Source: Heterodera schachtii (taxonomy: Eukaryota; Nematoda; Chromadorea; Rhabditida; Heteroderidae). From it: 64,000 nucleotides of DNA. Every line of letters begins with the position of its first letter. Positions within the stretch are counted from its first letter, which is position 1. The notes beneath the pieces were generated by a model. That model saw only the letters and a list, made by a program, of their open reading frames with translations. It did not search any database and was not told the DNA's origin. The stretch is from positions 214,197 through 278,196 of the forward strand of contig SIJG01000023.1 of assembly GCA_023374025.1 (NCBI GenBank), given 5' to 3'. Shown piece after piece: positions 1 through 64,000 of this stretch. The position numbers and the translations under genes were made by a program.

Positions 1-453
1 GTCGCAATCGCATGGCAAACGGCGGAAGGATGGAAAGAACGGACGACGCATCACACAATGAATGATTGGCCGAGTGTATTTATGGATGTATTTGTGATGG
101 ATATTCATTCATTTGTTGTCTCATAACCATTTCAGAAATTGTTTGTATGTATCACTTACCATTTTTGTAATATTTGTACTGATTAAATGCATAAAATTGT
201 TGAGCACAAATTTGATTCCAAAATGCGTCCAATCAAATTGTTATTTTGAATTGCTATTTTTTTCAAAAATCCTGAAAATTTTGATTATTTTCTTCAATAT
301 CCGATTTTGTCAGTGATTAAGCCGTGCCCATCCCACATAGTGATTTTAAGCGCAGGTCAACAGAAATAGAACTAGCTATCCGAAACATGGCCACCGGATG
401 AAAATTTGATTGGACGCATAAAAATCGATTGGACGCACAAAAGTCCATTGGAC
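1..453. other. Intergenic, no gene seen
   Basis: AT-rich DNA without a supportable gene. Just before the first mobile element (about 408-456) there are three imperfect copies of an ATTGGACG-containing unit. Short open frames here show no family resemblance and no splice structure. Confidence 0.5.
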
Positions 454-461
454 GTATAAAC

Positions 462-636
462 CTAGAGCTGAGCGGGACCGGGAATTTTGACAAAAACCGG
501 GACTTTTTTGGTTGAAAACCCGGCGGGACTTTTTGGCTGGGAAAACCGGGAATTTCCCGGTCCCGGTAAAATTGGTCAAAACCGGGACCTTGGCACTCAG
601 TTGTCCCGCTATTGGTCCCGGTCCCGCTCAGCTCTA
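462..636. mobile_element. Non-autonomous hAT-type MITE, 175 bp
   Basis: The ends are perfect 16-bp inverted repeats: TAGAGCTGAGCGGGAC at 463-478 and its reverse complement at 621-636. The element is flanked by an exact 8-bp duplication GTATAAAC at 454-461 and 637-644. An 8-bp target duplication with TAGAG-type ends is characteristic of hAT transposons. The interior is built from GGGAC/CCGGGA repeats and has no coding capacity, so a transposase in trans must have moved it. It lies downstream (3') of the minus-strand F-box-like gene A. Confidence 0.85.
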
Positions 637-798
637 GTATAAACTGTATTTAAGCCCTAAATTTATCATAAAAGCATACACAAAACAAAATAAAATAAAG
701 TTGATCACCACCGCAACAAAACAACAATTTTATAAACGTCAAATGGGCTCAAATTCATACTCCAACACAAAAATTCAAATTGATTGATCGGTCACTTC

Positions 799-2207
799 TC
801 ACCACGGAATCTCGATTCGATTCCACTGATAACGAACGTCCCATCCAATCGCTTCCTCTTCCCATTTTGCCCATTTGCTTTCGTCGCGCACAATTGGACA
901 ACGGATCAGCAGAACATGGCGGATATCGTTCATCTTCTTCAACGTCAATTGCTCCCGGGTCAATTCGTTGGTCAGATCGAAGAACTCAACGGAATTAGCA
1001 GAAGGCGGCGATTGAAACTCAATGACGACAATGAAATTGACGGAAGAAGAAGCATTGGCAAATGCCTAATGGGGGAAAATTGGATAAGAAATGCGAAATG
1101 ATAAATGAATGACATTTTACGGTTAAGTGGCCCAAGTTGGGCATAAAAATTTTTTGTCAGAGAATCACAAACGGCACTACACTTTATATAAGTCCAATCA
1201 ATCAACCATTAATTAGGTTTTGTTAATTATTGAACAAACTTATTGTGTAAACATCAGGTATGGTTAATTGATTTGACTCATAAAGTGCAATAGAGCTCCC
1301 CAAACACAGTATGAATTGCAAAAAAACAAAAAAAGCAAATCCAAATCACCGCTTTGAAGGCTTCAATCCTTGACGCCAAATCCCAATGCTCGTTATTCCT
1401 CCACAAAAAGCATTTGAGCACCTTTGGCACATTGTCCGGACGGGGAGTGAAAAGCCATTTGGCCACCGCTTGTCCATCTGATGCCATGGCATTGTCATCG
1501 CACGGGAATTCAGTGAAGGAATCCTCATTGAAAACACGAAGCGATGGACATTCGTTGAGAATTGACGGGACGAATTGTCGCAAATGGTGGAAAATTCCGG
1601 CGGACAATTGCATTCCGTGAATGTTTGTCGCGATCATTGGCCAAATGTTGTGCACAATCAACTCCAAAAAGCGATCCGTTCCGATGTTCAAATTAATTGG
1701 ACAGGCGGCAAAAAGTTGGCGAAAATGGTTGAGAAAAGCGATGGCATTTTGGTCGATGAAACTAAAAATGGATGGGAAGTGTTGCTTAAATTTTTGTACA
1801 ATCGCCAATTTTACGGGATGGTGATGCATTCGAATCCGATGACTTTTCGTGGCATTTGAATTTGCGGAATTGGCAATGCTTCCAAATAACAGTGCCAATA
1901 ATATCTATTGAAAATTTCCATTTTCGTGGTCCAATTTTCTGTTTTGTGTCGAATTCGAATAAGTGCCAATGTCCATTTGCGTGTTTTGAAATGTTCGTCC
2001 ACGTAATAGTCAAATTGGTGGCTGATCATCGCAATTCCGAAGCCAAGTTTAGAAGGCGTAAGCAAATCGAACACCGAAAGCCAACAGTCAGCGGAGATAA
2101 AGCTGAAGAAAAGGGAAAACAAAATTGAAAATTGAAATTGAGAATTGGCATTTAATTTACATTGCTTTTGCCATCTTTTCCTCGGCTTCTTTTCGGTTGT
2201 CTGACAT
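799..2207 (-). CDS. F-box-like expanded-family protein, copy A
   Basis: Four-exon model on the minus strand: 2207-2161, 2102-1815, 1761-1350, 1065-799, giving 337 residues with all splice phases consistent and a TGA stop at 801-799. The protein starts MSDNRKEAEE. An F-box-like segment follows (CWLSVFDLLTPSKLGFGIAM, about residues 20-40). The middle carries the family signature RQFVPSILNECPSL, then FPCDDNAMASDGQAVAKWL. The C-terminal exon has LTNELTREQLTLKK and the motif LIRCPI. This architecture matches, as I recall, a large cyst-nematode F-box-like family; such proteins would act as substrate adaptors of SCF ubiquitin ligases, but no function is proven. Copy B lies about 7 kb away in the same orientation. 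Exon 1 is short; its start is supported by the matching exon-1 sequence in copy B. Confidence 0.75.
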
Positions 2208-2367
2208 TTTGTTGAGAGTAAATTATTAAGGACAGTTTTTGAGGATTTAAATTAGCCTTCGTAAAACTGAAAAAACTTTCTGGATTTTTCATAGACAAGG
2301 TAATAAAAAAATTTCAAATTTGTTTTTTTTTTAAAAACATAAAGAAAAACACTAATTATGTATCTAA

Positions 2368-2526
2368 TTAAAAGTTGGTTCTCGGTGACGGTGATTTAGT
2401 CGTCAGTGAATGATCTTGTGATTTAAATTTTTCTGTTCCCATTTTCTTTTTTGGTGGTTTTTTGAAGCGGTCCCAATAAAACCAAAAAATGGTGCAACAG
2501 CCGACAAGCATTGACAATCCGATCAT
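2368..2526 (-). CDS. Small single-pass membrane protein, locus A
   Basis: Minus-strand ORF from ATG 2526 to TAA 2370-2368, 52 residues. It begins with a hydrophobic stretch (MIGLSMLVGCCTIFWFYW) followed by a basic patch (RFKKPPKKKM) and a polar tail, so it looks like a single-pass membrane protein with a basic cytosolic side. A splice acceptor (ttttag) directly precedes the ATG, so a 5' non-coding exon is likely. The core LVGCxTIxWF also occurs in the tiny gene at 9024-9994, in the same place upstream of the second F-box-like gene. No function recognised. It ends 160 bp before the F-box-like gene A start, same strand. Confidence 0.45.
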   Translation of the reverse strand: MIGLSMLVGCCTIFWFYWDRFKKPPKKKMGTEKFKSQDHSLTTKSPSPRTNF

Positions 2527-2660
2527 ACTAAAATTGAGAAGGAAAGGATAAATGTTGAGAAGAAATGCACAAAAGAAACAGTCAAAGAAAAGAGAAACGA
2601 AAACAAATAAATGGCGAATGAATAATAATAATAATGGAAGGTGGAGGAAGAGCAGCAACC

Positions 2661-2671
2661 ACTTTTATACT
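2661..2671 (-). promoter_or_regulatory. TATA-like promoter element, locus A
   Basis: Read on the minus strand this is GTATAAAAGTGG, about 140 bp upstream of the small membrane-protein ATG and followed by a CATTCATTCGCC stretch. The same combination (TATAAAA then CATTCATTCG) recurs at 10071-10080 and about 10640, which suggests a promoter duplicated along with the gene module. Confidence 0.4.
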
Positions 2672-2799
2672 AAACTTTTTTCGGTCGGTATTCGATGCCT
2701 TGGAGAAAATTTACAATTCCTACCACAATTCGTTTAATGTAGTAGGTATGTAAATTTCAGGTCGGGTTCGTTTTCGCGTGGGTCGAGTTTCTGAACTAA

Positions 2800-3062
2800 C
2801 TTTTTTCTTTGTCAACCAAATCAAACTTTCTTGGTATCATTCGATAGCCCTAAGTGTCCTCTATTAGCCTGCAAAATTGCGAAATTCGTTAAAGTTCAAA
2901 AAAATTATAGCCAAAAATGTTGAGAAAACCAGTTTTTTGAAATTTTCTGGCCATAACTTTTTTGAACCTTAATGAAATTTTTCACAATTTTGCAGGCTAT
3001 TAGAGGACATTTAGGGCTATCGAATGATACCAAGAAAGTTTGTTTGGTTGAGAAAGAAAAAA
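2800..3062. repeat. Imperfect palindrome (foldback element), about 260 bp
   Basis: The left arm contains CTTGGTATCATTCGATAGCC followed by CTCTATTAGCCTGCAAAATTG. The right arm holds their near-perfect reverse complements in mirrored order (CAATTTTGCAGGCTATTAGAGG, then GGGCTATCGAATGATACC). No coding capacity. Related sequence occurs at 39590-39800, a single arm near 10160-10260 and a fragment near 48660-48730, so it is a dispersed family. Confidence 0.8.
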
Positions 3063-3534
3063 AGGGGACTCTATGCTAGGTTTTTGCCTTGTCTTAGTGC
3101 TTTTGCTTGATTTAAACAATAGATTTTTTGTTTTTCAATCTAAAGTATTTATAAAATGCAATTTTGACGTGTAATACCATGGGACGGGTGAAATGCCCTA
3201 GTGGTTGGATGCCTACATTTAAAGAAGTCCAAAAACAATAGTTTCACAAAAAGTGGTTATTTACAAGGATTACACAGCTTTATTGTCCGAATACATTCAT
3301 ACAACATATACATATTTATGTACACATAATTAATGATTGGGTGTTGCATTGGAGCACATACAAATACAATACAATATATATGACATACATACATATATCA
3401 TTACAACAATTACATTGTTTTGATTACTGATATGGACAGCGCATAAAGCTTATTACGGACAACAGATCAGAGGGTGATAAAACACATACAAATGATATAA
3501 TTCGGAAGAGGGGAAACAGCGTCATATTGGGGGG
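3063..3534. other. Intergenic, no gene seen
   Basis: AT-rich stretch with TACATA-type dinucleotide-like runs (3290-3410). Nothing supportable as a gene or RNA. Confidence 0.4.
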
Positions 3535-3622
3535 ATCAGCAGCAGTTAGAAGGGGAGAAGCGTTTGTTGCTCGAAGTCCATCGTTCGTTCATCCGCGGGG
3601 GCCGTCCTCGAGTCGATCATTG
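3535..3622. repeat. Direct repeat, copy 1
   Basis: A segment of about 88 bp beginning ATCAGCAGCAGTTAGAAG and ending CGAGTCGATCATTG. It recurs almost identically at 4217-4310 in the same orientation. The two copies bracket the small gene at 3637-4156. Confidence 0.85.
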
Positions 3623-3636
3623 TTCACCGCTGGGGC

Positions 3637-4156
3637 TCACGCTTTCTGCTTCTTGTCCTTCTTGTCGCCGCCGCCCTTCTGCCCCGCGAAGTAAGCCGTC
3701 CATTGTGCATGGCGTCGTTCCATGCGCTCCCCCAGCGAAACTAAGAAAAAACAAAAAAAAATTAGCATGGACAGATGAAAAAGTGGCGAAACTCACAAAT
3801 CAACTGAATGATGTACAGCAAACCGCAATACTGAAAGGGAAGTTAGAACAATTAGACACAAAATAAACATGAAGAGGCAAAGTGGCCAACTAAACCAAAC
3901 TAGCCATTGGAGGAAATTTGGGGGTTTTGGGTTCGAATTTGATCAAAATGAACAGTATTTCCGAAAAACCTCAAACTTTTTCTAACCATACGAAATTTGG
4001 GTTTTCTGGATCCGAAATTGGTCAAAACGAATTTACAAATTTGATTGGACTCAAAAAACGCAGCAAATGCGATTGCCCCCACCCCAAACTCACCGCTCCC
4101 ACGCCGAACGCAATCGCAGCCACGCACATGTAGGAGAGGATGGCCTTGAGGTTCAT
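3637..4156 (-). CDS. Small single-pass membrane protein, 66 aa
   Basis: Three-exon minus-strand model: 4156-4094, 3830-3797, 3740-3637, consistent phases, TGA at 3639-3637. The protein opens with a hydrophobic segment (MNLKAILSYMCVAAIAFGVG, continuing YCGLLYIIQLI), then a charged linker (LGERMERRHAQWTAYFAGQK) and a Lys-rich tail (KKDKKQKA). This looks like a type II or tail-exposed single-pass membrane protein. Introns are short with good GTGAGT donors. I do not recognise the family. The gene is enclosed by two roughly 90-bp direct repeats. Confidence 0.55.
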
Positions 4157-4216
4157 GGAGAACAGCAGCGGCAGAAGTGATCGGAGTCGACGTGTGCACG
4201 GGCGATGAGCAGCAGA

Positions 4217-4310
4217 ATCAGCAGCAGTTAGAAGGGGAGAAGCGTTTGTTGCTCGAAGTCCATCGTTCGTTGTTCATCCGCCGCGGGGGCCATTCTCGAG
4301 TCGATCATTG
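4217..4310. repeat. Direct repeat, copy 2
   Basis: Near-identical to 3535-3622, same orientation, 680 bp away. It carries a few extra bases (GTTGTTCATCCGCCGCGG against GTTCATCCGCGG). It lies just upstream of the small membrane-protein gene; copy 1 lies just past its stop codon. Confidence 0.85.
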
Positions 4311-4786
4311 AGGGTCTGCCAATTTGAGGAAAGTAAGCACAGTAGTATCAAACATACAATAATGAGAAAATTGAATTTTTGCAAAAAGGATGGTCAGGCA
4401 AAAGGGAAAATTTCCATAAAAATGCCAAAATACGAAAAAAAAATTACAGATTTAAGGCCCAAAAAATTGGCACTTTTGAGGGTTTAGGGCCAATTTTCGA
4501 TTAATTGCATTGAATTGTGGTAAAAAAAACAGAACTGCTCTTGGATTTTCAGATGTTCATTGATGTCGCGCGTCCGCGCGTCACTCCCCTCCTTTTTAAT
4601 TGTGACAATGAATTTCGACAAAAAGACACCTGAAAATTGCTGATCATCTCTTGGATCTTCAGATTTGTATTGATTTTGCGCGTCTCCGCATCACTGCATT
4701 CAATTGATGCCGGTTTTTTAGATTCATTTTTCTATGAAAAAAAAATTTGATTATATTAGGATGAAAAACACACACAGATGTATATA

Positions 4787-5280
4787 CAGGGTTGCCAGAT
4801 TAAAATTTTCAAAAGCCTCATTTGGCAGGCAAAAAAGCCTCATTTTGGGTCAAAAAGCCTTATTTTTACAATTTTATTCAAAACACATTAAAAATGTTCA
4901 AATATTATATTTTTGATTTTCCATGATCAATTTGAGCAATTTTTTGTTAGAAATAAGCATTTTGTGAAATTCTGAGCACGAAAAATCGAAGTTGATTTTT
5001 TGCGGCGCTTTTTTCAAAAAAAAACTTGGGGAAAAGTGAGGCCGGCGGTGCCGATTGGCGCTGCCTGGAAAATTTTGTGATTTTTAATACGATTTGCTAA
5101 CAGATTTGACCACAAAAATGACCAATTTTTGTGATTTTTAAACAATTTCATTACTACTCCTTACCTCAAAATTTCTCAAAAAACCACAAAAAACCTCAAA
5201 GCCTCATTTTGAAAATTTAGCCTCATTGACCTATCAAAAAACCACAAAATGAGGCTAAAGCGTCAGATCTGTCAACCCTG
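4787..5280. mobile_element. Non-autonomous hAT-type MITE, 494 bp
   Basis: Ends are CAGGGTTGCCAGAT at 4787 and ATCTGTCAACCCTG at 5280 (one mismatch). They are flanked by an exact 8-bp duplication TGTATATA at 4779-4786 and 5281-5288. CAGGG ends with 8-bp duplications are the classic hAT signature. Subterminal repeats of AAAGCCTCATTTT occur in inverted orientation near both ends. The interior contains the GGCCGGCGGTGCCGAT motif that is dispersed in this window. No transposase ORF. Confidence 0.88.
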
Positions 5281-5288
5281 TGTATATA

Positions 5289-6071
5289 TATAGCATTTTG
5301 GGTAATAGTACCGGTGGTACCATCAATACAGAAATATGCATATGATCAACTCTTAAAGCATCGGCACACATTTACAATGAATATATTTCATCATCCACAA
5401 TATATTTTCATCTTCCGCTTAGATTGCGCGCATTCGACCCGTTTCGAACCCCGGACCCGGACTCGAAAAAAAAGTCGAATATTTTTTTCAACAAAATTCA
5501 CATTTATACACCAAAACCGGTCCAATTGCACGAAATAGTATGTATTGCGTTCGCTTTAAGTGTTTCTAGATTTTATTTGAAGAGCTACGGAATTTCACGC
5601 TGAAAAAAGTGCACGAAATGTTTGTAGGCCCTAAAATGCACTCAATTCATCAAAAAGTTACGGGTGCGCAACCAAAGCGTGACTAGACAATTGGACAGTG
5701 GACAATCCGACAGTAAATCCACTGTCCGATTGTCCGGAGTCCAACCAAAGTGACCCCTTTTTTGGCGGGACAAAAGTATTGAAACAAAAGTTTTATTTGA
5801 TGAAAAATCATTTTACGCAGAGAAAAAATTCTGGAAAAGTTTCTGCTAATCTAACTTTTAGTCCTGATCAAAAGTCTTTTACACCAACTTGGTCCGATCA
5901 CTCCTTCATGGTGATCTGGAAAGTCAAAAATGGCTTGAAATCTGGGAAATTTTCGCGAAAAAAAATCCTTGGGGGTTAGGAAAAATCTTCTGGAAAATTT
6001 GGCTAGGCATGTCAGAAAGAGGACAAAATTCTCTACCGAATTGCCTTTTGGAAATGGTGGGTCAACGACGT
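5289..6071. other. Intergenic, degenerate repeat remnants
   Basis: No gene supported. A segment near 5420-5500 (CGACCCGTTTCGAACCCCGG) resembles one near 10840-10870 (CGACCAATTTCGAACCCCGG), so it is a dispersed repeat. The open frames here show no family match. Confidence 0.4.
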
Positions 6072-6079
6072 ATACCCAC

Positions 6080-7344
6080 TAGAGACCGGACAACAGGGGT
6101 CGGAGGGATCCCGAGTCGGGATCCCGACTGAATCCCGATCCCGATCAATCCCGAACATTTTGGAAAAACGATCGGGACGGATCCCGAGTCGGGATCCCGA
6201 CCGAATCCCGATCCCGATCAATCCCGAAGATTTCTTTTCGGGATCCCGCGGGATTATCGGGATTTGCTAAAATCCAATTTTTTATTTATTTATTGGCTTT
6301 TTAATTTTAGTTTTGAGCTAAGTTTTGTTCAAATTCTTATCTAATATTTATAATTGATCAATTCGATTGTGAAAAATAGGGATGGTAATTATATTAGGTT
6401 TTTATAAAAAAATTTTTCATAATTTAGAATATCATGCCTAAAAAGTCAGACTGTAGGGTCAAAAACTAAAACATTTAACAACATAGCTTTAAATATTTTT
6501 TTTACAATTTAATCAATTAATGCAATTTCTGTATTTTCGCCTCCTATTATCATTTTTAACAATTTTAAGGAAATTAGAAAATCGTAAACTGCATCGGGAT
6601 CAAAAATCAAGAATTTTTTCGCAGTGAATTTTTCAAAAACTTTAGGAGAACAGGGGGGAGGCCGGCGGTGCCGATAGGCGCCGCCGGGAAAATTTTGTAT
6701 TTGAAATGTAATTTGTTAACAGAATTATCCTAAAACTGTCCATATTTTGTGATTTTGAACCAATTTATAAGAAAATAATAGGTTCTTGGGTTTGGTGATA
6801 CCAATTGGCACCGAAGGAAAAATATGTAGACAACAATTTTATTCTGATTATTTGACAAAATTCTTAGAAATCATTGTTCCATGAAATTATCTAATAAGAT
6901 TTAGAATACTGTTTTAGGAATTTTAAAAAATAATTAATGATAATTCTTTTTTGGGAAATAAAAGTCAAAATGGTCAACTTATGCGTCAAATTTTGAAAAT
7001 CTTAATGGAATTTTGGAGAACTGTGAAGAATTTTTTGGGATTTTTAAGAGATTTTTTAAGAAAAATTAGCAAATGACAATATTTTTAAATTTAAAATTCA
7101 AGATCTTAATTAAAAAATGGAGATTTTTTGAAAAATTATCGTGACTTCAATCCCGCGGGATCCCGCGGGATTGGTAAAATGGTCGGGAGGGATCCCGATT
7201 CGGGATCCCGATGAAATCCCGATCCCGATCAATCCCGATGAATTTAAAAAATCGCTCAGGACGGATCCCGAGGTCGGGATCCCGAATTTAATCCCGCGGG
7301 ATCCCGAAGAAATCCCGCGGGATCCCGATCCCGTCCGGTCTCTA
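6080..7344. mobile_element. Non-autonomous hAT-type element, 1265 bp
   Basis: Perfect 12-bp terminal inverted repeats TAGAGACCGGAC (6080-6091) and GTCCGGTCTCTA (7333-7344). Exact 8-bp flanking duplication ATACCCAC at 6072-6079 and 7345-7352. Both subterminal regions (6105-6265 and 7150-7335) are arrays of GATCCCG/CGGGATC units in opposite orientation, probably transposase-binding arrays. The interior is AT-rich and non-coding and contains GGCCGGCGGTGCCGAT. The open frames over the GATCCCG arrays are repeat artefacts. Confidence 0.88.
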
Positions 7345-7352
7345 ATACCCAC

Positions 7353-7904
7353 AGAGCAAGAGAGCGTGAAACATTGGACATCTCAAAAATCACTTATTTT
7401 CTACAGTATTTCAAGGGGAAATGATCAAACAAATTGATCATTTTTATGGTACTCATAATGTGTTTTCCGTGCTTGTGCTTCTCTCATCAAGTATGTACAA
7501 TCCGCAAAAAAAAATATGTTAAAAGCCTAAATCCGTTCCCTAATCATTAGCCATTTTATCAACAATTACTCACAATGAATGAATGAATTAATTACATACA
7601 CATTAAATAGAATGGAAATGAACAAATTTCCAAAAACAAACAAAATAATTAGACAATATTCTGCTGATCACTCGGCCCGGGAGAAGCGGCGTCGAGAAAA
7701 CTGAAAAACGATTCTAACTTTAAGCCCATTCTACTTTTATGAGTTCAATGACATTTTATGAGTCCTCCCAACCAACTAAACATCCATGCTTTTTTGTACC
7801 ACAATTTTGTCCATTTCAAAACAAAACCAAACATTTTTTGTACCATTTGAAAGCAAAAAGTCTAAGAATTGTCGATTAGACTTATAAAACCGAAAAAAAA
7901 AGAA
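7353..7904. other. Intergenic, no gene seen
   Basis: Ordinary AT-rich sequence between the hAT-type element and the 3' end of F-box-like gene B. Nothing supportable. Confidence 0.4.
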
Positions 7905-9064
7905 TCACCCGTTGTCGAATGCGCCATCTTCGATCAAAATATCAATTGGGTTCGTTCGATTTTTCAGTTCATCCCACGCATTAACCCATTCTCGCGCATT
8001 CCATCCAATTGGACAACGTTTGAGCACATAACGATCTGTGCCAATTTGTTCCAGTGTCAATTTCTCCCCAGTCACTTCGTTGATCCAATCAAATAGCACC
8101 ATGATGTTAAGCGGAGAAAACAGCCGAAAGTGAAAATGAATGAGAAAAGTAACCGGAGAAGAAGCATTGGAAAATGCCTTAAAAGGGGACAAAAAACCAT
8201 AGAAAAACCAATTTAAATATGCAGCATAATCACCGCTCTAATCTGTTCCATCGTTGACGACCATTGATTCACCGGTGGATTCACAGAGTATTTGAGAAAC
8301 TTCGGCAGACCATCCGGACGAGGCGAGAACAGCCATTTGGTCACCGCTTGGCCATCCGACGCATTGGCACTGTCATCGGGCGGAAATTCGGGGAAATTGC
8401 CGCCACAGAAATAGACACCGCGAAGGGATGGACAATCGTTGAGAAGTGACGGGACCAATTGGCGCAGACGGCGAAAAACGATGGAAGGCACAGTAATCAT
8501 ATGAATGGCATCGCGAAGCGTTGGCAAAATGTCGAACAAAATAAATTCCGAAATCCGAACATTTCCAGTGATAACGTACAAATCCGTTGAACAAACGGCG
8601 AAAAAAACGGTGAAAATGGCGGAGAAATGCGATGACATTTTGATCGATGTAACTGAAAAGCAGAAAATGTGGATAAAACATTTCCAATCTAATCCATTTT
8701 TACGCGATTGTAATGCCTCGGAATCCGACGACTTTGTTCGGCAGCGGATTTTGCAAAATTGGCACTGGATTTCCATCGGCATTGACAATTTGCATTTGCT
8801 TGGTGCCGTTCTTTCCAATTTTGTGGCAAATTCGCATTTTGCCCAATTTCCATTTGCGTGTCTTGAAGTGTTCGTCGACGATACGGTCAAAGCGGCGATT
8901 GATCAGTGCAATTCCAAGGCCCAGCTGAGAAGGCGCAAGAAAATCGAACACCAAAAGCCAACAATCGCCGCAGATAAAGCTGAAAAAATGAAAAAAAAAT
9001 TTTTTATGAAATTTTAATTTTATTTACATTTCTTTTTTGTGAGGGCGTCGTCGTTTTTTGACAT
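7905..9064 (-). CDS. F-box-like expanded-family protein, copy B (frame broken)
   Basis: Exons by homology to copy A: 9064-9028 (MSKNDDALTKK), 8979-8704, 8652-8234, 8177-7905. The F-box-like segment reads LLVFDFLAPSQLGLGIALIN. The middle carries RQLVPSLLNDCPSL and FPPDDSANASDGQAVTKWLF, and the last exon LFDWINEVTGEKLTLEQIG and LKRCPIGW. Exon 3 has one extra base in an A7 run at 8601-8607 (T7 on the coding strand): the frame runs IAFLRHFHRFF before it and resumes AVCSTDLYVITGN after it. The phase of exon 1 is also off by one. Either an assembly indel or a young pseudogene. Exon 1 overlaps the end of the small membrane-protein gene at 9024-9994 in another frame. Confidence 0.65.
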
Positions 9065-9994
9065 GGCCAAAAAAGAACCAAAGAATGGTGGCACAACCGA
9101 CCAACGGCAGAAGAAACACGGCACGCGAACTGAAAATGATTGGGGAAATGAATGAATGGAAGGGGTCAAAGTTTCAAAGCGAGAGAATCCAAAATTGGTT
9201 TTGAAATTTTGGAAATACTGGAGAATCTGGGCTCCACCCAAAAAAAAATTATTTTTCTGCTATGAAAAGTTCAACCCTGAGGTTTCCGGGGCTTCCGATC
9301 GCGAATATGATACCAGATAATTGCAAAAAATCATTGATTTTGATTTTGAAAATCTTCGATTTTTCGAAATTTTGATCAACATGCGCAAATGCTGCACTTT
9401 TTCGAGTGAAGCAACCATATATGATCAAGCACTATTTATTAACCAATGAGCTGATCATAGAACAATCGGTACTTCCGTGTTTTGCTACCCCCCCCCCCTC
9501 GAAAAATTTAAAATTCATATTTTGGGGTTTTCAAAGTCACTCACTGATCACTAACATGCTGTCATCAAAGGTCGAACAAACACCATCTTCATGGTCAGTG
9601 ACCTCGAAAATCTCCCAAAATGTGAATTTTTTTAAATTTTCGAGGGGGGGGGGGGTAGCAAAACACGGAAGTACCGAACAATCGCATAAAACATAAACAA
9701 TCAACAACATTTATTACCCTGCCATGTTGGTCAAAATTTCTAAAATCTATAATTTTCAAAATCAATGATAGTCAATTAATTTTGCAAATTCTAATATCAT
9801 ATTCGTGATCAGCAGCACCAAAAACCCCGGGTTCATTTTTTCACAAGAAAAATTTTTTTTGGGTGGAGCTCAGATTCTCCAGTATTACCGAAATTTTAAT
9901 AAATATCGAAATTGAATCAAAAACGGAGCAAAACAAATGCGAAATATGTATCAGGAAAAAGGAAATAATAAACATACCGAATTCCTGAATACAT
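9024..9994 (-). CDS. Tiny single-pass membrane protein, 40 aa, locus B
   Basis: Two exons: 9994-9978 (MYSGI plus two bases) and 9129-9024, with GTATGT donor, TTTCAG acceptor and matching phase; TAA at 9026-9024. The protein is hydrophobic in the middle (AVFLLPLVGCATILWFFF) with a strongly basic tail (HVKKRRRPHKKEM). It shares LVGCxTIxWF with the 52-aa ORF at locus A. The 850-bp intron contains a palindrome of about 690 bp. Its last codons share DNA with exon 1 of F-box-like copy B in a different frame, and the GT of that exon's donor precedes the A of this stop. Function unknown. Confidence 0.5.
9205..9890. repeat. Long inverted repeat (foldback), about 690 bp
   Basis: Each arm is about 340 bp. 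Mirror-matched landmarks: TACTGGAGAATCTGGGCTCC near 9220 against GGAGCTCAGATTCTCCAGTA near 9868; CGAATATGATACC against its complement near 9800; and ACTTCCGTGTTTTGCTACC(C)n near 9470 against (G)nGGTAGCAAAACACGGAAGT near 9655. The short central loop lies around 9560. No protein is encoded. It sits inside the intron of the 40-aa membrane-protein gene. Confidence 0.85.
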
Positions 9995-10070
9995 TTGCAG
10001 CAACAAAATAACCGAAAAAATATAGGGCGAATGAATGAATTGAATGAGACGGAGGATAAGAAAAAAGGCA

Positions 10071-10080
10071 TTTTTATACT
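10071..10080 (-). promoter_or_regulatory. TATA-like element, locus B
   Basis: Minus-strand AGTATAAAAA about 80 bp upstream of the ATG at 9994, followed by CATTCATTCGCC and a stretch (GTTATTTTGTTGCTGC) directly before that ATG. The same stretch is found near 10600 and the TATA/CATTCATTCG pair also near 2665. Confidence 0.45.
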
Positions 10081-10094
10081 AAAATATTAGTGTA

Positions 10095-11180
10095 GCGCCC
10101 CGAGTTGTAGCATATTTTTGCGTCAAAAAGTCGGAACCCGGTCAGTTGGGCCCCAGCATGTTTTCCACTATAGCTTTTTTCTTTGGTATCCAAATCCAAC
10201 ATGCTTGGTATCATTCGAAACCTCTTTACATGCTTTATTAGCTGTACAAAAAAAACGAAAATTTTTCTTGCATATAAAAAAGTTTTTAAGAATTTCAAAT
10301 TGAACTTTTTGCAATTTTCATGTGTAACTTTTTTGGTAATTGTTTAATCGCGAAGCAATAGCTTAGAAAAAGCTTCTAGAATTGGGTAAACGAAAAATTT
10401 GTAATTTTTTAAACATTTTTTTTACCGTCTGTTAATTTTTGCTGCAATTAGCACACTTTTGGCCGTTTTGACAGGCGTTAAGTGGCATTTTAACTCATTC
10501 CTTTTTATGCGGTCTTGGTCATGGCATTTTTGCATTGTGCGACCTGCTTCGTGGCATTTTTTATGCATAGATGAGTTGGGTTTAGCTCCATTTGCAGCAA
10601 CAAAATTACCGGAAATGTGACGAATGAATGGATCCAACCGTATTTATACGATTAAAACCCCATGGGTTTCTATTGTTCAACCCTCGGTACTAGTACAGTT
10701 TGGACTAGAGCCCGGCGCGGGACGGGATCCCGCGCGGGATTTTGCGGGGTCCCAGTCCGCAATCCCGCAGAAAATGCGGATTTGCGGGATTAATACCGCG
10801 GGATGGAATCGCTGATCATAAACATGACATCAATTCGACCAATTTCGAACCCCGGACTCGAACTCGAGCTCTTGATTATTCAAAATCGATTAAAATACAA
10901 TGAATTGAATAGGAAATACGCGATTCATGGCCATTCCATGCATTTGAATCGATTTTGAACAATAAAGATGGATTTTGGTGAAAAATGCATTTTCGACTTT
11001 TCCAAACTGTACAAGTACCCAACCCTCCTCCAAGGAGAGCTTATATTCGAGGGTGGTGTTCTAATCGAGTAAATACGGTATGTACCTGTTCTGTACCAAA
11101 ACCTAATGGGTAGTTTATTAAATCTTGACGAAAAATTGGCAAAAATAGATTTCATTCTTATCCTTCAAAATAATAGGTAA
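10095..11180. other. Intergenic with a third promoter-like copy and element remnants
   Basis: 10160-10270 resembles one arm of the CTTGGTATCATTCGA palindrome family. About 10560-10650 (minus) repeats the TATA, CATTCG and GTAATTTTGTTGCTGCAAATG arrangement of locus B. The ATG there opens only a 28-codon frame. A TAGAG...GGGAC start at about 10706 resembles the hAT-type element ends, but no partner end was found, so it is probably truncated. Confidence 0.4.
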
Positions 11181-11679
11181 TGTATATATTTTTTTTTGTT
11201 TCATTTTTCAAAATGTTCAGTTTGGGTTGGTCCCCGTTTTTCCCACATTTTCCCTTCCTCTTCTGCTGCTGTTTGTTTCATGCATACAAAATCAGCAACA
11301 ACAACAAAAATAACGGAACAGGCAGTTCGGCCTCCTCTTCCGTGAAAGTGCAACAGAAATTTTTCGAAATTTTCCCAGCGAAACAGAAGAAATTCAAAGC
11401 CCAAAAATGGGGGGGGGCGGTAATCGGACACTTCGCCACAACCACCACCACTACCATCATTTTGAATGTTCAATGATTGGCATTGTGTTGAGGATGATGG
11501 CATTCTTCAACCGGCGGGAGAATGGCATTTCAAATGCCCGGCAAATGGTGGAAGAAGTGATGCGCGTCGAATGTATGCGTATCCCACGGAGATGAGAGAT
11601 TCCCATTTTCCGTGAGAATCTCGACGGGCGACACAGACAGTTGAGGAAAATGGAAAAAACAAATTTATTTTTCAAGAAT

Positions 11680-12010
11680 TGAAGAGGGAAGCGGAGGGAA
11701 AGAAGAGGAGGAAAGTGAAGAAGAAGAAAGAAGAGAAAAGTGGGGGAGAGGAAAAGGAAGAAAATAAGGGAAAGGAGGAGAAAGAGGAAGAGGGAGGAAA
11801 AGGAAGAACAAAAGACAAATTAGAGGAAAATGAGGAAGAGGGAGAGTGACAAAAAGGAGTGGGAATAGAAAAAGGAAGAAGGGCAGACAGAAAAGGGATG
11901 ATTTGAAGAATGAGAAAATGAGGTGAAAGAGGAAGAGGGACAAAAAGGAGGGGGAAGAGAAAAAGTAAGAAGGGCAGACAGAAAAGGGATGATTTGAAGA
12001 ATGAAAGAAA
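11680..12010. repeat. Purine-rich (GA/GGA) tract with internal tandem copy
   Basis: About 330 bp of almost pure A/G on the plus strand. A unit of about 89 bp containing GGGCAGACAGAAAAGGGATG and the following GATTTGAAGAATGA is present twice (about 11879-11912 and 11971-12004). Long mirror purine tracts can form triplex DNA; here this is inference only. Confidence 0.7.
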
Positions 12011-13079
12011 GAGTAAAATAGCTTTTCGGAAATTTGGAGTGAGGCCAACCTTTATTGGAACAAGCTTAGAGCCATTTTTGTCGAGAGTCGGCCGACACGG
12101 ACAAATAAATAAATGATTGAGTGTCCTTGAGAAGGACAAATAAAAGGACAAAGAACGGCAAAAAAGGGATTTTGGGTATTTTCTCGCATTTTGTGGCAAA
12201 TTTTTTGGCCAATTCCAATTTTGAATTCTCAATTTAACACGTTTTCGTACATTAATTGTATTCTCGACCAAATTCCCGAATTTGTTTTCTTCGCTTTGAT
12301 TCCATTCTCGACTCTTTTCACAATCAATTTGACTGATCAAAATGATTTTCAATTCCCTTTTGGTGAACATAATTTTCTATATTTGTTCATGTTTATTCTC
12401 GTCAACCAATTTCACCGGCTCTCGAATCCCGCCCCCATTCTTGACTCTCAAAAATTGAAATTTAAATATTTAATTCTCGTCTCTTAAATATTCTAAATTT
12501 AAATATACGAATTCTCGAACAATTTCAATTTATAATCGTTTTACCCACTCAACTCTCGAACACACTTTTTTGTGCCATTTTCACTTCGTCTTTCTCTTCT
12601 TCTTCTTCTTTCTCTTCCTTTTGTCGTCGTCACATTTCGGCACTGCCGCTGCCACCAGAGAGTGGGCCAAAACGGAAGTGCCATTTATATTAATTCCGCA
12701 CAATATATATGGGGGGGGGGGGATGCCGCACCCATCCATAACAATAAAAAGAATTTTTGGGTGTGTGTGTGATGTGCCATATTGGAAATGGGTGATGGCC
12801 CGGAGGAGACAGGAGGCGGGGCGGGTGAATGCCGTGCCCTTTTCTCCCTTGGGGCAACAACGGCACACACATTGCCAACCCTGGCACAGCTAACACAACC
12901 CCTATGGGTTTTGTGGACAAGCAGGTCACTAAGCCCCGAAAAAGCGGGTTTTATGTGTCCGTTGATTTAAATTTTGAAATTCTTGACCCGATTGGAAGCC
13001 GTTTTTGTTTGCTTCATGCACCCTACTCAAAGGTCTGGTTTTCCTCTTTGATTATCCCAAACCTTATCCTCCATAGTCC

Positions 13080-13660
13080 TTGTCTGCCCACCCAACTCCG
13101 TCGCCCATGCTTTATCCCCTTGTTCCCATGCTTTATCTCCGTCGCCCATGCTTTATCCCATTATCCCCGTTCTTCATCTCACCGTCTCTTATGGTTTATC
13201 TCCTACTGTTTATCTCCATTATCCCCATTTGACCCTTAGGCATCCCTCCTGTCACCATGCTTATCTTCTCACCCCATCTCCCCGTCGTCTGTGCTTTATT
13301 CCTTTATCCCAGTACTTCATAACCCCGTCGCCCATGCTTTGTCCCCTTCTCCGCGTGCTTCATCTTCCCCATCATCCATGCTATATCTTTTCGCCCATAA
13401 TTTTTCCCTTTGCCTATATCCCTATTGTCTCAATCATTGCCACACATGCTTTATCCCTCTTCTTTACTCTCCCTTGTTCCCATGTGCTGCTGGTCTCCCG
13501 ACTTAGCCCCATGCTTCACCTCCTGCTTTTATTCTTATTGTCCACATTTGCCGCTTAGGCTTTCCCTCCCCATGTCCCCTATACTTTCCCATCTCCACCC
13601 ATCATGCTTTACCCCCATGCTTCATCTGTCCATCCCTCAAATCTCACACCCATTCACTTT
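13080..13660. repeat. Degenerate CCCATGCTTTATC minisatellite
   Basis: Pyrimidine-rich stretch with many diverged copies of a CCCATGCTTTATCCC-like unit, spaced irregularly at roughly 20-60 bp. The open frames it supports have no recognisable fold. Confidence 0.65.
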
Positions 13661-14100
13661 CCCAGGATAATCGATGGCTATGTGATGTGATGTTGGGTGG
13701 GCTGGGCGGGTGCATCACCTCACTTCCCCTCCCCCACGTACCCACAGAACAAAAAAACGCCGGGGGGGGGCTTTTGGATTAGCGATGGATGAGAGAAAGC
13801 GGCGAGGGAGGGGGGGGGGAGGCGAAGAGTGGGAGCTTTTTGTCATTTGGCCGGCAGTGCTTTCTTCAATGGCTTCAGCTCAGCAGCACAGCAGTAGCAG
13901 AAGCCACTTGGAGTGTTGTCATCAACATCATCATTTTTAAAAAACAAAACAATTAAAAGAATGCATTTGATGGCACACGACGACCGGCACTTTCCCCTGC
14001 TAGAATTGATTGGCATAAATGCCGGGACGATAGAGCACCTGTGGCCTAATTAATCGGTGGAGATTTCATAAAAAAATATCTCTCCGGCCAATTAGTGGTC

Positions 14101-14109
14101 TCTCTCTCA

Positions 14110-14150
<41 letters not shown>

Positions 14151-14190
14151 CCTCTCTCTCTCTCTCCCCTTTCGCTCTCTCTCTCTCTCC
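14101..14190. repeat. TC/CT microsatellite
   Basis: Nearly uninterrupted (TC)n with a few C-rich interruptions, immediately followed by more CT-rich sequence. Confidence 0.9.
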
Positions 14191-14399
14191 TCCTGTCTGA
14201 TCATTCTTCGTGTTGATCAATTCGTTTTTTAAATGCTTTCTTTCAGCTGCCTTCTTACGCGCCATTTTTCGCCGCGAACAAAAAAAACGGAATAAATTTC
14301 ACGGTCCAATTGTCCCATTTTGCCGCTGTCACAAATTAGCCACATCATTTCAGCTCATTTGTCAAATTTCACTTTCTTTTTTTTTGCCCCAATTGTCAT

Positions 14400-14740
14400 C
14401 AATTGGCGGACTTTGGTCTCTTACGTGTTCCCATTTGTCCATTTTTGTGGCACTTTTGTCCCCTTTTGTTGTCCATTTGTCCCCATGTGTCATCCATTTG
14501 TCCATTTTAGTGGCACTTTCGTCCCCTTTTGTTGTCCATTTGTCCACATTTGTGGCACATATCCTTTTCATTTACCCTCCTTTGTCTTCCATTTGTCTAC
14601 TTTTTTGGTATAATTTGTCGCCATGTGTCGTCCATTGGTCCATTTTTTGGCACACTTCCTTTCCATTTTCCCTCCTTAGTCGCCCATCTGTCCACTTTTT
14701 TTTTTGGCATTTTTGTCTCCCTTTTGTCGTTCATTTTCCC
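14400..14740. repeat. Degenerate CCATTTGTCC minisatellite
   Basis: Repeated CCATTTGTCC / GTCGTCCATTTGTCC units with a rough period of 30-70 bp (GTGGCACTTT occurs at several steps). Non-coding by appearance. Confidence 0.65.
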
Positions 14741-16979
14741 CGTGGCAACTTTTCCAACTTTTCCCCTTATTGTCCGCATTCATTTCCTATTCAGTCTGTC
14801 ATTGTGTGTTCTGTCCTCCATTTCAGTTCGCTGCTGACAAAACACGGCACACATAACAAAACAAAGGCACGGAAATCCGCAAAAATAAAATCAAATAAAA
14901 AAAAAAGAATTTCCAGGTAAATTAGCAGGGCCGGGAAAAAAAAAATGCAATTTCCATGCAAATGAAAAATTCTTTCGGAGAGACGCCGTGGTCCCCATGG
15001 CCATGCCGTTGTTGGCCGCCGTGCCGTATTCTTTCTGCTGATGAATTGTGTGCCAAACAAATTTCATTAGGTTTTGCTTCCGTCCGATAGCCCCCAAAAA
15101 AACAAACCAATTTTTCTTTTCCCTCCTTCGACGGAAGAAGGAGGGAGGGAGAAGCATTGGCAGCTGAAAACATTGGCTAATGAAAAAAAAAATTGTTGAA
15201 AAATTTGTTTGGCCTGCTGTTGTTTTTCGTTGGGCGGACGGGAGACATTTTTTAGGGGGCAATTGGCCAAACATTCGTTTCGCTTTTCACTCATTTGTCA
15301 GCTGAGGAGGAAAAGCATCATTAGCACAAAATGAGTAAGAACAATTTTTTGTCTTATTACATGAATGTTTTTGAACTCAATTTTTTTGGCCATCCGCCGT
15401 TTTTGTATATTTTACCAAATTTGGCACTTTTTTTCGCTACTTTTGTCACTTTTATGTGCATTCAAATATTTGTCAAAGCTCTCTTTTTAAGCTTAAAGCA
15501 TTTTTACTCGATAAAATCAACCGTTTTTGACAATTTTATGAGCTTTTTACATTTATTTCTATCACTGTTTTTGCGGGATAATTAAAAAAGGGTCGCTTAA
15601 TTTTTCATAAAATAAATCCATTTTTTAATTCCCTTTTTTAATTTATTATTTTTTTTTAAAAGCATAAAATAAGTCACAAAAACAAGAGCACGTGGTAAAT
15701 GCTGCTGTGAAAATGCGATCTCTGCTTTACGTCCTGCTTTTTTAGCTGAGAAATTATTTCAAAATGATGATGAACTCACGCGTATTTTCAAACAGCAAAT
15801 TTGCTTTTCCGTGCTTTAATCCAATTTTAATGGGCCAACATATAATACCTCTGACCAATGATCAGTCAGTCATTAATAATTTATTTTCTAATTGGATTTT
15901 TTCAAAATCAAATAATTTTTCGGATTTTTTAAAACCCATTTATTTTGCTACAAATTAGCATTAATTAGTCCAATTTTCTCGGTCGAGACTCTTGCTTCTG
16001 AAAAAAAAAATTAAAATTTTTTAATCTACACTTCTCTGGGTTTTTTATGGTTTTTCCTAATATTAGCCAATTTGTGTGCCGGTGTACCTTTTTCGGTATA
16101 AAAATGTGGTATCATTTTTTTGCGGAGTCGAGAGTCTCGAGCAAATTTCCAGTTGTAATCCGCTTTTTTGTGTTGCATTTTCTGTTTAATTTCCACTCAA
16201 AAATTCTTCCTTTTTATGGCATTTCTCGCTCCGATTCCTTCCAAAAATGGCAAAAAATACGCATGAAAATAAAAAAAAATCGCCGGAGGGGTGGGAAACA
16301 AATGGAGAAAAGTGCCGCCAACTCTTTTTTTTCAAATTCGATTAGCCTGCTTCTGCTACTATAATTGACTTATTTGACTTTTTTTTCTCATTAGTCGTCA
16401 CGCCAATTACTCGCGCCGATCTCTGAGTCTTTAAATTGCCAATGCCATCTTTCCCACCCCCCGCTCCATTGACCTTCGTCCGTTTCGGCACGGCACAAAA
16501 CCTTGTGCCGTCCCCCCTCACACCCCCTAACAATGCTCAGACAGACAGTTGCGCCCCCCTCCCTCCACGGCACCCATCGACTTGGCCCATTCTTCCTTTC
16601 CTCCCCCTCCTCCTTATGAGTCCAATTTTCGCCAAATTAAATTTCCGGGCATACCCGGGGGGCGCTTTTTCTCGCTTGACAACAATACGGAGCTAACCCA
16701 ATGACATTATACCCCCGCTTCCTCCCGTCTCCCCCCCCCCCCGGGGGTGCCGTCCCCCCGCCTTATCATTTAGTGCCTTGTCATTCACTCAGAGAGTCAC
16801 CCGCCTTCCCCCCCCCCCCGCGGCATCGCTCATTTAGCGCTTAAGGCTTAACCGGTATGGGGGGAGGGAGAGGGGAGGGAAAACGTTCTTTTCCCCCTTC
16901 CCCCCCCCCCTCGGGGGATGCCGGGGAGGGGGGGGGGGGAAGAGGGAAGAATCGGTCGGCCTATGGGAAGAAGCAATGA

Positions 16980-17007
16980 AGGCACACACACACACACACA
17001 CACACAC
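16980..17007. repeat. CA microsatellite among poly(G)/poly(C) tracts
   Basis: (CA)n of about 13 units. Surrounding DNA (16730-17300) has at least seven runs of 9-13 G or C. The 241-codon open frame starting in this repeat is judged an artefact. Confidence 0.85.
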
Positions 17008-18602
17008 GGAGGAGCATGGGGAGGGGGAGCATAAACACTTTAGCGAGGAAAGAAATGGGATACGGGGAAGGCAGGGGAGGGGAAGGATGAGGTGGATTGC
17101 CCCGGGGGGGGGGGGCAGAGTCCTGAGGCGGTTTCAAGAAAATGAGAAACCCCATCCCCTCACCCCCTCCCCCCCCCCCCGAATATGCCATCCCTTCCAG
17201 GCACGAGGAGTAGGGGGCGGGGCACACGGACGGGCACAAGCGGGTGGAGGGAGGGAGGAAGAGACCCCGGCTTCTTCTCCCCCCCCCCCCCCCGGGGGGG
17301 TACCCTGTCCCCCTAAAGCTGTCATTTTGAGGTGCATTGGAGACACAAACGACCACGAAAAGGGCAAGGAAGAACACAACGAAGTTATTGTGCCGGTCAA
17401 ATTGTGTGTGGACAATTGGGTGGGTTGGCAGCAGCAGCCATTTTGGGACGGACTACGGCATGGCACATTTTCATTATTAGCCCATCGTAATTATATGGCA
17501 TTTTACAATTATTACAAAAAAAAAAAAAAAATTTTACGAATTTTGCTGCATCCGTTAGCAATTTTGGAAATTAATTTTTCGTTGGACTGTCAATCTTCTA
17601 GGGTGCATTTAATGGCCAACAATTTTTTGGGCAACACGTTTGGGCCTGTACAAATTATACATTTCTCTCGTAAGCCCTCTAAATTTTCTAAGGGGCCCTA
17701 ACCCAAAAAAAAAACCCGGAAAATTTTTTTTTCTATTAACCCATTAATGACTTTAGTCCCCTTCTCGAAAATTTTTGCCCTTTCCATTCCCGCAAATCAC
17801 GATGGCTTTTTCTTCTGCTGCTGCTTTTCCTCCCGCTTCATCTGCCTCCTCCCCCCCCCCCCCTCTCACCTGTCACCACATTAGTAAGCACGCACATTTT
17901 GTGTCCCCTACGGCGTCGTCGTCATCACTCCCCCCCCCCCCTCCGGGGGTCCAATTGCTTCCTCAAAAGTGCTCCCCCCCCCCTCTCCCTTCCTTCCCTC
18001 ATCACGCCACAAGTCCTGATCACTTTACACACTCACATTTTTGCTATTTCCCCACTTTGAAATGATCACTTCCGCATCATTGAATCTTTTCCCGATCATT
18101 TGCTCACCACAAATTGTGAGTTCCGTGATCAGTCAGTCACCCACTGATCACTTTAAAAACGCTTTCTAATTCCAAAAAGCTATTTTTTCGATCGCTTATC
18201 CACACAGAAGCTGATCACTTGCAGATCACCTTCATAACTCATTGCATTTTTTGATTAGCACTACTCACCCGATCGTTAAAAATTGTTAGATCACTCACTC
18301 ATTGCTGATCAGTTATTCACTCATATAGCTTTTGATCAGTGCCGGATCACTCCGATCACTTTGGAACGTGTGTAATTTTTAAAAGCATTTATTTCCCATT
18401 TTCTTCAATGCCTTTTAATCATCACCCAATCACTTAAAACATTTCTCTAATCACCCTAATCATTGCTTAATTAAAATTTGCAGAAAAAATTGCCAAAATG
18501 TCCGAAAGCCTTACGATTTTTGGCATAAATTCCTCTCCACCACAATTTCCGTCCTGCTGCTCATTTTGATGGACTTGCTGAACAGCTTGGGTTCATCTTC
18601 AG

Positions 18603-21600
18603 CTGCTGCTCCATTGTCCTCCTCCTCCTCATCTCCTCGATTTTCACCAACCCAAACAGCACATTGGTGGTGGTGGTCAAGCAGTATCAGCAACAACAGC
18701 AGCTGAACAACCATCATCATAATCACCACAACCATGCCGCAGCTGCTGCTGTTCTGTTGCCATTCAACAGCAACAACAACAACAATTTGACGGATGTAAC
18801 AACAGAATTGGCACACGCGACAGTGCGCGGGGGCGGCGATCGGCATTCTGATCACTTTGCTGATGGGTAAGCAAAATTGAGTGATGATGAAGATGATCAG
18901 ACGGCAAAAGTGCCAATGCTGTTCAGCTTTGATAGGGAGTTGAAAGTGCAGGAATGGCGATTCAGTAAACCATTTCGGACTGATCGGCACCAAAACAAAA
19001 TGGCATAAACAAAGCCAATTCCAATCTGATCAGGCTGACTGATCAAAACACTTTTTGTTCCTTTGCCCCATTCTCCGTCTGATTACTTGTAAAAGCAATA
19101 CGGTACATGAGCATATGCCACTCCTAAAGCCTAATGGATTTAATCACGTTAATCCCATCAGAAATATATTTAACATCCAAATATCTTAAGCCACCTGATC
19201 AGTTAGCTCTGTAAATAATACCGTTCATTGATCAAAATAAATGGCGATAAATTTCGGTTCCTTTTGAGCCACTCTGATCACTTTTCAGGGCGTATTTCGA
19301 TCACATAGGGATTTTGATCACTAAATTTATCCATTCATATTATCCCGATCATTTCTACGTTCTACGTTAAGCACCATCATTCTGTTCCACGGTGCGGCTG
19401 AATGGTGCCCGAACGTGTCGAATGCCGTCGTGTGGCCTTCGTGCATTACGCTGGCCGAGGCCTTGGCCATGGCATTGTTTCTGCTCATTGTCATGCTGGT
19501 GGGCCGGGCGAGAGACATTCGATCGTTATGCCAAACTTTTCGATTGGCAAATTTTGGCACTTTTTGCCCTTTTTTCTACCGATTTCGGAATTTTGCCAAA
19601 AAGCAGTGATTAGCACATATCACAAAAGCTCTTCTCTTGCTCTAATAACTTGCAAATTCTAACAAAGCTTGTCTGTAAGCCCATAAATTGAAATTGAGCC
19701 TTTAATTTCATAACTTTTGGCATTTAATGTCATTTACCACCACCGCCTCTCTCCTCTCCCTAATTAGTGCCTAATTATGCCTCATTTGTCAGGTGATTGT
19801 CCTTGGCAATTTGATGGTTGTGCTCACTGTGTCCAATGACACGAAAATGCGAAGCCAACGCCAAAATTGGCTTCTCGTCTCATTGTGAGTTTTTTGGGCT
19901 CCATTTTTAAAAACGGTGATGCCATTTTGGATAAAATTTACAAAAAAGCCGTAAAAAAAAATTTTAAAAATTTAATATTTTACATTTTTTGTGCGTGTAG
20001 ACAGCTGAATTTTTTGTTTTAAAATTAGCATAAATTATTTTGTCTAATGTCAGAAAATTTGCCATTTTTGGCTCCCCTTAAAAATGGGAGAGAGTGTCAA
20101 ATTTCTACAAAAATGCCACAGGGCAAGCAATTTTGAAATTTATTTTAATTCAATCCCCTGAGGAAATTACAATAATTTTTTACTTTTTTCGACCTCCGGG
20201 AAACTGATCGGGATTTTAATCAAAAACCCCGCCTCAATGAATTTTTTAAAAATTTATTAAGCCCCCCCCCCGCCGAGGGGGAAGTAAAATTTGTAAATTT
20301 CCAAATTTTTTCAATCCTGTGACCATTGTTTTTTTAGACTTAAACCAAAAACCCCGCCAAGCCAATGAATCCAAGCCGATGAATTTTTCAAAAATTTTAT
20401 TGACATTGACCCCCGCCCCCCCCCCCCCTCACCCGCCGAAGGGGTAGTAAATTTGTAAATTTCATTGGGTAGTAAATTTGTAAATTTCATTGGGTAGTAA
20501 ATTTGTAAATTTCATTGGGTAGTAAATTTGTAAATTTCATTGGGTAGTAAATTTGTAAATTTCATTGGGTAGTAAATTTGTAATTCCAATTTCTTGCCCA
20601 GGGCGATGGCCGATCTGTTGGTGGGTCTGTTGGTGATGCCGTTGACGCTGATTTACGAAATTGTCGGCGTTTGGGTGCTGGGTGAGTTTCATTTTAAAGG
20701 CCAAACATTTATCCGATTACACCGACAAATTATCACGGAGAATTTGAACAGAAAAAGCAAATCAAAAAAAAATGGATTTAAATTAGAATTTGACGAGACT
20801 CTCGACTAAGCAATTTTCTTCCAACGAAAAGATTCTGTCCAACTCAGTCCCTTCCAATTCGTTCAGGTTGAATTTAAGAGAAAAACAAAATTGCATTTTG
20901 CAAAGTCGCAAGACTTTGCCAAAATCGGCTTAAGCCAGTGGCACTTTTTGCCGAAGAAGCCTCGGGACTAGGGCCACTCTTTTCATAATGCTGTCAAGAT
21001 TCGGGGAGCTCTTGCCGGGATTGGCAATGCCGGTTCCCAAAAAATCCAGCCAAGACGGGACTAAGTTCTTTTGGTTTTTAAACACGAAAACACCTCGGAA
21101 AGTGCCGTCATAGTCTCCCAAGTCTTACATTTGAGCATTTTTTTGAAGTCTCTCTACTGGCATTTCGCCAAAAAAAAAGGATTTTGCCAAATTTAATTCA
21201 AAATCCTTTTCCAGGCAGTGTGCTGTGCGAGCTGTGGCTGGCGCTGGACGTGCTGTTCGTCACCGCCTCCATCCTGCACATTTGCATCATTTCGCTGGAC
21301 CGCTATTGGTCCGTCACGCAGCCGCTCAGTTATCCGGCCAAGCGCACGCCGAGACGGATCAGCGTCATGATCGGTTGGAATTTTCGAGACGTCTCGACTT
21401 TTGGATTGATCGGGTTTTCCCATTACCAGTCCACCGGACTCTTGATTTCTCTGTCTCGATTTCCGGCAAAAATCATTAAATTTTCGAGAATCCCGTCTCT
21501 TGGGGGCTCTCGATGCTCTCGATTTCCGGCTAAAACTATTGCTGATCAGTCCGAGGCCGTGGGATAAGTGCCACTGATTCCTGATCGGTTTTATACAGCC

Positions 21601-24600
21601 GGAGATTTCCTCAAATGATGATGTGATCGAGTCTGATCACAGCATCTACAGTGAGTGATCAGCTAGTTGATAGAGAGACAGAGTGCCATTGTTTAATTAC
21701 AGTAGAGAGGACTCTGACAGTATGCCCTATAAGCATTCATTGGATTTTCTTTTGTCCCGCCCGAGCCCTGGCACACAAATTCTTGAATTACTTAGACTTT
21801 TCTGTTGGTCGCTTCTTAGCAGTACCTACAGTATCCTAGTGCATTATTTTTTGAGAATATCTATACAGTAATGATGGGCATTTACAGTAACCAAATCTCA
21901 ACAGTAATTATCAATTTGGCAACAATTTTCCCAATTTTTCAGGTGTGGCCTGGATGGTTTCTCTGCTCATCTGTTTCCCGCCATTGCTCGGCTGGCGACC
22001 GAAAAGGGTGAGTTTATTTGAAGAAAAAAAAACTCCAAAACAAAATGGCATTTGCCATTTTTAAAGGCACATAATTTTTGGGATTTTCGTTAGGCCCTTA
22101 ACTTTGACCTGGGGTTTTCCTGGGTTTTTTATAGGAGTTTATTAGGGCTCGACCTGGATTTTCCTAATTTTGATTATGCTCCTGAACCTAGGGGTTTCCT
22201 GGATTTTTTATAGGAGTTTTATTAGGGCTAAACCTAGATTTTGCTAGAAATACCCTTACAAAATTGGCCAATTTTAAACCAATATTTCAAAAAAAAAAAC
22301 CCCAGGCACATGCTCTATTCGGCTGTTTGGCTGCCACCTCGATTTTTTAAGGGCCTGGCTCATAGGATTTTTTTTCTCGAAAATACAGGCCCAAGTGAAG
22401 TCATTTTCAAAATTTCTGTCTTATTTTTTTTCAAAAAATATTTTTATTTTCAAATAATTTTTTTGTTTTGCCAAATTTAATTAAAAAATATATTATTATT
22501 TTTTAAATGCAATTTCAGTGGCGGGGAGAGAAAATTACATTTGAAAAAAAAACTAATTTGCGAACTGTGCTGTTGTTGCTAATGAAGTCACTAAGAGGGG
22601 GCATAGGGCATACTGTAGGGGCGAGGAAAGTGGCGGAAGTTGTTGGCAATTAGAGCCCCGGGGGGGCGACCGGCGGGAAAACCCCGCGGGGGGGGGGGGT
22701 CATTAAATTAGCTGGGAAAAGCCCCTGCGGGGGCGGCGGTGGAAAGCATTGAAAAAATAACACTAATAATGTTCACAGGCGGACTTTGATGATTAAAAGG
22801 CGTAATTAAATAAAAATTTAATTAAAAAATGGTTCAACAAATTTTAAATGGGGAAAAAAAGCTACAGTATGCAGCATGCACATAAATCTGAAATGCTACT
22901 GTAACCAAATGGATTATTTATTGCCTCTGCTGAGCTTTGTTGACCTTAATTACCTAGTTAAATATCTCTAATTTCACTACAATGGTCAGCTGGAAAATGC
23001 ATTTACAAATTAGCGTGGCCTCGATTTTCGATAATTTTTGAAAAATATTAAATTTAAATCCAAAAATACACCGAAACGACCAATTTTGGAAAAATTCTGT
23101 TAATGATCACAATTAATTTACATTCCGGCCCGATCATTTTTCCGTAAAAATAAAATGGATTAAAAAATGCCAAAAAAATTTAAAAAAAATACTTTCCCAT
23201 TTAATCATCTAAAAAGCGACACGCAAATTCACTGGCAATTCGAAATCCCAAAAAAGGATTTGCTTAAAATGACTGTGTCCCCATTTTACCGTAGGAATGG
23301 CAAATTGTGCCGCTTTTTGTAATTTTTTGGCACCAAATATTAAATAATTCCCCAAATTTTGTTCAGCGTCCCGGCGAATGTACCGTATCCACCGAGTTGG
23401 ACTACGTACTGTACTCCTCGCTGGGCTCCTTCTACATCCCGGTGGCTATCCTCGTCGTGGTGTACATGCGCATTTACATGATCACCAAGCGGCACAGTCA
23501 GCAGCGACTGAAGGACACCCAACGGATGGGCCAAACGCTGTGCCAACTGACGAGTGGCGGCGGCGGTGGAAGCGGTGCCAATGCCAAAAACAGCAACAGC
23601 AGAATGGGCCCGGCGGCAATGATCACGGCACATCGGGTGGCCGAGGCTGGCGGTGGTCGTGCCAATAGTGGCGGCCGATCGGAGCCCAAACGGCAGATCA
23701 AGTGGGTGCTTGGGGGGATGGGGTATTTACATAACTGATCAAAGCAGAGAGAGAGAGGAGAGAGGCAGTGAGAGAGAGGGAGAGAGTGTGTGTGTGTGTG
23801 AGAGAGAGTCAGAGAGAGACAGAGAGAGAGAGAGAGAAAGAAAATAAAAAGTAAATTATTTATACAAAAATTTAAAAAATTTATTTAATTTGAAAGGGGA
23901 AAGAGTAGGCGATAATGAAAGGACAGGGATGAAAAAAAATACGAGAGAGTACAGAGAGTGGGAGTGAGAGCGAGCGAGAGTCAATGAGAGGAGAAAGAAG
24001 TGGTCGTCGGCGTGCGACGACATGATGACCACCTGCTGCTGCCTCCACCCCCCCCCCCCACTTTCTCCCCCTGTCTTTCACTCACTCACACACTCTCTCA
24101 TACGTTTTCCTCTTCCGGAAGCACTCTCTTTCGTCCGTCTTGTTTCTTTTCCTCCACTTCTCCCTCTTCGTTTACGCTATTTTCCCCCATTTTTTCATAT
24201 CTCTGCTCTAAAAAGTCAATTTTGGTCGCTTAAAATACGACCTATACGTTTTCGATGCTGCCGGTTCCATTTCCGGAACCCATTTTGCTGTTCCGGCATC
24301 GCTTCTCGGCCTTTTGGCTAAGATCAAAGTGTAGTGATTTTTGCTCCGAAAAATATTATTTTTCTTTTATTCCACAAAATAAAACACTTTGTTCTGTTCC
24401 CCTCTGCCCGTCCTCAACTCCGTCTGCCCAAATATTTGCCTATTTTCCTCACTTGACCAAAACAATCAATACTTATTGACACCGCCAATGCATGACCCTT
24501 CCAATTCCACTGCCCAATCCGACCCAAATATCGACCTGTCGGTTGGCAGTGCTCAAAATCGTACTGAGCAAGGCGATGAAAGTGGCGAACTTGGCGAAGA

Positions 24601-27600
24601 GGACGTAGCTCACCAGTACGTCCTTGGAGTGCCAATTGCCCTGCCTTTGCCATGTCGGTTTTGCGCTGGCCGATCATTCAACACTCACGCCGGACTATCA
24701 AAGCATTTGAAGAAGGACCACACACCGCAAAACACATGGCATTTGGCCTTCCGCTGCCATGGCTGCCGACAAATTTTTGCGCAATTGAGGGCATGCAATG
24801 CTCACCAGAAGAAGTCGGCACAATGCCAAGGCGCACAGCCGATCCAAGAGGAACGGCACCAACCACAGCACGCGAATGTTGTTCGCCAGGTCCGACCGCG
24901 GGCTCCTCGCCTCCAGGAGCCCGTTTCCCCGGCTCAACCCGCTGCTGCGGATCAGTCCGGGACCACTCCCAGCGGTACGGGGGCACGGACAGACCGCATG
25001 CAGTGCCGGCGCGAATCGGATGTACCGTCTGGTCGTTCGACCCCGCCTGCATTGGTTGCACAACGGCACTCGGCAGGCACCGCCTCGCCAAACGGAAGTG
25101 ACCGAAGCGCACAAACAGCGCGCAGCCGTACCGCCCGCCAGAGCCAAACACCGCCAGCACATTTGGTCGCCAATGCTCAACCTGAACCGCACGACAACCA
25201 AACTGGTCCGGTGGTCGCTCAACGGCAACAAAATGCACAACAACGCGAATGGGTTCGGCGGTTCAATGCGGTGGCAAACGCCGAGCAGCTTGACGACCTG
25301 TTGGACGAGTTCACCAACGCAGTCCGACAACAGGCACAAGTGGCATTCACACAACGGCCCGCTCAACAACAGCAAAGGCCAAGACCGCCACCGAACCAAC
25401 ATGGCAGACGCCGAAACCATATGAATGCCGATGCCGGTCCGCCATTTGACCCCGTCGCCGCCGCTCGCATTCAAAAGCTGTACCGCGCCTCACGCGCTAG
25501 AGCGTACCGGGAGATCACTGAGCAGGCGTCACCGCTGTGCCAGCTCTCGGCTGAAGTGCTTCATGAGCATTTCACAAGTGTATTCGGCCCCAGCCCGCCT
25601 GTCGCTGAGCAAATGCCCAACTCCGTGCCATTCTTCGAACCGCTCGCCGACAACAGCCCGTTCACAGCCAACTTCAACAACAACGAAGTCTCAGAGCGGC
25701 TCAAGCGGTGCAGCAACACCGCACCCGGACCCGACAACATCCGCTACGCGGTTTGGAAAAAGTTTGACCCCGGCTGCCACATTCTCACCGCCATCTTCAA
25801 TGCCGCCAAACAACAACAGCACATTCCAACGAGCTGGCGCCGCTCAACGACAGTGCTCATCCACAAAAAAGGAGCCCGCGAGGACGTGAACAATTGGCGG
25901 CCAATTGCACTGTCGAACACGCTCGGAAAGCTGCACTCGGCTGTGCTCGCAAACCGGTTGGCACAATGGGCTATCCGAAACAAGCGGATTAGCCAGGCAC
26001 AAAAGGGCTTTATGCCCGTCGATGGTTGCTCGGAACATAATTTCATGCTCCAAAGCATTCTTCAGGATGCCCGCAGAGAGCGAAATGAATGTGCCATCGC
26101 ATGGCTCGATTTGACAAATGCGTTCGGCTCCATCCCACACGAAGTGATCTTCCGATCACTCAAATGGTCCGGCCTCGACAATACAACAGTCAACACCATC
26201 AGACTACTGTACAACAACAACGCGACCCAAATACGGCACACAGGCGGCCTCACTGACGACATCACCATCCGCGCAGGCGTCAAGCAAGGGTGCCCTCTGA
26301 GTCCGATCATCTTCAACCTCGCACTCGAGCCCATCCTTCGCGCACTTGACAGCCAAAACATCGGCTACCAAATCGGCGGTCAAACAACATCGACATTGGC
26401 CTATGCCGACGACCTGGTGCTTGTGTCCAACAACACACAACAACTCCAACAAATGTTAACCACAACCGGACAAATTGCTGATTGGGCCCATCTTCGGTTC
26501 AATCCAAGAAAGTGCGCGACGTTGGTCATCGATGGAAAGCGCAGGATTGCCCAGCCGACAACATTTACCATCCAAGGCGGACAACCACCTCCAATGAACA
26601 TCGATCAGCACTACGAACATCTCGGCGTTCCGACCGGTTACCAAAGAGCACAATCCGCCGACCACATCATTCAGCGAATGTCCGACCATGTCGACAAAAT
26701 TGACCGATCACTGCTCGCCCCGTGGCAAAAATTTGATGCAGTAAACACTTTCGTTCTGCCATCAATCGCCTTCCATCTCAAAAATGGGGAAGTACGCAAA
26801 GCCCCGCTGAATGCGCTGGACAAAAAGATCGTCCGTGCGGCAAAGCGGTGGTTGAACCTCCCGCAGCGTGCCGGAACAGAGCCGCTTTACTTGAGCAATA
26901 CCATGGGAGGTCTTGCACTGACACCGCTGAACGCCCTCGCCGACCTGAGCCAAATTGTTCATGGCCTGCGGCTCCTCACCTCCCGCGACTTGGCCGCAAC
27001 AACAATGGATTTGCTCTGCACCGTCGTTGCCAAGCGTCTGCGCCGGGCCCCACGACAACACGAATTGGCCAAGTACCTCAACGGCTCGATGGACGGCGAC
27101 ATGAACAACGAGTCAACAGACATTTCTTCGACCTGGACGCGGCTCAGAACGGCAACGAGGCGACTGCGGACAAAAGTTGGCGTCGAATGGGCAGTCAACG
27201 ACGGCTCAATGCAACTGCTCCTGAACGGGTGCCAAGTCCAACCGAAAGCGGCCGAATTCTGCCTGCGGTCAGCCATCCGCGACTTCTACCACCGCCGCCT
27301 GCTGTCCAAGCCAGATCAAGGGAAGGCACATAGTGTGACAAGCGTTAGTGCCGCCTCAAATCACTTTCTAGCCCACGGCAACTTCACCCGGTTCGCCGAC
27401 TGGCGCTTCATCCACCGAGCCCGCCTCGGCTGTGTCCCACTCAACGGCACGAGACGGTTCGGCCAACCGAACAACAAACAATGCAGGCGTTGTGGTTTCG
27501 GCAACGAAACGCTCCCACACGTGCTCTGCCACTGTCCACCGATGCTCGCCACCATTGGCCGTCGCCACAATGTGATCATGGAACGCCTGGTCAAAGCCTT

Positions 27601-30600
27601 CCGACCACCAGCAACAACTGTCGTCCGAGTCAATCAAACGGTGCCAAACTTCCCCAACAACGTTCGGCCCGACATCTTGGCCATGGACAACACGCTCAAA
27701 ACCGCATTGATCGTCGACGTCTGCATGCCATTTGAGAACCGGTACGGCGCCTTTGAAGCCGCACGAAACGAAAAGCGGCGCAAATACGACGAACTGGCAC
27801 AACACCTTCGGCAACAGGGCCTGACTGTGTTCTTGGATGCGTTTGTTGTTGGCCCGCTCGGTGGGTGGGACCCCCACAATGAATTGGTCCTAAACAGAAT
27901 GCACATTGGCCAACACTACCGGCACTTGATGCGCAAACTCATGGTGTCCGAGGCAATCAAATGGAGCCGAGACATTTACGTCGAGCACATCACCGGCACA
28001 AAGCAGTACAACGACTGGCCAATGGCAGAAAATGGAGAGGGAGACGAATAGAGGGGCCATTTCCCATTTTCAAATTTCCCTGTGCCAACAGAAGCGATTC
28101 ATTTATTTTTGTCCGTCATTTTTGCCTCATTTTCACATCTATTTCTCACAATGGATCTCTCATTTGTCTCTTTACTCACTCTCGCAAATCTCTACGTGCA
28201 CTGACCCGGTTGACCGACAGTTTCTCATTCATTTGATCACCAAAATCATTTATTTGTTTTTTCCAAACATTCTCTCAAATAAACTCTTATCTGTTCTTTA
28301 CGGCTTAATCTCCGTAACGACCCCTACCGGGGTCAAAGAGATTAACCAATTTTTGGAAAAAGGTCGTAGCAGGGGGCTTGCCCCCTCTCGACCGCGCGTC
28401 GGCCCGGTATTGCACTTACCTCCGGGAGCGGCGCATCTCCCCCGCGGGGGAGATCAAAAGAGCAAAAGCATTGGAAAGCAATTCAAATCCCAGGGGATTG
28501 ATTCTTCAAAATTTCGCCCGAATAATTTTTGGAAATTAAAATCAATTAATATTTTTTGAAGAGCTTTGTTTATGTCATCCCATGCACATATCATTCATCT
28601 CCTGAACTAAATTGCAATTACAAAAAATTGCTGTCCGAATTGAAATCAAATAACAAAATAGAAATTTTTTTAATTTGGCGGCTCCTCTGTAGGTTGCCAC
28701 TGATCAAATGATTTTTTAATTTAAAATTAAATAAAAATAAAAATTGTTAAAGAGTAAGAAAGATTATCTCAGGTAAAAATATCTGTTAAAATATTTTGGG
28801 TATTCCTTTTTTGTATTCCTGGAAAAATTGGTTGCAATTTCGAGTCGAGAAGAAATTGGATATTTTTGTGCTAATCCAAACTTTTTTTTGATGAAAAGCA
28901 CCAAAACTCAGAGATTTTTTTGAAATTAAAAATTTGGTATCATTTTACAGCCGATTTTTGTATTCATTTTTTGTATAAGTACAGGTTCAGCCGGAGCATT
29001 CCACTGTCTGTGGATGACATGTCATCGACGGATCCGTCCACGTCAGTGTGGCAAATGCCCACAACAACAGCGGCGGGTGCCAACACTGCCAAGGCGGAGG
29101 AAAAGCCGCCGGAATCGAATGCCGTGCCGAAAACGATGGCATCGACAATGGCATTGCGCAATGGTGGTCAGCTGCAGATGAACAACGGCGGAAACTCAAC
29201 AAAATCGGCAGCAACAAACGGTGCCGTCGTCAACCATTCCAAGCAGTACCAGGAACAACTGCTGGAGCAACAACGGAGAGCGAGGGAGGCGCAGAGCAAC
29301 GACGACTCTAACGAGTCGGCCGCAACAACAACAATGGCATATGATGAGGAGCTGCTGCAGCACAACCACCACAATTTGAAGCAGGACAGGGGAGAGGAGG
29401 AGGAGGGCGAGGAGGACAACAGCAGGCGAAGACAACTGCTCAGGGAACAATGCTTCAAGGTGGGGGAGGGTGGAATGGCATGGCACGGACTGGTCGAGAG
29501 TCTCGAGACCGGAAGAATTGATTTTGATCGATTGAGAAATGTGAGTGATCTGGCAGGCAAATATGTTAAGTGTATGAGTGTTTTAAAGCATTTCTCGGGT
29601 TTGCACAGTCGAAAGTCGCAGGAATGGCCAGAGGAATGAATGCTGTGGCCGAGAGTCTCGAGACAAAAGAGCGATAATTAAAAAAAAACTGCAAAATTTC
29701 CGAGTCGAGGCCCGAAAATTGGGAAAAAGACTCGGGCATAATCACAATGGCTTTTATTTCTTTAATTGCTAAACCACTCCCGGTGGGAAAAAATTGGAAT
29801 TTCTAAAAAGAAATGGCTTTTCAGCAGCCCTACAAAAAAGGCACTGTTGGGCCACCGACAAAATTGGCACTTTTCTCTCGATGGTTCCGCAAAGGGTGCA
29901 CCGACGACAGCTCGGCACAAATTGTGCGCATGCGCAGTTTGGAGAAGCGGAAACGGCGGCTTAAAGTCAGTGGGCGGGGGGCGGGGCGGCGATAAAAAAA
30001 TACTTTTTTTTTAATTTTGCATTTGGCAAAATTAAATTTTCAAAAAAAAAATTTCAGGCCAAAGAAAGGCAGGCCACGTTGCTGCTCGGCCTCATTCTGT
30101 TCGCGTTCATTGCCAGTTGGATGCCATTTTTTGTGAGCATATTTACGAACTAATTAATCGTTTGATAATTAGGCAGCCAAAATGGATTTTATCGGAAAAA
30201 ATTGTAAAAAAACGATGGAGATAAAGCCGGGATAAATGTGTACAAAAGACATACGAGATACAGTACAAATAGGTGCCAAAAAAAGTTTGTGGAAGTAAGG
30301 CACATTCGAGAGTTTCTGAATGCATTTTTCGAAAATTAAAAATTTTAAATCATGTCAAGTAACAAAAAAAACAAATTCAAATTGAATTTTTTTAATAATT
30401 TCTTCATTAGGAGCAGGAATTAAAAAAATTTTTAAAATTCCTGGCAAGTATTTTTTCATATACCGTATTTTTTCTTTTTATCCCCCCGGGGGGGGGGATT
30501 ATTTTCAAACTCCTCAGAAAGTGGGGGGGGGGTGATAATTAGAGACGGGGGGATTAATGGAGACGGTGGGATTATTTTCAAACTCCTCAGAAAGGGGGGG

Positions 30601-31527
30601 GGGGGTAATTGGAGACGGTGGGATTAATGGAGACGGTGGGATTATTTTCAAACTCCTCAGAAAGGGGGGGGGGGGGGGTAATTGGAGACGGTGGGATTAA
30701 TGGAGACGGGGGGGGGGATAAAAAGAGAAAATACGGTAAACACACGCATTCTGCATTTATATTTTTTAGCAGGAATTCAAATTTAAAAAATTGATCATCA
30801 GAATTCGCGGGTTTACGATTATTATTTTTTTAAAATTACGGTATCGTAACCAATCCATTTATAATGCCCTAACAAATAAGAAGAATTGAAGAAAATACGG
30901 AAATTTGTGCAGATAATGTACGTGCTCAACGCGTTGCACATTTACACGCCTACGGTGGTGTTCAAATTCTTCTTTTGGCTTGGATACTGTATGTCATTCA
31001 AAAAAACGGTTACGGTATCTTTTATTAAAGAAAAATTTTATTCAGGTAACAGTGCCATCAACCCAATCATCTACACTTATTTTAATCGGTAAACAAAGCA
31101 AAATTGCACCTATTAGTGAAATGGGTGAAAAAAATTATCTACCGTAACGGGGGGGGGGGGAGGGAAACGGTAGTTTTTTTCGATTTTCTTTTTAAAATTC
31201 ATTTTGTTATACTGTAAGGGCAAAATTTTACAAAATTAATAAAATGGATTTTTTGTAAATTTTTCAAAGGTCTAAAATTAAAACGGAAAACATAAAAATT
31301 TAAATTTTTGTAAAAATTTAGGCTATTTCAAGAAATTTTCAGGCATAAAACCCGAAATTTTTGCACCAAAAATAGGAAATATATAAATCCAAAAAAAAAA
31401 TATTTTAGTTTTTTTTTTGAAATTTGTCGTTTTTTTCAGCGAATTTCGTCGCGCTTTGCTCAGGCTAATCCGGCGGCACCAGCACCGTTTCCAATTTCTT
31501 GAACGATTCTCCCAACACGAACCATGA
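18603..31527 (+). CDS. Biogenic-amine GPCR (alpha2-adrenergic/octopamine-like)
   Basis: Exons by splice phase: about 18603-18866 (His/Asn/Gln-rich N-terminus, start codon not resolved), 19372-19498, 19793-19884, 20602-20681, 21215-21373, 21943-22007, 23367-23701, 28985-29540, 29825-29965, 30058-30132, 30913-30988, 31046-31088, 31440-31527. Rhodopsin-class landmarks: TM1 GN ([10 protein letters not shown]); TM2 [17 protein letters not shown]3 [10 protein letters not shown] with the amine-binding Asp, then [12 protein letters not shown]5 [17 protein letters not shown] with paired Ser; TM6 [12 protein letters not shown]7 [13 protein letters not shown]. The third intracellular loop is very long (about 300 residues, acidic and Gln-rich). 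TM3 and the [10 protein letters not shown] stretch before TM7 resemble alpha2-adrenergic receptors, so an octopamine receptor (octr-1-like) is the best guess; a dopamine D2-like or tyramine receptor is possible. The 5.3-kb intron 7 carries a U2 gene with a retrotransposon, same strand. Confidence 0.82.
20442..20590 (+). repeat. 25-bp tandem repeat, about 6 copies, next to a splice acceptor
   Basis: Nearly identical units GGGTAGTAAATTTGTAAATT(TCATT) repeated head to tail, ending about 12 bp before the acceptor of the GPCR TM2 exon (20602). No unique spacers, so not CRISPR. Confidence 0.92.
23742..23850 (+). repeat. GA/GT microsatellite
   Basis: GAGA- and GTGTGT-rich stretch in GPCR intron 7, about 40 bp after the donor. 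A similar GAGAGCGAGCGAG tract precedes the second U2 copy at 61250. Confidence 0.85.
23965..24297 (+). promoter_or_regulatory. Upstream region of U2 snRNA copy 1 (duplicated)
   Basis: About 333 bp strongly similar to 61256-61588, the upstream DNA of the uninterrupted U2 copy. Best-conserved blocks: GTGGTCGTCGGCGTGCGACG far upstream, TACGTTTTCCTCTTCCGGAA about 190 bp upstream, and a proximal block in the last 65 bp (ATACGTTTTCGAT, TTCCGGAACCCATTTTGCTG, TTCCGGC) that is the best candidate for the proximal sequence element. Similarity of upstream DNA implies the whole gene, not only the transcript, was duplicated. Confidence 0.65.
24298..24335 (+). ncRNA. U2 snRNA, 5' part (gene split by retrotransposon)
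   Basis: The first 38 nt of U2: ATCGCTTCTCGGCCTTTTGG through GATCAAAGTGTAGT. It breaks off inside the branch-site recognition sequence GTAGTA, after GTAGT, and continues at 28289 after 3953 bp of inserted element. It is identical to 61589-61626. This copy cannot give a normal U2 RNA unless the insert is removed. Confidence 0.95.
24336..28288 (+). mobile_element. Site-specific non-LTR retrotransposon in U2 snRNA gene (RLE class)
   Basis: 3953 bp inserted between U2 nucleotides 38 and 39. Removing it restores the sequence seen at 61589-61776 with no base lost and no target duplication visible. Same orientation as U2. It has a 152-nt 5' UTR, one ORF (24488-28051) and a 237-nt 3' UTR ending AAATAAACTCTT with no poly(A) or microsatellite tail. 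Its domain order (C2H2 fingers, RT, CCHC, restriction-like endonuclease) places it in the R2/NeSL/R4/Utopia assemblage. Target and enzyme class together point to Utopia. The element is clearly more GC-rich than its AT-rich surroundings. The unbroken ORF and clean ends suggest recent insertion. Confidence 0.93.
24488..28051 (+). CDS. Retrotransposon polyprotein: zinc fingers, RT, RLE endonuclease
   Basis: 1187 residues from the first in-frame ATG ([10 protein letters not shown]); the frame is open back to 24389 but without ATG. Numbering from the 24389 frame: a C2H2 finger at C89-C92-H106-H111, a second CHGC...H finger at C123-C126-H139, and a Gln/Pro/Arg-rich linker. Reverse transcriptase spans about 480-730 with [12 protein letters not shown], motif [12 protein letters not shown] (D574), [10 protein letters not shown] and catalytic AYADDLVL (D674, D675). 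A CCHC knuckle is at C1032-C1035-H1044-C1049. The restriction-like endonuclease has RPDILAMD (D1095), LIVDVCMPF (D1110) and EKRRKY. Expected role: bind U2 DNA through the fingers, nick it with the RLE and copy its own RNA at the nick (target-primed reverse transcription). All catalytic residues look intact. No protease, RNase H or APE domain seen. Confidence 0.95.
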   Translation: MHDPSNSTAQSDPNIDLSVGSAQNRTEQGDESGELGEEDVAHQYVLGVPIALPLPCRFCAGRSFNTHAGLSKHLKKDHTPQNTWHLAFRCHGCRQIFAQLRACNAHQKKSAQCQGAQPIQEERHQPQHANVVRQVRPRAPRLQEPVSPAQPAAADQSGTTPSGTGARTDRMQCRRESDVPSGRSTPPALVAQRHSAGTASPNGSDRSAQTARSRTARQSQTPPAHLVANAQPEPHDNQTGPVVAQRQQNAQQREWVRRFNAVANAEQLDDLLDEFTNAVRQQAQVAFTQRPAQQQQRPRPPPNQHGRRRNHMNADAGPPFDPVAAARIQKLYRASRARAYREITEQASPLCQLSAEVLHEHFTSVFGPSPPVAEQMPNSVPFFEPLADNSPFTANFNNNEVSERLKRCSNTAPGPDNIRYAVWKKFDPGCHILTAIFNAAKQQQHIPTSWRRSTTVLIHKKGAREDVNNWRPIALSNTLGKLHSAVLANRLAQWAIRNKRISQAQKGFMPVDGCSEHNFMLQSILQDARRERNECAIAWLDLTNAFGSIPHEVIFRSLKWSGLDNTTVNTIRLLYNNNATQIRHTGGLTDDITIRAGVKQGCPLSPIIFNLALEPILRALDSQNIGYQIGGQTTSTLAYADDLVLVSNNTQQLQQMLTTTGQIADWAHLRFNPRKCATLVIDGKRRIAQPTTFTIQGGQPPPMNIDQHYEHLGVPTGYQRAQSADHIIQRMSDHVDKIDRSLLAPWQKFDAVNTFVLPSIAFHLKNGEVRKAPLNALDKKIVRAAKRWLNLPQRAGTEPLYLSNTMGGLALTPLNALADLSQIVHGLRLLTSRDLAATTMDLLCTVVAKRLRRAPRQHELAKYLNGSMDGDMNNESTDISSTWTRLRTATRRLRTKVGVEWAVNDGSMQLLLNGCQVQPKAAEFCLRSAIRDFYHRRLLSKPDQGKAHSVTSVSAASNHFLAHGNFTRFADWRFIHRARLGCVPLNGTRRFGQPNNKQCRRCGFGNETLPHVLCHCPPMLATIGRRHNVIMERLVKAFRPPATTVVRVNQTVPNFPNNVRPDILAMDNTLKTALIVDVCMPFENRYGAFEAARNEKRRKYDELAQHLRQQGLTVFLDAFVVGPLGGWDPHNELVLNRMHIGQHYRHLMRKLMVSEAIKWSRDIYVEHITGTKQYNDWPMAENGEGDE
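28289..28436 (+). ncRNA. U2 snRNA, 3' part (gene split by retrotransposon)
   Basis: Continues U2 from nucleotide 39: ATCTGTTCTTTACGGC, stem-loop IIa (TACGG...CCGTA), Sm site AATTTTTGG, and the 3' stem-loops ending near GCGCATCT. It differs from the uninterrupted copy by one T in the Sm site (five T here, four at 61691). Downstream DNA to about 28515 also matches the flank of the other copy. Confidence 0.95.
30463..30736. mobile_element. Tc1/mariner-type MITE with internal tandem copies
   Basis: Ends CCGTATTTTTTCTTTTTATC and its near complement GATAAAAAGAGAAAATACGG are flanked by TA on both sides. The interior is three roughly 60-90-bp repeats containing GGGATTATTTTCAAACTCCT and GGAGACGGTGGGATTAATGG, joined by long G runs. 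A TA target and a palindromic end fit Tc1/mariner MITEs. It lies in the GPCR intron between the TM6 and TM7 exons. The element at 32545-32660 is the same family. Confidence 0.75.
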
Positions 31528-31809
31528 AAATGCAAAGACACTCACTTTATTAATATTTTTATTTTATTTATACCGTATATTTCCCATATATTTTTGTTAT
31601 TTATACCGTATATATTGTACATACATTCAAAAAAAATTTTATATTTTACCATATCAACAAAGAAAGAAAAAAAATAAAATAAAATTAATCTATGAAATAA
31701 TTTATAAGCACTTAAAAAGATTTAATATCATTCAAAAAATTATTTTGAAAATTGAGAAGAAAGTATGAAATTTTATTGAAAATTTTAATTTTAATTTATC
31801 GCTTTGGTT

Positions 31810-32490
31810 CATGGGTTTTTTGTTTTCAGAACATGTGTTTGTAATTGTTGTGTTTTATGGCTGTTTTTACTTTTCAGAACGTGTGTTTGTGTTTTGTTGT
31901 GGTAATGGGTGTTTTTGCTTTTTTGTAATTGGTGTTAATGATTAATTGTTTTGTATTTCAGTGATAAACATTTTTGCTTTTGCAAATATGTAATTGTAAT
32001 TGTGATTTCTATGTTTTGTATGTATTTTTCTCTCTTTGGTTTATGTATTTTGTATTTTCCAGGAATGTCATTGCTTTCAGAACATTTTAATTGTGTTTTG
32101 ATTTTTGTGTTTTGTATGTCGTCTGATAATGTTTTGTTGTTTGTATGTCAGTGATAAACTTTTTGCATATTGTAATTGTGATTTAAATTGGTGTGTATTT
32201 TCTCTTGTTTAATATTCGGATTTGTATTTTCAGAACGTGTGTTTGTGATTTTCGGTGTTTGTACGTCTCTGATAATGTTTTATTGTAATTGCGATTTGTA
32301 TTCTTTGTATTTTTTCCGTGTTTAATTTCTTTGTATTTTGTGTTTTATGAGTGTTTTTGCCTTTCAGAATGTTTGTTTGTAATTTTGTGTTTTTATGGCT
32401 GTTATTGCTTTTCAGAACGTGTGTTTGTGATTGGTTTGGTTTTCAGTGCTTTCAGAATGTTTGTTTGTAATTTGTTGTGATTAGTTTGTT
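31810..32490 (+). repeat. TG-rich degenerate minisatellite
   Basis: Diverged repeats of CAGAACGTGTGTTTGTAATT and GTTTTATGGCTGTTTTTGC units with variable spacing, starting about 280 bp past the GPCR stop. Open frames through it are compositional. Confidence 0.7.
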
Positions 32491-32544
32491 TGTTTTATCA
32501 AGGAAAGATGAAAGCTAACAACAAATTATGAAATTTTTTAAATA

Positions 32545-32660
32545 CCGTATTTTCTCTAATTAAGGCCCCGGGGGGATTATTTTTCAACCTCTTCAGAAAG
32601 GGGAACATAATTGGAGACAGGGCCTTTAATGGAGACAGGGCCTTAATTAGAGAAATACGG
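32545..32660. mobile_element. Tc1/mariner-type MITE, 116 bp
   Basis: Near-perfect inverted ends CCGTATTTTCTCTAATTAAG and its complement CTTAATTAGAGAAATACGG, flanked by TA at 32543-32544 and 32661-32662. It contains GGGATTATTTTTCAACCTCT and GGAGACAGGGCC, matching the interior of the element at 30463. Confidence 0.85.
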
Positions 32661-32973
32661 TAATTCCCTTCAGAAGATTCAATTTGCTTAAAAGGTACCT
32701 AATTAATGAACAAAAAGTCCTAGATTTGAAATTGGTGCAGGAACATATACTGAAACCAAAAATTCTCGGAATTCCGGCTTCTAACAAATTACGAGCCCTG
32801 GTTTTTTTGTGCCGATGAATAAATTTTTAAATGTAATCGCAAATGTTTTCGATGTTTTTAATTTTATATTTACAAATTAAAAAAAAACGAAATTAGTTAT
32901 AATTTTACACCTAAAATTTAATTCTATGGCAAAAACAGTAAAACAAATCCTAAGTGAAAAAGAAAACACAATT

Positions 32974-35023
32974 TTATTCAGCCAAAAATTCAAGTGTGTC
33001 GTTCCATTTGCCGTCTTCGTTCACATTTGCCAGCATGGCACGCATTTCGGCCGGACATTGGGCCACACGGCGAAAGCTCGGGTTGGCATTCAGCACTGAA
33101 ACTTATTTGAAATTTAATTACTGATTGTTCGTTCGTGAATAGTAAATAAAATTTTGAAAAATTCTTGTAAAAATTTGAAAAAATTGACCCATGAGCAATT
33201 AAAGTTGAGCTAAAATTTTAGCCCATCTATCCGCTGTTAAGTGTTTGTTCGGGACTCTCTCCACCCCCCGCCCCTCTCACCTTCGACGGAAAAACTGCGC
33301 TTCAACGCGACCGCCGCCACAGCGCACCGGTGGGCCAATTTTGTGCGGTCGCCGCTGCCCTCCGGCGCCACCGACGACGCCGCGCCCATTTGGACACCGT
33401 CCTCAAAACAGCGCATCAGCCGGGCGGGCCCATCAAGCTCCACGAAGCGACTGCAATTAACGCATGTGGGGATGAAATTTGAAAACTCTTAGAAAATTTC
33501 AAGGAAGATTGGAAAAAATTTCATAAATTTTTTCTTGAATTTTTTTTAGAAAAATTTGGGGGTGGGAGGGGACCTGAAACACCGGCGGCTGACATACATC
33601 AGTGCCGGCAGATAAGCCTTGACCATTGCCGAGATGGCGCCCACGCATTTGTGCCGATAGTCCTACGAAAAAAAAAAAAAATTAATTTGTGGCAAGCGGG
33701 TTAAAAAAATTTAGGGTTTTTTTTTTTCTAAAAACGAACCACGGAACGTTCACTGTCCACAGCGATGTCCAAACAGTGGGGCAGAAAGGTGGTGCTGCGC
33801 AACATCAATTGTTGAACCCGTTCATTGTACTGGGCAAGGACGGCGACGAGATGGACGAGCAACGCACTGCACGGGTCGAACTGCTTGGCCTGGAAACAGT
33901 AGCAATTTTTGAGCATTTAATTAAATAGAAATTTATGGAAAAAGGGAATAAAGAGAGCAATTGGATAAAAAAATGATATTAAAAAATAACTAAATAAAAC
34001 TGAGAGCCTTTTTAAGCCAACGCGTTGAGTGAAGAACCCCAAAAAGAATCTGAAAAAAATTCCAAGTGCCGGACCAAATTTTATATTTTTGCCCAAAATT
34101 TGGTCTCAAAATGCTCAAAATAAACTTGAAAACCCTGACAAAAGTTTGCAAAATTCCTTTTAAAGTAACAAATTATTTTGATTCCCTAAAAGAATTGGAA
34201 ATTCAAATCGAAATTCCCAAAATTCCAAGCCCCGTCCGACCAAAAATCGCTGGATGAGCTCAATGCCGCCCAATGAGCAGAAGTACTGGGCCAAATCCAT
34301 GTCACAGACGAGGTCACCTGACATTTTGGAAATTTTAGAAATTTTTCCGGCAAATTTTCCCCAAATTTCTCACCGATTTCCTCGAGAATGTCGTCAATGT
34401 CGCCCAGGTTGGCTTCGCTGGGCTCGCCCACCTCCTCCAGTCGGGCCATCCATCGCTTCAACTTTTTCACCGGGTCCGAGTCGGCCGCAATTTGGCCGAG
34501 CGCTGCCTCAAGCCAAGCACGGTCCTGGAGGGCAAAAAAAATTTAAAATAAAATTCCCGAAAAATTGGGATTGAATTTTTGCAACTCCAACATTAGGCTA
34601 AACGGCTTGAAAAATAAATTCCATCATTAAAAACTTGAGAGAGAAAAAGGCATAAAATTTACATATTTTAGAATCAATCGGCATAATAAAGCGAAGAAAA
34701 TGCTGCTAAATTTGAGATAAAAATGGTTATTAAGAGCAGTGGTGGCTTAGTAAAATACGAATTTTGAGTTTCAAATAAATTTCGGAAATTTGCCATTTTT
34801 AATTGCTTTTCCTCATGAAAAAGGGGGGTTCCAAATTTTCAACCCTAATTTTGGCCACCTCTTCTGACATTTGGCAATGGTTTGGGTCTGTCGGGCGCAC
34901 GCCTTGCGCTTCGGTTGCGACGGCCAACAATTGGTTAAGCATTGGCACATTTGTGCCGGTGGCGGACGCGGAATTTTGTGCCGTATTATTGTTGCTGGAG
35001 TTATTATTGTTTGTTGAGGACAT
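32974..35023 (-). CDS. HSPBP1: HspBP1/Fes1-type Hsp70 nucleotide-exchange factor
   Basis: Seven exons with fully consistent phases: 35023-34859, 34524-34374, 34317-34241, 33889-33740, 33662-33598, 33450-33281, 33095-32974, giving 299 residues. After a Ser/Asn/Thr-rich N-terminus comes MLNQLLAVATEAQG, then AWLEAALGQIAADSDPVKKL and ILEEIGDLVCDMDLAQYFCS followed by IGGIELIQRFL. This is the spacing and wording of the HspBP1 family (DLCENMDNAADFCQLSGM in human). Helical repeats follow (KCVGAISAMVKAYLPALI, FVELDGPARLMRCF), consistent with armadillo-like repeats that grip the Hsp70 ATPase lobe. Cytosolic role in ADP release is from family knowledge. Slightly shorter than human HspBP1. Confidence 0.82.
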
Positions 35024-35783
35024 TCAAAAAGCGAAAATAGAAAATTTTAGAGCTAAAATTATTTGAGTCAAATGTCAGGAAATGGAAACCATGGCAAAAT
35101 CATGCAATTTGCACTAACAAAAATTGCCTACTTTTCTCGGCTTTTCTCGTTATACTATTTAAAAAAGAAAATTATTGCAGCGAAATTTTGAATTTTTAAT
35201 TTGAAAAAATTAATTATTTTTTTTTGTGTGACCATTCAAAATTCGTTTTTTTTTTGTCAAAAGCAACCGGCAAAAGCGAAACTTTCTTAATTCTAACGGA
35301 AAATGGTTAAACGCCTCCTCTCTTTTTCCACAAAAAATAATGGTTTTAAATATCGGCAGACTGTTAATTTTTGCCGTTTTTATTTCACAAAACCAAGACA
35401 AATAAATAAATTAGTATCTCTAAAACCTTTAAAGTCAGTCAATTTTGCCCCGAACTCGAAAAAAGTCGAAAATTCATTTTTCATAATCTAAAAGATCTAA
35501 CAGAAGCAGACTGGAGGAAATAAAATGCTTTAAAAAATGCAAATCAACGGAAGACGGCCAACGGATTTTGAATAGGAGAGCGAAAACGACTAGCAAATGT
35601 CCATTTCGTGCATTTTCAATCGATTTTGGGGCAATAAATGTGGTTTTTTGGTGAAAAAAAATGGATTTTTGACATTTGTGAAAAGTGAAAAAAAATGTGG
35701 GGCCTAAATGGAATAAGAGCGATTTAATTTTCTAAATACCTAAAAAAATATCTATAATTTAGCTTAGATTTTAATTAAACATA
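35024..35783. other. Divergent intergenic region, likely bidirectional promoter
   Basis: 760 bp of AT-rich DNA between the minus-strand HspBP1-type gene and the plus-strand 446-aa gene, whose start codons face away from each other. No gene seen inside. Confidence 0.45.
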
Positions 35784-38501
35784 ATGCCTTTGACTAAACC
35801 GCACGAAAAAGACGAAGAGGAAGCGAATGCGCCAATGAAAACAGCGAAGAAACGCCAACGAAGCGAAGCAAAGGACGACAACGAAAACAACGACGACGAC
35901 GACACCAAATCAATTGGCACAACATCAACGCCATCACCACCACCAGCAGCAGATGAAGTGCGGGGACGACGGTTCAGCGAACGGTTGCATCGCAAAACGG
36001 TCCGAGGCCAAGCCGAACAATTGCAGTATTGGCAGTGCCATGTTGGGGAAGAAGCGGGCGGCGGAGGACAACGGCGGAATGCCAATGCCAGCGCCATTAC
36101 CAACACGACGAGGAAAAGAGCGGCGGCGACGGAATTGGTGCCGACAGTAAAAGCAGTGCCAACTTTGTCGTTCACCACCAACAAAATAACTCCGCTGTTC
36201 GCCACCGCCGTGCCGCCACCGTCCGAAAAGCGGTTGCGCCTGCAGACTTTTCAACAGATCGCTGACGACTTTGGACTACGTCTTACGGCACTTTGGTGAG
36301 CACAGAGCATGAGGAAATAAAAAACATTTTAAAGCGATTTTTTAAAATTTATAATGAATTACTTTTTTTTTTTTTCAAAATTATGATGAAATTATTAAAA
36401 AAAATTTTCAAAATTTTTCTTTCATGAAATTTTCTTATAAAAAACTTTTTCTGGGGAGGGGGTGGAACCAGTTGCTCCACAATTGTTACCATCAAATCTC
36501 ATTAAAATTCGAAAATCCTTCCCTGCGGCGCTTTTCTGCACCGCTTGAACCCCTCCTTTCACAAAATTTTTTTTTTTATAAATTTGGCAGCATTGACACA
36601 GAGAAAACCTTGTAATATATTGTTTTTTTACAGTGAACAATACTTTTTCTCACTGCTCACCAATGCCAGCGTTTGCCTCGTGCTCACAATTGACCCCCGT
36701 CAACAGATGGCCAAAATTTCCTACGAAAAGGCCTTGGGATGGTGGGTGATTTTTTTGCAAAAAAAAAAAAAAAAAATTTTTGAACGCCATCCGAACATAC
36801 GTTTTTTTTTGAAACTCAGAAATTTAAATGTTTTTATTTTAAATTCATTTAAGACACAGCCGATAAATTTCTATAAAACACGTGAATTTACACTTCAAAA
36901 TCAAAAACTTTCATGGCGGCAATTCATTAAAAAAAGTGTGTCCGGTCATCGATTTTTTTCTTTACCCCAATTTTTTTTTACGGATCTTTTGAGTTTGTTA
37001 AGCGCTTTCCATTTTAATTTCTTTTTTTTGCCAATAAAATTATTTATCAATGCCATTTTAAGTGGTGCACTGTTCAGCCAACCGGTGGAACTGTTCTCCT
37101 TTGTGTGGCCGTTGACTGATTGGCACCAATTTTTGTGGGGCGTCCGTGGCATTTTCCTCCTCTTTTTTGTCGGCTGTCCCCGCATTCGCATGGAGAAGCG
37201 TTTGGCAATTCAAAATGCCAACGGTGAGCAAAGCATATTGTGGCATTTCCATATTTAAAATTCAATTTTGGCACCTTTTTTGCATAGGTGGGACTCAAAT
37301 GATGGCAAACGAAACATCGTCCGTTCCGATCGTTGAAGAACCGCCGGAAGAGGACGGAATACGACAACAACAACAGAACAAACACATCGAGGAAGAAGAA
37401 GAAGCCTACGGCACTTTTTCAGTCACCGTCTCTCATCCGTAAGTTTTTGTGGAATACGGAATTAAAATGCCATGTTTTGTATGAAACTGGAATTTTATAT
37501 GTTTACTTTTCCGAAATAACAGTCTTTTGTTTCCTAATTACCTATCCTTTTTCTTGAAGGGATTTGCGCTTGGAAAGGATTGCTGGGGATTTGCTGCTGC
37601 GTTTGGTCATCGTTCCCGGGTGCGTTATACTTTTTGGCGGTTGCTTTGTGAAAAAAAAAACCGTTTTACGCTTTTATGACATTATTATTTTTTAAAATTT
37701 TTGTGCCACTTTTCGCCGCAATTTTTTGGCACTTTCACAGAAAGCACATTCAACTTTCACCGCATGAGCAACAACACACAAAGAATCGGACGAAGCAAAA
37801 GGGCGACGAATGTTTGACTTTTGAGGACTTCAAAGTGGCGAATGACGACAGGGGATGGATCCGAGTGATTGAAGGGGGCGGAGTCAGGAAGAATGGACAA
37901 CGCAAGGTGGAAAACAATTATTAATAATTAGCTAATTATATATGTACAAAATTCACCAAATTCTAATCTCAAATTCGTATTCGGGTCATTTTGAGCGGGA
38001 AAAAAAGGCATTTGCAGGCACGCGGATTCGAACCGCCAGCACTGGGTAGTGTGGTGGTATGTGCTCTCGGACTTAGTGGGTGGGTCCCCATAGGTTCGAA
38101 TCCGCGCGCTACAAACAATTTTTTTTTGTCAATACTAAAACCTAATTGTAAGAAAACCAGAAATTTTGTGAGTGAAAACTTCTCTTATTTACTAAAAAAC
38201 ATTTTTTAAAGTTAATTTTTATTCATTTTTTGCCAGATTTTGATTTAATATGCCAATTTCAGGCAACCCGGACAGAGAATTGGTTGAAGATTTGTCGGGA
38301 ATTGTTCACATATGCCATCATTGGTGAGCAATTTGTAAATTACCTAATAATATCGAACTGATAAAAAAAAATTTTGCAGGAAAAAGTGCCGCAGTTTTTG
38401 AGGAATTTTTCCACATGGAACAAACGGCGGAAGAGCACAAAACAACAGCAGACAGATCAAATGAAGAAGATAGGAAGAGAAGAATGGAATTAAAGAAATA
38501 A
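35784..38501 (+). CDS. Unrecognised 446-aa protein
   Basis: Eight exons with consistent phases: 35784-36295, 36634-36741, 37063-37223, 37288-37438, 37560-37619, 37741-37906, 38263-38323, 38380-38501; TAA at 38499-38501. The first 130 residues are low complexity, with acidic (DDNENNDDDD) and basic (RGRRFSERLHRK) patches, suggesting a nuclear or disordered N-terminus. The middle has LQTFQQIADDFGLRLTALC, FFSLLTNASVCLVLTIDPRQ and a hydrophobic GVRGIFLLFFVGCP. The C-terminus is charged (RKRRMELKK). A Glu-rich insert (EEEEEAYG) lies near residue 300. I do not recognise a family; the conserved-looking blocks and clean phases argue for a real gene. A tRNA-like inverted repeat lies in the intron after exon 6. 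It ends 376 bp before cfp-1. Confidence 0.72.
38018..38110. repeat. tRNA-derived inverted repeat with two B boxes
   Basis: GGATTCGAACC (38024-38034) and GGTTCGAATCC (38093-38103) are perfect complements, each a canonical pol III B box / T-arm, on opposite strands. The match extends outward as CGCGGATTCGAACC against GGTTCGAATCCGCG. The 58-bp loop contains GTGGGTGGGTCCCC. Neither strand folds convincingly into a full tRNA, so it is better read as a SINE-like or head-to-head tRNA remnant. Located in an intron of the 446-aa gene. Confidence 0.6.
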
Positions 38502-38877
38502 TTCATTTAATTGACCATAAATTCATTCTCAAAAGCATTTTTACTTTTATTAAATTGTTTTGTTGAAATTACCTAAAATAGGTATTTGCAGTAAATTATA
38601 ATACTTTGACTTTATAAAATATTAAAACTTTGCTTTTAATAAAGATTAAAAATTATTATTGGATTGATAATCTCTTAAATAAATTTAGTATCTGGAATTT
38701 TGAAAAATCGAAGCCCGTGTTTCGGTTTTACTTGGAGTTCGCACCTAAAAGTTTGAATTTTTATTTCAAAAAATTTCTGGCAAAATGTTTTTTTAATTAA
38801 AAAAATTAAATTGAAAACAAAATTTTCTTTATTTGTTAGTGAAAATCAGTTTAAAATTGCAAAAAATCTTCAATTTC
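38502..38877 (+). other. Intergenic between the 446-aa gene and cfp-1
   Basis: 376 bp, AT-rich, with AATAAA-like sequences shortly after the upstream stop (AATTCATTTAATTG, TTTTAATAAAG). The short same-strand spacing would allow an operon, but no trans-splice signal can be proved here. Confidence 0.35.
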
Positions 38878-41800
38878 ATGGCCAACACAAAGAAACATTC
38901 CAAGAAGAAAGAAGATGATGGGGAAGCGGAGGAAAAGCATTGCATCTGCGATTCCAAGTACATTTATTTGCATAATTTAAATCGTAATTATTAAATGATC
39001 CAAAATAATAATAAACAAATGAAAAATGCGTTTGCTTTGGGAAGGATTAACAAAAAATTGCGATTTTTTGGCCCTTTTTTAGAATTGGTGACCCAAATCC
39101 CGATTTTGTTTGGGTCTCGATCCCAGGGCTCTTTTTTTAACCAAAGCCGGGATCAAAAACCCGGGCAAATTCCGGCAGATCCCGAGCGGCACCAAAATTT
39201 TTAAAACAAAATTTTTCAAGGGATTATTCAACGCTGATGATCTGTTGCGACTACTGTCTTATTTGGTACCACGTCGAATGGTACGGTTGTGTTGTTTTAC
39301 AGTGTCTTATTTTTTATTGCAATAAATCATCATTTTGTGTCCCTTTTTTTTCAGTGTCAAAGTGACTGAAACTCAAGCAAAAATCTTCAAAAAATTTGCG
39401 TGCCATTTTTGCACCGCCAAAGACCCGAGCTGTGTAACGCTGCACAAGAAATGGGCCAAGGGTGTTGTGATGAGCAAACATCGGGGCACAAAAAGCGGCG
39501 GAAGCGCCAAAAACAAAGGTTTTTTTTGTTGGCATTATTGCAATTTGTTGGACCAAAAAAATACTTTTACATCTAATACATCATAAATTCTTGATATTAT
39601 TCGATAGCCCTGATTGTTCTATATTAATCTACGAAGGTTGAAAAAAAAATTCAGCCAAGATTCAAAAACTTATGACAAAAAAGTGAATTTTTTAATTTTT
39701 GGTCATAACTTTTTTGAAATACAACGAAATTCTTTGAATTTTTGCAGACTATAGAGAGAGATTAGAGCTATCGAATGTTACCAAGAAGGTTTAATTTGGA
39801 TGCTTCTAGAAAAAGTTATGATACTTTAAATTTGTTAAATTATTTGTATTCGTGTGAACTACGACAGAGCCGGGTTTTTTTTTCAAATTTTGGTCTTAAT
39901 TAAACAAAAAAACAATTCATTGGTGTTTTAAATAATAAAAATTCGCTAATTAATTAAATTAATTAGTCCAATTTCCGTTTTAGAGTCAAATGCTGGCAAG
40001 GAAAAGAAGGGCGAAAGGGAGACGAAAAGCGGTGGGACAGAAAAACGACGAAGGGAAAGGGAACGAAGCGGTGAATCGTCGTCCAAAACAGCAGGTGGTG
40101 GTACCAGGAAAAGCAACAGGACCAAGACGGACGGCGAGGAAAGCGAAGAGACGAGGAGGGCAACGCCCGAGGCAAATGCCGTACCGCCGACGGTGCCACC
40201 ACCGATGACGGCACAGCAGAAGCACCAGCTGGAACTGCAGGTGGCCAACCCGAATTTGCGGTGCAAAAATTGCATCGGTAAGCGGCGGTTGGGTCGTATA
40301 AAAATTGCGGGTAAAATTGGTGAAAGTCTAACGAATAGGTTACCAAATTTCTTGAAATAAATGTCATTTTTTTGGATTTCGGTTGGGATTTTGGGCTGGA
40401 ATAGGTACCAAAGATTGAAAAACAAAAATTTGACAAATTCTTAGGGTTCTGGAATTTCATCCCCGTTACTTGAATTTAGGTAACCGAATTTAGTGTTTTT
40501 GTCTGGGTAGGTTTCGTCATTGGTTCAACAAATTTTAACCATCGGCGGACGGATGCATTACTTTCCCCCTCGCAAAGTTTTTTTTTTTTTTATTAGTTTC
40601 CAAGCGATTTTTTGGAGAATTAAAATTTTTTTCATGAAATTTAAAATTTTGCAGAGAAAATTTTCAATTTTTTTTTCTTCAAGTTTTCTTTTAAAAAAAC
40701 TCCCGATATTTTTTTAACTATCCTCCACCCCACCTTCCATTTTGAGGCTGTTTTCGCGAGAAAAACTGTGGCAAATGTTTCACCTGTTGTGCTGCAACAA
40801 CAACAACCAACGACGACGACGACGCTCGCTGTTGTACGGCCCGAATTTGTGTGCAAGTGGAGGAGTTGCTGAAACAGCAGCAGCAGCAAAAAATGCCGTC
40901 GTCGTCATCGGCTGCCGTCGATGGCAAAACGTCGGAGGAAACGGAGGGGGAGGAAAATGGTGGCGAAAAGCGGACGACGGCACAGCAAATGGCGGGCGCC
41001 CGTGGCGAACGGAGGGGCGGCAGCAGCAAAAAGAAGGGCCGAAAGCCAAAGGCGGACAAACGGCACCGCCAAAACCAAACGACGGCACAACAACAGCAGC
41101 AGCAGCGAAAGCATCATCGGCACGGCGGACATGGCACAATGACGGCAGAGGAGCAGCAGCAGGCCACCAACGTGCAGCTGTTGAGGGCGTACGAGAATTT
41201 GTTGAGGCGTCGACAGAATAATGGAAATAGTGGCGGCGGTGGTGGCGTCGAAGGCGGTGGCACGAGCAGCCGAGGCAACAGAATTGCGGTAATTTGACCC
41301 CTAAATAGCAAAAATTAGTCATTTTTTGGCGTAAAACCACTATAAATTCGGGTGCACCCCAAAATTTCGCTGTCAAAATTTCGCCGGGACATAATTTCGC
41401 CAAAGAAAATTTTTTTTTAATTTGGAAATTTTCAAGAAAAATAATTCTTATTGTTAGAAATTTTTTTATATAGAAATTCCATTAAAAAATTTTTGAAAAA
41501 ATTTTTTAGCGATTTTTTGAAAATTTTCACTAATTTAAGAGAAAAAATTTTTGGCACGAAGAGCGAAAAAATTCTCTTACGGTGGAGAATCCTCCAAAAA
41601 AAAACAATTTTTTTTGATACGGGACTGGCGGGAGATTATTGGGATTCTAATGATTTTCGGGCCCAAATTTAAAAAAAAAACAGACCGCCAGGAATTTTTA
41701 ATTTTTTTAAACAAATTTTGTTGTGCAAAAAGAATATTTATTTTTATTTACCACATCATTCAAATTTTTGACGTAAGATTAACTCTATTCCAATTTATTT

Positions 41801-44017
41801 GGTTCAGCAGGAGGACTTGCATTGCCATGGTCCTGGATGCACCAATTCGGCACGGGTCGGCTCCAAATACTGCTCCGAGAACTGTGGCATTGAATTGGCC
41901 AAGGTCAGTCAGTCACTCAATTCTTTTTTTTCTAGTTTCAGATTACGATTTGCAGTTGAAAATTACTAAGTAATTAATTCTTGGGAAAATTTTTTATTCA
42001 TTCGATTCCCATGCAAAATTTAAAAACTAAAAAAAATTTTTGTTTGTTCAGCGGCGACTGCGTTTGATCCTTCCGCAACGGTTCAATGCCTTTTTTGGCG
42101 AAGCGCCGCACACGCAGACGGAGAACAACGCGCACATTGAGCGAATACAGGAGCAAATGGCGGACATCAACATCAGACTGGACGAGCTGGACCAGTGGAA
42201 GAACAATGTGCACCAATTCATGGTGGTGTTGAAGAGCAACACCTTCGTCGACAACGGCACCACCATCGCCATGGACAACGACGGCATCGCCATGGAACAA
42301 CAGTCAACGACGACGACAAAACGATCGCCAAATGGTGGTGCCAATAGGGACGACGGGGATGGCGGAAATGATTGCCATGCTGCAGAAAATGGAAGTGAGG
42401 AGAAAAAGCCAACGATGATGACGGCGGTGGTGAAGAATGAGGACGAGAATATGGTAAGTTTTTGGGGTACTGCGCGAGATTCTCGGCCTTTTGGGTGGTC
42501 GAGAAAAGCATCCGAATACAGACCGACGCCGTCGGGGATTTTTGTTTATTTTATACCTTTTTTTTGACGCTTATTGTTAGCTTTTCTACTGAACAGTGTT
42601 GCATTCTGTTAAATGCTAACCGAATTTGGTTTAAATTAGTTCTCATTTTGTTCATGTTTCAGCTGGTCGGATGTCCGGTGTGCCATGGCGAATTCCAAAT
42701 GCGCGAAATTTGCAAACACGTGCACACATGCTTTGTGCGCTCGGAGCGTCAGACAACGTACGGCACGGATTACCAAGTGAGTGAGACGCAATCAGCCATG
42801 GCATTGAATTATATTTCCTTGGCTCATTCAAATTTTGAAAAATGCCAATTTTTATTTGAAAAAATGCGTGGTAAATCTCTTTGCCTGGTACGGTTTTGAT
42901 TTTTTTAAAATTTTTTAGATACCGAACAACCAATACAATTTGTACTGCGAGGCGTACAACAAAATTGACGGCACCTTTTGCAAACGGTTGCGCTACGCGT
43001 GCGCGGAACACTACCGGGACGAGTACGGGTTGGAGGTAGGGAAGTGGACGGACATGGACACCAACATTTGAAAAGCAAATCGAAACAAAAACAAAAAAAA
43101 CAATGGAATTCTCTTCGGATAAATTTCAATCGAAAATTTTAATTTTGCGAGCGGGCACTGATGGCAATTTTTGTGCCGAAATCATCTTATTAAATACTTT
43201 TTGAATTTAATTCCTACGGTTTAGGATGTTGTAAAAAAATTTGATTTTTTGAATTTAAATGTCTCAAATTTGAGGGGGCGGGAAATTAATTGTGATTGAT
43301 AAGAGCATGGAAGAATTTGTCAACTTTTGTCACCCGCTTCTCTCAAATTTCTGCCCCAACCATATACATGCCAATGTAATTCGACAGGTTTGTGGCTGTC
43401 CCCTGGGCTGGTACAAAGGCAATTCGCTCGAATTCCGTGCAATGTTCGCCGCTTCCTCACAACAACAACAACAGCAGGAGGAAGAGGGTGGCTATGCTTC
43501 GGCCCTGTCGTTCGGTGACGAAGGCTTTTGCCGGCAAAAACAGAAAAACTGTCGCGACCACAAAAATTGGGCACAGGTGGGAGGAGAGGGGGGGAGGGGG
43601 GAATTTGTACAAGTTCCGAGTTTTTGCAAAAAAAACTTGGGTTTGGAATGGGCGGAGATGGTGTATTTAGGGGTGCAAAAAACTGTCGGTTTTATTTTCA
43701 TTAAAAAAATTAGGGTCCCATTGGACGGGATGGAGCGCAAAAAATCGAATTCGTCGCCGAGATTTTGTCCCGTCCCCCCTCTTGGACTATCTTGGACTAC
43801 TATATCCCCAATTTCCGACCAATTTTGCGCATTTTTTTTTTTTTTGCAGACCGCCTTCAGTCTGATTGACAATGAACGGTTGAATTTGTTGAACAAATTT
43901 GACGAGTTGTGTGAGCAGCGGCGCCATCTGCAGCTGAAACTGCTCCAGCGGGGCGACATTTTGTCGCTGTTTTGCAACAACAGCGAACCGTCGTCCTCCA
44001 CGCCTATCACTAATTGA
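38878..44017 (+). CDS. cfp-1: CXXC finger protein 1 (CFP1), SET1/COMPASS subunit
   Basis: Eleven exons with perfect phase: 38878-38957, 39221-39280, 39355-39518, 39984-40277, 40747-41288, 41808-41903, 42052-42453, 42663-42776, 42919-43035, 43388-43576, 43850-44017; 741 residues (human about 656). Order of domains: PHD finger (HCICDSK, MICCDYCLIWYHVEC, FACHFCTAKDPS), basic linker, CXXC zinc finger (CKNCIGCFREKNCGKCFTCC ... CCTARIC), poly-Gln, a Cys-rich patch (CHGPGCTNSARVGSKYCSENC), coiled coil (IERIQEQMADINIRLDELDQ), and the C-terminal CFP1/Spp1 domain (GCPVCHGEFQMREICKHVHT, then NLYCEAYNKIDGTFCKRLRY and VCGCPLGWY). It should bring the SET1 H3K4 methyltransferase to promoters. The CXXC linker has Thr/Asn/Asp runs where the usual KFGG lies. 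Confidence 0.93.
39590..39800. repeat. Imperfect palindrome, same family as 2800-3062
   Basis: The left arm starts CTTGATATTATTCGATAGCC; the right arm ends AGAGCTATCGAATGTTACCAAG. The middle repeats AACTTATGACAAAAAAGTG against GGTCATAACTTTTTTG. It lies in cfp-1 intron 3. Confidence 0.75.
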
Positions 44018-44429
44018 TTTTGATTGATTGTCAATGATTGATGATCATTTTGTTTCGTTTTTTTGATTTCTTTTTGTCCATTTTCTTTCCTTTTTTTTTC
44101 TCGAGCCAAAGCAAATTTATTATGTGCTATATAAATGAATGAATGGTTGATGTTTTTTATTGATCATTATTGGAAGCATTTTGACCCTTGCTTGTTTGTG
44201 CTAGCCCAACTATTTGATTTGAAGCATGAAAATCGAAATTAACATTAAATTGATGAACTTTTTAACCTACATACACGAAATGATGAATTAAACATATGTA
44301 GATGGAAATAGCCAATTTAGGTTAAATCGAACGTTTAGAATCAATAGAAAAATGATTAGTTTTAGCATTTTGTTCAAAAACTGCGGCCTAAGACTTAGTT
44401 ATAACGTAATAAAAATTTGAAAGACTCAC

Positions 44430-44825
44430 AAATTTTCTCTTGTGCGTCAAAGCGCTTAGCACTCGCTTAAAAAAAGATTCTCCTTTTCAAATACTTTTTT
44501 TAGATATCAAATTTGTTCGGTTCAGTTGGGAATGAAGCGAGTTATGGCTGACCAAAATAAAAAATACAAAAAAGGCATTTACGAGCGAAATTTTAAATTA
44601 ACGCGTAAATAATGCCATAATTAAAAATGGCGTAATTTTTTGCGCGCTAATTCAAAATTTACACTGGTAAATGCTTTTTTTGTATTTTTATTTTGATCAG
44701 CCATAACTCGCTTTATTTCCAACTAAATTGAATAAAATTGATATCTAAAAAAAAGTATTTGAAAAGGAGAATTTTTTCTAAGCAAATGCTAAGCGTTTTG
44801 ACGCATAGAAGAAAAGTTATGAAAA
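44430..44825. repeat. Long imperfect palindrome, about 395 bp
   Basis: Mirror pairs: GTGCGTCAAAGCGCTTAGCA against TGCTAAGCGTTTTGACGCAT; TCTCCTTTTCAAATACTTTT against its complement; GAAGCGAGTTATGGCTGACC against GATCAGCCATAACTCGCTTT. It occupies most of the 938-bp gap between cfp-1 and the TFIIS/SNIP1 gene. Non-coding. Confidence 0.85.
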
Positions 44826-44955
44826 TTTTCAAAAATTAATTAAGTTGGTTTAGTACTGTTTTTTAACAGAGTAATTTGTCAAATTTACGAATCCTCTGTC
44901 TCCTCTTTGTTCTTTTACCTTTTTCCTACATTTTTGGGCCTTCCATTTGTCCACA

Positions 44956-47900
44956 ATGAATGTGCATGAGGAAGACATCGTGGAAATCTCACGTAAATTG
45001 ACCAAAATGACTGATGGGTCGAAATCGGTAAGTTTATTTCTTTTTAACACTTGGAAATTATATTTTTTGGGCCTTTGTTTTAAGATGGACGACGCTGTTG
45101 AATTGATGACTGCCTTGGAGAACATGCGGGTGAACATCGACCTGCTCAGTGTAAAATTTTGGATTTTTTTTTTTGAAATTCGGGTAATTTGGGCCTAGTT
45201 ATTCCTGGTTTAAAACCCTGATTTTTGCTGATTCTGAGGTCCAACGTCACCATCCTTTGAAAATTGGGATTTGGTTCCTATCAAAAGCTCTGGTGAATAT
45301 GTAGTTAGCACCGCATATCTTTAAAAAACTAGGAAAATCCTTAGATTTTTTTATAGAAAACTCGCATTGGCACTGTGTTGAATGATTTTCGGAGGAAAAT
45401 TAAAGACGAAAAGGTGGCCAAACGCTGCAAGGCATTGATCAGGGTTTGCTTTTCTGAGTAAAATTGCTGAACAACAGAGGCTGGATGGGCTTGGTGCCCA
45501 ATGAGCTTTTCCCGGGCCCAGTCAATTGTCTTAAAATAATCCCTGGACCGCTAATCCCAAAAATCCATTTATAGTGAAAAATGTTAAAATTAGAACTAGG
45601 TTCTATCAAACATGGAGGGTTAACAGTGTTTTGGTCCCAAATAATGGGTCCTTTTCAATAAATAATCATTTTTTTCAAAAAAAAAAAAATTTTTTTTTTT
45701 CGGTGGTCTCAGAAACCTGCTTTTTTGCACCTATTTCAACCCCAAACTTTATTTCTTGTTGTCTTCGAAAAAAAATATATTTTTTCATAGAAATGGGAGG
45801 CGGAAGAGGAGGAGGAGGAGCTGCGGCACAAGCTAATGAAGAAGCGGAGCGACAAAGAGGAGGCGAAGGAACGGCCGTCGTTTGTGCCCAGCGGAGCGTT
45901 GGCCAAGGAAAGCGGCAGCAATCGGTAAGAAAAAACAGTTGGCAAAAAAACTAACAAAAGGGCTTAAGCAACGCCGTCAAACAAAAAAAAATTTTTTTTT
46001 TTTTTGTTTCTTGAATTGCCCACAAATTAGACCGATAAAAAAACATTTTGACACTTTTGAAACACTGAAAATTGTGCAAATGCTTGAAGAAGAACACATT
46101 TGTCAGAAAAAAAACTGGCGTTATTTGAAAAATGGCATTTTTTGAATTTTAATACTACCCAAAGAGGGTACCCTTTAAGTTGAAAAAAAATTTTTCATGT
46201 TTAGTCATGAAATTTGACCCTTGGAGTTTTGGGGATTGCTGATTACAAATCTATCATCTTAAAAAAAGTTTTGTAAACCAAAAAGGGCCCATTTGGTTTT
46301 TAAAACTGCCACTTTTGTAAATAGCGGCAAAAATTTTTCAAATTTCTCTATCGCATAAATTTTTTTGATTTTTTTTTCCACCAGTCGTGCTGACGAAGAT
46401 CGCCGGGAGCGGGACAGGGGACGGGAACGGCGGGAGCAGCACCACCATCATCACCATGAACACCACCATGAGCATCGACGGAAAAGTGGCCGGAGAGGAG
46501 AGGGGGAGCCACCGCCGGGCGGCTGGGACAAGCCGAAATGGGAGGACGACGCGGTCAAAAAGGAGGAGGGCGGGGGAGAAGAAGCGGAGAAGCAGCAACA
46601 GCGCAGGGGAGAAGAGGAGGAGGAGAAGGAAAAGCCGTCATTTGTGCCCAGCGGGAAAGTTGGCCAAGGACACCAACACGTACAAGGGCGTACTGATCAA
46701 GGTCCACCTTAGATCGGGCGGGGGCAAATTTGAATTCCTTTTACGATGCATTTTGGTACCCCTCGCGGTTTTTATAAGAAAATTTCAAAAAAAAAAAATT
46801 TTTTTTTTGAATTTTTTGGGAAAATAAAATATTTCCCCATTTGTTTGTTGTTTTTTTTTTGGTGTCGGATAATTCAGTCTCGACGGTATTTGGACACTCC
46901 AATTCCAATGCCAAAATTTACATTATAGACGCAATGCTGACCCGTAACCAAAAAAAAAAAAAATTTTTTTTTTCGTGGGTGGGTAGGGCGACGAATAGAC
47001 AACCAAAGACAATTAATGGTCCGGTGGCGTCGAAATATGCCGCTTTGGAAAATTTTTGAAATATTGGAAATTTCTTGAAATCTTAAAAAAGAATTGGTTT
47101 ATCCCCATACGCAAAATCTAGGTCTCCCTGTTATTTGTGGTCTATTAATTTTTCACTTTTTCAGTACAATGAACCGCCGGAAGCCAAACTTCCGAAACTC
47201 CGCTGGCGCTTATATCCGTTTAAGGTATAAACAATGCGTTTTCATTTTTAAATTCAGCCAGCTTTTTTCAAAAATAAATTCAATCCCATGGATTGGCACA
47301 ATTTTACATTTCTCTAAAAACAAAAAAAAAAATTCCACTGATTTTTCCTGGCTCCTAAATTTTGGGGGTCTGTTTTTGCTGTTGAATTTTGAATTTGAAT
47401 TTATTGCATTTTGTTCCTCCCAGTCGGGGGTTCTTTTTCCAACCGAAAAAATCATTTTTTTTAATTCGGACGGAAAATGCCCGGGGGCACAATCGGCGCT
47501 TTGTCACTTATTCATTCATTTTTTTCAGGGTGACGATACTTTGCCGGTTTTTTACATACACCGTCAGTCCGCTTATCTGATCGGTCGTGATCGCAAAATC
47601 GCCGATTTTCCCGTCGACCATCCCAGCTGCTCCAAGCAGCACGCCGCGCTGCAGTACCGCTCATTGCAATACGAGCGCTCGGACGGGTCCATCGGACGGG
47701 TGAGAGAGAGTCCGTGAACTCGCCCAACTCTGCCCAATTTTCAATTTTTTATGAGAAAATTCATGAATAGTTTTTGCGATTTTTTTAAATTCCATGATGT
47801 TTTGCTAAGTTTGCTCAAAAGGTTTCCTAAAAAATGTTTTCGTGAAATTTCTGGTTTAAATTACATTTTAAAGATTTTTCTGGGGTAACGATTTGGGGGA

Positions 47901-48521
47901 TAAATGGGGAGGGGGGAGCTGTTCTCGGACTACTAATGCAGATGCATTTCCTGTTCAGAGGACACGGCCATACATAATCGACCTTGGGTCGGGCAATGGC
48001 ACTTTCTTGGTCAGTTTTAAAACGATTGGAACCTACCAAATGAAAATCATCAAATTTTATTTCATTTCTAAAACAATTTTTTTACATTAAAACAAAGTTT
48101 CTTTTTGTTGTGGTTGGTCCTGTTTGTTTCTGGTTTAAGAGCGTAACAAATTTCAAACCCGTCGAAAGAAAAACTTTAAAAGAAAATTTGTATTTGGCAA
48201 AGAAAAATACCGTAATGTAATTTTTGGCTCAGATTTAATAAAAATATAAATCCCCCATTCATTCGCACACAGAATGGTGACCGAATTGAGGCCCAGCGTT
48301 ATTACGAGTTGAGGGAGAAGGACGTGTTGCGGTTCGGGTTCAGCTCGCGTGAGTATGTGCTGCTCCATGAGCATTCGGCAGCAGTTGGCGCAGACGACGA
48401 GGCGGAGGAGGACACGTCGGCCGACGAGGGGGAGGAGGAGGACGAAGTGATGGACGGATTGGTGGACCGGACGGGCGGCGAAGAGCGAATTGCGGCGGCG
48501 GAGGAGGACGACCTGTTCTGA
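44956..48521 (+). CDS. TFIIS N-domain plus SNIP1-type FHA protein (fusion, frame break)
   Basis: Exons: 44956-45027, 45085-45150, 45357-45443, 45791-45924, 46385-46701, 47165-47224, 47529-47699, 47959-48009, 48273-48521. Residues 1-75 are a TFIIS N-terminal (LW) domain: EEDIVEISRKLTKM, ALENMRVNIDLL, KTRIGTVLNDFRRKIKDEKV, then KALIRKWE. A linker of two similar halves follows, each starting KWE and ending PSFVPSG(x)LAK; the second contains Arg/Glu- and His-rich stretches. The rest is the SNIP1 FHA module: YNEPPEAKLPKLRWRLYPFK, VFYIHRQSAYLIGRDRKIAD, HPSCSKQHAALQYR, YIIDLGSGNGTFL, RYYELREKDVLRFGFSSREY. SNIP1 works in splicing/RES-type complexes and microRNA processing. TFIIS core and zinc-ribbon domains are absent. 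One extra base near 46653-46659 (GGGAAAG) breaks the frame just before LAKDTNTYKG; about 401 residues if it is an error. Confidence 0.8.
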
Positions 48522-49110
48522 AACTGAGGAGGAGGACGAGGGATAAACACATACATAAAATTTTCAATTTCAATCTGAAATTTTTCAAATTAGTGTTATT
48601 GGAAAGCATAAAATTTCTTTTTTTCATTCATTTTTATTGGCATTGGCACGCCATTAAGTGAAAGTTATGAATTTTGACAGAAGAGAACACTGATGAGGCA
48701 ATCGAATGATATCAAAGAATTCGAAATTGGTTAATCTCGAGCAAAGTTATGCATAATTTTTTGTCAAACGATCTCAGATTTAGGTAAATTAAAATTAGGA
48801 CTAAAAAAACCCACAAAATTGGCCTATTTAGCTCAAAATCTATTAGCAAATTGGCAAAAATCCTCCAAATTTCTCCGGCGGCGCCTGTTGGTCACCAATA
48901 AAATTTTAATTTTTTTTTCTTTTAAAAGCGCTTCAAAAATGGCCCATTAAATCTGTAAAAAAAGGCTGCATTCAAAAAACTAAAAATTTCTCATCATTTT
49001 TACACATTGGCCATATATTTTCCTTTTTCGTTACTCTTTTTTTTCAATTTCTTTTCCTTCCGTTTCTTAAAAATCCCTTTGTCAATCTTTTCTCTGGCCA
49101 TACATCAGCC
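48522..49110. other. Intergenic before tRNA-Trp, repeat fragments
   Basis: 48660-48730 (GAAAGTTATGAATTTTGACA, ATCGAATGATATCAAAGAAT) resembles the CTTGGTATCATTCGA palindrome family. Near 48880 TTCTCCGGCGGCGCCTGTTG resembles, in reverse, the GGCGGTGCCGAT motif. No gene seen. Confidence 0.45.
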
Positions 49111-49182
49111 GACTCCGTGGCGCAATGGTAGCGCGTCTGACTCCAGATCAGAAGGTTGCGTGTTCAAGTCACGTCGGGGTCA
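49111..49182 (+). tRNA. tRNA-Trp (CCA)
   Basis: 72 nt with acceptor stem GACTCCG/CGGGGTC (one G-T pair), D arm TGGCGCAATGGTAGCGCG, anticodon loop CTCCAGA with anticodon CCA, T arm TGTTCAAGTCACG and discriminator A. The sequence is nearly that of known metazoan tRNA-Trp. A T-rich run right after the 3' end (TTTTTAATTTTTTTTTTT) serves as pol III terminator. No intron. Confidence 0.97.
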
Positions 49183-49552
49183 ATAGCTTTTTAATTTTTT
49201 TTTTTGTTGCTTTGTTTTTATTTCTTTTTAAATTGCGCAAAATAAAAAATATTTACATTTAAAATAAGAATTGGGACATAAAAAAACTTTTTTATATTTT
49301 TTATTGAATAAAAAGACGAAAAAATGCATTTTTAATTTGTAAAAATTTTTGAAAAAATTTTTCCTGGAAAAGCAAAATTAAACATTTTAATGAGAATTTC
49401 TCGACAAATTGTTGACTTCTCGGCATCATGTTATTATTTTAGATGTCGAAAATTGGAAAAAAATCGCTAAAGTTTACTTTACAAATGAATATATTTAGCG
49501 AAATGACAAAAAAAAATTGTGTATTTTTATCGACGGTTTTCTTTCCGTTTTT
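49183..49552. other. Spacer between tRNA-Trp and the 3' end of EMC3
   Basis: 370 bp of AT-rich DNA without a gene; it includes the pol III terminator T run and the probable EMC3 3' UTR (minus strand). Confidence 0.45.
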
Positions 49553-51841
49553 CTATCTCGGGTTGAACGTGTGCGTGTACAGCTGCAGCGCCTCCCATTC
49601 GGACTAAAAGTGTAGGGAGAAGAAATTCGGGGAAAAACGGGATTAAAATTCGAGATTTCAATAAAATGAAATAATAAAATGGCCCCAATCGGGAAGGACT
49701 AACGACTGACTTTGAACGCCCCCTTCGGGTCTTGGCCCGGCGCGACCATCTGGGGCTGTGCCATGCCGAGCATTGCCTGCTCGTCCATCATCTCGGCCGC
49801 ATTCTCGCCGCCCAACACCAGCGCGTACACCGAGCGGAGGCCGAACACGTTCAGGAAGTACCTTCATTAATTTAGTCGGCTAATTGTACCAATTAAATAA
49901 ATAATGTGGTTCTCTTTCTTCACCATGAAGCGGAGGAAACCCATGAAGCGTCCAACGACTGCAAATCGACGCCCCGCTGAAGCATCGGTTTGAAGCGAAG
50001 TGTCAACGGGAAGGGCACCTGAATGGACGGGGGACATTCATTGTTGGCACAATGGGGGAAAGAAATGCCGTAAAGAGAGGGAAGGGGGGGGGGGAGAGAT
50101 TAAAATGCCAAATCTGCACGGGGTTTTCGTCGAAAAGGACAACAAATAGCGCATGAAAATGGAATTGGCACGGTACAAAATGATGCCGTCAAATGGGCAA
50201 TGGTGGAGGTAGTGCCAATAAGGGCGGCACGGAATTCCGATTTCAGACATATTTGGGGTCGGAATCAGATTTTTCTAAATTTTTGGGGCCTCGAAATGTC
50301 ATCCCTGGTGCCAATGCAAATGGATGACCAGGGCCGCCCGCCCTCAGGCGGCGGGTGCCAAAGAATTATATGCCACCAATGGACGGTCAGTCGGATGGAC
50401 GAACCCGCGTGGTGACGAAGCCGGAAAAGGTCCAGTTGATCCAACCGCCGATGACCAGCATGGGCACCATGTTCAGCATGTTGCCCTTGACCATCTCCGT
50501 CATCGTGGACGGGTCGAGCATCTTTTAGGGAAATGAAGGGATAAATTGAAAAAAACTGCACTAAAATGGTAGTAATTCAATGGCGCGGCGCCTCTGTCGG
50601 CGGCACCTCCCCTTCCTTTAGTGCCAGATTTTCAAACTCGTCAAGTGCCCGATTTTTCTGACTTTTAGGGGAATGGCACCATACATGCACAAGGGGTGTC
50701 TCAGCCCGAACAGGGGGGGGGGGGGGCAGGCGTCCGGCGGTGCCGATAGACGCCGCCGAAATTTTTTTTTGAATTTTGTATGAATTTCGCTAAGAAAACT
50801 GTGCAAATTTTCCTCTTTGGTTAACGACCCCCTCCCCTCCACGACGGCCCCTCCCTTTTTTACAGCCGCCCCCCTTACGAACGAGGGGGGGGGGGGGGGG
50901 GGGTGTCCGAGGCCTCTTACGACGAGGGGGGGGGTGTGTCGAGACACCCCTTGTGCATGTATGAATGGCACCCCCTTTGGATCGGAGAAAATTTTTTTTA
51001 TAAAATTCTAAAAAAAAATTTTATTTTTTTTGTTTTGCCCCCGCCCCCGGGTTAAACCAACCGTACCGGGTTCGGCTGCGTGTTCTGTTTATCCTGCCGC
51101 TTGACCAGCTGGCCATGCTGCTCGTCACACAACAGCCAGCGCCGCTGGGCAAACGAATCGGCGGGCAAAAAGCGCCCATTCTCACGCAACAGACGCGCTT
51201 TGAGCAGCCAATGGCTTAACGAACGGAAGGGGCTGGTAGAAATGAAAAGCGTAATAATTTCTCAAAAAATATTCATTTGTAAAACATTTTTTAAACAAGA
51301 AAATTCAGGAAAAGAATTTTTTAAAAATTTTTCTGGCAATTTTTCAAAAAAAAAAATTTCCTTAAAATTTTTCTTATGGTCAAAAAAACGCACCTGTCCC
51401 GCACCGACTGCAGGTCAGCACTCTTCTTGGTGACCAGCAACAGGAACACGTAGTGCCGGACAATGCCAACCAAAAAAGTGATCAACTAAAAGGAGGGGGG
51501 GGGGGGGGGGGAGAATTTTGGGATGGAAAAAACAGTGCGAAATTCTAATCGCGGAGTGATCAGAAACTAATTTGGGGACGATTTCACGATTTGTGGGAAA
51601 TGAGACTGGTAGAAGCCCCCTGACACGGAACGTGCTTAGAGAACCCGGATTTGATTAAAAAAACGGCATAAAACGGCCGGCATTCGGGCGGGCGCTGAAA
51701 AGTGCAAACGGGTCCAACAGGAAGGCCCCAAAGTGGTGGCCCGTCGACGAACACATCCCACAAAAACAAAACAAACTGACTGACCACAATGGGCACGAAC
51801 ACCCAAGTGCGGATGGCCGGGTCCAACAACAGGTCGGTCAT
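49553..51841 (-). CDS. EMC3: ER membrane protein complex subunit 3
   Basis: Seven exons, consistent phases: 51841-51785, 51485-51394, 51232-51067, 50521-50405, 50018-49924, 49861-49711, 49603-49553, giving 242 residues (human 261). An in-frame ATG at 51865 could add eight residues. The protein begins [20 protein letters not shown] with the first membrane segment, continues [82 protein letters not shown] and [17 protein letters not shown]. This matches EMC3 block by block. EMC3 is the Oxa1/YidC-like insertase subunit of the ER membrane complex; the [20 protein letters not shown] helix lines its insertion groove. The C-terminus is shorter than human. A MULE-like MITE sits in intron 3. Confidence 0.95.
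50681..50962. mobile_element. MITE with 22-bp TIRs and 10-bp target duplication
   Basis: 50681-50702 (ATACATGCACAAGGGG and the following GTGTCTC) is the perfect reverse complement of 50941-50962. Both ends are flanked by GAATGGCACC (50671-50680 and 50963-50972). A 9-11-bp duplication suggests a Mutator-like (MULE) origin. The interior has long G runs and the GGCGGTGCCGAT motif. No ORF. It lies in EMC3 intron 3. Confidence 0.88.
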
Positions 51842-51865
51842 GCGCCATTCGCCCGGCGGAAGCAT

Positions 51866-52397
51866 TTTATAAAAATAGAAAAAATGCTAAATAAAATTAA
51901 AAAAATAGGTAAATTAAATTTTTTAAAAATATACAATTTGGTTTTGTTGGAACAAATCAAAATCGAATTCAAATGAACACGAAAATGGTAAAATGTATTA
52001 TTGTTTATGCAAAATGCAAACGGTAAAAAACAAAAACAAATGATAATAAAAGGGCAATAAATTTTTTTCAATTTGAAAATTTCACTTTTTTTAATTTTAG
52101 ACGGCAATTTCGGGAAAATCCAATTTTAAGTAGGGACCGACGGGCCAATCGATGAGAATATTGGTAAATTGGGAAAGCAATCACACCTAATTGAGTAATT
52201 TAGGGGTAGAGCCGGACACACAAATTCGCTTGGGATTTGACGGGCGTGGAAAATGGCCAAATTACAAAATTTTTTGGGAAATTTTCGGGAAATCGAACGG
52301 ATGGACACTCGGAAATGACACGGAAAACATTTTTTCGTAAGAATGTGGCACCATTTCATCATCATCATCTTTCTCGCGGCACATCGTTCCGGCATGA
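51866..52397. other. Intergenic between EMC3 and the Rab gene
   Basis: 532 bp, AT-rich, holding the EMC3 5' flank and the Rab 3' flank (both minus strand). No gene supported. Confidence 0.45.
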
Positions 52398-53630
52398 TCA
52401 TGCGTAATAGTTGCAACAGCGGCGCCACCGGGCGGACAAATTGGTGGCGTTTGGGTAGCCGAGACGGAAAGCGGCGTCCGCCGTCGATTTGGGCCCGCCG
52501 CCCGCGCCCGACGCGTCCAAGTGGCCCAGCTCATCGTAGTGGCGCTTCAGGTGGTGGGCCAACTCGTGGAAAACTGTAATTTTTATAAATTTTCAAACTA
52601 AAATTTTTTCAAAAAAAAATTTAGAAAAATTTTTTGTACGAATTTTCAAGGAAAAAATTGTACAGCGATATTATCAAAATTATGGTGAATTACTGTTTTT
52701 TCTAATAAAAAAAAACTAAACCACTGACAAATGAGTGCCGAAATGTCATTTGGCCAATTAATTGCCCAATCTCTCCGCCAAGAAAAATTGCAACCAAAAC
52801 TCGGGCGACAAAATGAATGCCATAGAAAAAACTTGACCGACCACATTTTTCGGTGCCTATGCCAGTCCGACCATATTTGTTAGCCCCGGCACTCCAAAAA
52901 TCGCTTGCTTTTAAATGACCATTTTTGGAAACTTTGAAAGGGGGGGGGTGGGAATTTTCTGGAAATCCGCAAATTTTAATCCAATTTTACTCCCTCCCCC
53001 GGCTTTTTGAATTGGTTGCTTTGTTTTACCCTTTCGCTTACTTGTATCAATGTTGACGTTGGTCTTGGAGGACACCTCCAGCTGGGCCAGCATGGCATGC
53101 GCTCGGCACAACTGTTCCGCCTCCAACTCGTCCACCCGCCGTCGGCATCGGCCAGTAACCGCACCACCACCCGCCGCTGGTGTTGTTGAACCACCACCAC
53201 TGTTGTTCTCTTCCCCGTCGTCGTCATGTTGGCCATGGTTGAGGTCGCCACCGCCACCGTCTTCTTCGACCAGGTCAGCCTTGGTCCCTATGGAGGAAAT
53301 TCATTTGTACATTTTGCGCCTATGGAACCCAAAATCGGTTTCGTAATTTATTTGTATCTCAATATTAAAACATAATTTTCTATTAAGTATTTTAAAGTTA
53401 CAATCTGTTTTTTTTCGAGAAACAGGATTTTTAAACAAAGTTATAAAAAAAATTTTGGTTTTTTGAATTTTTTTTTTTTGTAGGGGGGGGGATCGTGGTT
53501 CAGTTCGCACAAAAAAGCAGCAAAACGTGACTGACCAACAAGAATTTGGCAACATTTGGCACCGCAAATTTGGACACGTCGTCAATCCAACGCTGTAACG
53601 ACATGAACGACTCCGGGCAGGTGAGGTCCT

Positions 53631-53665
<35 letters not shown>

Positions 53666-54658
53666 ATTTTTCCAACTTTCGAGCACATTGAGAGAGTGCG
53701 ATGGGCAAAATTAATTACTTTTTGGGGAATTTCCTACCCCATTTTTCAAAAAAATACGAATTTGAACTCACGCCTAGCTGAACCCCAGTCCCCGGCCCCA
53801 AATTTGCCACCACCGCACTCACATAGCACAGGATGATGCCGTTGGCGGACCGGTAGTAGGACTGGGTGATGGTGCGGAACCGCTCCTGACCCCCGGTGTC
53901 CCTGAAAGAGGAAAGATTCTGGTGGACATGTGGTCGGAGAGTGTGGGAAAAAAACGGATTTTAAAATGGGGATTCCTAAATTTCAAAAAAAAATTTTTTT
54001 TTTTTTTTTTTTTGTATTAAAAACCGAACCCTAAAAAATTATTTAAAAATTTCGATTTGATTTCCTCGAATTATGCTAAAAAAATTCACAATTATAAAGC
54101 AGGCTCCTCTAAAGACCGCGTTAAAAATTGAATTGGCAAAAAATTTTTTGCTTGCCATTCCACCGACCCCCATAACCCCCGAAAATTGGCCCACCAAATT
54201 TGCAATTTGATCCGTTTGCCCTCCACCATCAGCGTTTTCATGGTGAAGTCGACGCCAATTGTGGTGCCCTGCTTCTCAATGTACGTGCCGTTTTTGAAGC
54301 GTTGGACCACGCTGAAAATGGGAGGGGGGGGGGAATTAAATTTTAATTTTCAAGAAATTTTGGACTTTTCCCAATAAATTTTCGTGCCATTGTTTAGGGG
54401 TTGCCATGCCATGGCTTTTCTCGGTGCCTTCCCATAAAGATATATAATGTCAATTGTGTTAAAAGGGTGCTGCATATCTACTTGTTTTACCATGTTTTGC
54501 CGACGCCCATGTCGCCGATGAGGACCACCTGAAAAAAAAAATTTTTTTCAATTTTTTTAATTTCAAGGAGTGCGGCTAGGGGGGTGGGCGGAAATGACGA
54601 AGGGGAAATGAAGTTCACTCACCTTGAACAGGTAGTCAAACGAGTCGTCAGGGTCCAT
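52398..54658 (-). CDS. Rab19/Rab43-type small GTPase with long insert
   Basis: Seven exons, phases consistent: 54658-54623, 54528-54491, 54311-54195, 53901-53823, 53628-53532, 53287-53042, 52573-52398; 262 residues, longer than the usual 210-220. G1 GDMGVGKT, switch [15 protein letters not shown]3 DTGGQERF (Gly replaces the usual Ala), [15 protein letters not shown]4 TKAD (instead of NKxD), G5-like [27 protein letters not shown] and [15 protein letters not shown] fit Rab19/43 best; these act in Golgi and ciliary/autophagic traffic. Between G4 and the G5 helix there is an insert of about 45 Gly/Asp/Ser/Thr-rich residues. It ends RRCCNYYA, so the CC pair is four residues from the end, an unusual prenylation signal. 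The penultimate coding intron has a T run of about 31 just before the acceptor. Confidence 0.88.
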
Positions 54659-54928
54659 CGGATGGGTTTCGTCGTCGCACACTTTTGACGGCCCAATTTT
54701 GGCGGTGGCACTTCAGCAGCAGGACGACGCGCTAAACAATCGGGAGCACTTTAATGACCCTAATTAAGGAACAAATAGCCAATTGGCCAACATAAACGGT
54801 TTTCATTCCTTAACCGGCAAGAATTTTGGAATTACCCGAGCATTTAACCCACAGAGAATTACGGAATTGAAAGATTTGGGTGCGGACGAAAGCGATTCAT
54901 TGACCGATATTTTACAAATTATGAAAGT

Positions 54929-55510
54929 AAACCAAATTTAAAATGGAATTAAATTTTTGGATTGGCAAATTAAATTTTCAAATTAATTAATTACTCCCAT
55001 GGATCAATCAATTAATTAATAGCCGACGAAAGCCCCTTGAGGGGACGAAAAGCCAACAAATTACATTGGATGAATGGCATTGTTAATACAAATACTGAGT
55101 TAAAGTGTCCTGTCCCCTCATTTGGCAAACGACGCAACAAATGGCCACCGTTTTGCGCCATTTCCATTTTTTGCGTCCATTGGCGTAATGGACACATTTT
55201 CCCCCGGGGGCCCATTGCATTCGTAACCAAAATTAAAATGGAATAAATATGTTGGATTGGTAATATCATTTGCAAAATAATTAATAACTCCATTAATCGG
55301 TCAATTAATTAATTGATAGCCGACGAAAGCCCCGTGAAGGGATGAAAAGCAACAAATTACATTGAATGGCATTATTAATGCAAAATACGCTAAAGTTTCT
55401 GTCCCTTCACTCGGCACGACGCAACAAATGGCCACCTTTTTGCCCATTTTTTGGGTCCTTCGGCGCGATTTCCCCCCGGGGCCATTGCCAATGCATAGAG
55501 AAAATGGGTA
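54929..55510. repeat. Tandem duplication, two units of about 290 bp
   Basis: Unit 1 from 54929 and unit 2 from about 55227 share, in order, ACCAAAATTAAAATGGAAT-like start, ATTAATTxATAGCCGACGAA, AGCAACAAATTACATTG, ACGACGCAACAAATGGCCAC and a CCCCCGGGGGCCCATTGC-type end. Divergence with several small indels indicates an old duplication. No coding potential. Confidence 0.82.
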
Positions 55511-55511
55511 A

Positions 55512-55594
55512 TGAGAGGGGGAGAGAGATAGGGAGAGAGGGGGAAAGAGATAGGGAGAGAGGGAAAGAGAGAGAGAGATAGGGAGAGAGAGAGT
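55512..55594. repeat. GA microsatellite
   Basis: GAGAGAGATAGGGAGAGAGG-type purine repeat directly following the tandem duplication. Confidence 0.85.
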
Positions 55595-55920
55595 TAAACC
55601 ATTATGATTAGGCAAAGAAATGTAGTACAAATTAAAAATGGTAATAATTGCAATAAAAGGTTTTTAAAAAACACACAAAAAAAGTAATTAGAAAACAATT
55701 TTAAAATTTTATTTGATTTGTCAATGCAAAAATTAAAAAAATGGGAACAATGAAAACCAAAAAAAAAAAACTAAACACAAAAAAATAAATAAAAAGGCAT
55801 ATGGAAGAAACAAAAACAACAGAAATCGTCGATGAGTGACAAATTTTCAAAAATGATCGGTTGATCAATGGCATTTTCCGTGAAACAGTCGATTAATGAA
55901 CGCTTGAAATTATTGATTGA

Positions 55921-58900
55921 TCAGTCGGTCCACGCGCGAGCCGCGCGCAACGCGTCCCACGCGACACGCGCGTAGCGCTGCGCCTCCGCACCGATGTCCG
56001 CCGCGCCGGTGATGCCACGGCCAACTATCACAATGTCGCACGCGTCACGCGCCACCGCTTCCACGGGCGTACGCCAGCGTTGGCCGAGTCCGTCGCCGGA
56101 GGCGCCGCTGAGATTGACGCCTTTGAGAGGGGGAGGGGGGGGGGGGGGGGGGTAATTAAATGAAAAAATTGAAATATTTTTTTTTAAATAAAAATTGGGT
56201 TGGATTTTTGACGATGGGAACGCAATGAGACCTTTCGAAAATTTACAAATATCTAAACGGCAATTTTTTATTAAATTGAATTTAGAGCTCTAAGTTTTTA
56301 AAAAAGCCTGGACCTGGGTTCCATGTTGGACAAAAACCCAGGAAATCCAACTCCAGGAAAACCCAGGTTGCCAAAAATTAACTGGACGTGGGTCAAGGAA
56401 AAATCAAAAATCCAGGCCTGGACCGAGGCCCAGGTGGAGTTCTAGTTATTGTTTAATCATGAGAGAGATTTTTTAAATAGTTAATTAATTATACGCATTT
56501 AGTTGGTAATAACCAAAAAAAAAAAGAAATTTTTTTTAATTTCCACCCCCCCCCTCACCGGGTGTCCAATGCAAAAATTGTTGGTGCTGTTGTTGCTGCT
56601 CCTCCGTTCCGTCGTTGCACTCGCCGCATCGCTGCTGACAGATGAATCCGGCCACCAATTTGTCCCCGCATTCGCGCCCAATCCGCGCACATTTTGCCGC
56701 GTAAGCGCCGTCCGTCAGCGCCCCGTCGGTGCTGAGTTGGGCGATCAGCAAAAGGCCGGACAGACGGCGAGACGGACAGGCGACAATCTGTCACGTCAAA
56801 AATAGATTTTCCCTAATTTTTCAATATTTTTTCGGGAGGGGGGGAGGCAAGCATCCGAATTAAGGGTGAGAGACTCGCAATTCAGTAATGTACCGATTTC
56901 AGTGCCAAAATGGACGCCATGCCGGGCAGGGCGTGTGCCGTGACGAGATCGGCCCAATCCGCCACCACCGGCAACCGACCGCCGGCCAATTGCATTTCCA
57001 TCGTTTTGCCGGTGTCCGCAAATTTTCTAATAACAAAAATTTCTGTAATTTTTTGTCAGGTTTTTTCGGGGTAAAAAATGGTCCTCCTTTTATTGGTAAG
57101 AATTAGTCAGGAATTTTCCGGTAATATTTGTAAGATTTTTTGGCAAATGTGTTCAGCCAGCCAACCCACCGATCCTCCACAATCAGAAATTGGTGCGCAT
57201 CGGCCAATTGGTGCAATTTGGCCACAAATTCGACGCCAAAATCCACCACAATGTCGTGGTGCAATTTCACGGCACAGACATGGTCTTTGACGGCGGAAAC
57301 AATCTGAAAAATTAAACAATGGCATATCAGTGTATTATTAAAAAAATAATAATAATAACAATTTGCAATGAATCGGAGAGAGTGGCGAAAAAATTTCAAA
57401 ATTTTTTTTAGTTTTACCTGTCTAAAATTTGGATTTTTATTTTTCTGTTTTACAAGAGGTGCTTGTTTTGATCGTCGATTTAAAAAAACAGGAATATTTT
57501 TGTATATTTTTCACCCAAAAAATAGATTGAAACTTAAAATTTCATTTATATTAAATTTTTGTTTAAAAAAACCTTCTAAGTTTTAGAGAATGGTCGTGAC
57601 TTACAAAAATTATTGGCTTTTGTGCCATTTTCCATTATTTTTAATGCCATTAAAAATAGTTTTTTGCCTCCAAAATTTGGTCGCAGTGTGTGCAGTCGAC
57701 GGCCAGGCAAACGTTGGTCCGTTTGGCCACCATAATTTGTGCCAACCGCCGGTTCAATGTGCCGTCAGCAAATTGTTGGGCCCAACCGACGGAAGTCGTC
57801 GACGGCACGACGGGAAGGAGGAAACCAACGGCACGCATTCTGCTGAACATTTTAACAATTTGTCTTGACTTTTTGAAAATTTGGCACAAAAAAGGCCGAA
57901 AAAACAATTTTGAGCCAAAATAATTTAACAAATGTGTTAAATCTTATTTACTTTCTCCCGCGACGGCTTACGAAAATTATTTATTTCTATAATAATTTAT
58001 AAATTATTTAATTTGATTAATATTTCCGATAAAAAATATTTATTATACAAAAAAAGGGAAAAAATGTTTTGGACCTTGTGGGGATTGAACCCACGCCTTC
58101 TCGCATGCAAAGCGAGCACTCTACCACTGAGTTAAAGGCCCGATGAAACTGGACCGCTTAATTTTTACTAATATGCCCAAAGAATTAATGCAATTTCTAA
58201 TTTTAGAAACAGAAAAATAAAAAGCAAACAAAAATTCTAAAAAAACAATTAATTAGAAAAACATTCCTTTTTACCTTCCTTTTTCTCCGTTTTTTGCCCC
58301 TGCAAATTCATGGCACTGTCGTCAAAGGTCGGATTTTGGAGTTGGTGAACAATTTGCGCCTTTTTGCCCGCGTCAATGGTCCCGCACTGCTCCAAAAAGT
58401 CCAACAGCGAACCCATGGAAAGCAAACTGAAAAGAATTTTCAATCAAACTAACAAAAAAATGGGAATTAACTTCGACCAAACTAATGCAAAAATTTATTT
58501 AACTCGAAATTTTGATAATTAAAAATTCCTAGGGAAAAGAAATCGAGTCACAACGGCAATTGACAATGAGTAGAAAAATAAGAAAATTAAATTGGGAAAA
58601 AGAAACGAATCCCTTTCTCAAGTTGGAATAAATCCATTCTTGAAAAAAAAACGCAATTTTTTGTTCGAATTAAGGTCCGGGGTTTCAGAATTGGGCAAAC
58701 CAGAGTTAAGATACGTAATCAGCACCCTCGAAACCCCTAAAAACTGGTTTTGAGTCCAAAATTTAAAAAAAAAAGGATTGCCGAACCCTCCCAAATATAA
58801 AAAAGTTACATGAAAAAATTGTGTAAAATTTTTTAAAAATTCCGCCCTGGCCCACCTCCGTAAAACAATGTCGGCCTCCTTGGCCAGTCGCTGCTCACCG

Positions 58901-60416
58901 CCCTGCTGGCGGTCCAACACGCAAAAGACGTGCACACAGCGCAGCCCAACCGCACGGAGGGCGGCCACCGTCTCCAACACGCTGGCACCGGAAGTGACCA
59001 CGTCCTCGATGATCAATGCACTGGAATTTTTGGATTTTAAAAACAACCCATTTGAATGGCTGCACTCTGTCCCCCGCCCCCGAAAAATTTTTTTAAAAAG
59101 TTTTCAAATCTAGAAAAATCTTAGAAATTTTGCATGAAAAAATCTCAAGCTAAAAATTTTTTAAGCGTTTTTTCAAAATTTTATGATTAGTTACTAAGTT
59201 CTTCTCAAAAATTTTCATAAAAACCGCTGTAAAACTTAAAAAAAAAAGTTTTTTTATGAATTACCCTTTCAAATGAAAATATGGTGTGTGTTTTTTATTT
59301 TGAGCAAATTAAAAAAAAATTCAAATCCAAGGCTAGGGAGAACCGACGGTACCAAGGGAAATGAAGTAATCGTAAAAATTTTGTAAAAATACCAAAATCC
59401 GGTATAAAAAAATTTTTTTGTTAGCCCAATTTTGGCATTGCCGCCGCCGTCCGTACCTTTGGCCCGCCTCAAAACGACCTTCAATCAACTGCTTTTTGCC
59501 GTACGTCTTGGCCTCCTTGCGCTTCAACAACATCGGCTTGTCCAACGAGGCGGAGACCAACTGAAAAATGGGGGAGAATTTTCTGGGGTAGTGTAAAATT
59601 TAAAAATTTTTTTTTGGGATATACTTGGACAATTAAATTGAAATTTAAACCCAACAAATTTTTCACAAAAATAAGGCCCCTTATTTCGGGAAAATGCACC
59701 CCCCCCACCAATTTTTGCATTAAAAATTTCTTCATATTTTTCGAGGCGTAAGCCAACTCACCGTGGCCAACATAATGGCCCCAAACGGGAACGCCAACCA
59801 CATAATCAAAGTCGAGTTGAGCGAGTTCAATGGCCGAGCACAGACAGCGGGCAGCCTCTTTCTGTTGGGTGGGGAGAGTGATTTTATATGCATTTTTTGT
59901 TTAATTAAAAAATTCCAACAAAAAAATTGGGGTAAAAATCGAAATTTTCCCAAATTATCATTGAAATTTCAGTAAAACTTGATGAGCTAACAATAAGTCT
60001 AAAAATCAGAGAATGAAGGGTCGGTTTTTCCAACCACATTTTTGTGTCCGAAATTCAGGAAATTTTTTGGGGGCCTCCAAAAACGGCTCTATTCCCTCCC
60101 GCAATCTGATGAAATTCGGGCAAATTTTACAATTTGATTAACTATAGTAAACTCCTTTCGATTATACGAATAAAACCCCAAAATTTTTTAGGTTTTTCAC
60201 GCCATATTAGCAAAAATAATTAAAATTAGTTTTAAAAAAAATGCATGCCATAATTTTTGGCACCGAGACGAGCACACGCAGGTCCACGTAAATTGGCGAC
60301 AGTTGGCCACTCTTCAGCGTGAATTGGCCCAATTGGACGGCGCCCTCGGCGACGAACTCTTCCAACAATTGTTGCACCCCTTTTTCACCACCGTCATCGT
60401 CATGTTCCGTTCCCAT
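55921..60416 (-). CDS. UMPS: Uridine 5'-monophosphate synthase (OPRT + ODC), one frame break
   Basis: Exons: 60416-60264, 59861-59762, 59560-59457, 59020-58856, 58426-58275, about 57860-57668 (start not resolved), 57303-57170, 57026-56894, 56787-56559, 56120-55921. It makes UMP from orotate: an N-terminal orotate phosphoribosyltransferase (LGQFTLKSGQLSPIYVDLR, DYVVGVP, PMLLKRKEAKTYGKKQLIEG, and the PRPP-binding ALIIEDVVTSGASVLETV) joined to a C-terminal OMP decarboxylase (TNVCLAVDCTHCDQILE, AVKLHHDIVVDFGVEFV, FLIVEDRKFADTGKTMEMQL, ADWADLVTAHALPG, and the phosphate-binding CDIVIVGRGITGAA). The catalytic K-x-H-x-D and D-x-KFAD residues are present. One extra base near 59784-59790 splits GVP from FGAIMLAT. 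Exon 6 appears to use a GC donor (GAG|gcaaaa). The intron after exon 5 contains tRNA-Ala. Confidence 0.9.
58070..58141 (-). tRNA. tRNA-Ala (TGC), nested in UMPS intron
   Basis: Minus strand, 72 nt. Acceptor stem GGGCCTT/AAGGTCC contains the G3-U70 wobble pair that identifies tRNA-Ala. D arm ACTCAGTGGTAGAGT, anticodon stem-loop CTCGCTTTGCATGCGAG with anticodon TGC, T arm GTGGGTTCAATCCCCAC, discriminator A. It has the same orientation as UMPS and lies in the intron after exon 5. A short T run (TTTT on the minus strand at about 58066-58069) can end pol III transcription. Confidence 0.97.
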
Positions 60417-61255
60417 TTTTTTGAAAATTGTTGTCGGTTTGGTGATGATGAGTAGGAAAAATATGTAAATTGTGAAATTTCTTGAAAACTTAAACAAATT
60501 TTCGTTAAAAAAAGACCAATCCGACATTTTTAGAGTCACCGCCGTTGCGAAAATCACAAAAACAAAAGAGAAACATAACGCCAAATGCGCGGTATTTCAA
60601 ATATTTAATCAATGCCTTTTTTATTATGGTAAAACATAAATGGCTTCGTCATCTCTGTTAAACAAACCAATCTTGCATATCTCCTTTTGGTAGAGAAATT
60701 GTTACCGTAACCCTATACAGTATGAAAAATGAAAGAAGGCTCCGCCCAAGGCGCGATTACGGTACATTGTACAATGGAAAAAGAATTGCGCATTGGTATT
60801 TAAAATCTCTTGCCGGACTGGATTTGGCGGAGTTATTCACGCAAAATCCTCTCTATCCGGGATTTCAATTTTTTGCAAAACCCGTAGCTGTCCGCCCCCC
60901 CAGTCGGTCGTTCACCGGAAATTCTGGGAAGATTGGAGCCAATGTTGCCTAAAGCAAACCGAAGAGTGCCACAGCAATTTAATATTTGAGGCCCACTTTT
61001 TTGGCCTGAGGCAATTTATGAAATTTTCTTTTCCATGATGAGTAATTTTCGGTTATTAAAAAAGCAAAAGTCCGACGGAGGGAGAGACAGGAAAAAAGAG
61101 AATTCCTTGGTAAAAAAAAATATAATAAATTAGGTATTTGAGATATAAGTATAGAATAAAAAGAAATAATAATTTTTTAATTTAAATTTACAAAAAAACT
61201 ACAGAATTTATGATAAATTTTAATCAGTTTTTTTTTTGACATAGACAAGAGAGTG
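60417..61255. other. Intergenic between UMPS and U2 copy 2
   Basis: Holds the UMPS 5' flank (minus) and the first copy of a roughly 71-bp direct repeat at 60949-61019. A 76-codon open frame at 60722-60952 has no recognised domain and is not called. Confidence 0.45.
60949..61019. repeat. Direct repeat flanking U2/TRMT112 block, copy 1
   Basis: CTAAAGCAAACCGAAGAGTG, CCCACTTTTTTGGCCTGAGG and GCAATTTAT in this order; nearly identical to 63928-64000 in the same orientation, about 3 kb away. Confidence 0.88.
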
Positions 61256-61588
61256 AGAGAGAGCGAGCGAGCGTTAATGAAAGGAGAACTAAAGTGGTCG
61301 TCGGCGTGCGACGACATGGCGACCACCTGCTGTTACTGCCCCCCCCCCCCCCCCACTTTCTCCCTTCCCTTTCCTTCCCCTGTCTGTGGTACACACTCTC
61401 CTACGTTTTCCTCTTCCGGAAGCACTCTCTTTCGTCCGTCCTGTTTCTTTCCCCCCATTTTCCCCTCCTCTTTCACGCTATTTTCAATATCTCTGCTCAC
61501 AATTGTGCAATTTTGGTCGCATAAAATGCTACCCATACGTTTTCGATAGTTCCGGTTCCAATTCCGGAACCCATTTTGCTGTTCCGGC
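61256..61588 (+). promoter_or_regulatory. Upstream region of U2 snRNA copy 2
   Basis: Matches 23965-24297 over about 333 bp, including TACGTTTTCCTCTTCCGGAA and the proximal 65 bp (CATACGTTTTCGATAGTTCC, TTCCGGAACCCATTTTGCTG). GGTTCCAATTCCGGAACC is a short palindrome in the candidate proximal sequence element. The (C)13 run and GA tract differ in length between copies. Confidence 0.65.
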
Positions 61589-61776
61589 ATCGCTTCTCGG
61601 CCTTTTGGCTAAGATCAAAGTGTAGTATCTGTTCTTTACGGCTTAATCTCCGTAACGACCCCTACCGGGGTCAAAGAGATTAACCAATTTTGGAAAAAGG
61701 TCGTAGCAGGGGGCTTGCCCCCTCTCGACCGCGCGTCGGCCCGGTATTGCACTTACCTCCGGGAGCGGCGCATCTC
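61589..61776 (+). ncRNA. U2 snRNA, uninterrupted copy
   Basis: About 188 nt, the usual U2 length. 5' end ATCGCTTCTCGGCCTTTTGG, branch-site recognition GTGTAGTATCTG intact, stem-loop IIa TACGGCTTAATCTCCGTA, Sm site AATTTTGG (four T), stem-loop III (GCAGGGGGCTTGCCCCCTC), stem-loop IV ending TCCGGGAGCGGCGCATCT. The downstream CGCGGGGGAGATCAAAAGAG is shared with copy 1 and may hold the 3' processing signal. It gives the pre-insertion sequence for the retrotransposon target. Confidence 0.97.
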
Positions 61777-62405
61777 CTCCGCGGGGGAGATCAAAAGAGG
61801 AAAAGCATTGGGAGAATCAATTGAAATGCCAAAGGATTGATTCTTCAAAATTACCCGAGGGCATTTTGGGAATTAAAAACCATAATCGACAAAACCACAT
61901 GATTAAAACTATAAATAAAAGCTTATGACTTATATCAGTTTTTTCGGCACATTTTTCCAAAAAAAAATTTTGGGGAACGGGGGGGGGGGGGCGGCCGTAC
62001 CGTTAGGCGCCGCCGGTAAATTTTTTGAGAATTTTACCGCTTTCCTTAACAGTTTTGTTCCAAAAATGACCAAATTTGACTTTTTTTTATGATTTTTGGC
62101 CGATAGGCACGGCCGAGAAAAATTTTTTCACTTTTAAATCTATTTTTTTACAATTGGCGAAACAAAAAAAAGCATTGGTTGGAAAATTGAATTAACGCAA
62201 AATAAGCGCCAATTTGGCGTTATGCATATAAATTTTTAATTTATTGATAAATTTAAAAATTCGAACTTTCAATATTCGTTTTCATTTTACTAGCGCCTGA
62301 AATTACATGGAAGAAATTGCTTAATTTTTGGTGCATTAATTAATTAAATTTCAAATTTTTCTCAATTAATACATTAAACTAGATTTCTCCCGCAAATTTG
62401 AAACA
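61777..62405. other. Intergenic between U2 copy 2 and TRMT112
   Basis: About 61980-62110 belongs to the dispersed GGCGGTGCCGAT family (here GCGGCCGTACCGTTAGGCGC followed by CGCCGGTAAATTTTT). Otherwise AT-rich with no gene. Confidence 0.5.
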
Positions 62406-63666
62406 ATGAAATTGTTGCTTCACAATTTCTTTTCATCCAACTTTTTGAAGGGTGTCACCAACGGTTACCCACTTTTGCTTCGTGCAACCAAAATTGAGGT
62501 AAATAATGAACATACCTAATTATTCTCCATCTTGATAAACTCATTTTGTTGAATGTTGACTTTTCTATAAATTTTAGAAATTAATTTGCCTTCAATTTCC
62601 TATTTTTTGGCACAAATTTAACAGCAAAAAAACCTTTTTAGCACCTTCGACAATCGAAAATAAAAAGGGCGCACATTTTGCTACTTTAAATTTCAATTTT
62701 ATGAATTTTCTAATTTTTTTAGGTTCAAAAACGAAAGTGACCGCCTCAATTTTTTTTCTAACGGCGCCTCTCTTTTTGCGTTTATGTACCCGTTTAAATT
62801 GGCGCAATTTTCCCAAACATTTTTTCCCCAATTTCAGCGAATTGACGGCACGGAATTCAATGGCGATTTTGTGAAGAAAATGATGCCCCGGCTTGACTAC
62901 CCGGCGCTGCTCCAAGCAGCAAAAGCGGTGGACGAAAGGGCGGCGGACGAATTGCCCAAGGAATTGGGCACCGATTGGGAAAAGGACGACGATTTCCTCA
63001 AAAAGGTTTGGCCATTTCCTCCTTTTGTCAGCCAGCAATGGCACAATACAACAGATTTTTCGGCAATGTCCCAAAATTGGGGCCCAAATTAAAAAAAATT
63101 CCATTTGTGACTCGGTTGGTCAGGCAATTTTGCCTAAATGCAAAGGGATGGTTAATAATATGTGACATATTATGGCATACACTCACTCCCATTTTTCGTT
63201 GACGCTTTTTCTAAACCGAAATATCGCGTAAAAAAAAAAAAATTTAAGGGATATAGAGGCCGAAACTTTGAAAAAATCGCGCCTTGAGAGTCATGCGCCA
63301 GGGATAGGATTATTTCGGGAATCAAATTCTGATTTTGTCGTGGTAAATATGTCTCCCGGGAAAATCCCGAAGGGATTTCCGATCCCGTCCGAGCTCTCTA
63401 ATTAGGGTTTCGTGATTGTTTTTTCCCTAAAAAACTTCCTAAGCGAAGGATTTGAAAAAATTGGTCCAATTTTTAAAAAATCCCCCCTCAAATTTGAACT
63501 TTTGCTGAGTTCGTCCATGAATTATGCTTGGTTTCAGGTCCACTCTCTGCTGGTCAGTTACGAAATTGTGGAGGGCGAATTGGAGTGTCCGGAGAGCCAT
63601 CGAATTTCAACATCAAAGAAGGCATCCCAAACTTTTTGGTCGGTGCCGACGAAGTCGAATGAATGA
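62406..63666 (+). CDS. TRMT112: TRMT112/Trm112 methyltransferase activator (frame break near end)
   Basis: Three exons: 62406-62498, 62838-63005, 63538-63666; 129 residues as read. Start MKLLLHNFFSSNFLKGVTNG followed by YPLLLRATKIE is the Trm112 hallmark. Exon 2 has GTEFNGDFVKKMMPRLDYPA, LLQAAKAV and the acidic DWEKDDDFLKK; exon 3 VHSLLVSYEIVEGELECPES. Trm112 is the shared activator of several methyltransferases for tRNA, rRNA and release factor. One base is missing after CPES (8 nt where 9 are expected before TTCAAC at 63605): the shifted frame reads FNIKEGIPNFLVGADEVE and stops at 63660-63662, the expected family ending. The first zinc-site Cys of yeast Trm112 is replaced (RIDGTEF). Confidence 0.88.
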
Positions 63667-64000
63667 ATGATCATCATTTTATTTGTCCACCATTTCTTGA
63701 ATTTTCAAATATTTGTTTTTTTTTACAATAAAATGATAAATGCTGATTGATTTTGCCAACGTTTGTGTAAAAAATGGAGCCTTTTCTGGGCGACAAATAA
63801 ATTAAATTCGGCTTTCTTTAAAAAGAAATGACACATTCAAACCAGAAAAAATGAAGAATTCTACCATCTTGGGTTTACAAAAAAGAAAATTTTCGTAATT
63901 TAGAATTTTTCAAAAAAAAAAAAAATCCTAAAGCAAACCGAAGAGTGCCACAGGCAATTTAAATATTTGAGGCCCACTTTTTTGGCCTGAGGCAATTTAT
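63667..64000. repeat. 3' flank of TRMT112 with direct repeat copy 2 (63928-64000)
   Basis: The last 73 bases repeat 60949-61019, with GCAATTTAAATATTT against GCAATTTAATATTT as main difference; the window cuts the repeat off. Upstream of it is AT-rich DNA with AATAAA (63727) as a likely TRMT112 polyadenylation signal. Confidence 0.7.

What the first reader, a model, noticed from the sequence alone, without database searches (positions are those of the whole stretch)
24298..28436. RLE-type non-LTR retrotransposon inserted inside the U2 snRNA branch-site recognition sequence
Seen: U2 nucleotides 1-38 end ...GTGTAGT at 24335, then 3953 bp with one intact RT/RLE ORF, then ATCTGTTC... at 28289. The second U2 copy at 61589 supplies the empty site with identical joining sequence. 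The insertion falls in GTAGT|A, the part of U2 that pairs with intron branch points, so target choice is at the most conserved stretch of the gene. Known: Utopia (RLE) and Keno (APE) elements target U2. Inference: a nematode member of the Utopia lineage or a new U2-targeting lineage.
Basis: partly seen in the sequence, partly recalled or inferred. Interest (0 to 1): 0.93.

Follow-up and report, generated by a model that had tools for sequence, protein, structure and literature searches.

The report
Jumping gene inside U2 splicing-RNA genes
In this likely nematode genome a 4-kilobase jumping gene of the known Utopia kind has broken U2 splicing-RNA genes again and again at one exact spot, and seven of the thirteen intact U2 genes carry a changed sequence at that very spot, which would likely make them poorer targets.

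Summary
U2 nt 1-38 (24298-24335), a 3,953-bp insert (24336-28288) and U2 from nt 39 (28289) are as described; the insert has one open frame with RT and restriction-like endonuclease. In the whole genome 10 of 10 element 3' ends found run into U2. Five near-identical copies sit in U2 genes, four of them in clearly different surroundings, and one has an empty counterpart matching up to the exact junction. Site, domains and RT tree make it a recently active Utopia element; a second Utopia lineage, sister to one in Globodera pallida, shares the site. The element is a new member of a known kind. The surprise lies outside the finding: of 13 intact U2 genes 6 carry the usual ATCT at nt 39-42 and 7 carry TACA, from the first base after the insertion point and inside the branch-recognition region. 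The TACA genes look functional by sequence. They are seldom occupied (1 of 8 against 7 of 13), but the statistics are weak (p = 0.07); escape from Utopia is only a hypothesis.

The parts
24198..24204 (+). TATCTCT, conserved upstream motif of U2 genes (-100)
   Evidence: at -90 to -101 in 10 of 10 U2 promoters given; in 0 of 6 U1/U5 promoters given
24241..24245 (+). CCTAT, likely proximal sequence element of the occupied U2 gene (-57)
   Evidence: CCYAT at -55 to -59 in 24 of 25 snRNA promoters given
24298..24335 (+). U2 snRNA nt 1-38, 5' piece of the broken gene
24336..28288 (+). Utopia-type non-LTR retrotransposon (family 1), 3,953 bp
24336..24487 (+). 5' untranslated region; no ribozyme match in Rfam
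24488..28051 (+). single open reading frame, 1,187 aa from the first in-frame ATG
   Evidence: dN/dS 0.06-0.24 between copies, 10 pairs
24653..24721 (+). C2H2 zinc finger 1 (CRFC...H...H)
   Evidence: Pfam zf-C2H2_4 E 0.019, below its cut-off; residues read
24755..24826 (+). zinc-finger-like motif 2 (CHGC...H...C)
   Evidence: residues read; no Pfam match of its own
25859..26527 (+). reverse transcriptase domain
   Evidence: Pfam RVT_1 E 1.1e-33
26402..26413 (+). RT catalytic YADD
27482..27535 (+). CCHC motif upstream of the endonuclease
   Evidence: aligned to R2 chains
27665..27787 (+). restriction-like endonuclease core, RPD...D...KRRKY
   Evidence: aligned to R2 chains, domain i-Evalue 2.8e-8
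28052..28288 (+). 3' untranslated region ending AAATAAACTCTT, no poly(A) tail
28289..28441 (+). U2 snRNA nt 39 to end, 3' piece of the broken gene
61589..61780 (+). intact class A U2 snRNA gene (empty site, ATCT at nt 39-42)

Best explanation
The insert is a member of the Utopia lineage of RLE-encoding non-LTR retrotransposons, found in this genome only at U2 snRNA genes, and it likely inserts by target-primed reverse transcription at a nick between U2 nt 38 and 39. Shown: exact junctions, five near-identical copies at U2 genes (four with clearly different surroundings), a filled/empty pair, a protein under purifying selection, and a second resident Utopia lineage at the same site. Inferred: the element's endonuclease nicks the strand that then primes copying of the element RNA 3' end; its N-terminal zinc fingers help find the site; and the captured U2 promoter with U2 nt 1-38 drives or leads its transcript. 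Each full insertion splits a U2 gene; the host likely tolerates this because 13 intact U2 genes remain. Seven of those carry TACA instead of ATCT just past the cut, and the working hypothesis is that this makes them poorer but not immune targets.
For: Junctions of five family-1 copies all after U2 nt 38. 10 of 10 element 3' ends found are followed by U2: 7 of family-1 type, two of them degraded, and 3 of family 2. Element copies 96.8-99.5% alike, while for nine of ten pairs the near 5' flanks are 79-87% and the outer flanks 42-63% alike. Empty counterpart C109 of filled C47. RT and RLE align to solved R2 proteins, best E 7.7e-69. RT tree. dN/dS 0.06-0.24 over 10 pairs. Utopia's site and domain plan (PMC4640811).
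Against: No NeSL, R4, R5 or Dong sequence was available for the tree, and Utopia rows in it are known by host species, not by label. The figure showing Utopia's junctions is not held, so identity of the site rests on the paper's text and is good to about 1 nt. Nicking, priming and transcription are not tested. The family-2 copies do not all leave the same 5' junction: one has a 20-bp duplication (U2 nt 39-58) and one lacks the U2 5' part. The site is shared with the APE-encoding Keno, so the site alone does not prove Utopia. C47, C108 and C109 may be alleles of one locus, so five copies may be fewer events.
Confidence: 0.92

Rival explanations
1. A separate RLE lineage that came to target U2 on its own, not Utopia.
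For: Utopia and Keno reached the same site in parallel (paper text), so convergence on this site has happened. My tree lacks NeSL, R4, R5 and Dong.
Against: The tree puts it among proteins from species listed as Utopia hosts; the ten best hits are 55-65% identical over 92-99% of the region searched; domain plan as for Utopia.
Confidence: 0.05
2. Assembly joins, or one occupied U2 gene copied by segmental duplication, mimic repeated insertion.
For: C47 and C108 share near 5' and 3' flanks at 95-96% and could be copies or alleles of one insertion.
Against: The other nine pairs have near 5' flanks only 79-87% alike and outer flanks 42-63%, against 96.8-99.5% for the element; the C109/C47 empty/filled pair breaks exactly at nt 38.
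Confidence: 0.02
3. The changed site in class B U2 genes has nothing to do with Utopia: class B is a U2 variant with its own branch-site preference, and low occupancy is chance.
For: Occupancy difference is weak (p = 0.07 for 7/13 against 1/8). One class B gene is occupied. In a crude RNA duplex calculation class B pairs better with AACUAAC (-4.4 against -2.5 kcal/mol) and class A with UACUAAC (-3.6 against -2.6).
Against: The change begins at the first base after the insertion point, and nt 2-71 are otherwise identical in all 13 intact genes.
Confidence: 0.5
4. Class B U2 genes are pseudogenes.
For: Predicted branchpoint stem-loop pairs are broken in class B; no expression data.
Against: nt 2-71 invariant apart from 39, 40 and 42; TACA in 7 of 7; CCYAT promoter motif in 7 of 7; covariation score reached by 0 of 500 shuffles over the 13 genes, 9 distinct. 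An old U2 pseudogene on C3 (72%) is altered throughout.
Confidence: 0.12

Closest known systems
Utopia (Kojima and Jurka 2015, PMC4640811); among nematode members Utopia-1_PPac of Pristionchus, which also lacks a protease
   Same: U2 target site, one ORF with N-terminal zinc fingers, RT, C-terminal zinc finger and RLE; several lineages kept in few U2 genes; disrupted and intact U2 genes side by side.
   Different: New host. Two lineages differing in 5' junction in one genome. The host has a U2 class with the target altered; I saw no such thing in the parts of the paper read (parts 1-4 of 5).
R2 (28S rDNA)
   Same: RT and RLE align to solved R2 proteins; likely the same chemistry.
   Different: Target U2, not 28S; outside R2 in the tree.
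NeSL-1 (nematode spliced-leader target)
   Different: NeSL has a Ulp1-like protease and targets SL exons; no protease match here. Not compared by sequence.
Keno (APE, U2 target)
   Same: Same 3' flanking U2 sequence according to the Utopia paper.
   Different: Keno carries an APE endonuclease; this element an RLE.

Membership tests
Utopia | inserted in U2 snRNA genes at the described site (nt 38/39) | tested here: met
   five family-1 copies after nt 38; 10 of 10 3' ends found run into U2; about 1 nt resolution
Utopia | single ORF, N-terminal zinc finger(s), central RT, C-terminal zinc finger and RLE | tested here: met
   the N-terminal fingers rest on spacing of C and H and one sub-threshold Pfam match
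Utopia | RT groups with Utopia, not R2 | tested here: met
   47-row tree, R2 split off at 100/100; Utopia rows identified by host species, not by a label
Utopia | RT groups with Utopia rather than NeSL, R4, R5, Dong | not tested
   no such sequences obtained
Utopia | target-primed reverse transcription | not testable with these tools
   needs biochemistry
NeSL | N-terminal Ulp1-like protease | tested here: not met
   no such Pfam match up to E 1
NeSL | insertion in spliced-leader exons | tested here: not met
   all 10 3' ends found lie in U2
R2 | insertion in 28S rDNA | tested here: not met
   all 10 3' ends found lie in U2
Keno | APE endonuclease | tested here: not met
   no such Pfam match; RLE aligned instead

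The most novel reading that the evidence does not exclude
The host has evolved and kept a second, working class of U2 snRNA whose branch-recognition sequence is rewritten (GUAGUA-UCU to GUAGUU-ACA) starting at the first base after the Utopia insertion point, as a set of retrotransposon-resistant U2 genes: an arms race fought inside one of the most conserved stretches of the spliceosome, with altered branch-site choice as the price.
Probability: 0.3. Interest if true: 0.88.

Novelty: new member of a known kind. Interest (0 to 1): 0.55.

Why it matters
The element itself adds a well-documented, recently active Utopia with a filled/empty pair and two co-resident lineages, which helps explain how a parasite survives in a target of about 20 gene copies. 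The larger question it opens is whether essential snRNA genes can escape such a parasite by changing the bases it needs. The seven TACA genes alter positions that pair with the branch site and form the branchpoint stem-loop (PMC13167188, passages); for one of them, human n.38, a patient variant A>G is listed as possibly disrupting that stem-loop (RNU2-2, PMC13083260, passages). If the TACA genes are expressed, an animal is running two U2 snRNAs with different branch-recognition sequences, which is directly testable.

Tried and rejected
Ribozyme at the 5' end, as in R2 (recalled): in 24250-24800 up to E 5 only U2 and one sub-threshold snoRNA matched. TACA-type U2 elsewhere: exact patterns gave 0 hits in viral contigs and in prokaryote genome contigs; neither is expected to hold nematodes. 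Branch-point consensus from the window: too few sites (0 CTAAC with a TTNYAG end). Naming the organism: a neighbouring gene gave one distant hit from an unnamed source, 50% over 49%. I suspect a Heterodera from assembly size, but H. schachtii IRS in PMC10946958 is 190 Mb in 705 scaffolds against 178.5 Mb in 356 contigs here, so I leave it open. ATCAG at the occupied class B gene as an ancestral site: less likely, because its nearest relative 13 kb away has TACAG (92.0% in body plus 3' flank, 91.5% in promoter; next best 81.1% and 78.5%; 8 of 13 intact genes compared); a junction with AT from read-through RNA and CAG from the target is preferred, not shown. Papers: searches (14 of 14 listed; 15 of 1,540; 12 of 27; 2 of 2; 9 of 11; 12 of 28) showed no title or abstract start that describes such a U2 class or Utopia in a nematode beyond the 2015 paper; most of the 1,540 were not seen. 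Read: PMC4640811 parts 1-4 of 5; passages only of PMC13188248, PMC10946958, PMC13167188, PMC11482624, PMC8357632, PMC13083260 and PMC5718144. The original paper on the branchpoint stem-loop (PMC2872779) is not held.
Full report
Observation. The U2 numbering here is that of this gene; from recall it has one A more than human U2 before GTGTAGT, so nt 39-42 here correspond to human 38-41.

The element. One open frame, 1,187 aa from its first in-frame ATG at 24488. Pfam finds RVT_1 (E 1.1e-33) and two sub-threshold zinc-finger matches; no Ulp1 protease. The best solved relatives are R2 proteins; the RT, the CCHC and the RLE core RPD...D...KRRKY align, and YADD is intact. The 5' untranslated region is 152 bp, without an Rfam ribozyme match.

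Copies. A DNA search of the 178.5-Mb assembly and a protein search find four copies with the whole frame open, one copy (C31) lacking 44 codons in frame, a degraded relative on C23 (409-411 kb, with a second piece at 407-408 kb), and a second family at C12, C20 and C23:303-304 kb. Searches with the 3' untranslated regions give 7 family-1-type and 3 family-2 ends. All 10 continue into U2 at nt 38/39. The tool scores only its best candidates, so counts are lower bounds; every candidate of the first look was scored, 38 of 257 were. The remaining protein matches are 24-31% identical and were not pursued.

Independence and age. Pairwise, the five family-1 elements are 96.8-99.5% alike. For nine of ten pairs the near 5' flanks (-330 to -1) are 79-87% alike and the outer flanks 42-63%; the exception is C47/C108, at 96.1% (near 5'), 84.6% (outer 5') and 95.3% (3'). 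C109 holds an intact U2 gene whose flanks match C47 at 97.9% over 1,083 bp up to U2 nt 38 and at 97.6% over 575 bp from nt 38: a filled/empty pair with 0 or 1 bp of target duplication. C47, C108 and C109 may be alleles or paralogues. dN/dS between copies is 0.06-0.24 for all 10 pairs.

Two lineages, three kinds of 5' junction. The C12 copy of family 2 is 61% identical to family 1 in protein, and its closest relative in the tree is a Globodera pallida protein (100/100 support). The C12 copy is 5'-truncated and flanked by a 20-bp repeat of U2 nt 39-58; the Utopia paper reports 20-bp duplications in reptiles and none in arthropods. The C23:303-304 copy lacks the U2 5' part. The C20 copy keeps U2 nt 1-38 and has lost the stretch between RT and RLE.

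Family placement. The tree holds 42 of 120 listed proteins (43 chosen, 1 dropped as too short; 236 hits in all), both families and three R2 segments. R2 splits off at 100/100. Rows from Dendroctonus ponderosae, Pelodiscus sinensis, Camponotus floridanus and Ladona fulva, species in the Utopia host table, lie with the two families on the other side. Family 1 itself groups with two unnamed metagenome proteins at 88/91. Utopia's defining site and domain plan are met. The element is filed as Utopia, with the reservation that NeSL, R4, R5 and Dong were not in the tree.

U2 genes. The U2 model finds 13 whole genes without an insert in this assembly (in which 46 of 15,015 candidates were scored). An exact pattern with four free bases at nt 39-42 finds 14 sites: 7 ATCT (6 intact genes and the 5' side of C12) and 7 TACA (7 intact genes), no others, and none for the reversed control pattern. 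I call these class A and class B. Over the 13 intact genes, nt 2-71 are invariant except 39, 40 and 42, which differ as a block between classes. Class B members differ from one another in the 3' stems. Over 9 distinct sequences of both classes 5 of 45 pairs show a change on both sides; the covariation score is 0.109 against 0.069 shuffled, reached by 0 of 500 shuffles, and 0.025-0.073 with the partners slid. Related sequences can exceed shuffles without structure, and one class B row is locally misaligned in helix 4, which may account for one of the five pairs. CCYAT lies at -55 to -59 in 24 of 25 snRNA promoters given (3 U1 and 3 U5 genes of the 18 and 19 matches found, 5 of 6 class A, 7 occupied genes, 7 of 7 class B; the miss is a U5 gene), against 8% for shuffled sequences. 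This makes class B unlikely to be dead. Expression is untested.

What the class B change touches. In human numbering the pairs of the branchpoint stem-loop include U32-A38, G31-U39, A30-C40 and A29-U41, and the branch helix uses A38, U39 and U41 (PMC13167188, passages). Class B replaces A38, U39 and U41. Its stem-loop would lose those pairs; a crude calculation gives +8.3 against +4.9 kcal/mol for the named pairs, values useful only for comparison. [quoted passage not shown]

Occupancy. Class A: 7 of 13 genes occupied, or 9 of 15 with the degraded pieces. Class B: 1 of 8. One-sided Fisher p = 0.074 and 0.038; 7 of 13 against 0 of 7 intact TACA genes gives 0.022; family 1 alone, 5 of 11 against 0 of 7, gives 0.054. 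The last two leave out the occupied class B gene. The genes are not independent, and three class A loci may be alleles. The occupied class B gene, hit by family 2, reads ATCAG after the element. Its nearest relative has TACAG, so the junction may combine two bases from read-through RNA with the target's CAG. If so, TACA lowers but does not abolish insertion. This is a hypothesis.

Verdict. The finding is real and correctly read: a Utopia element, new member of a known kind.

Noticed in passing
L063:1759-1952, L059:1946-2139, L066:1601-1793 and 6169-6361, L068:1897-2089, L064:1661-1853, L065:1571-1764: Seven intact U2 genes with TACA in place of ATCT at nt 39-42, the Utopia insertion point.
   Followed up: yes
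L051:1960-5559: 5'-truncated family-2 Utopia flanked by a 20-bp repeat of U2 nt 39-58, unlike the 0-1 bp of family 1.
   Followed up: partly
L052:1690-4779: Family-2 Utopia in a class B U2 gene, with ATCAG (neither ATCTG nor TACAG) after the element.
   Followed up: partly
L060:1848-1907: Class-B-like U2 fragment starting at nt 40, just past the Utopia cut; I saw no element next to it in the stretch read.
   Followed up: no
window 24003-24021 and the same stretch upstream of 61589: GTCGTCGGCGTGCGACGAC inverted repeat about 290 bp upstream of class A U2 genes, varied in some copies; not seen by eye in the class B upstream regions aligned. Possible distal promoter element.
   Followed up: no
window 28277-28288; L052:4611-4622: Both Utopia families end in AAATAAACTY plus a few bases: an AATAAA right at the 3' end without a poly(A) tail.
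   Followed up: no
L062 (C3:3131149-3131320): Old U2-like pseudogene, 72% identical, changed throughout; useful contrast to class B.
   Followed up: no
window 49111-49182 (+) and 58070-58141 (-): Two ordinary tRNA genes.
   Followed up: no
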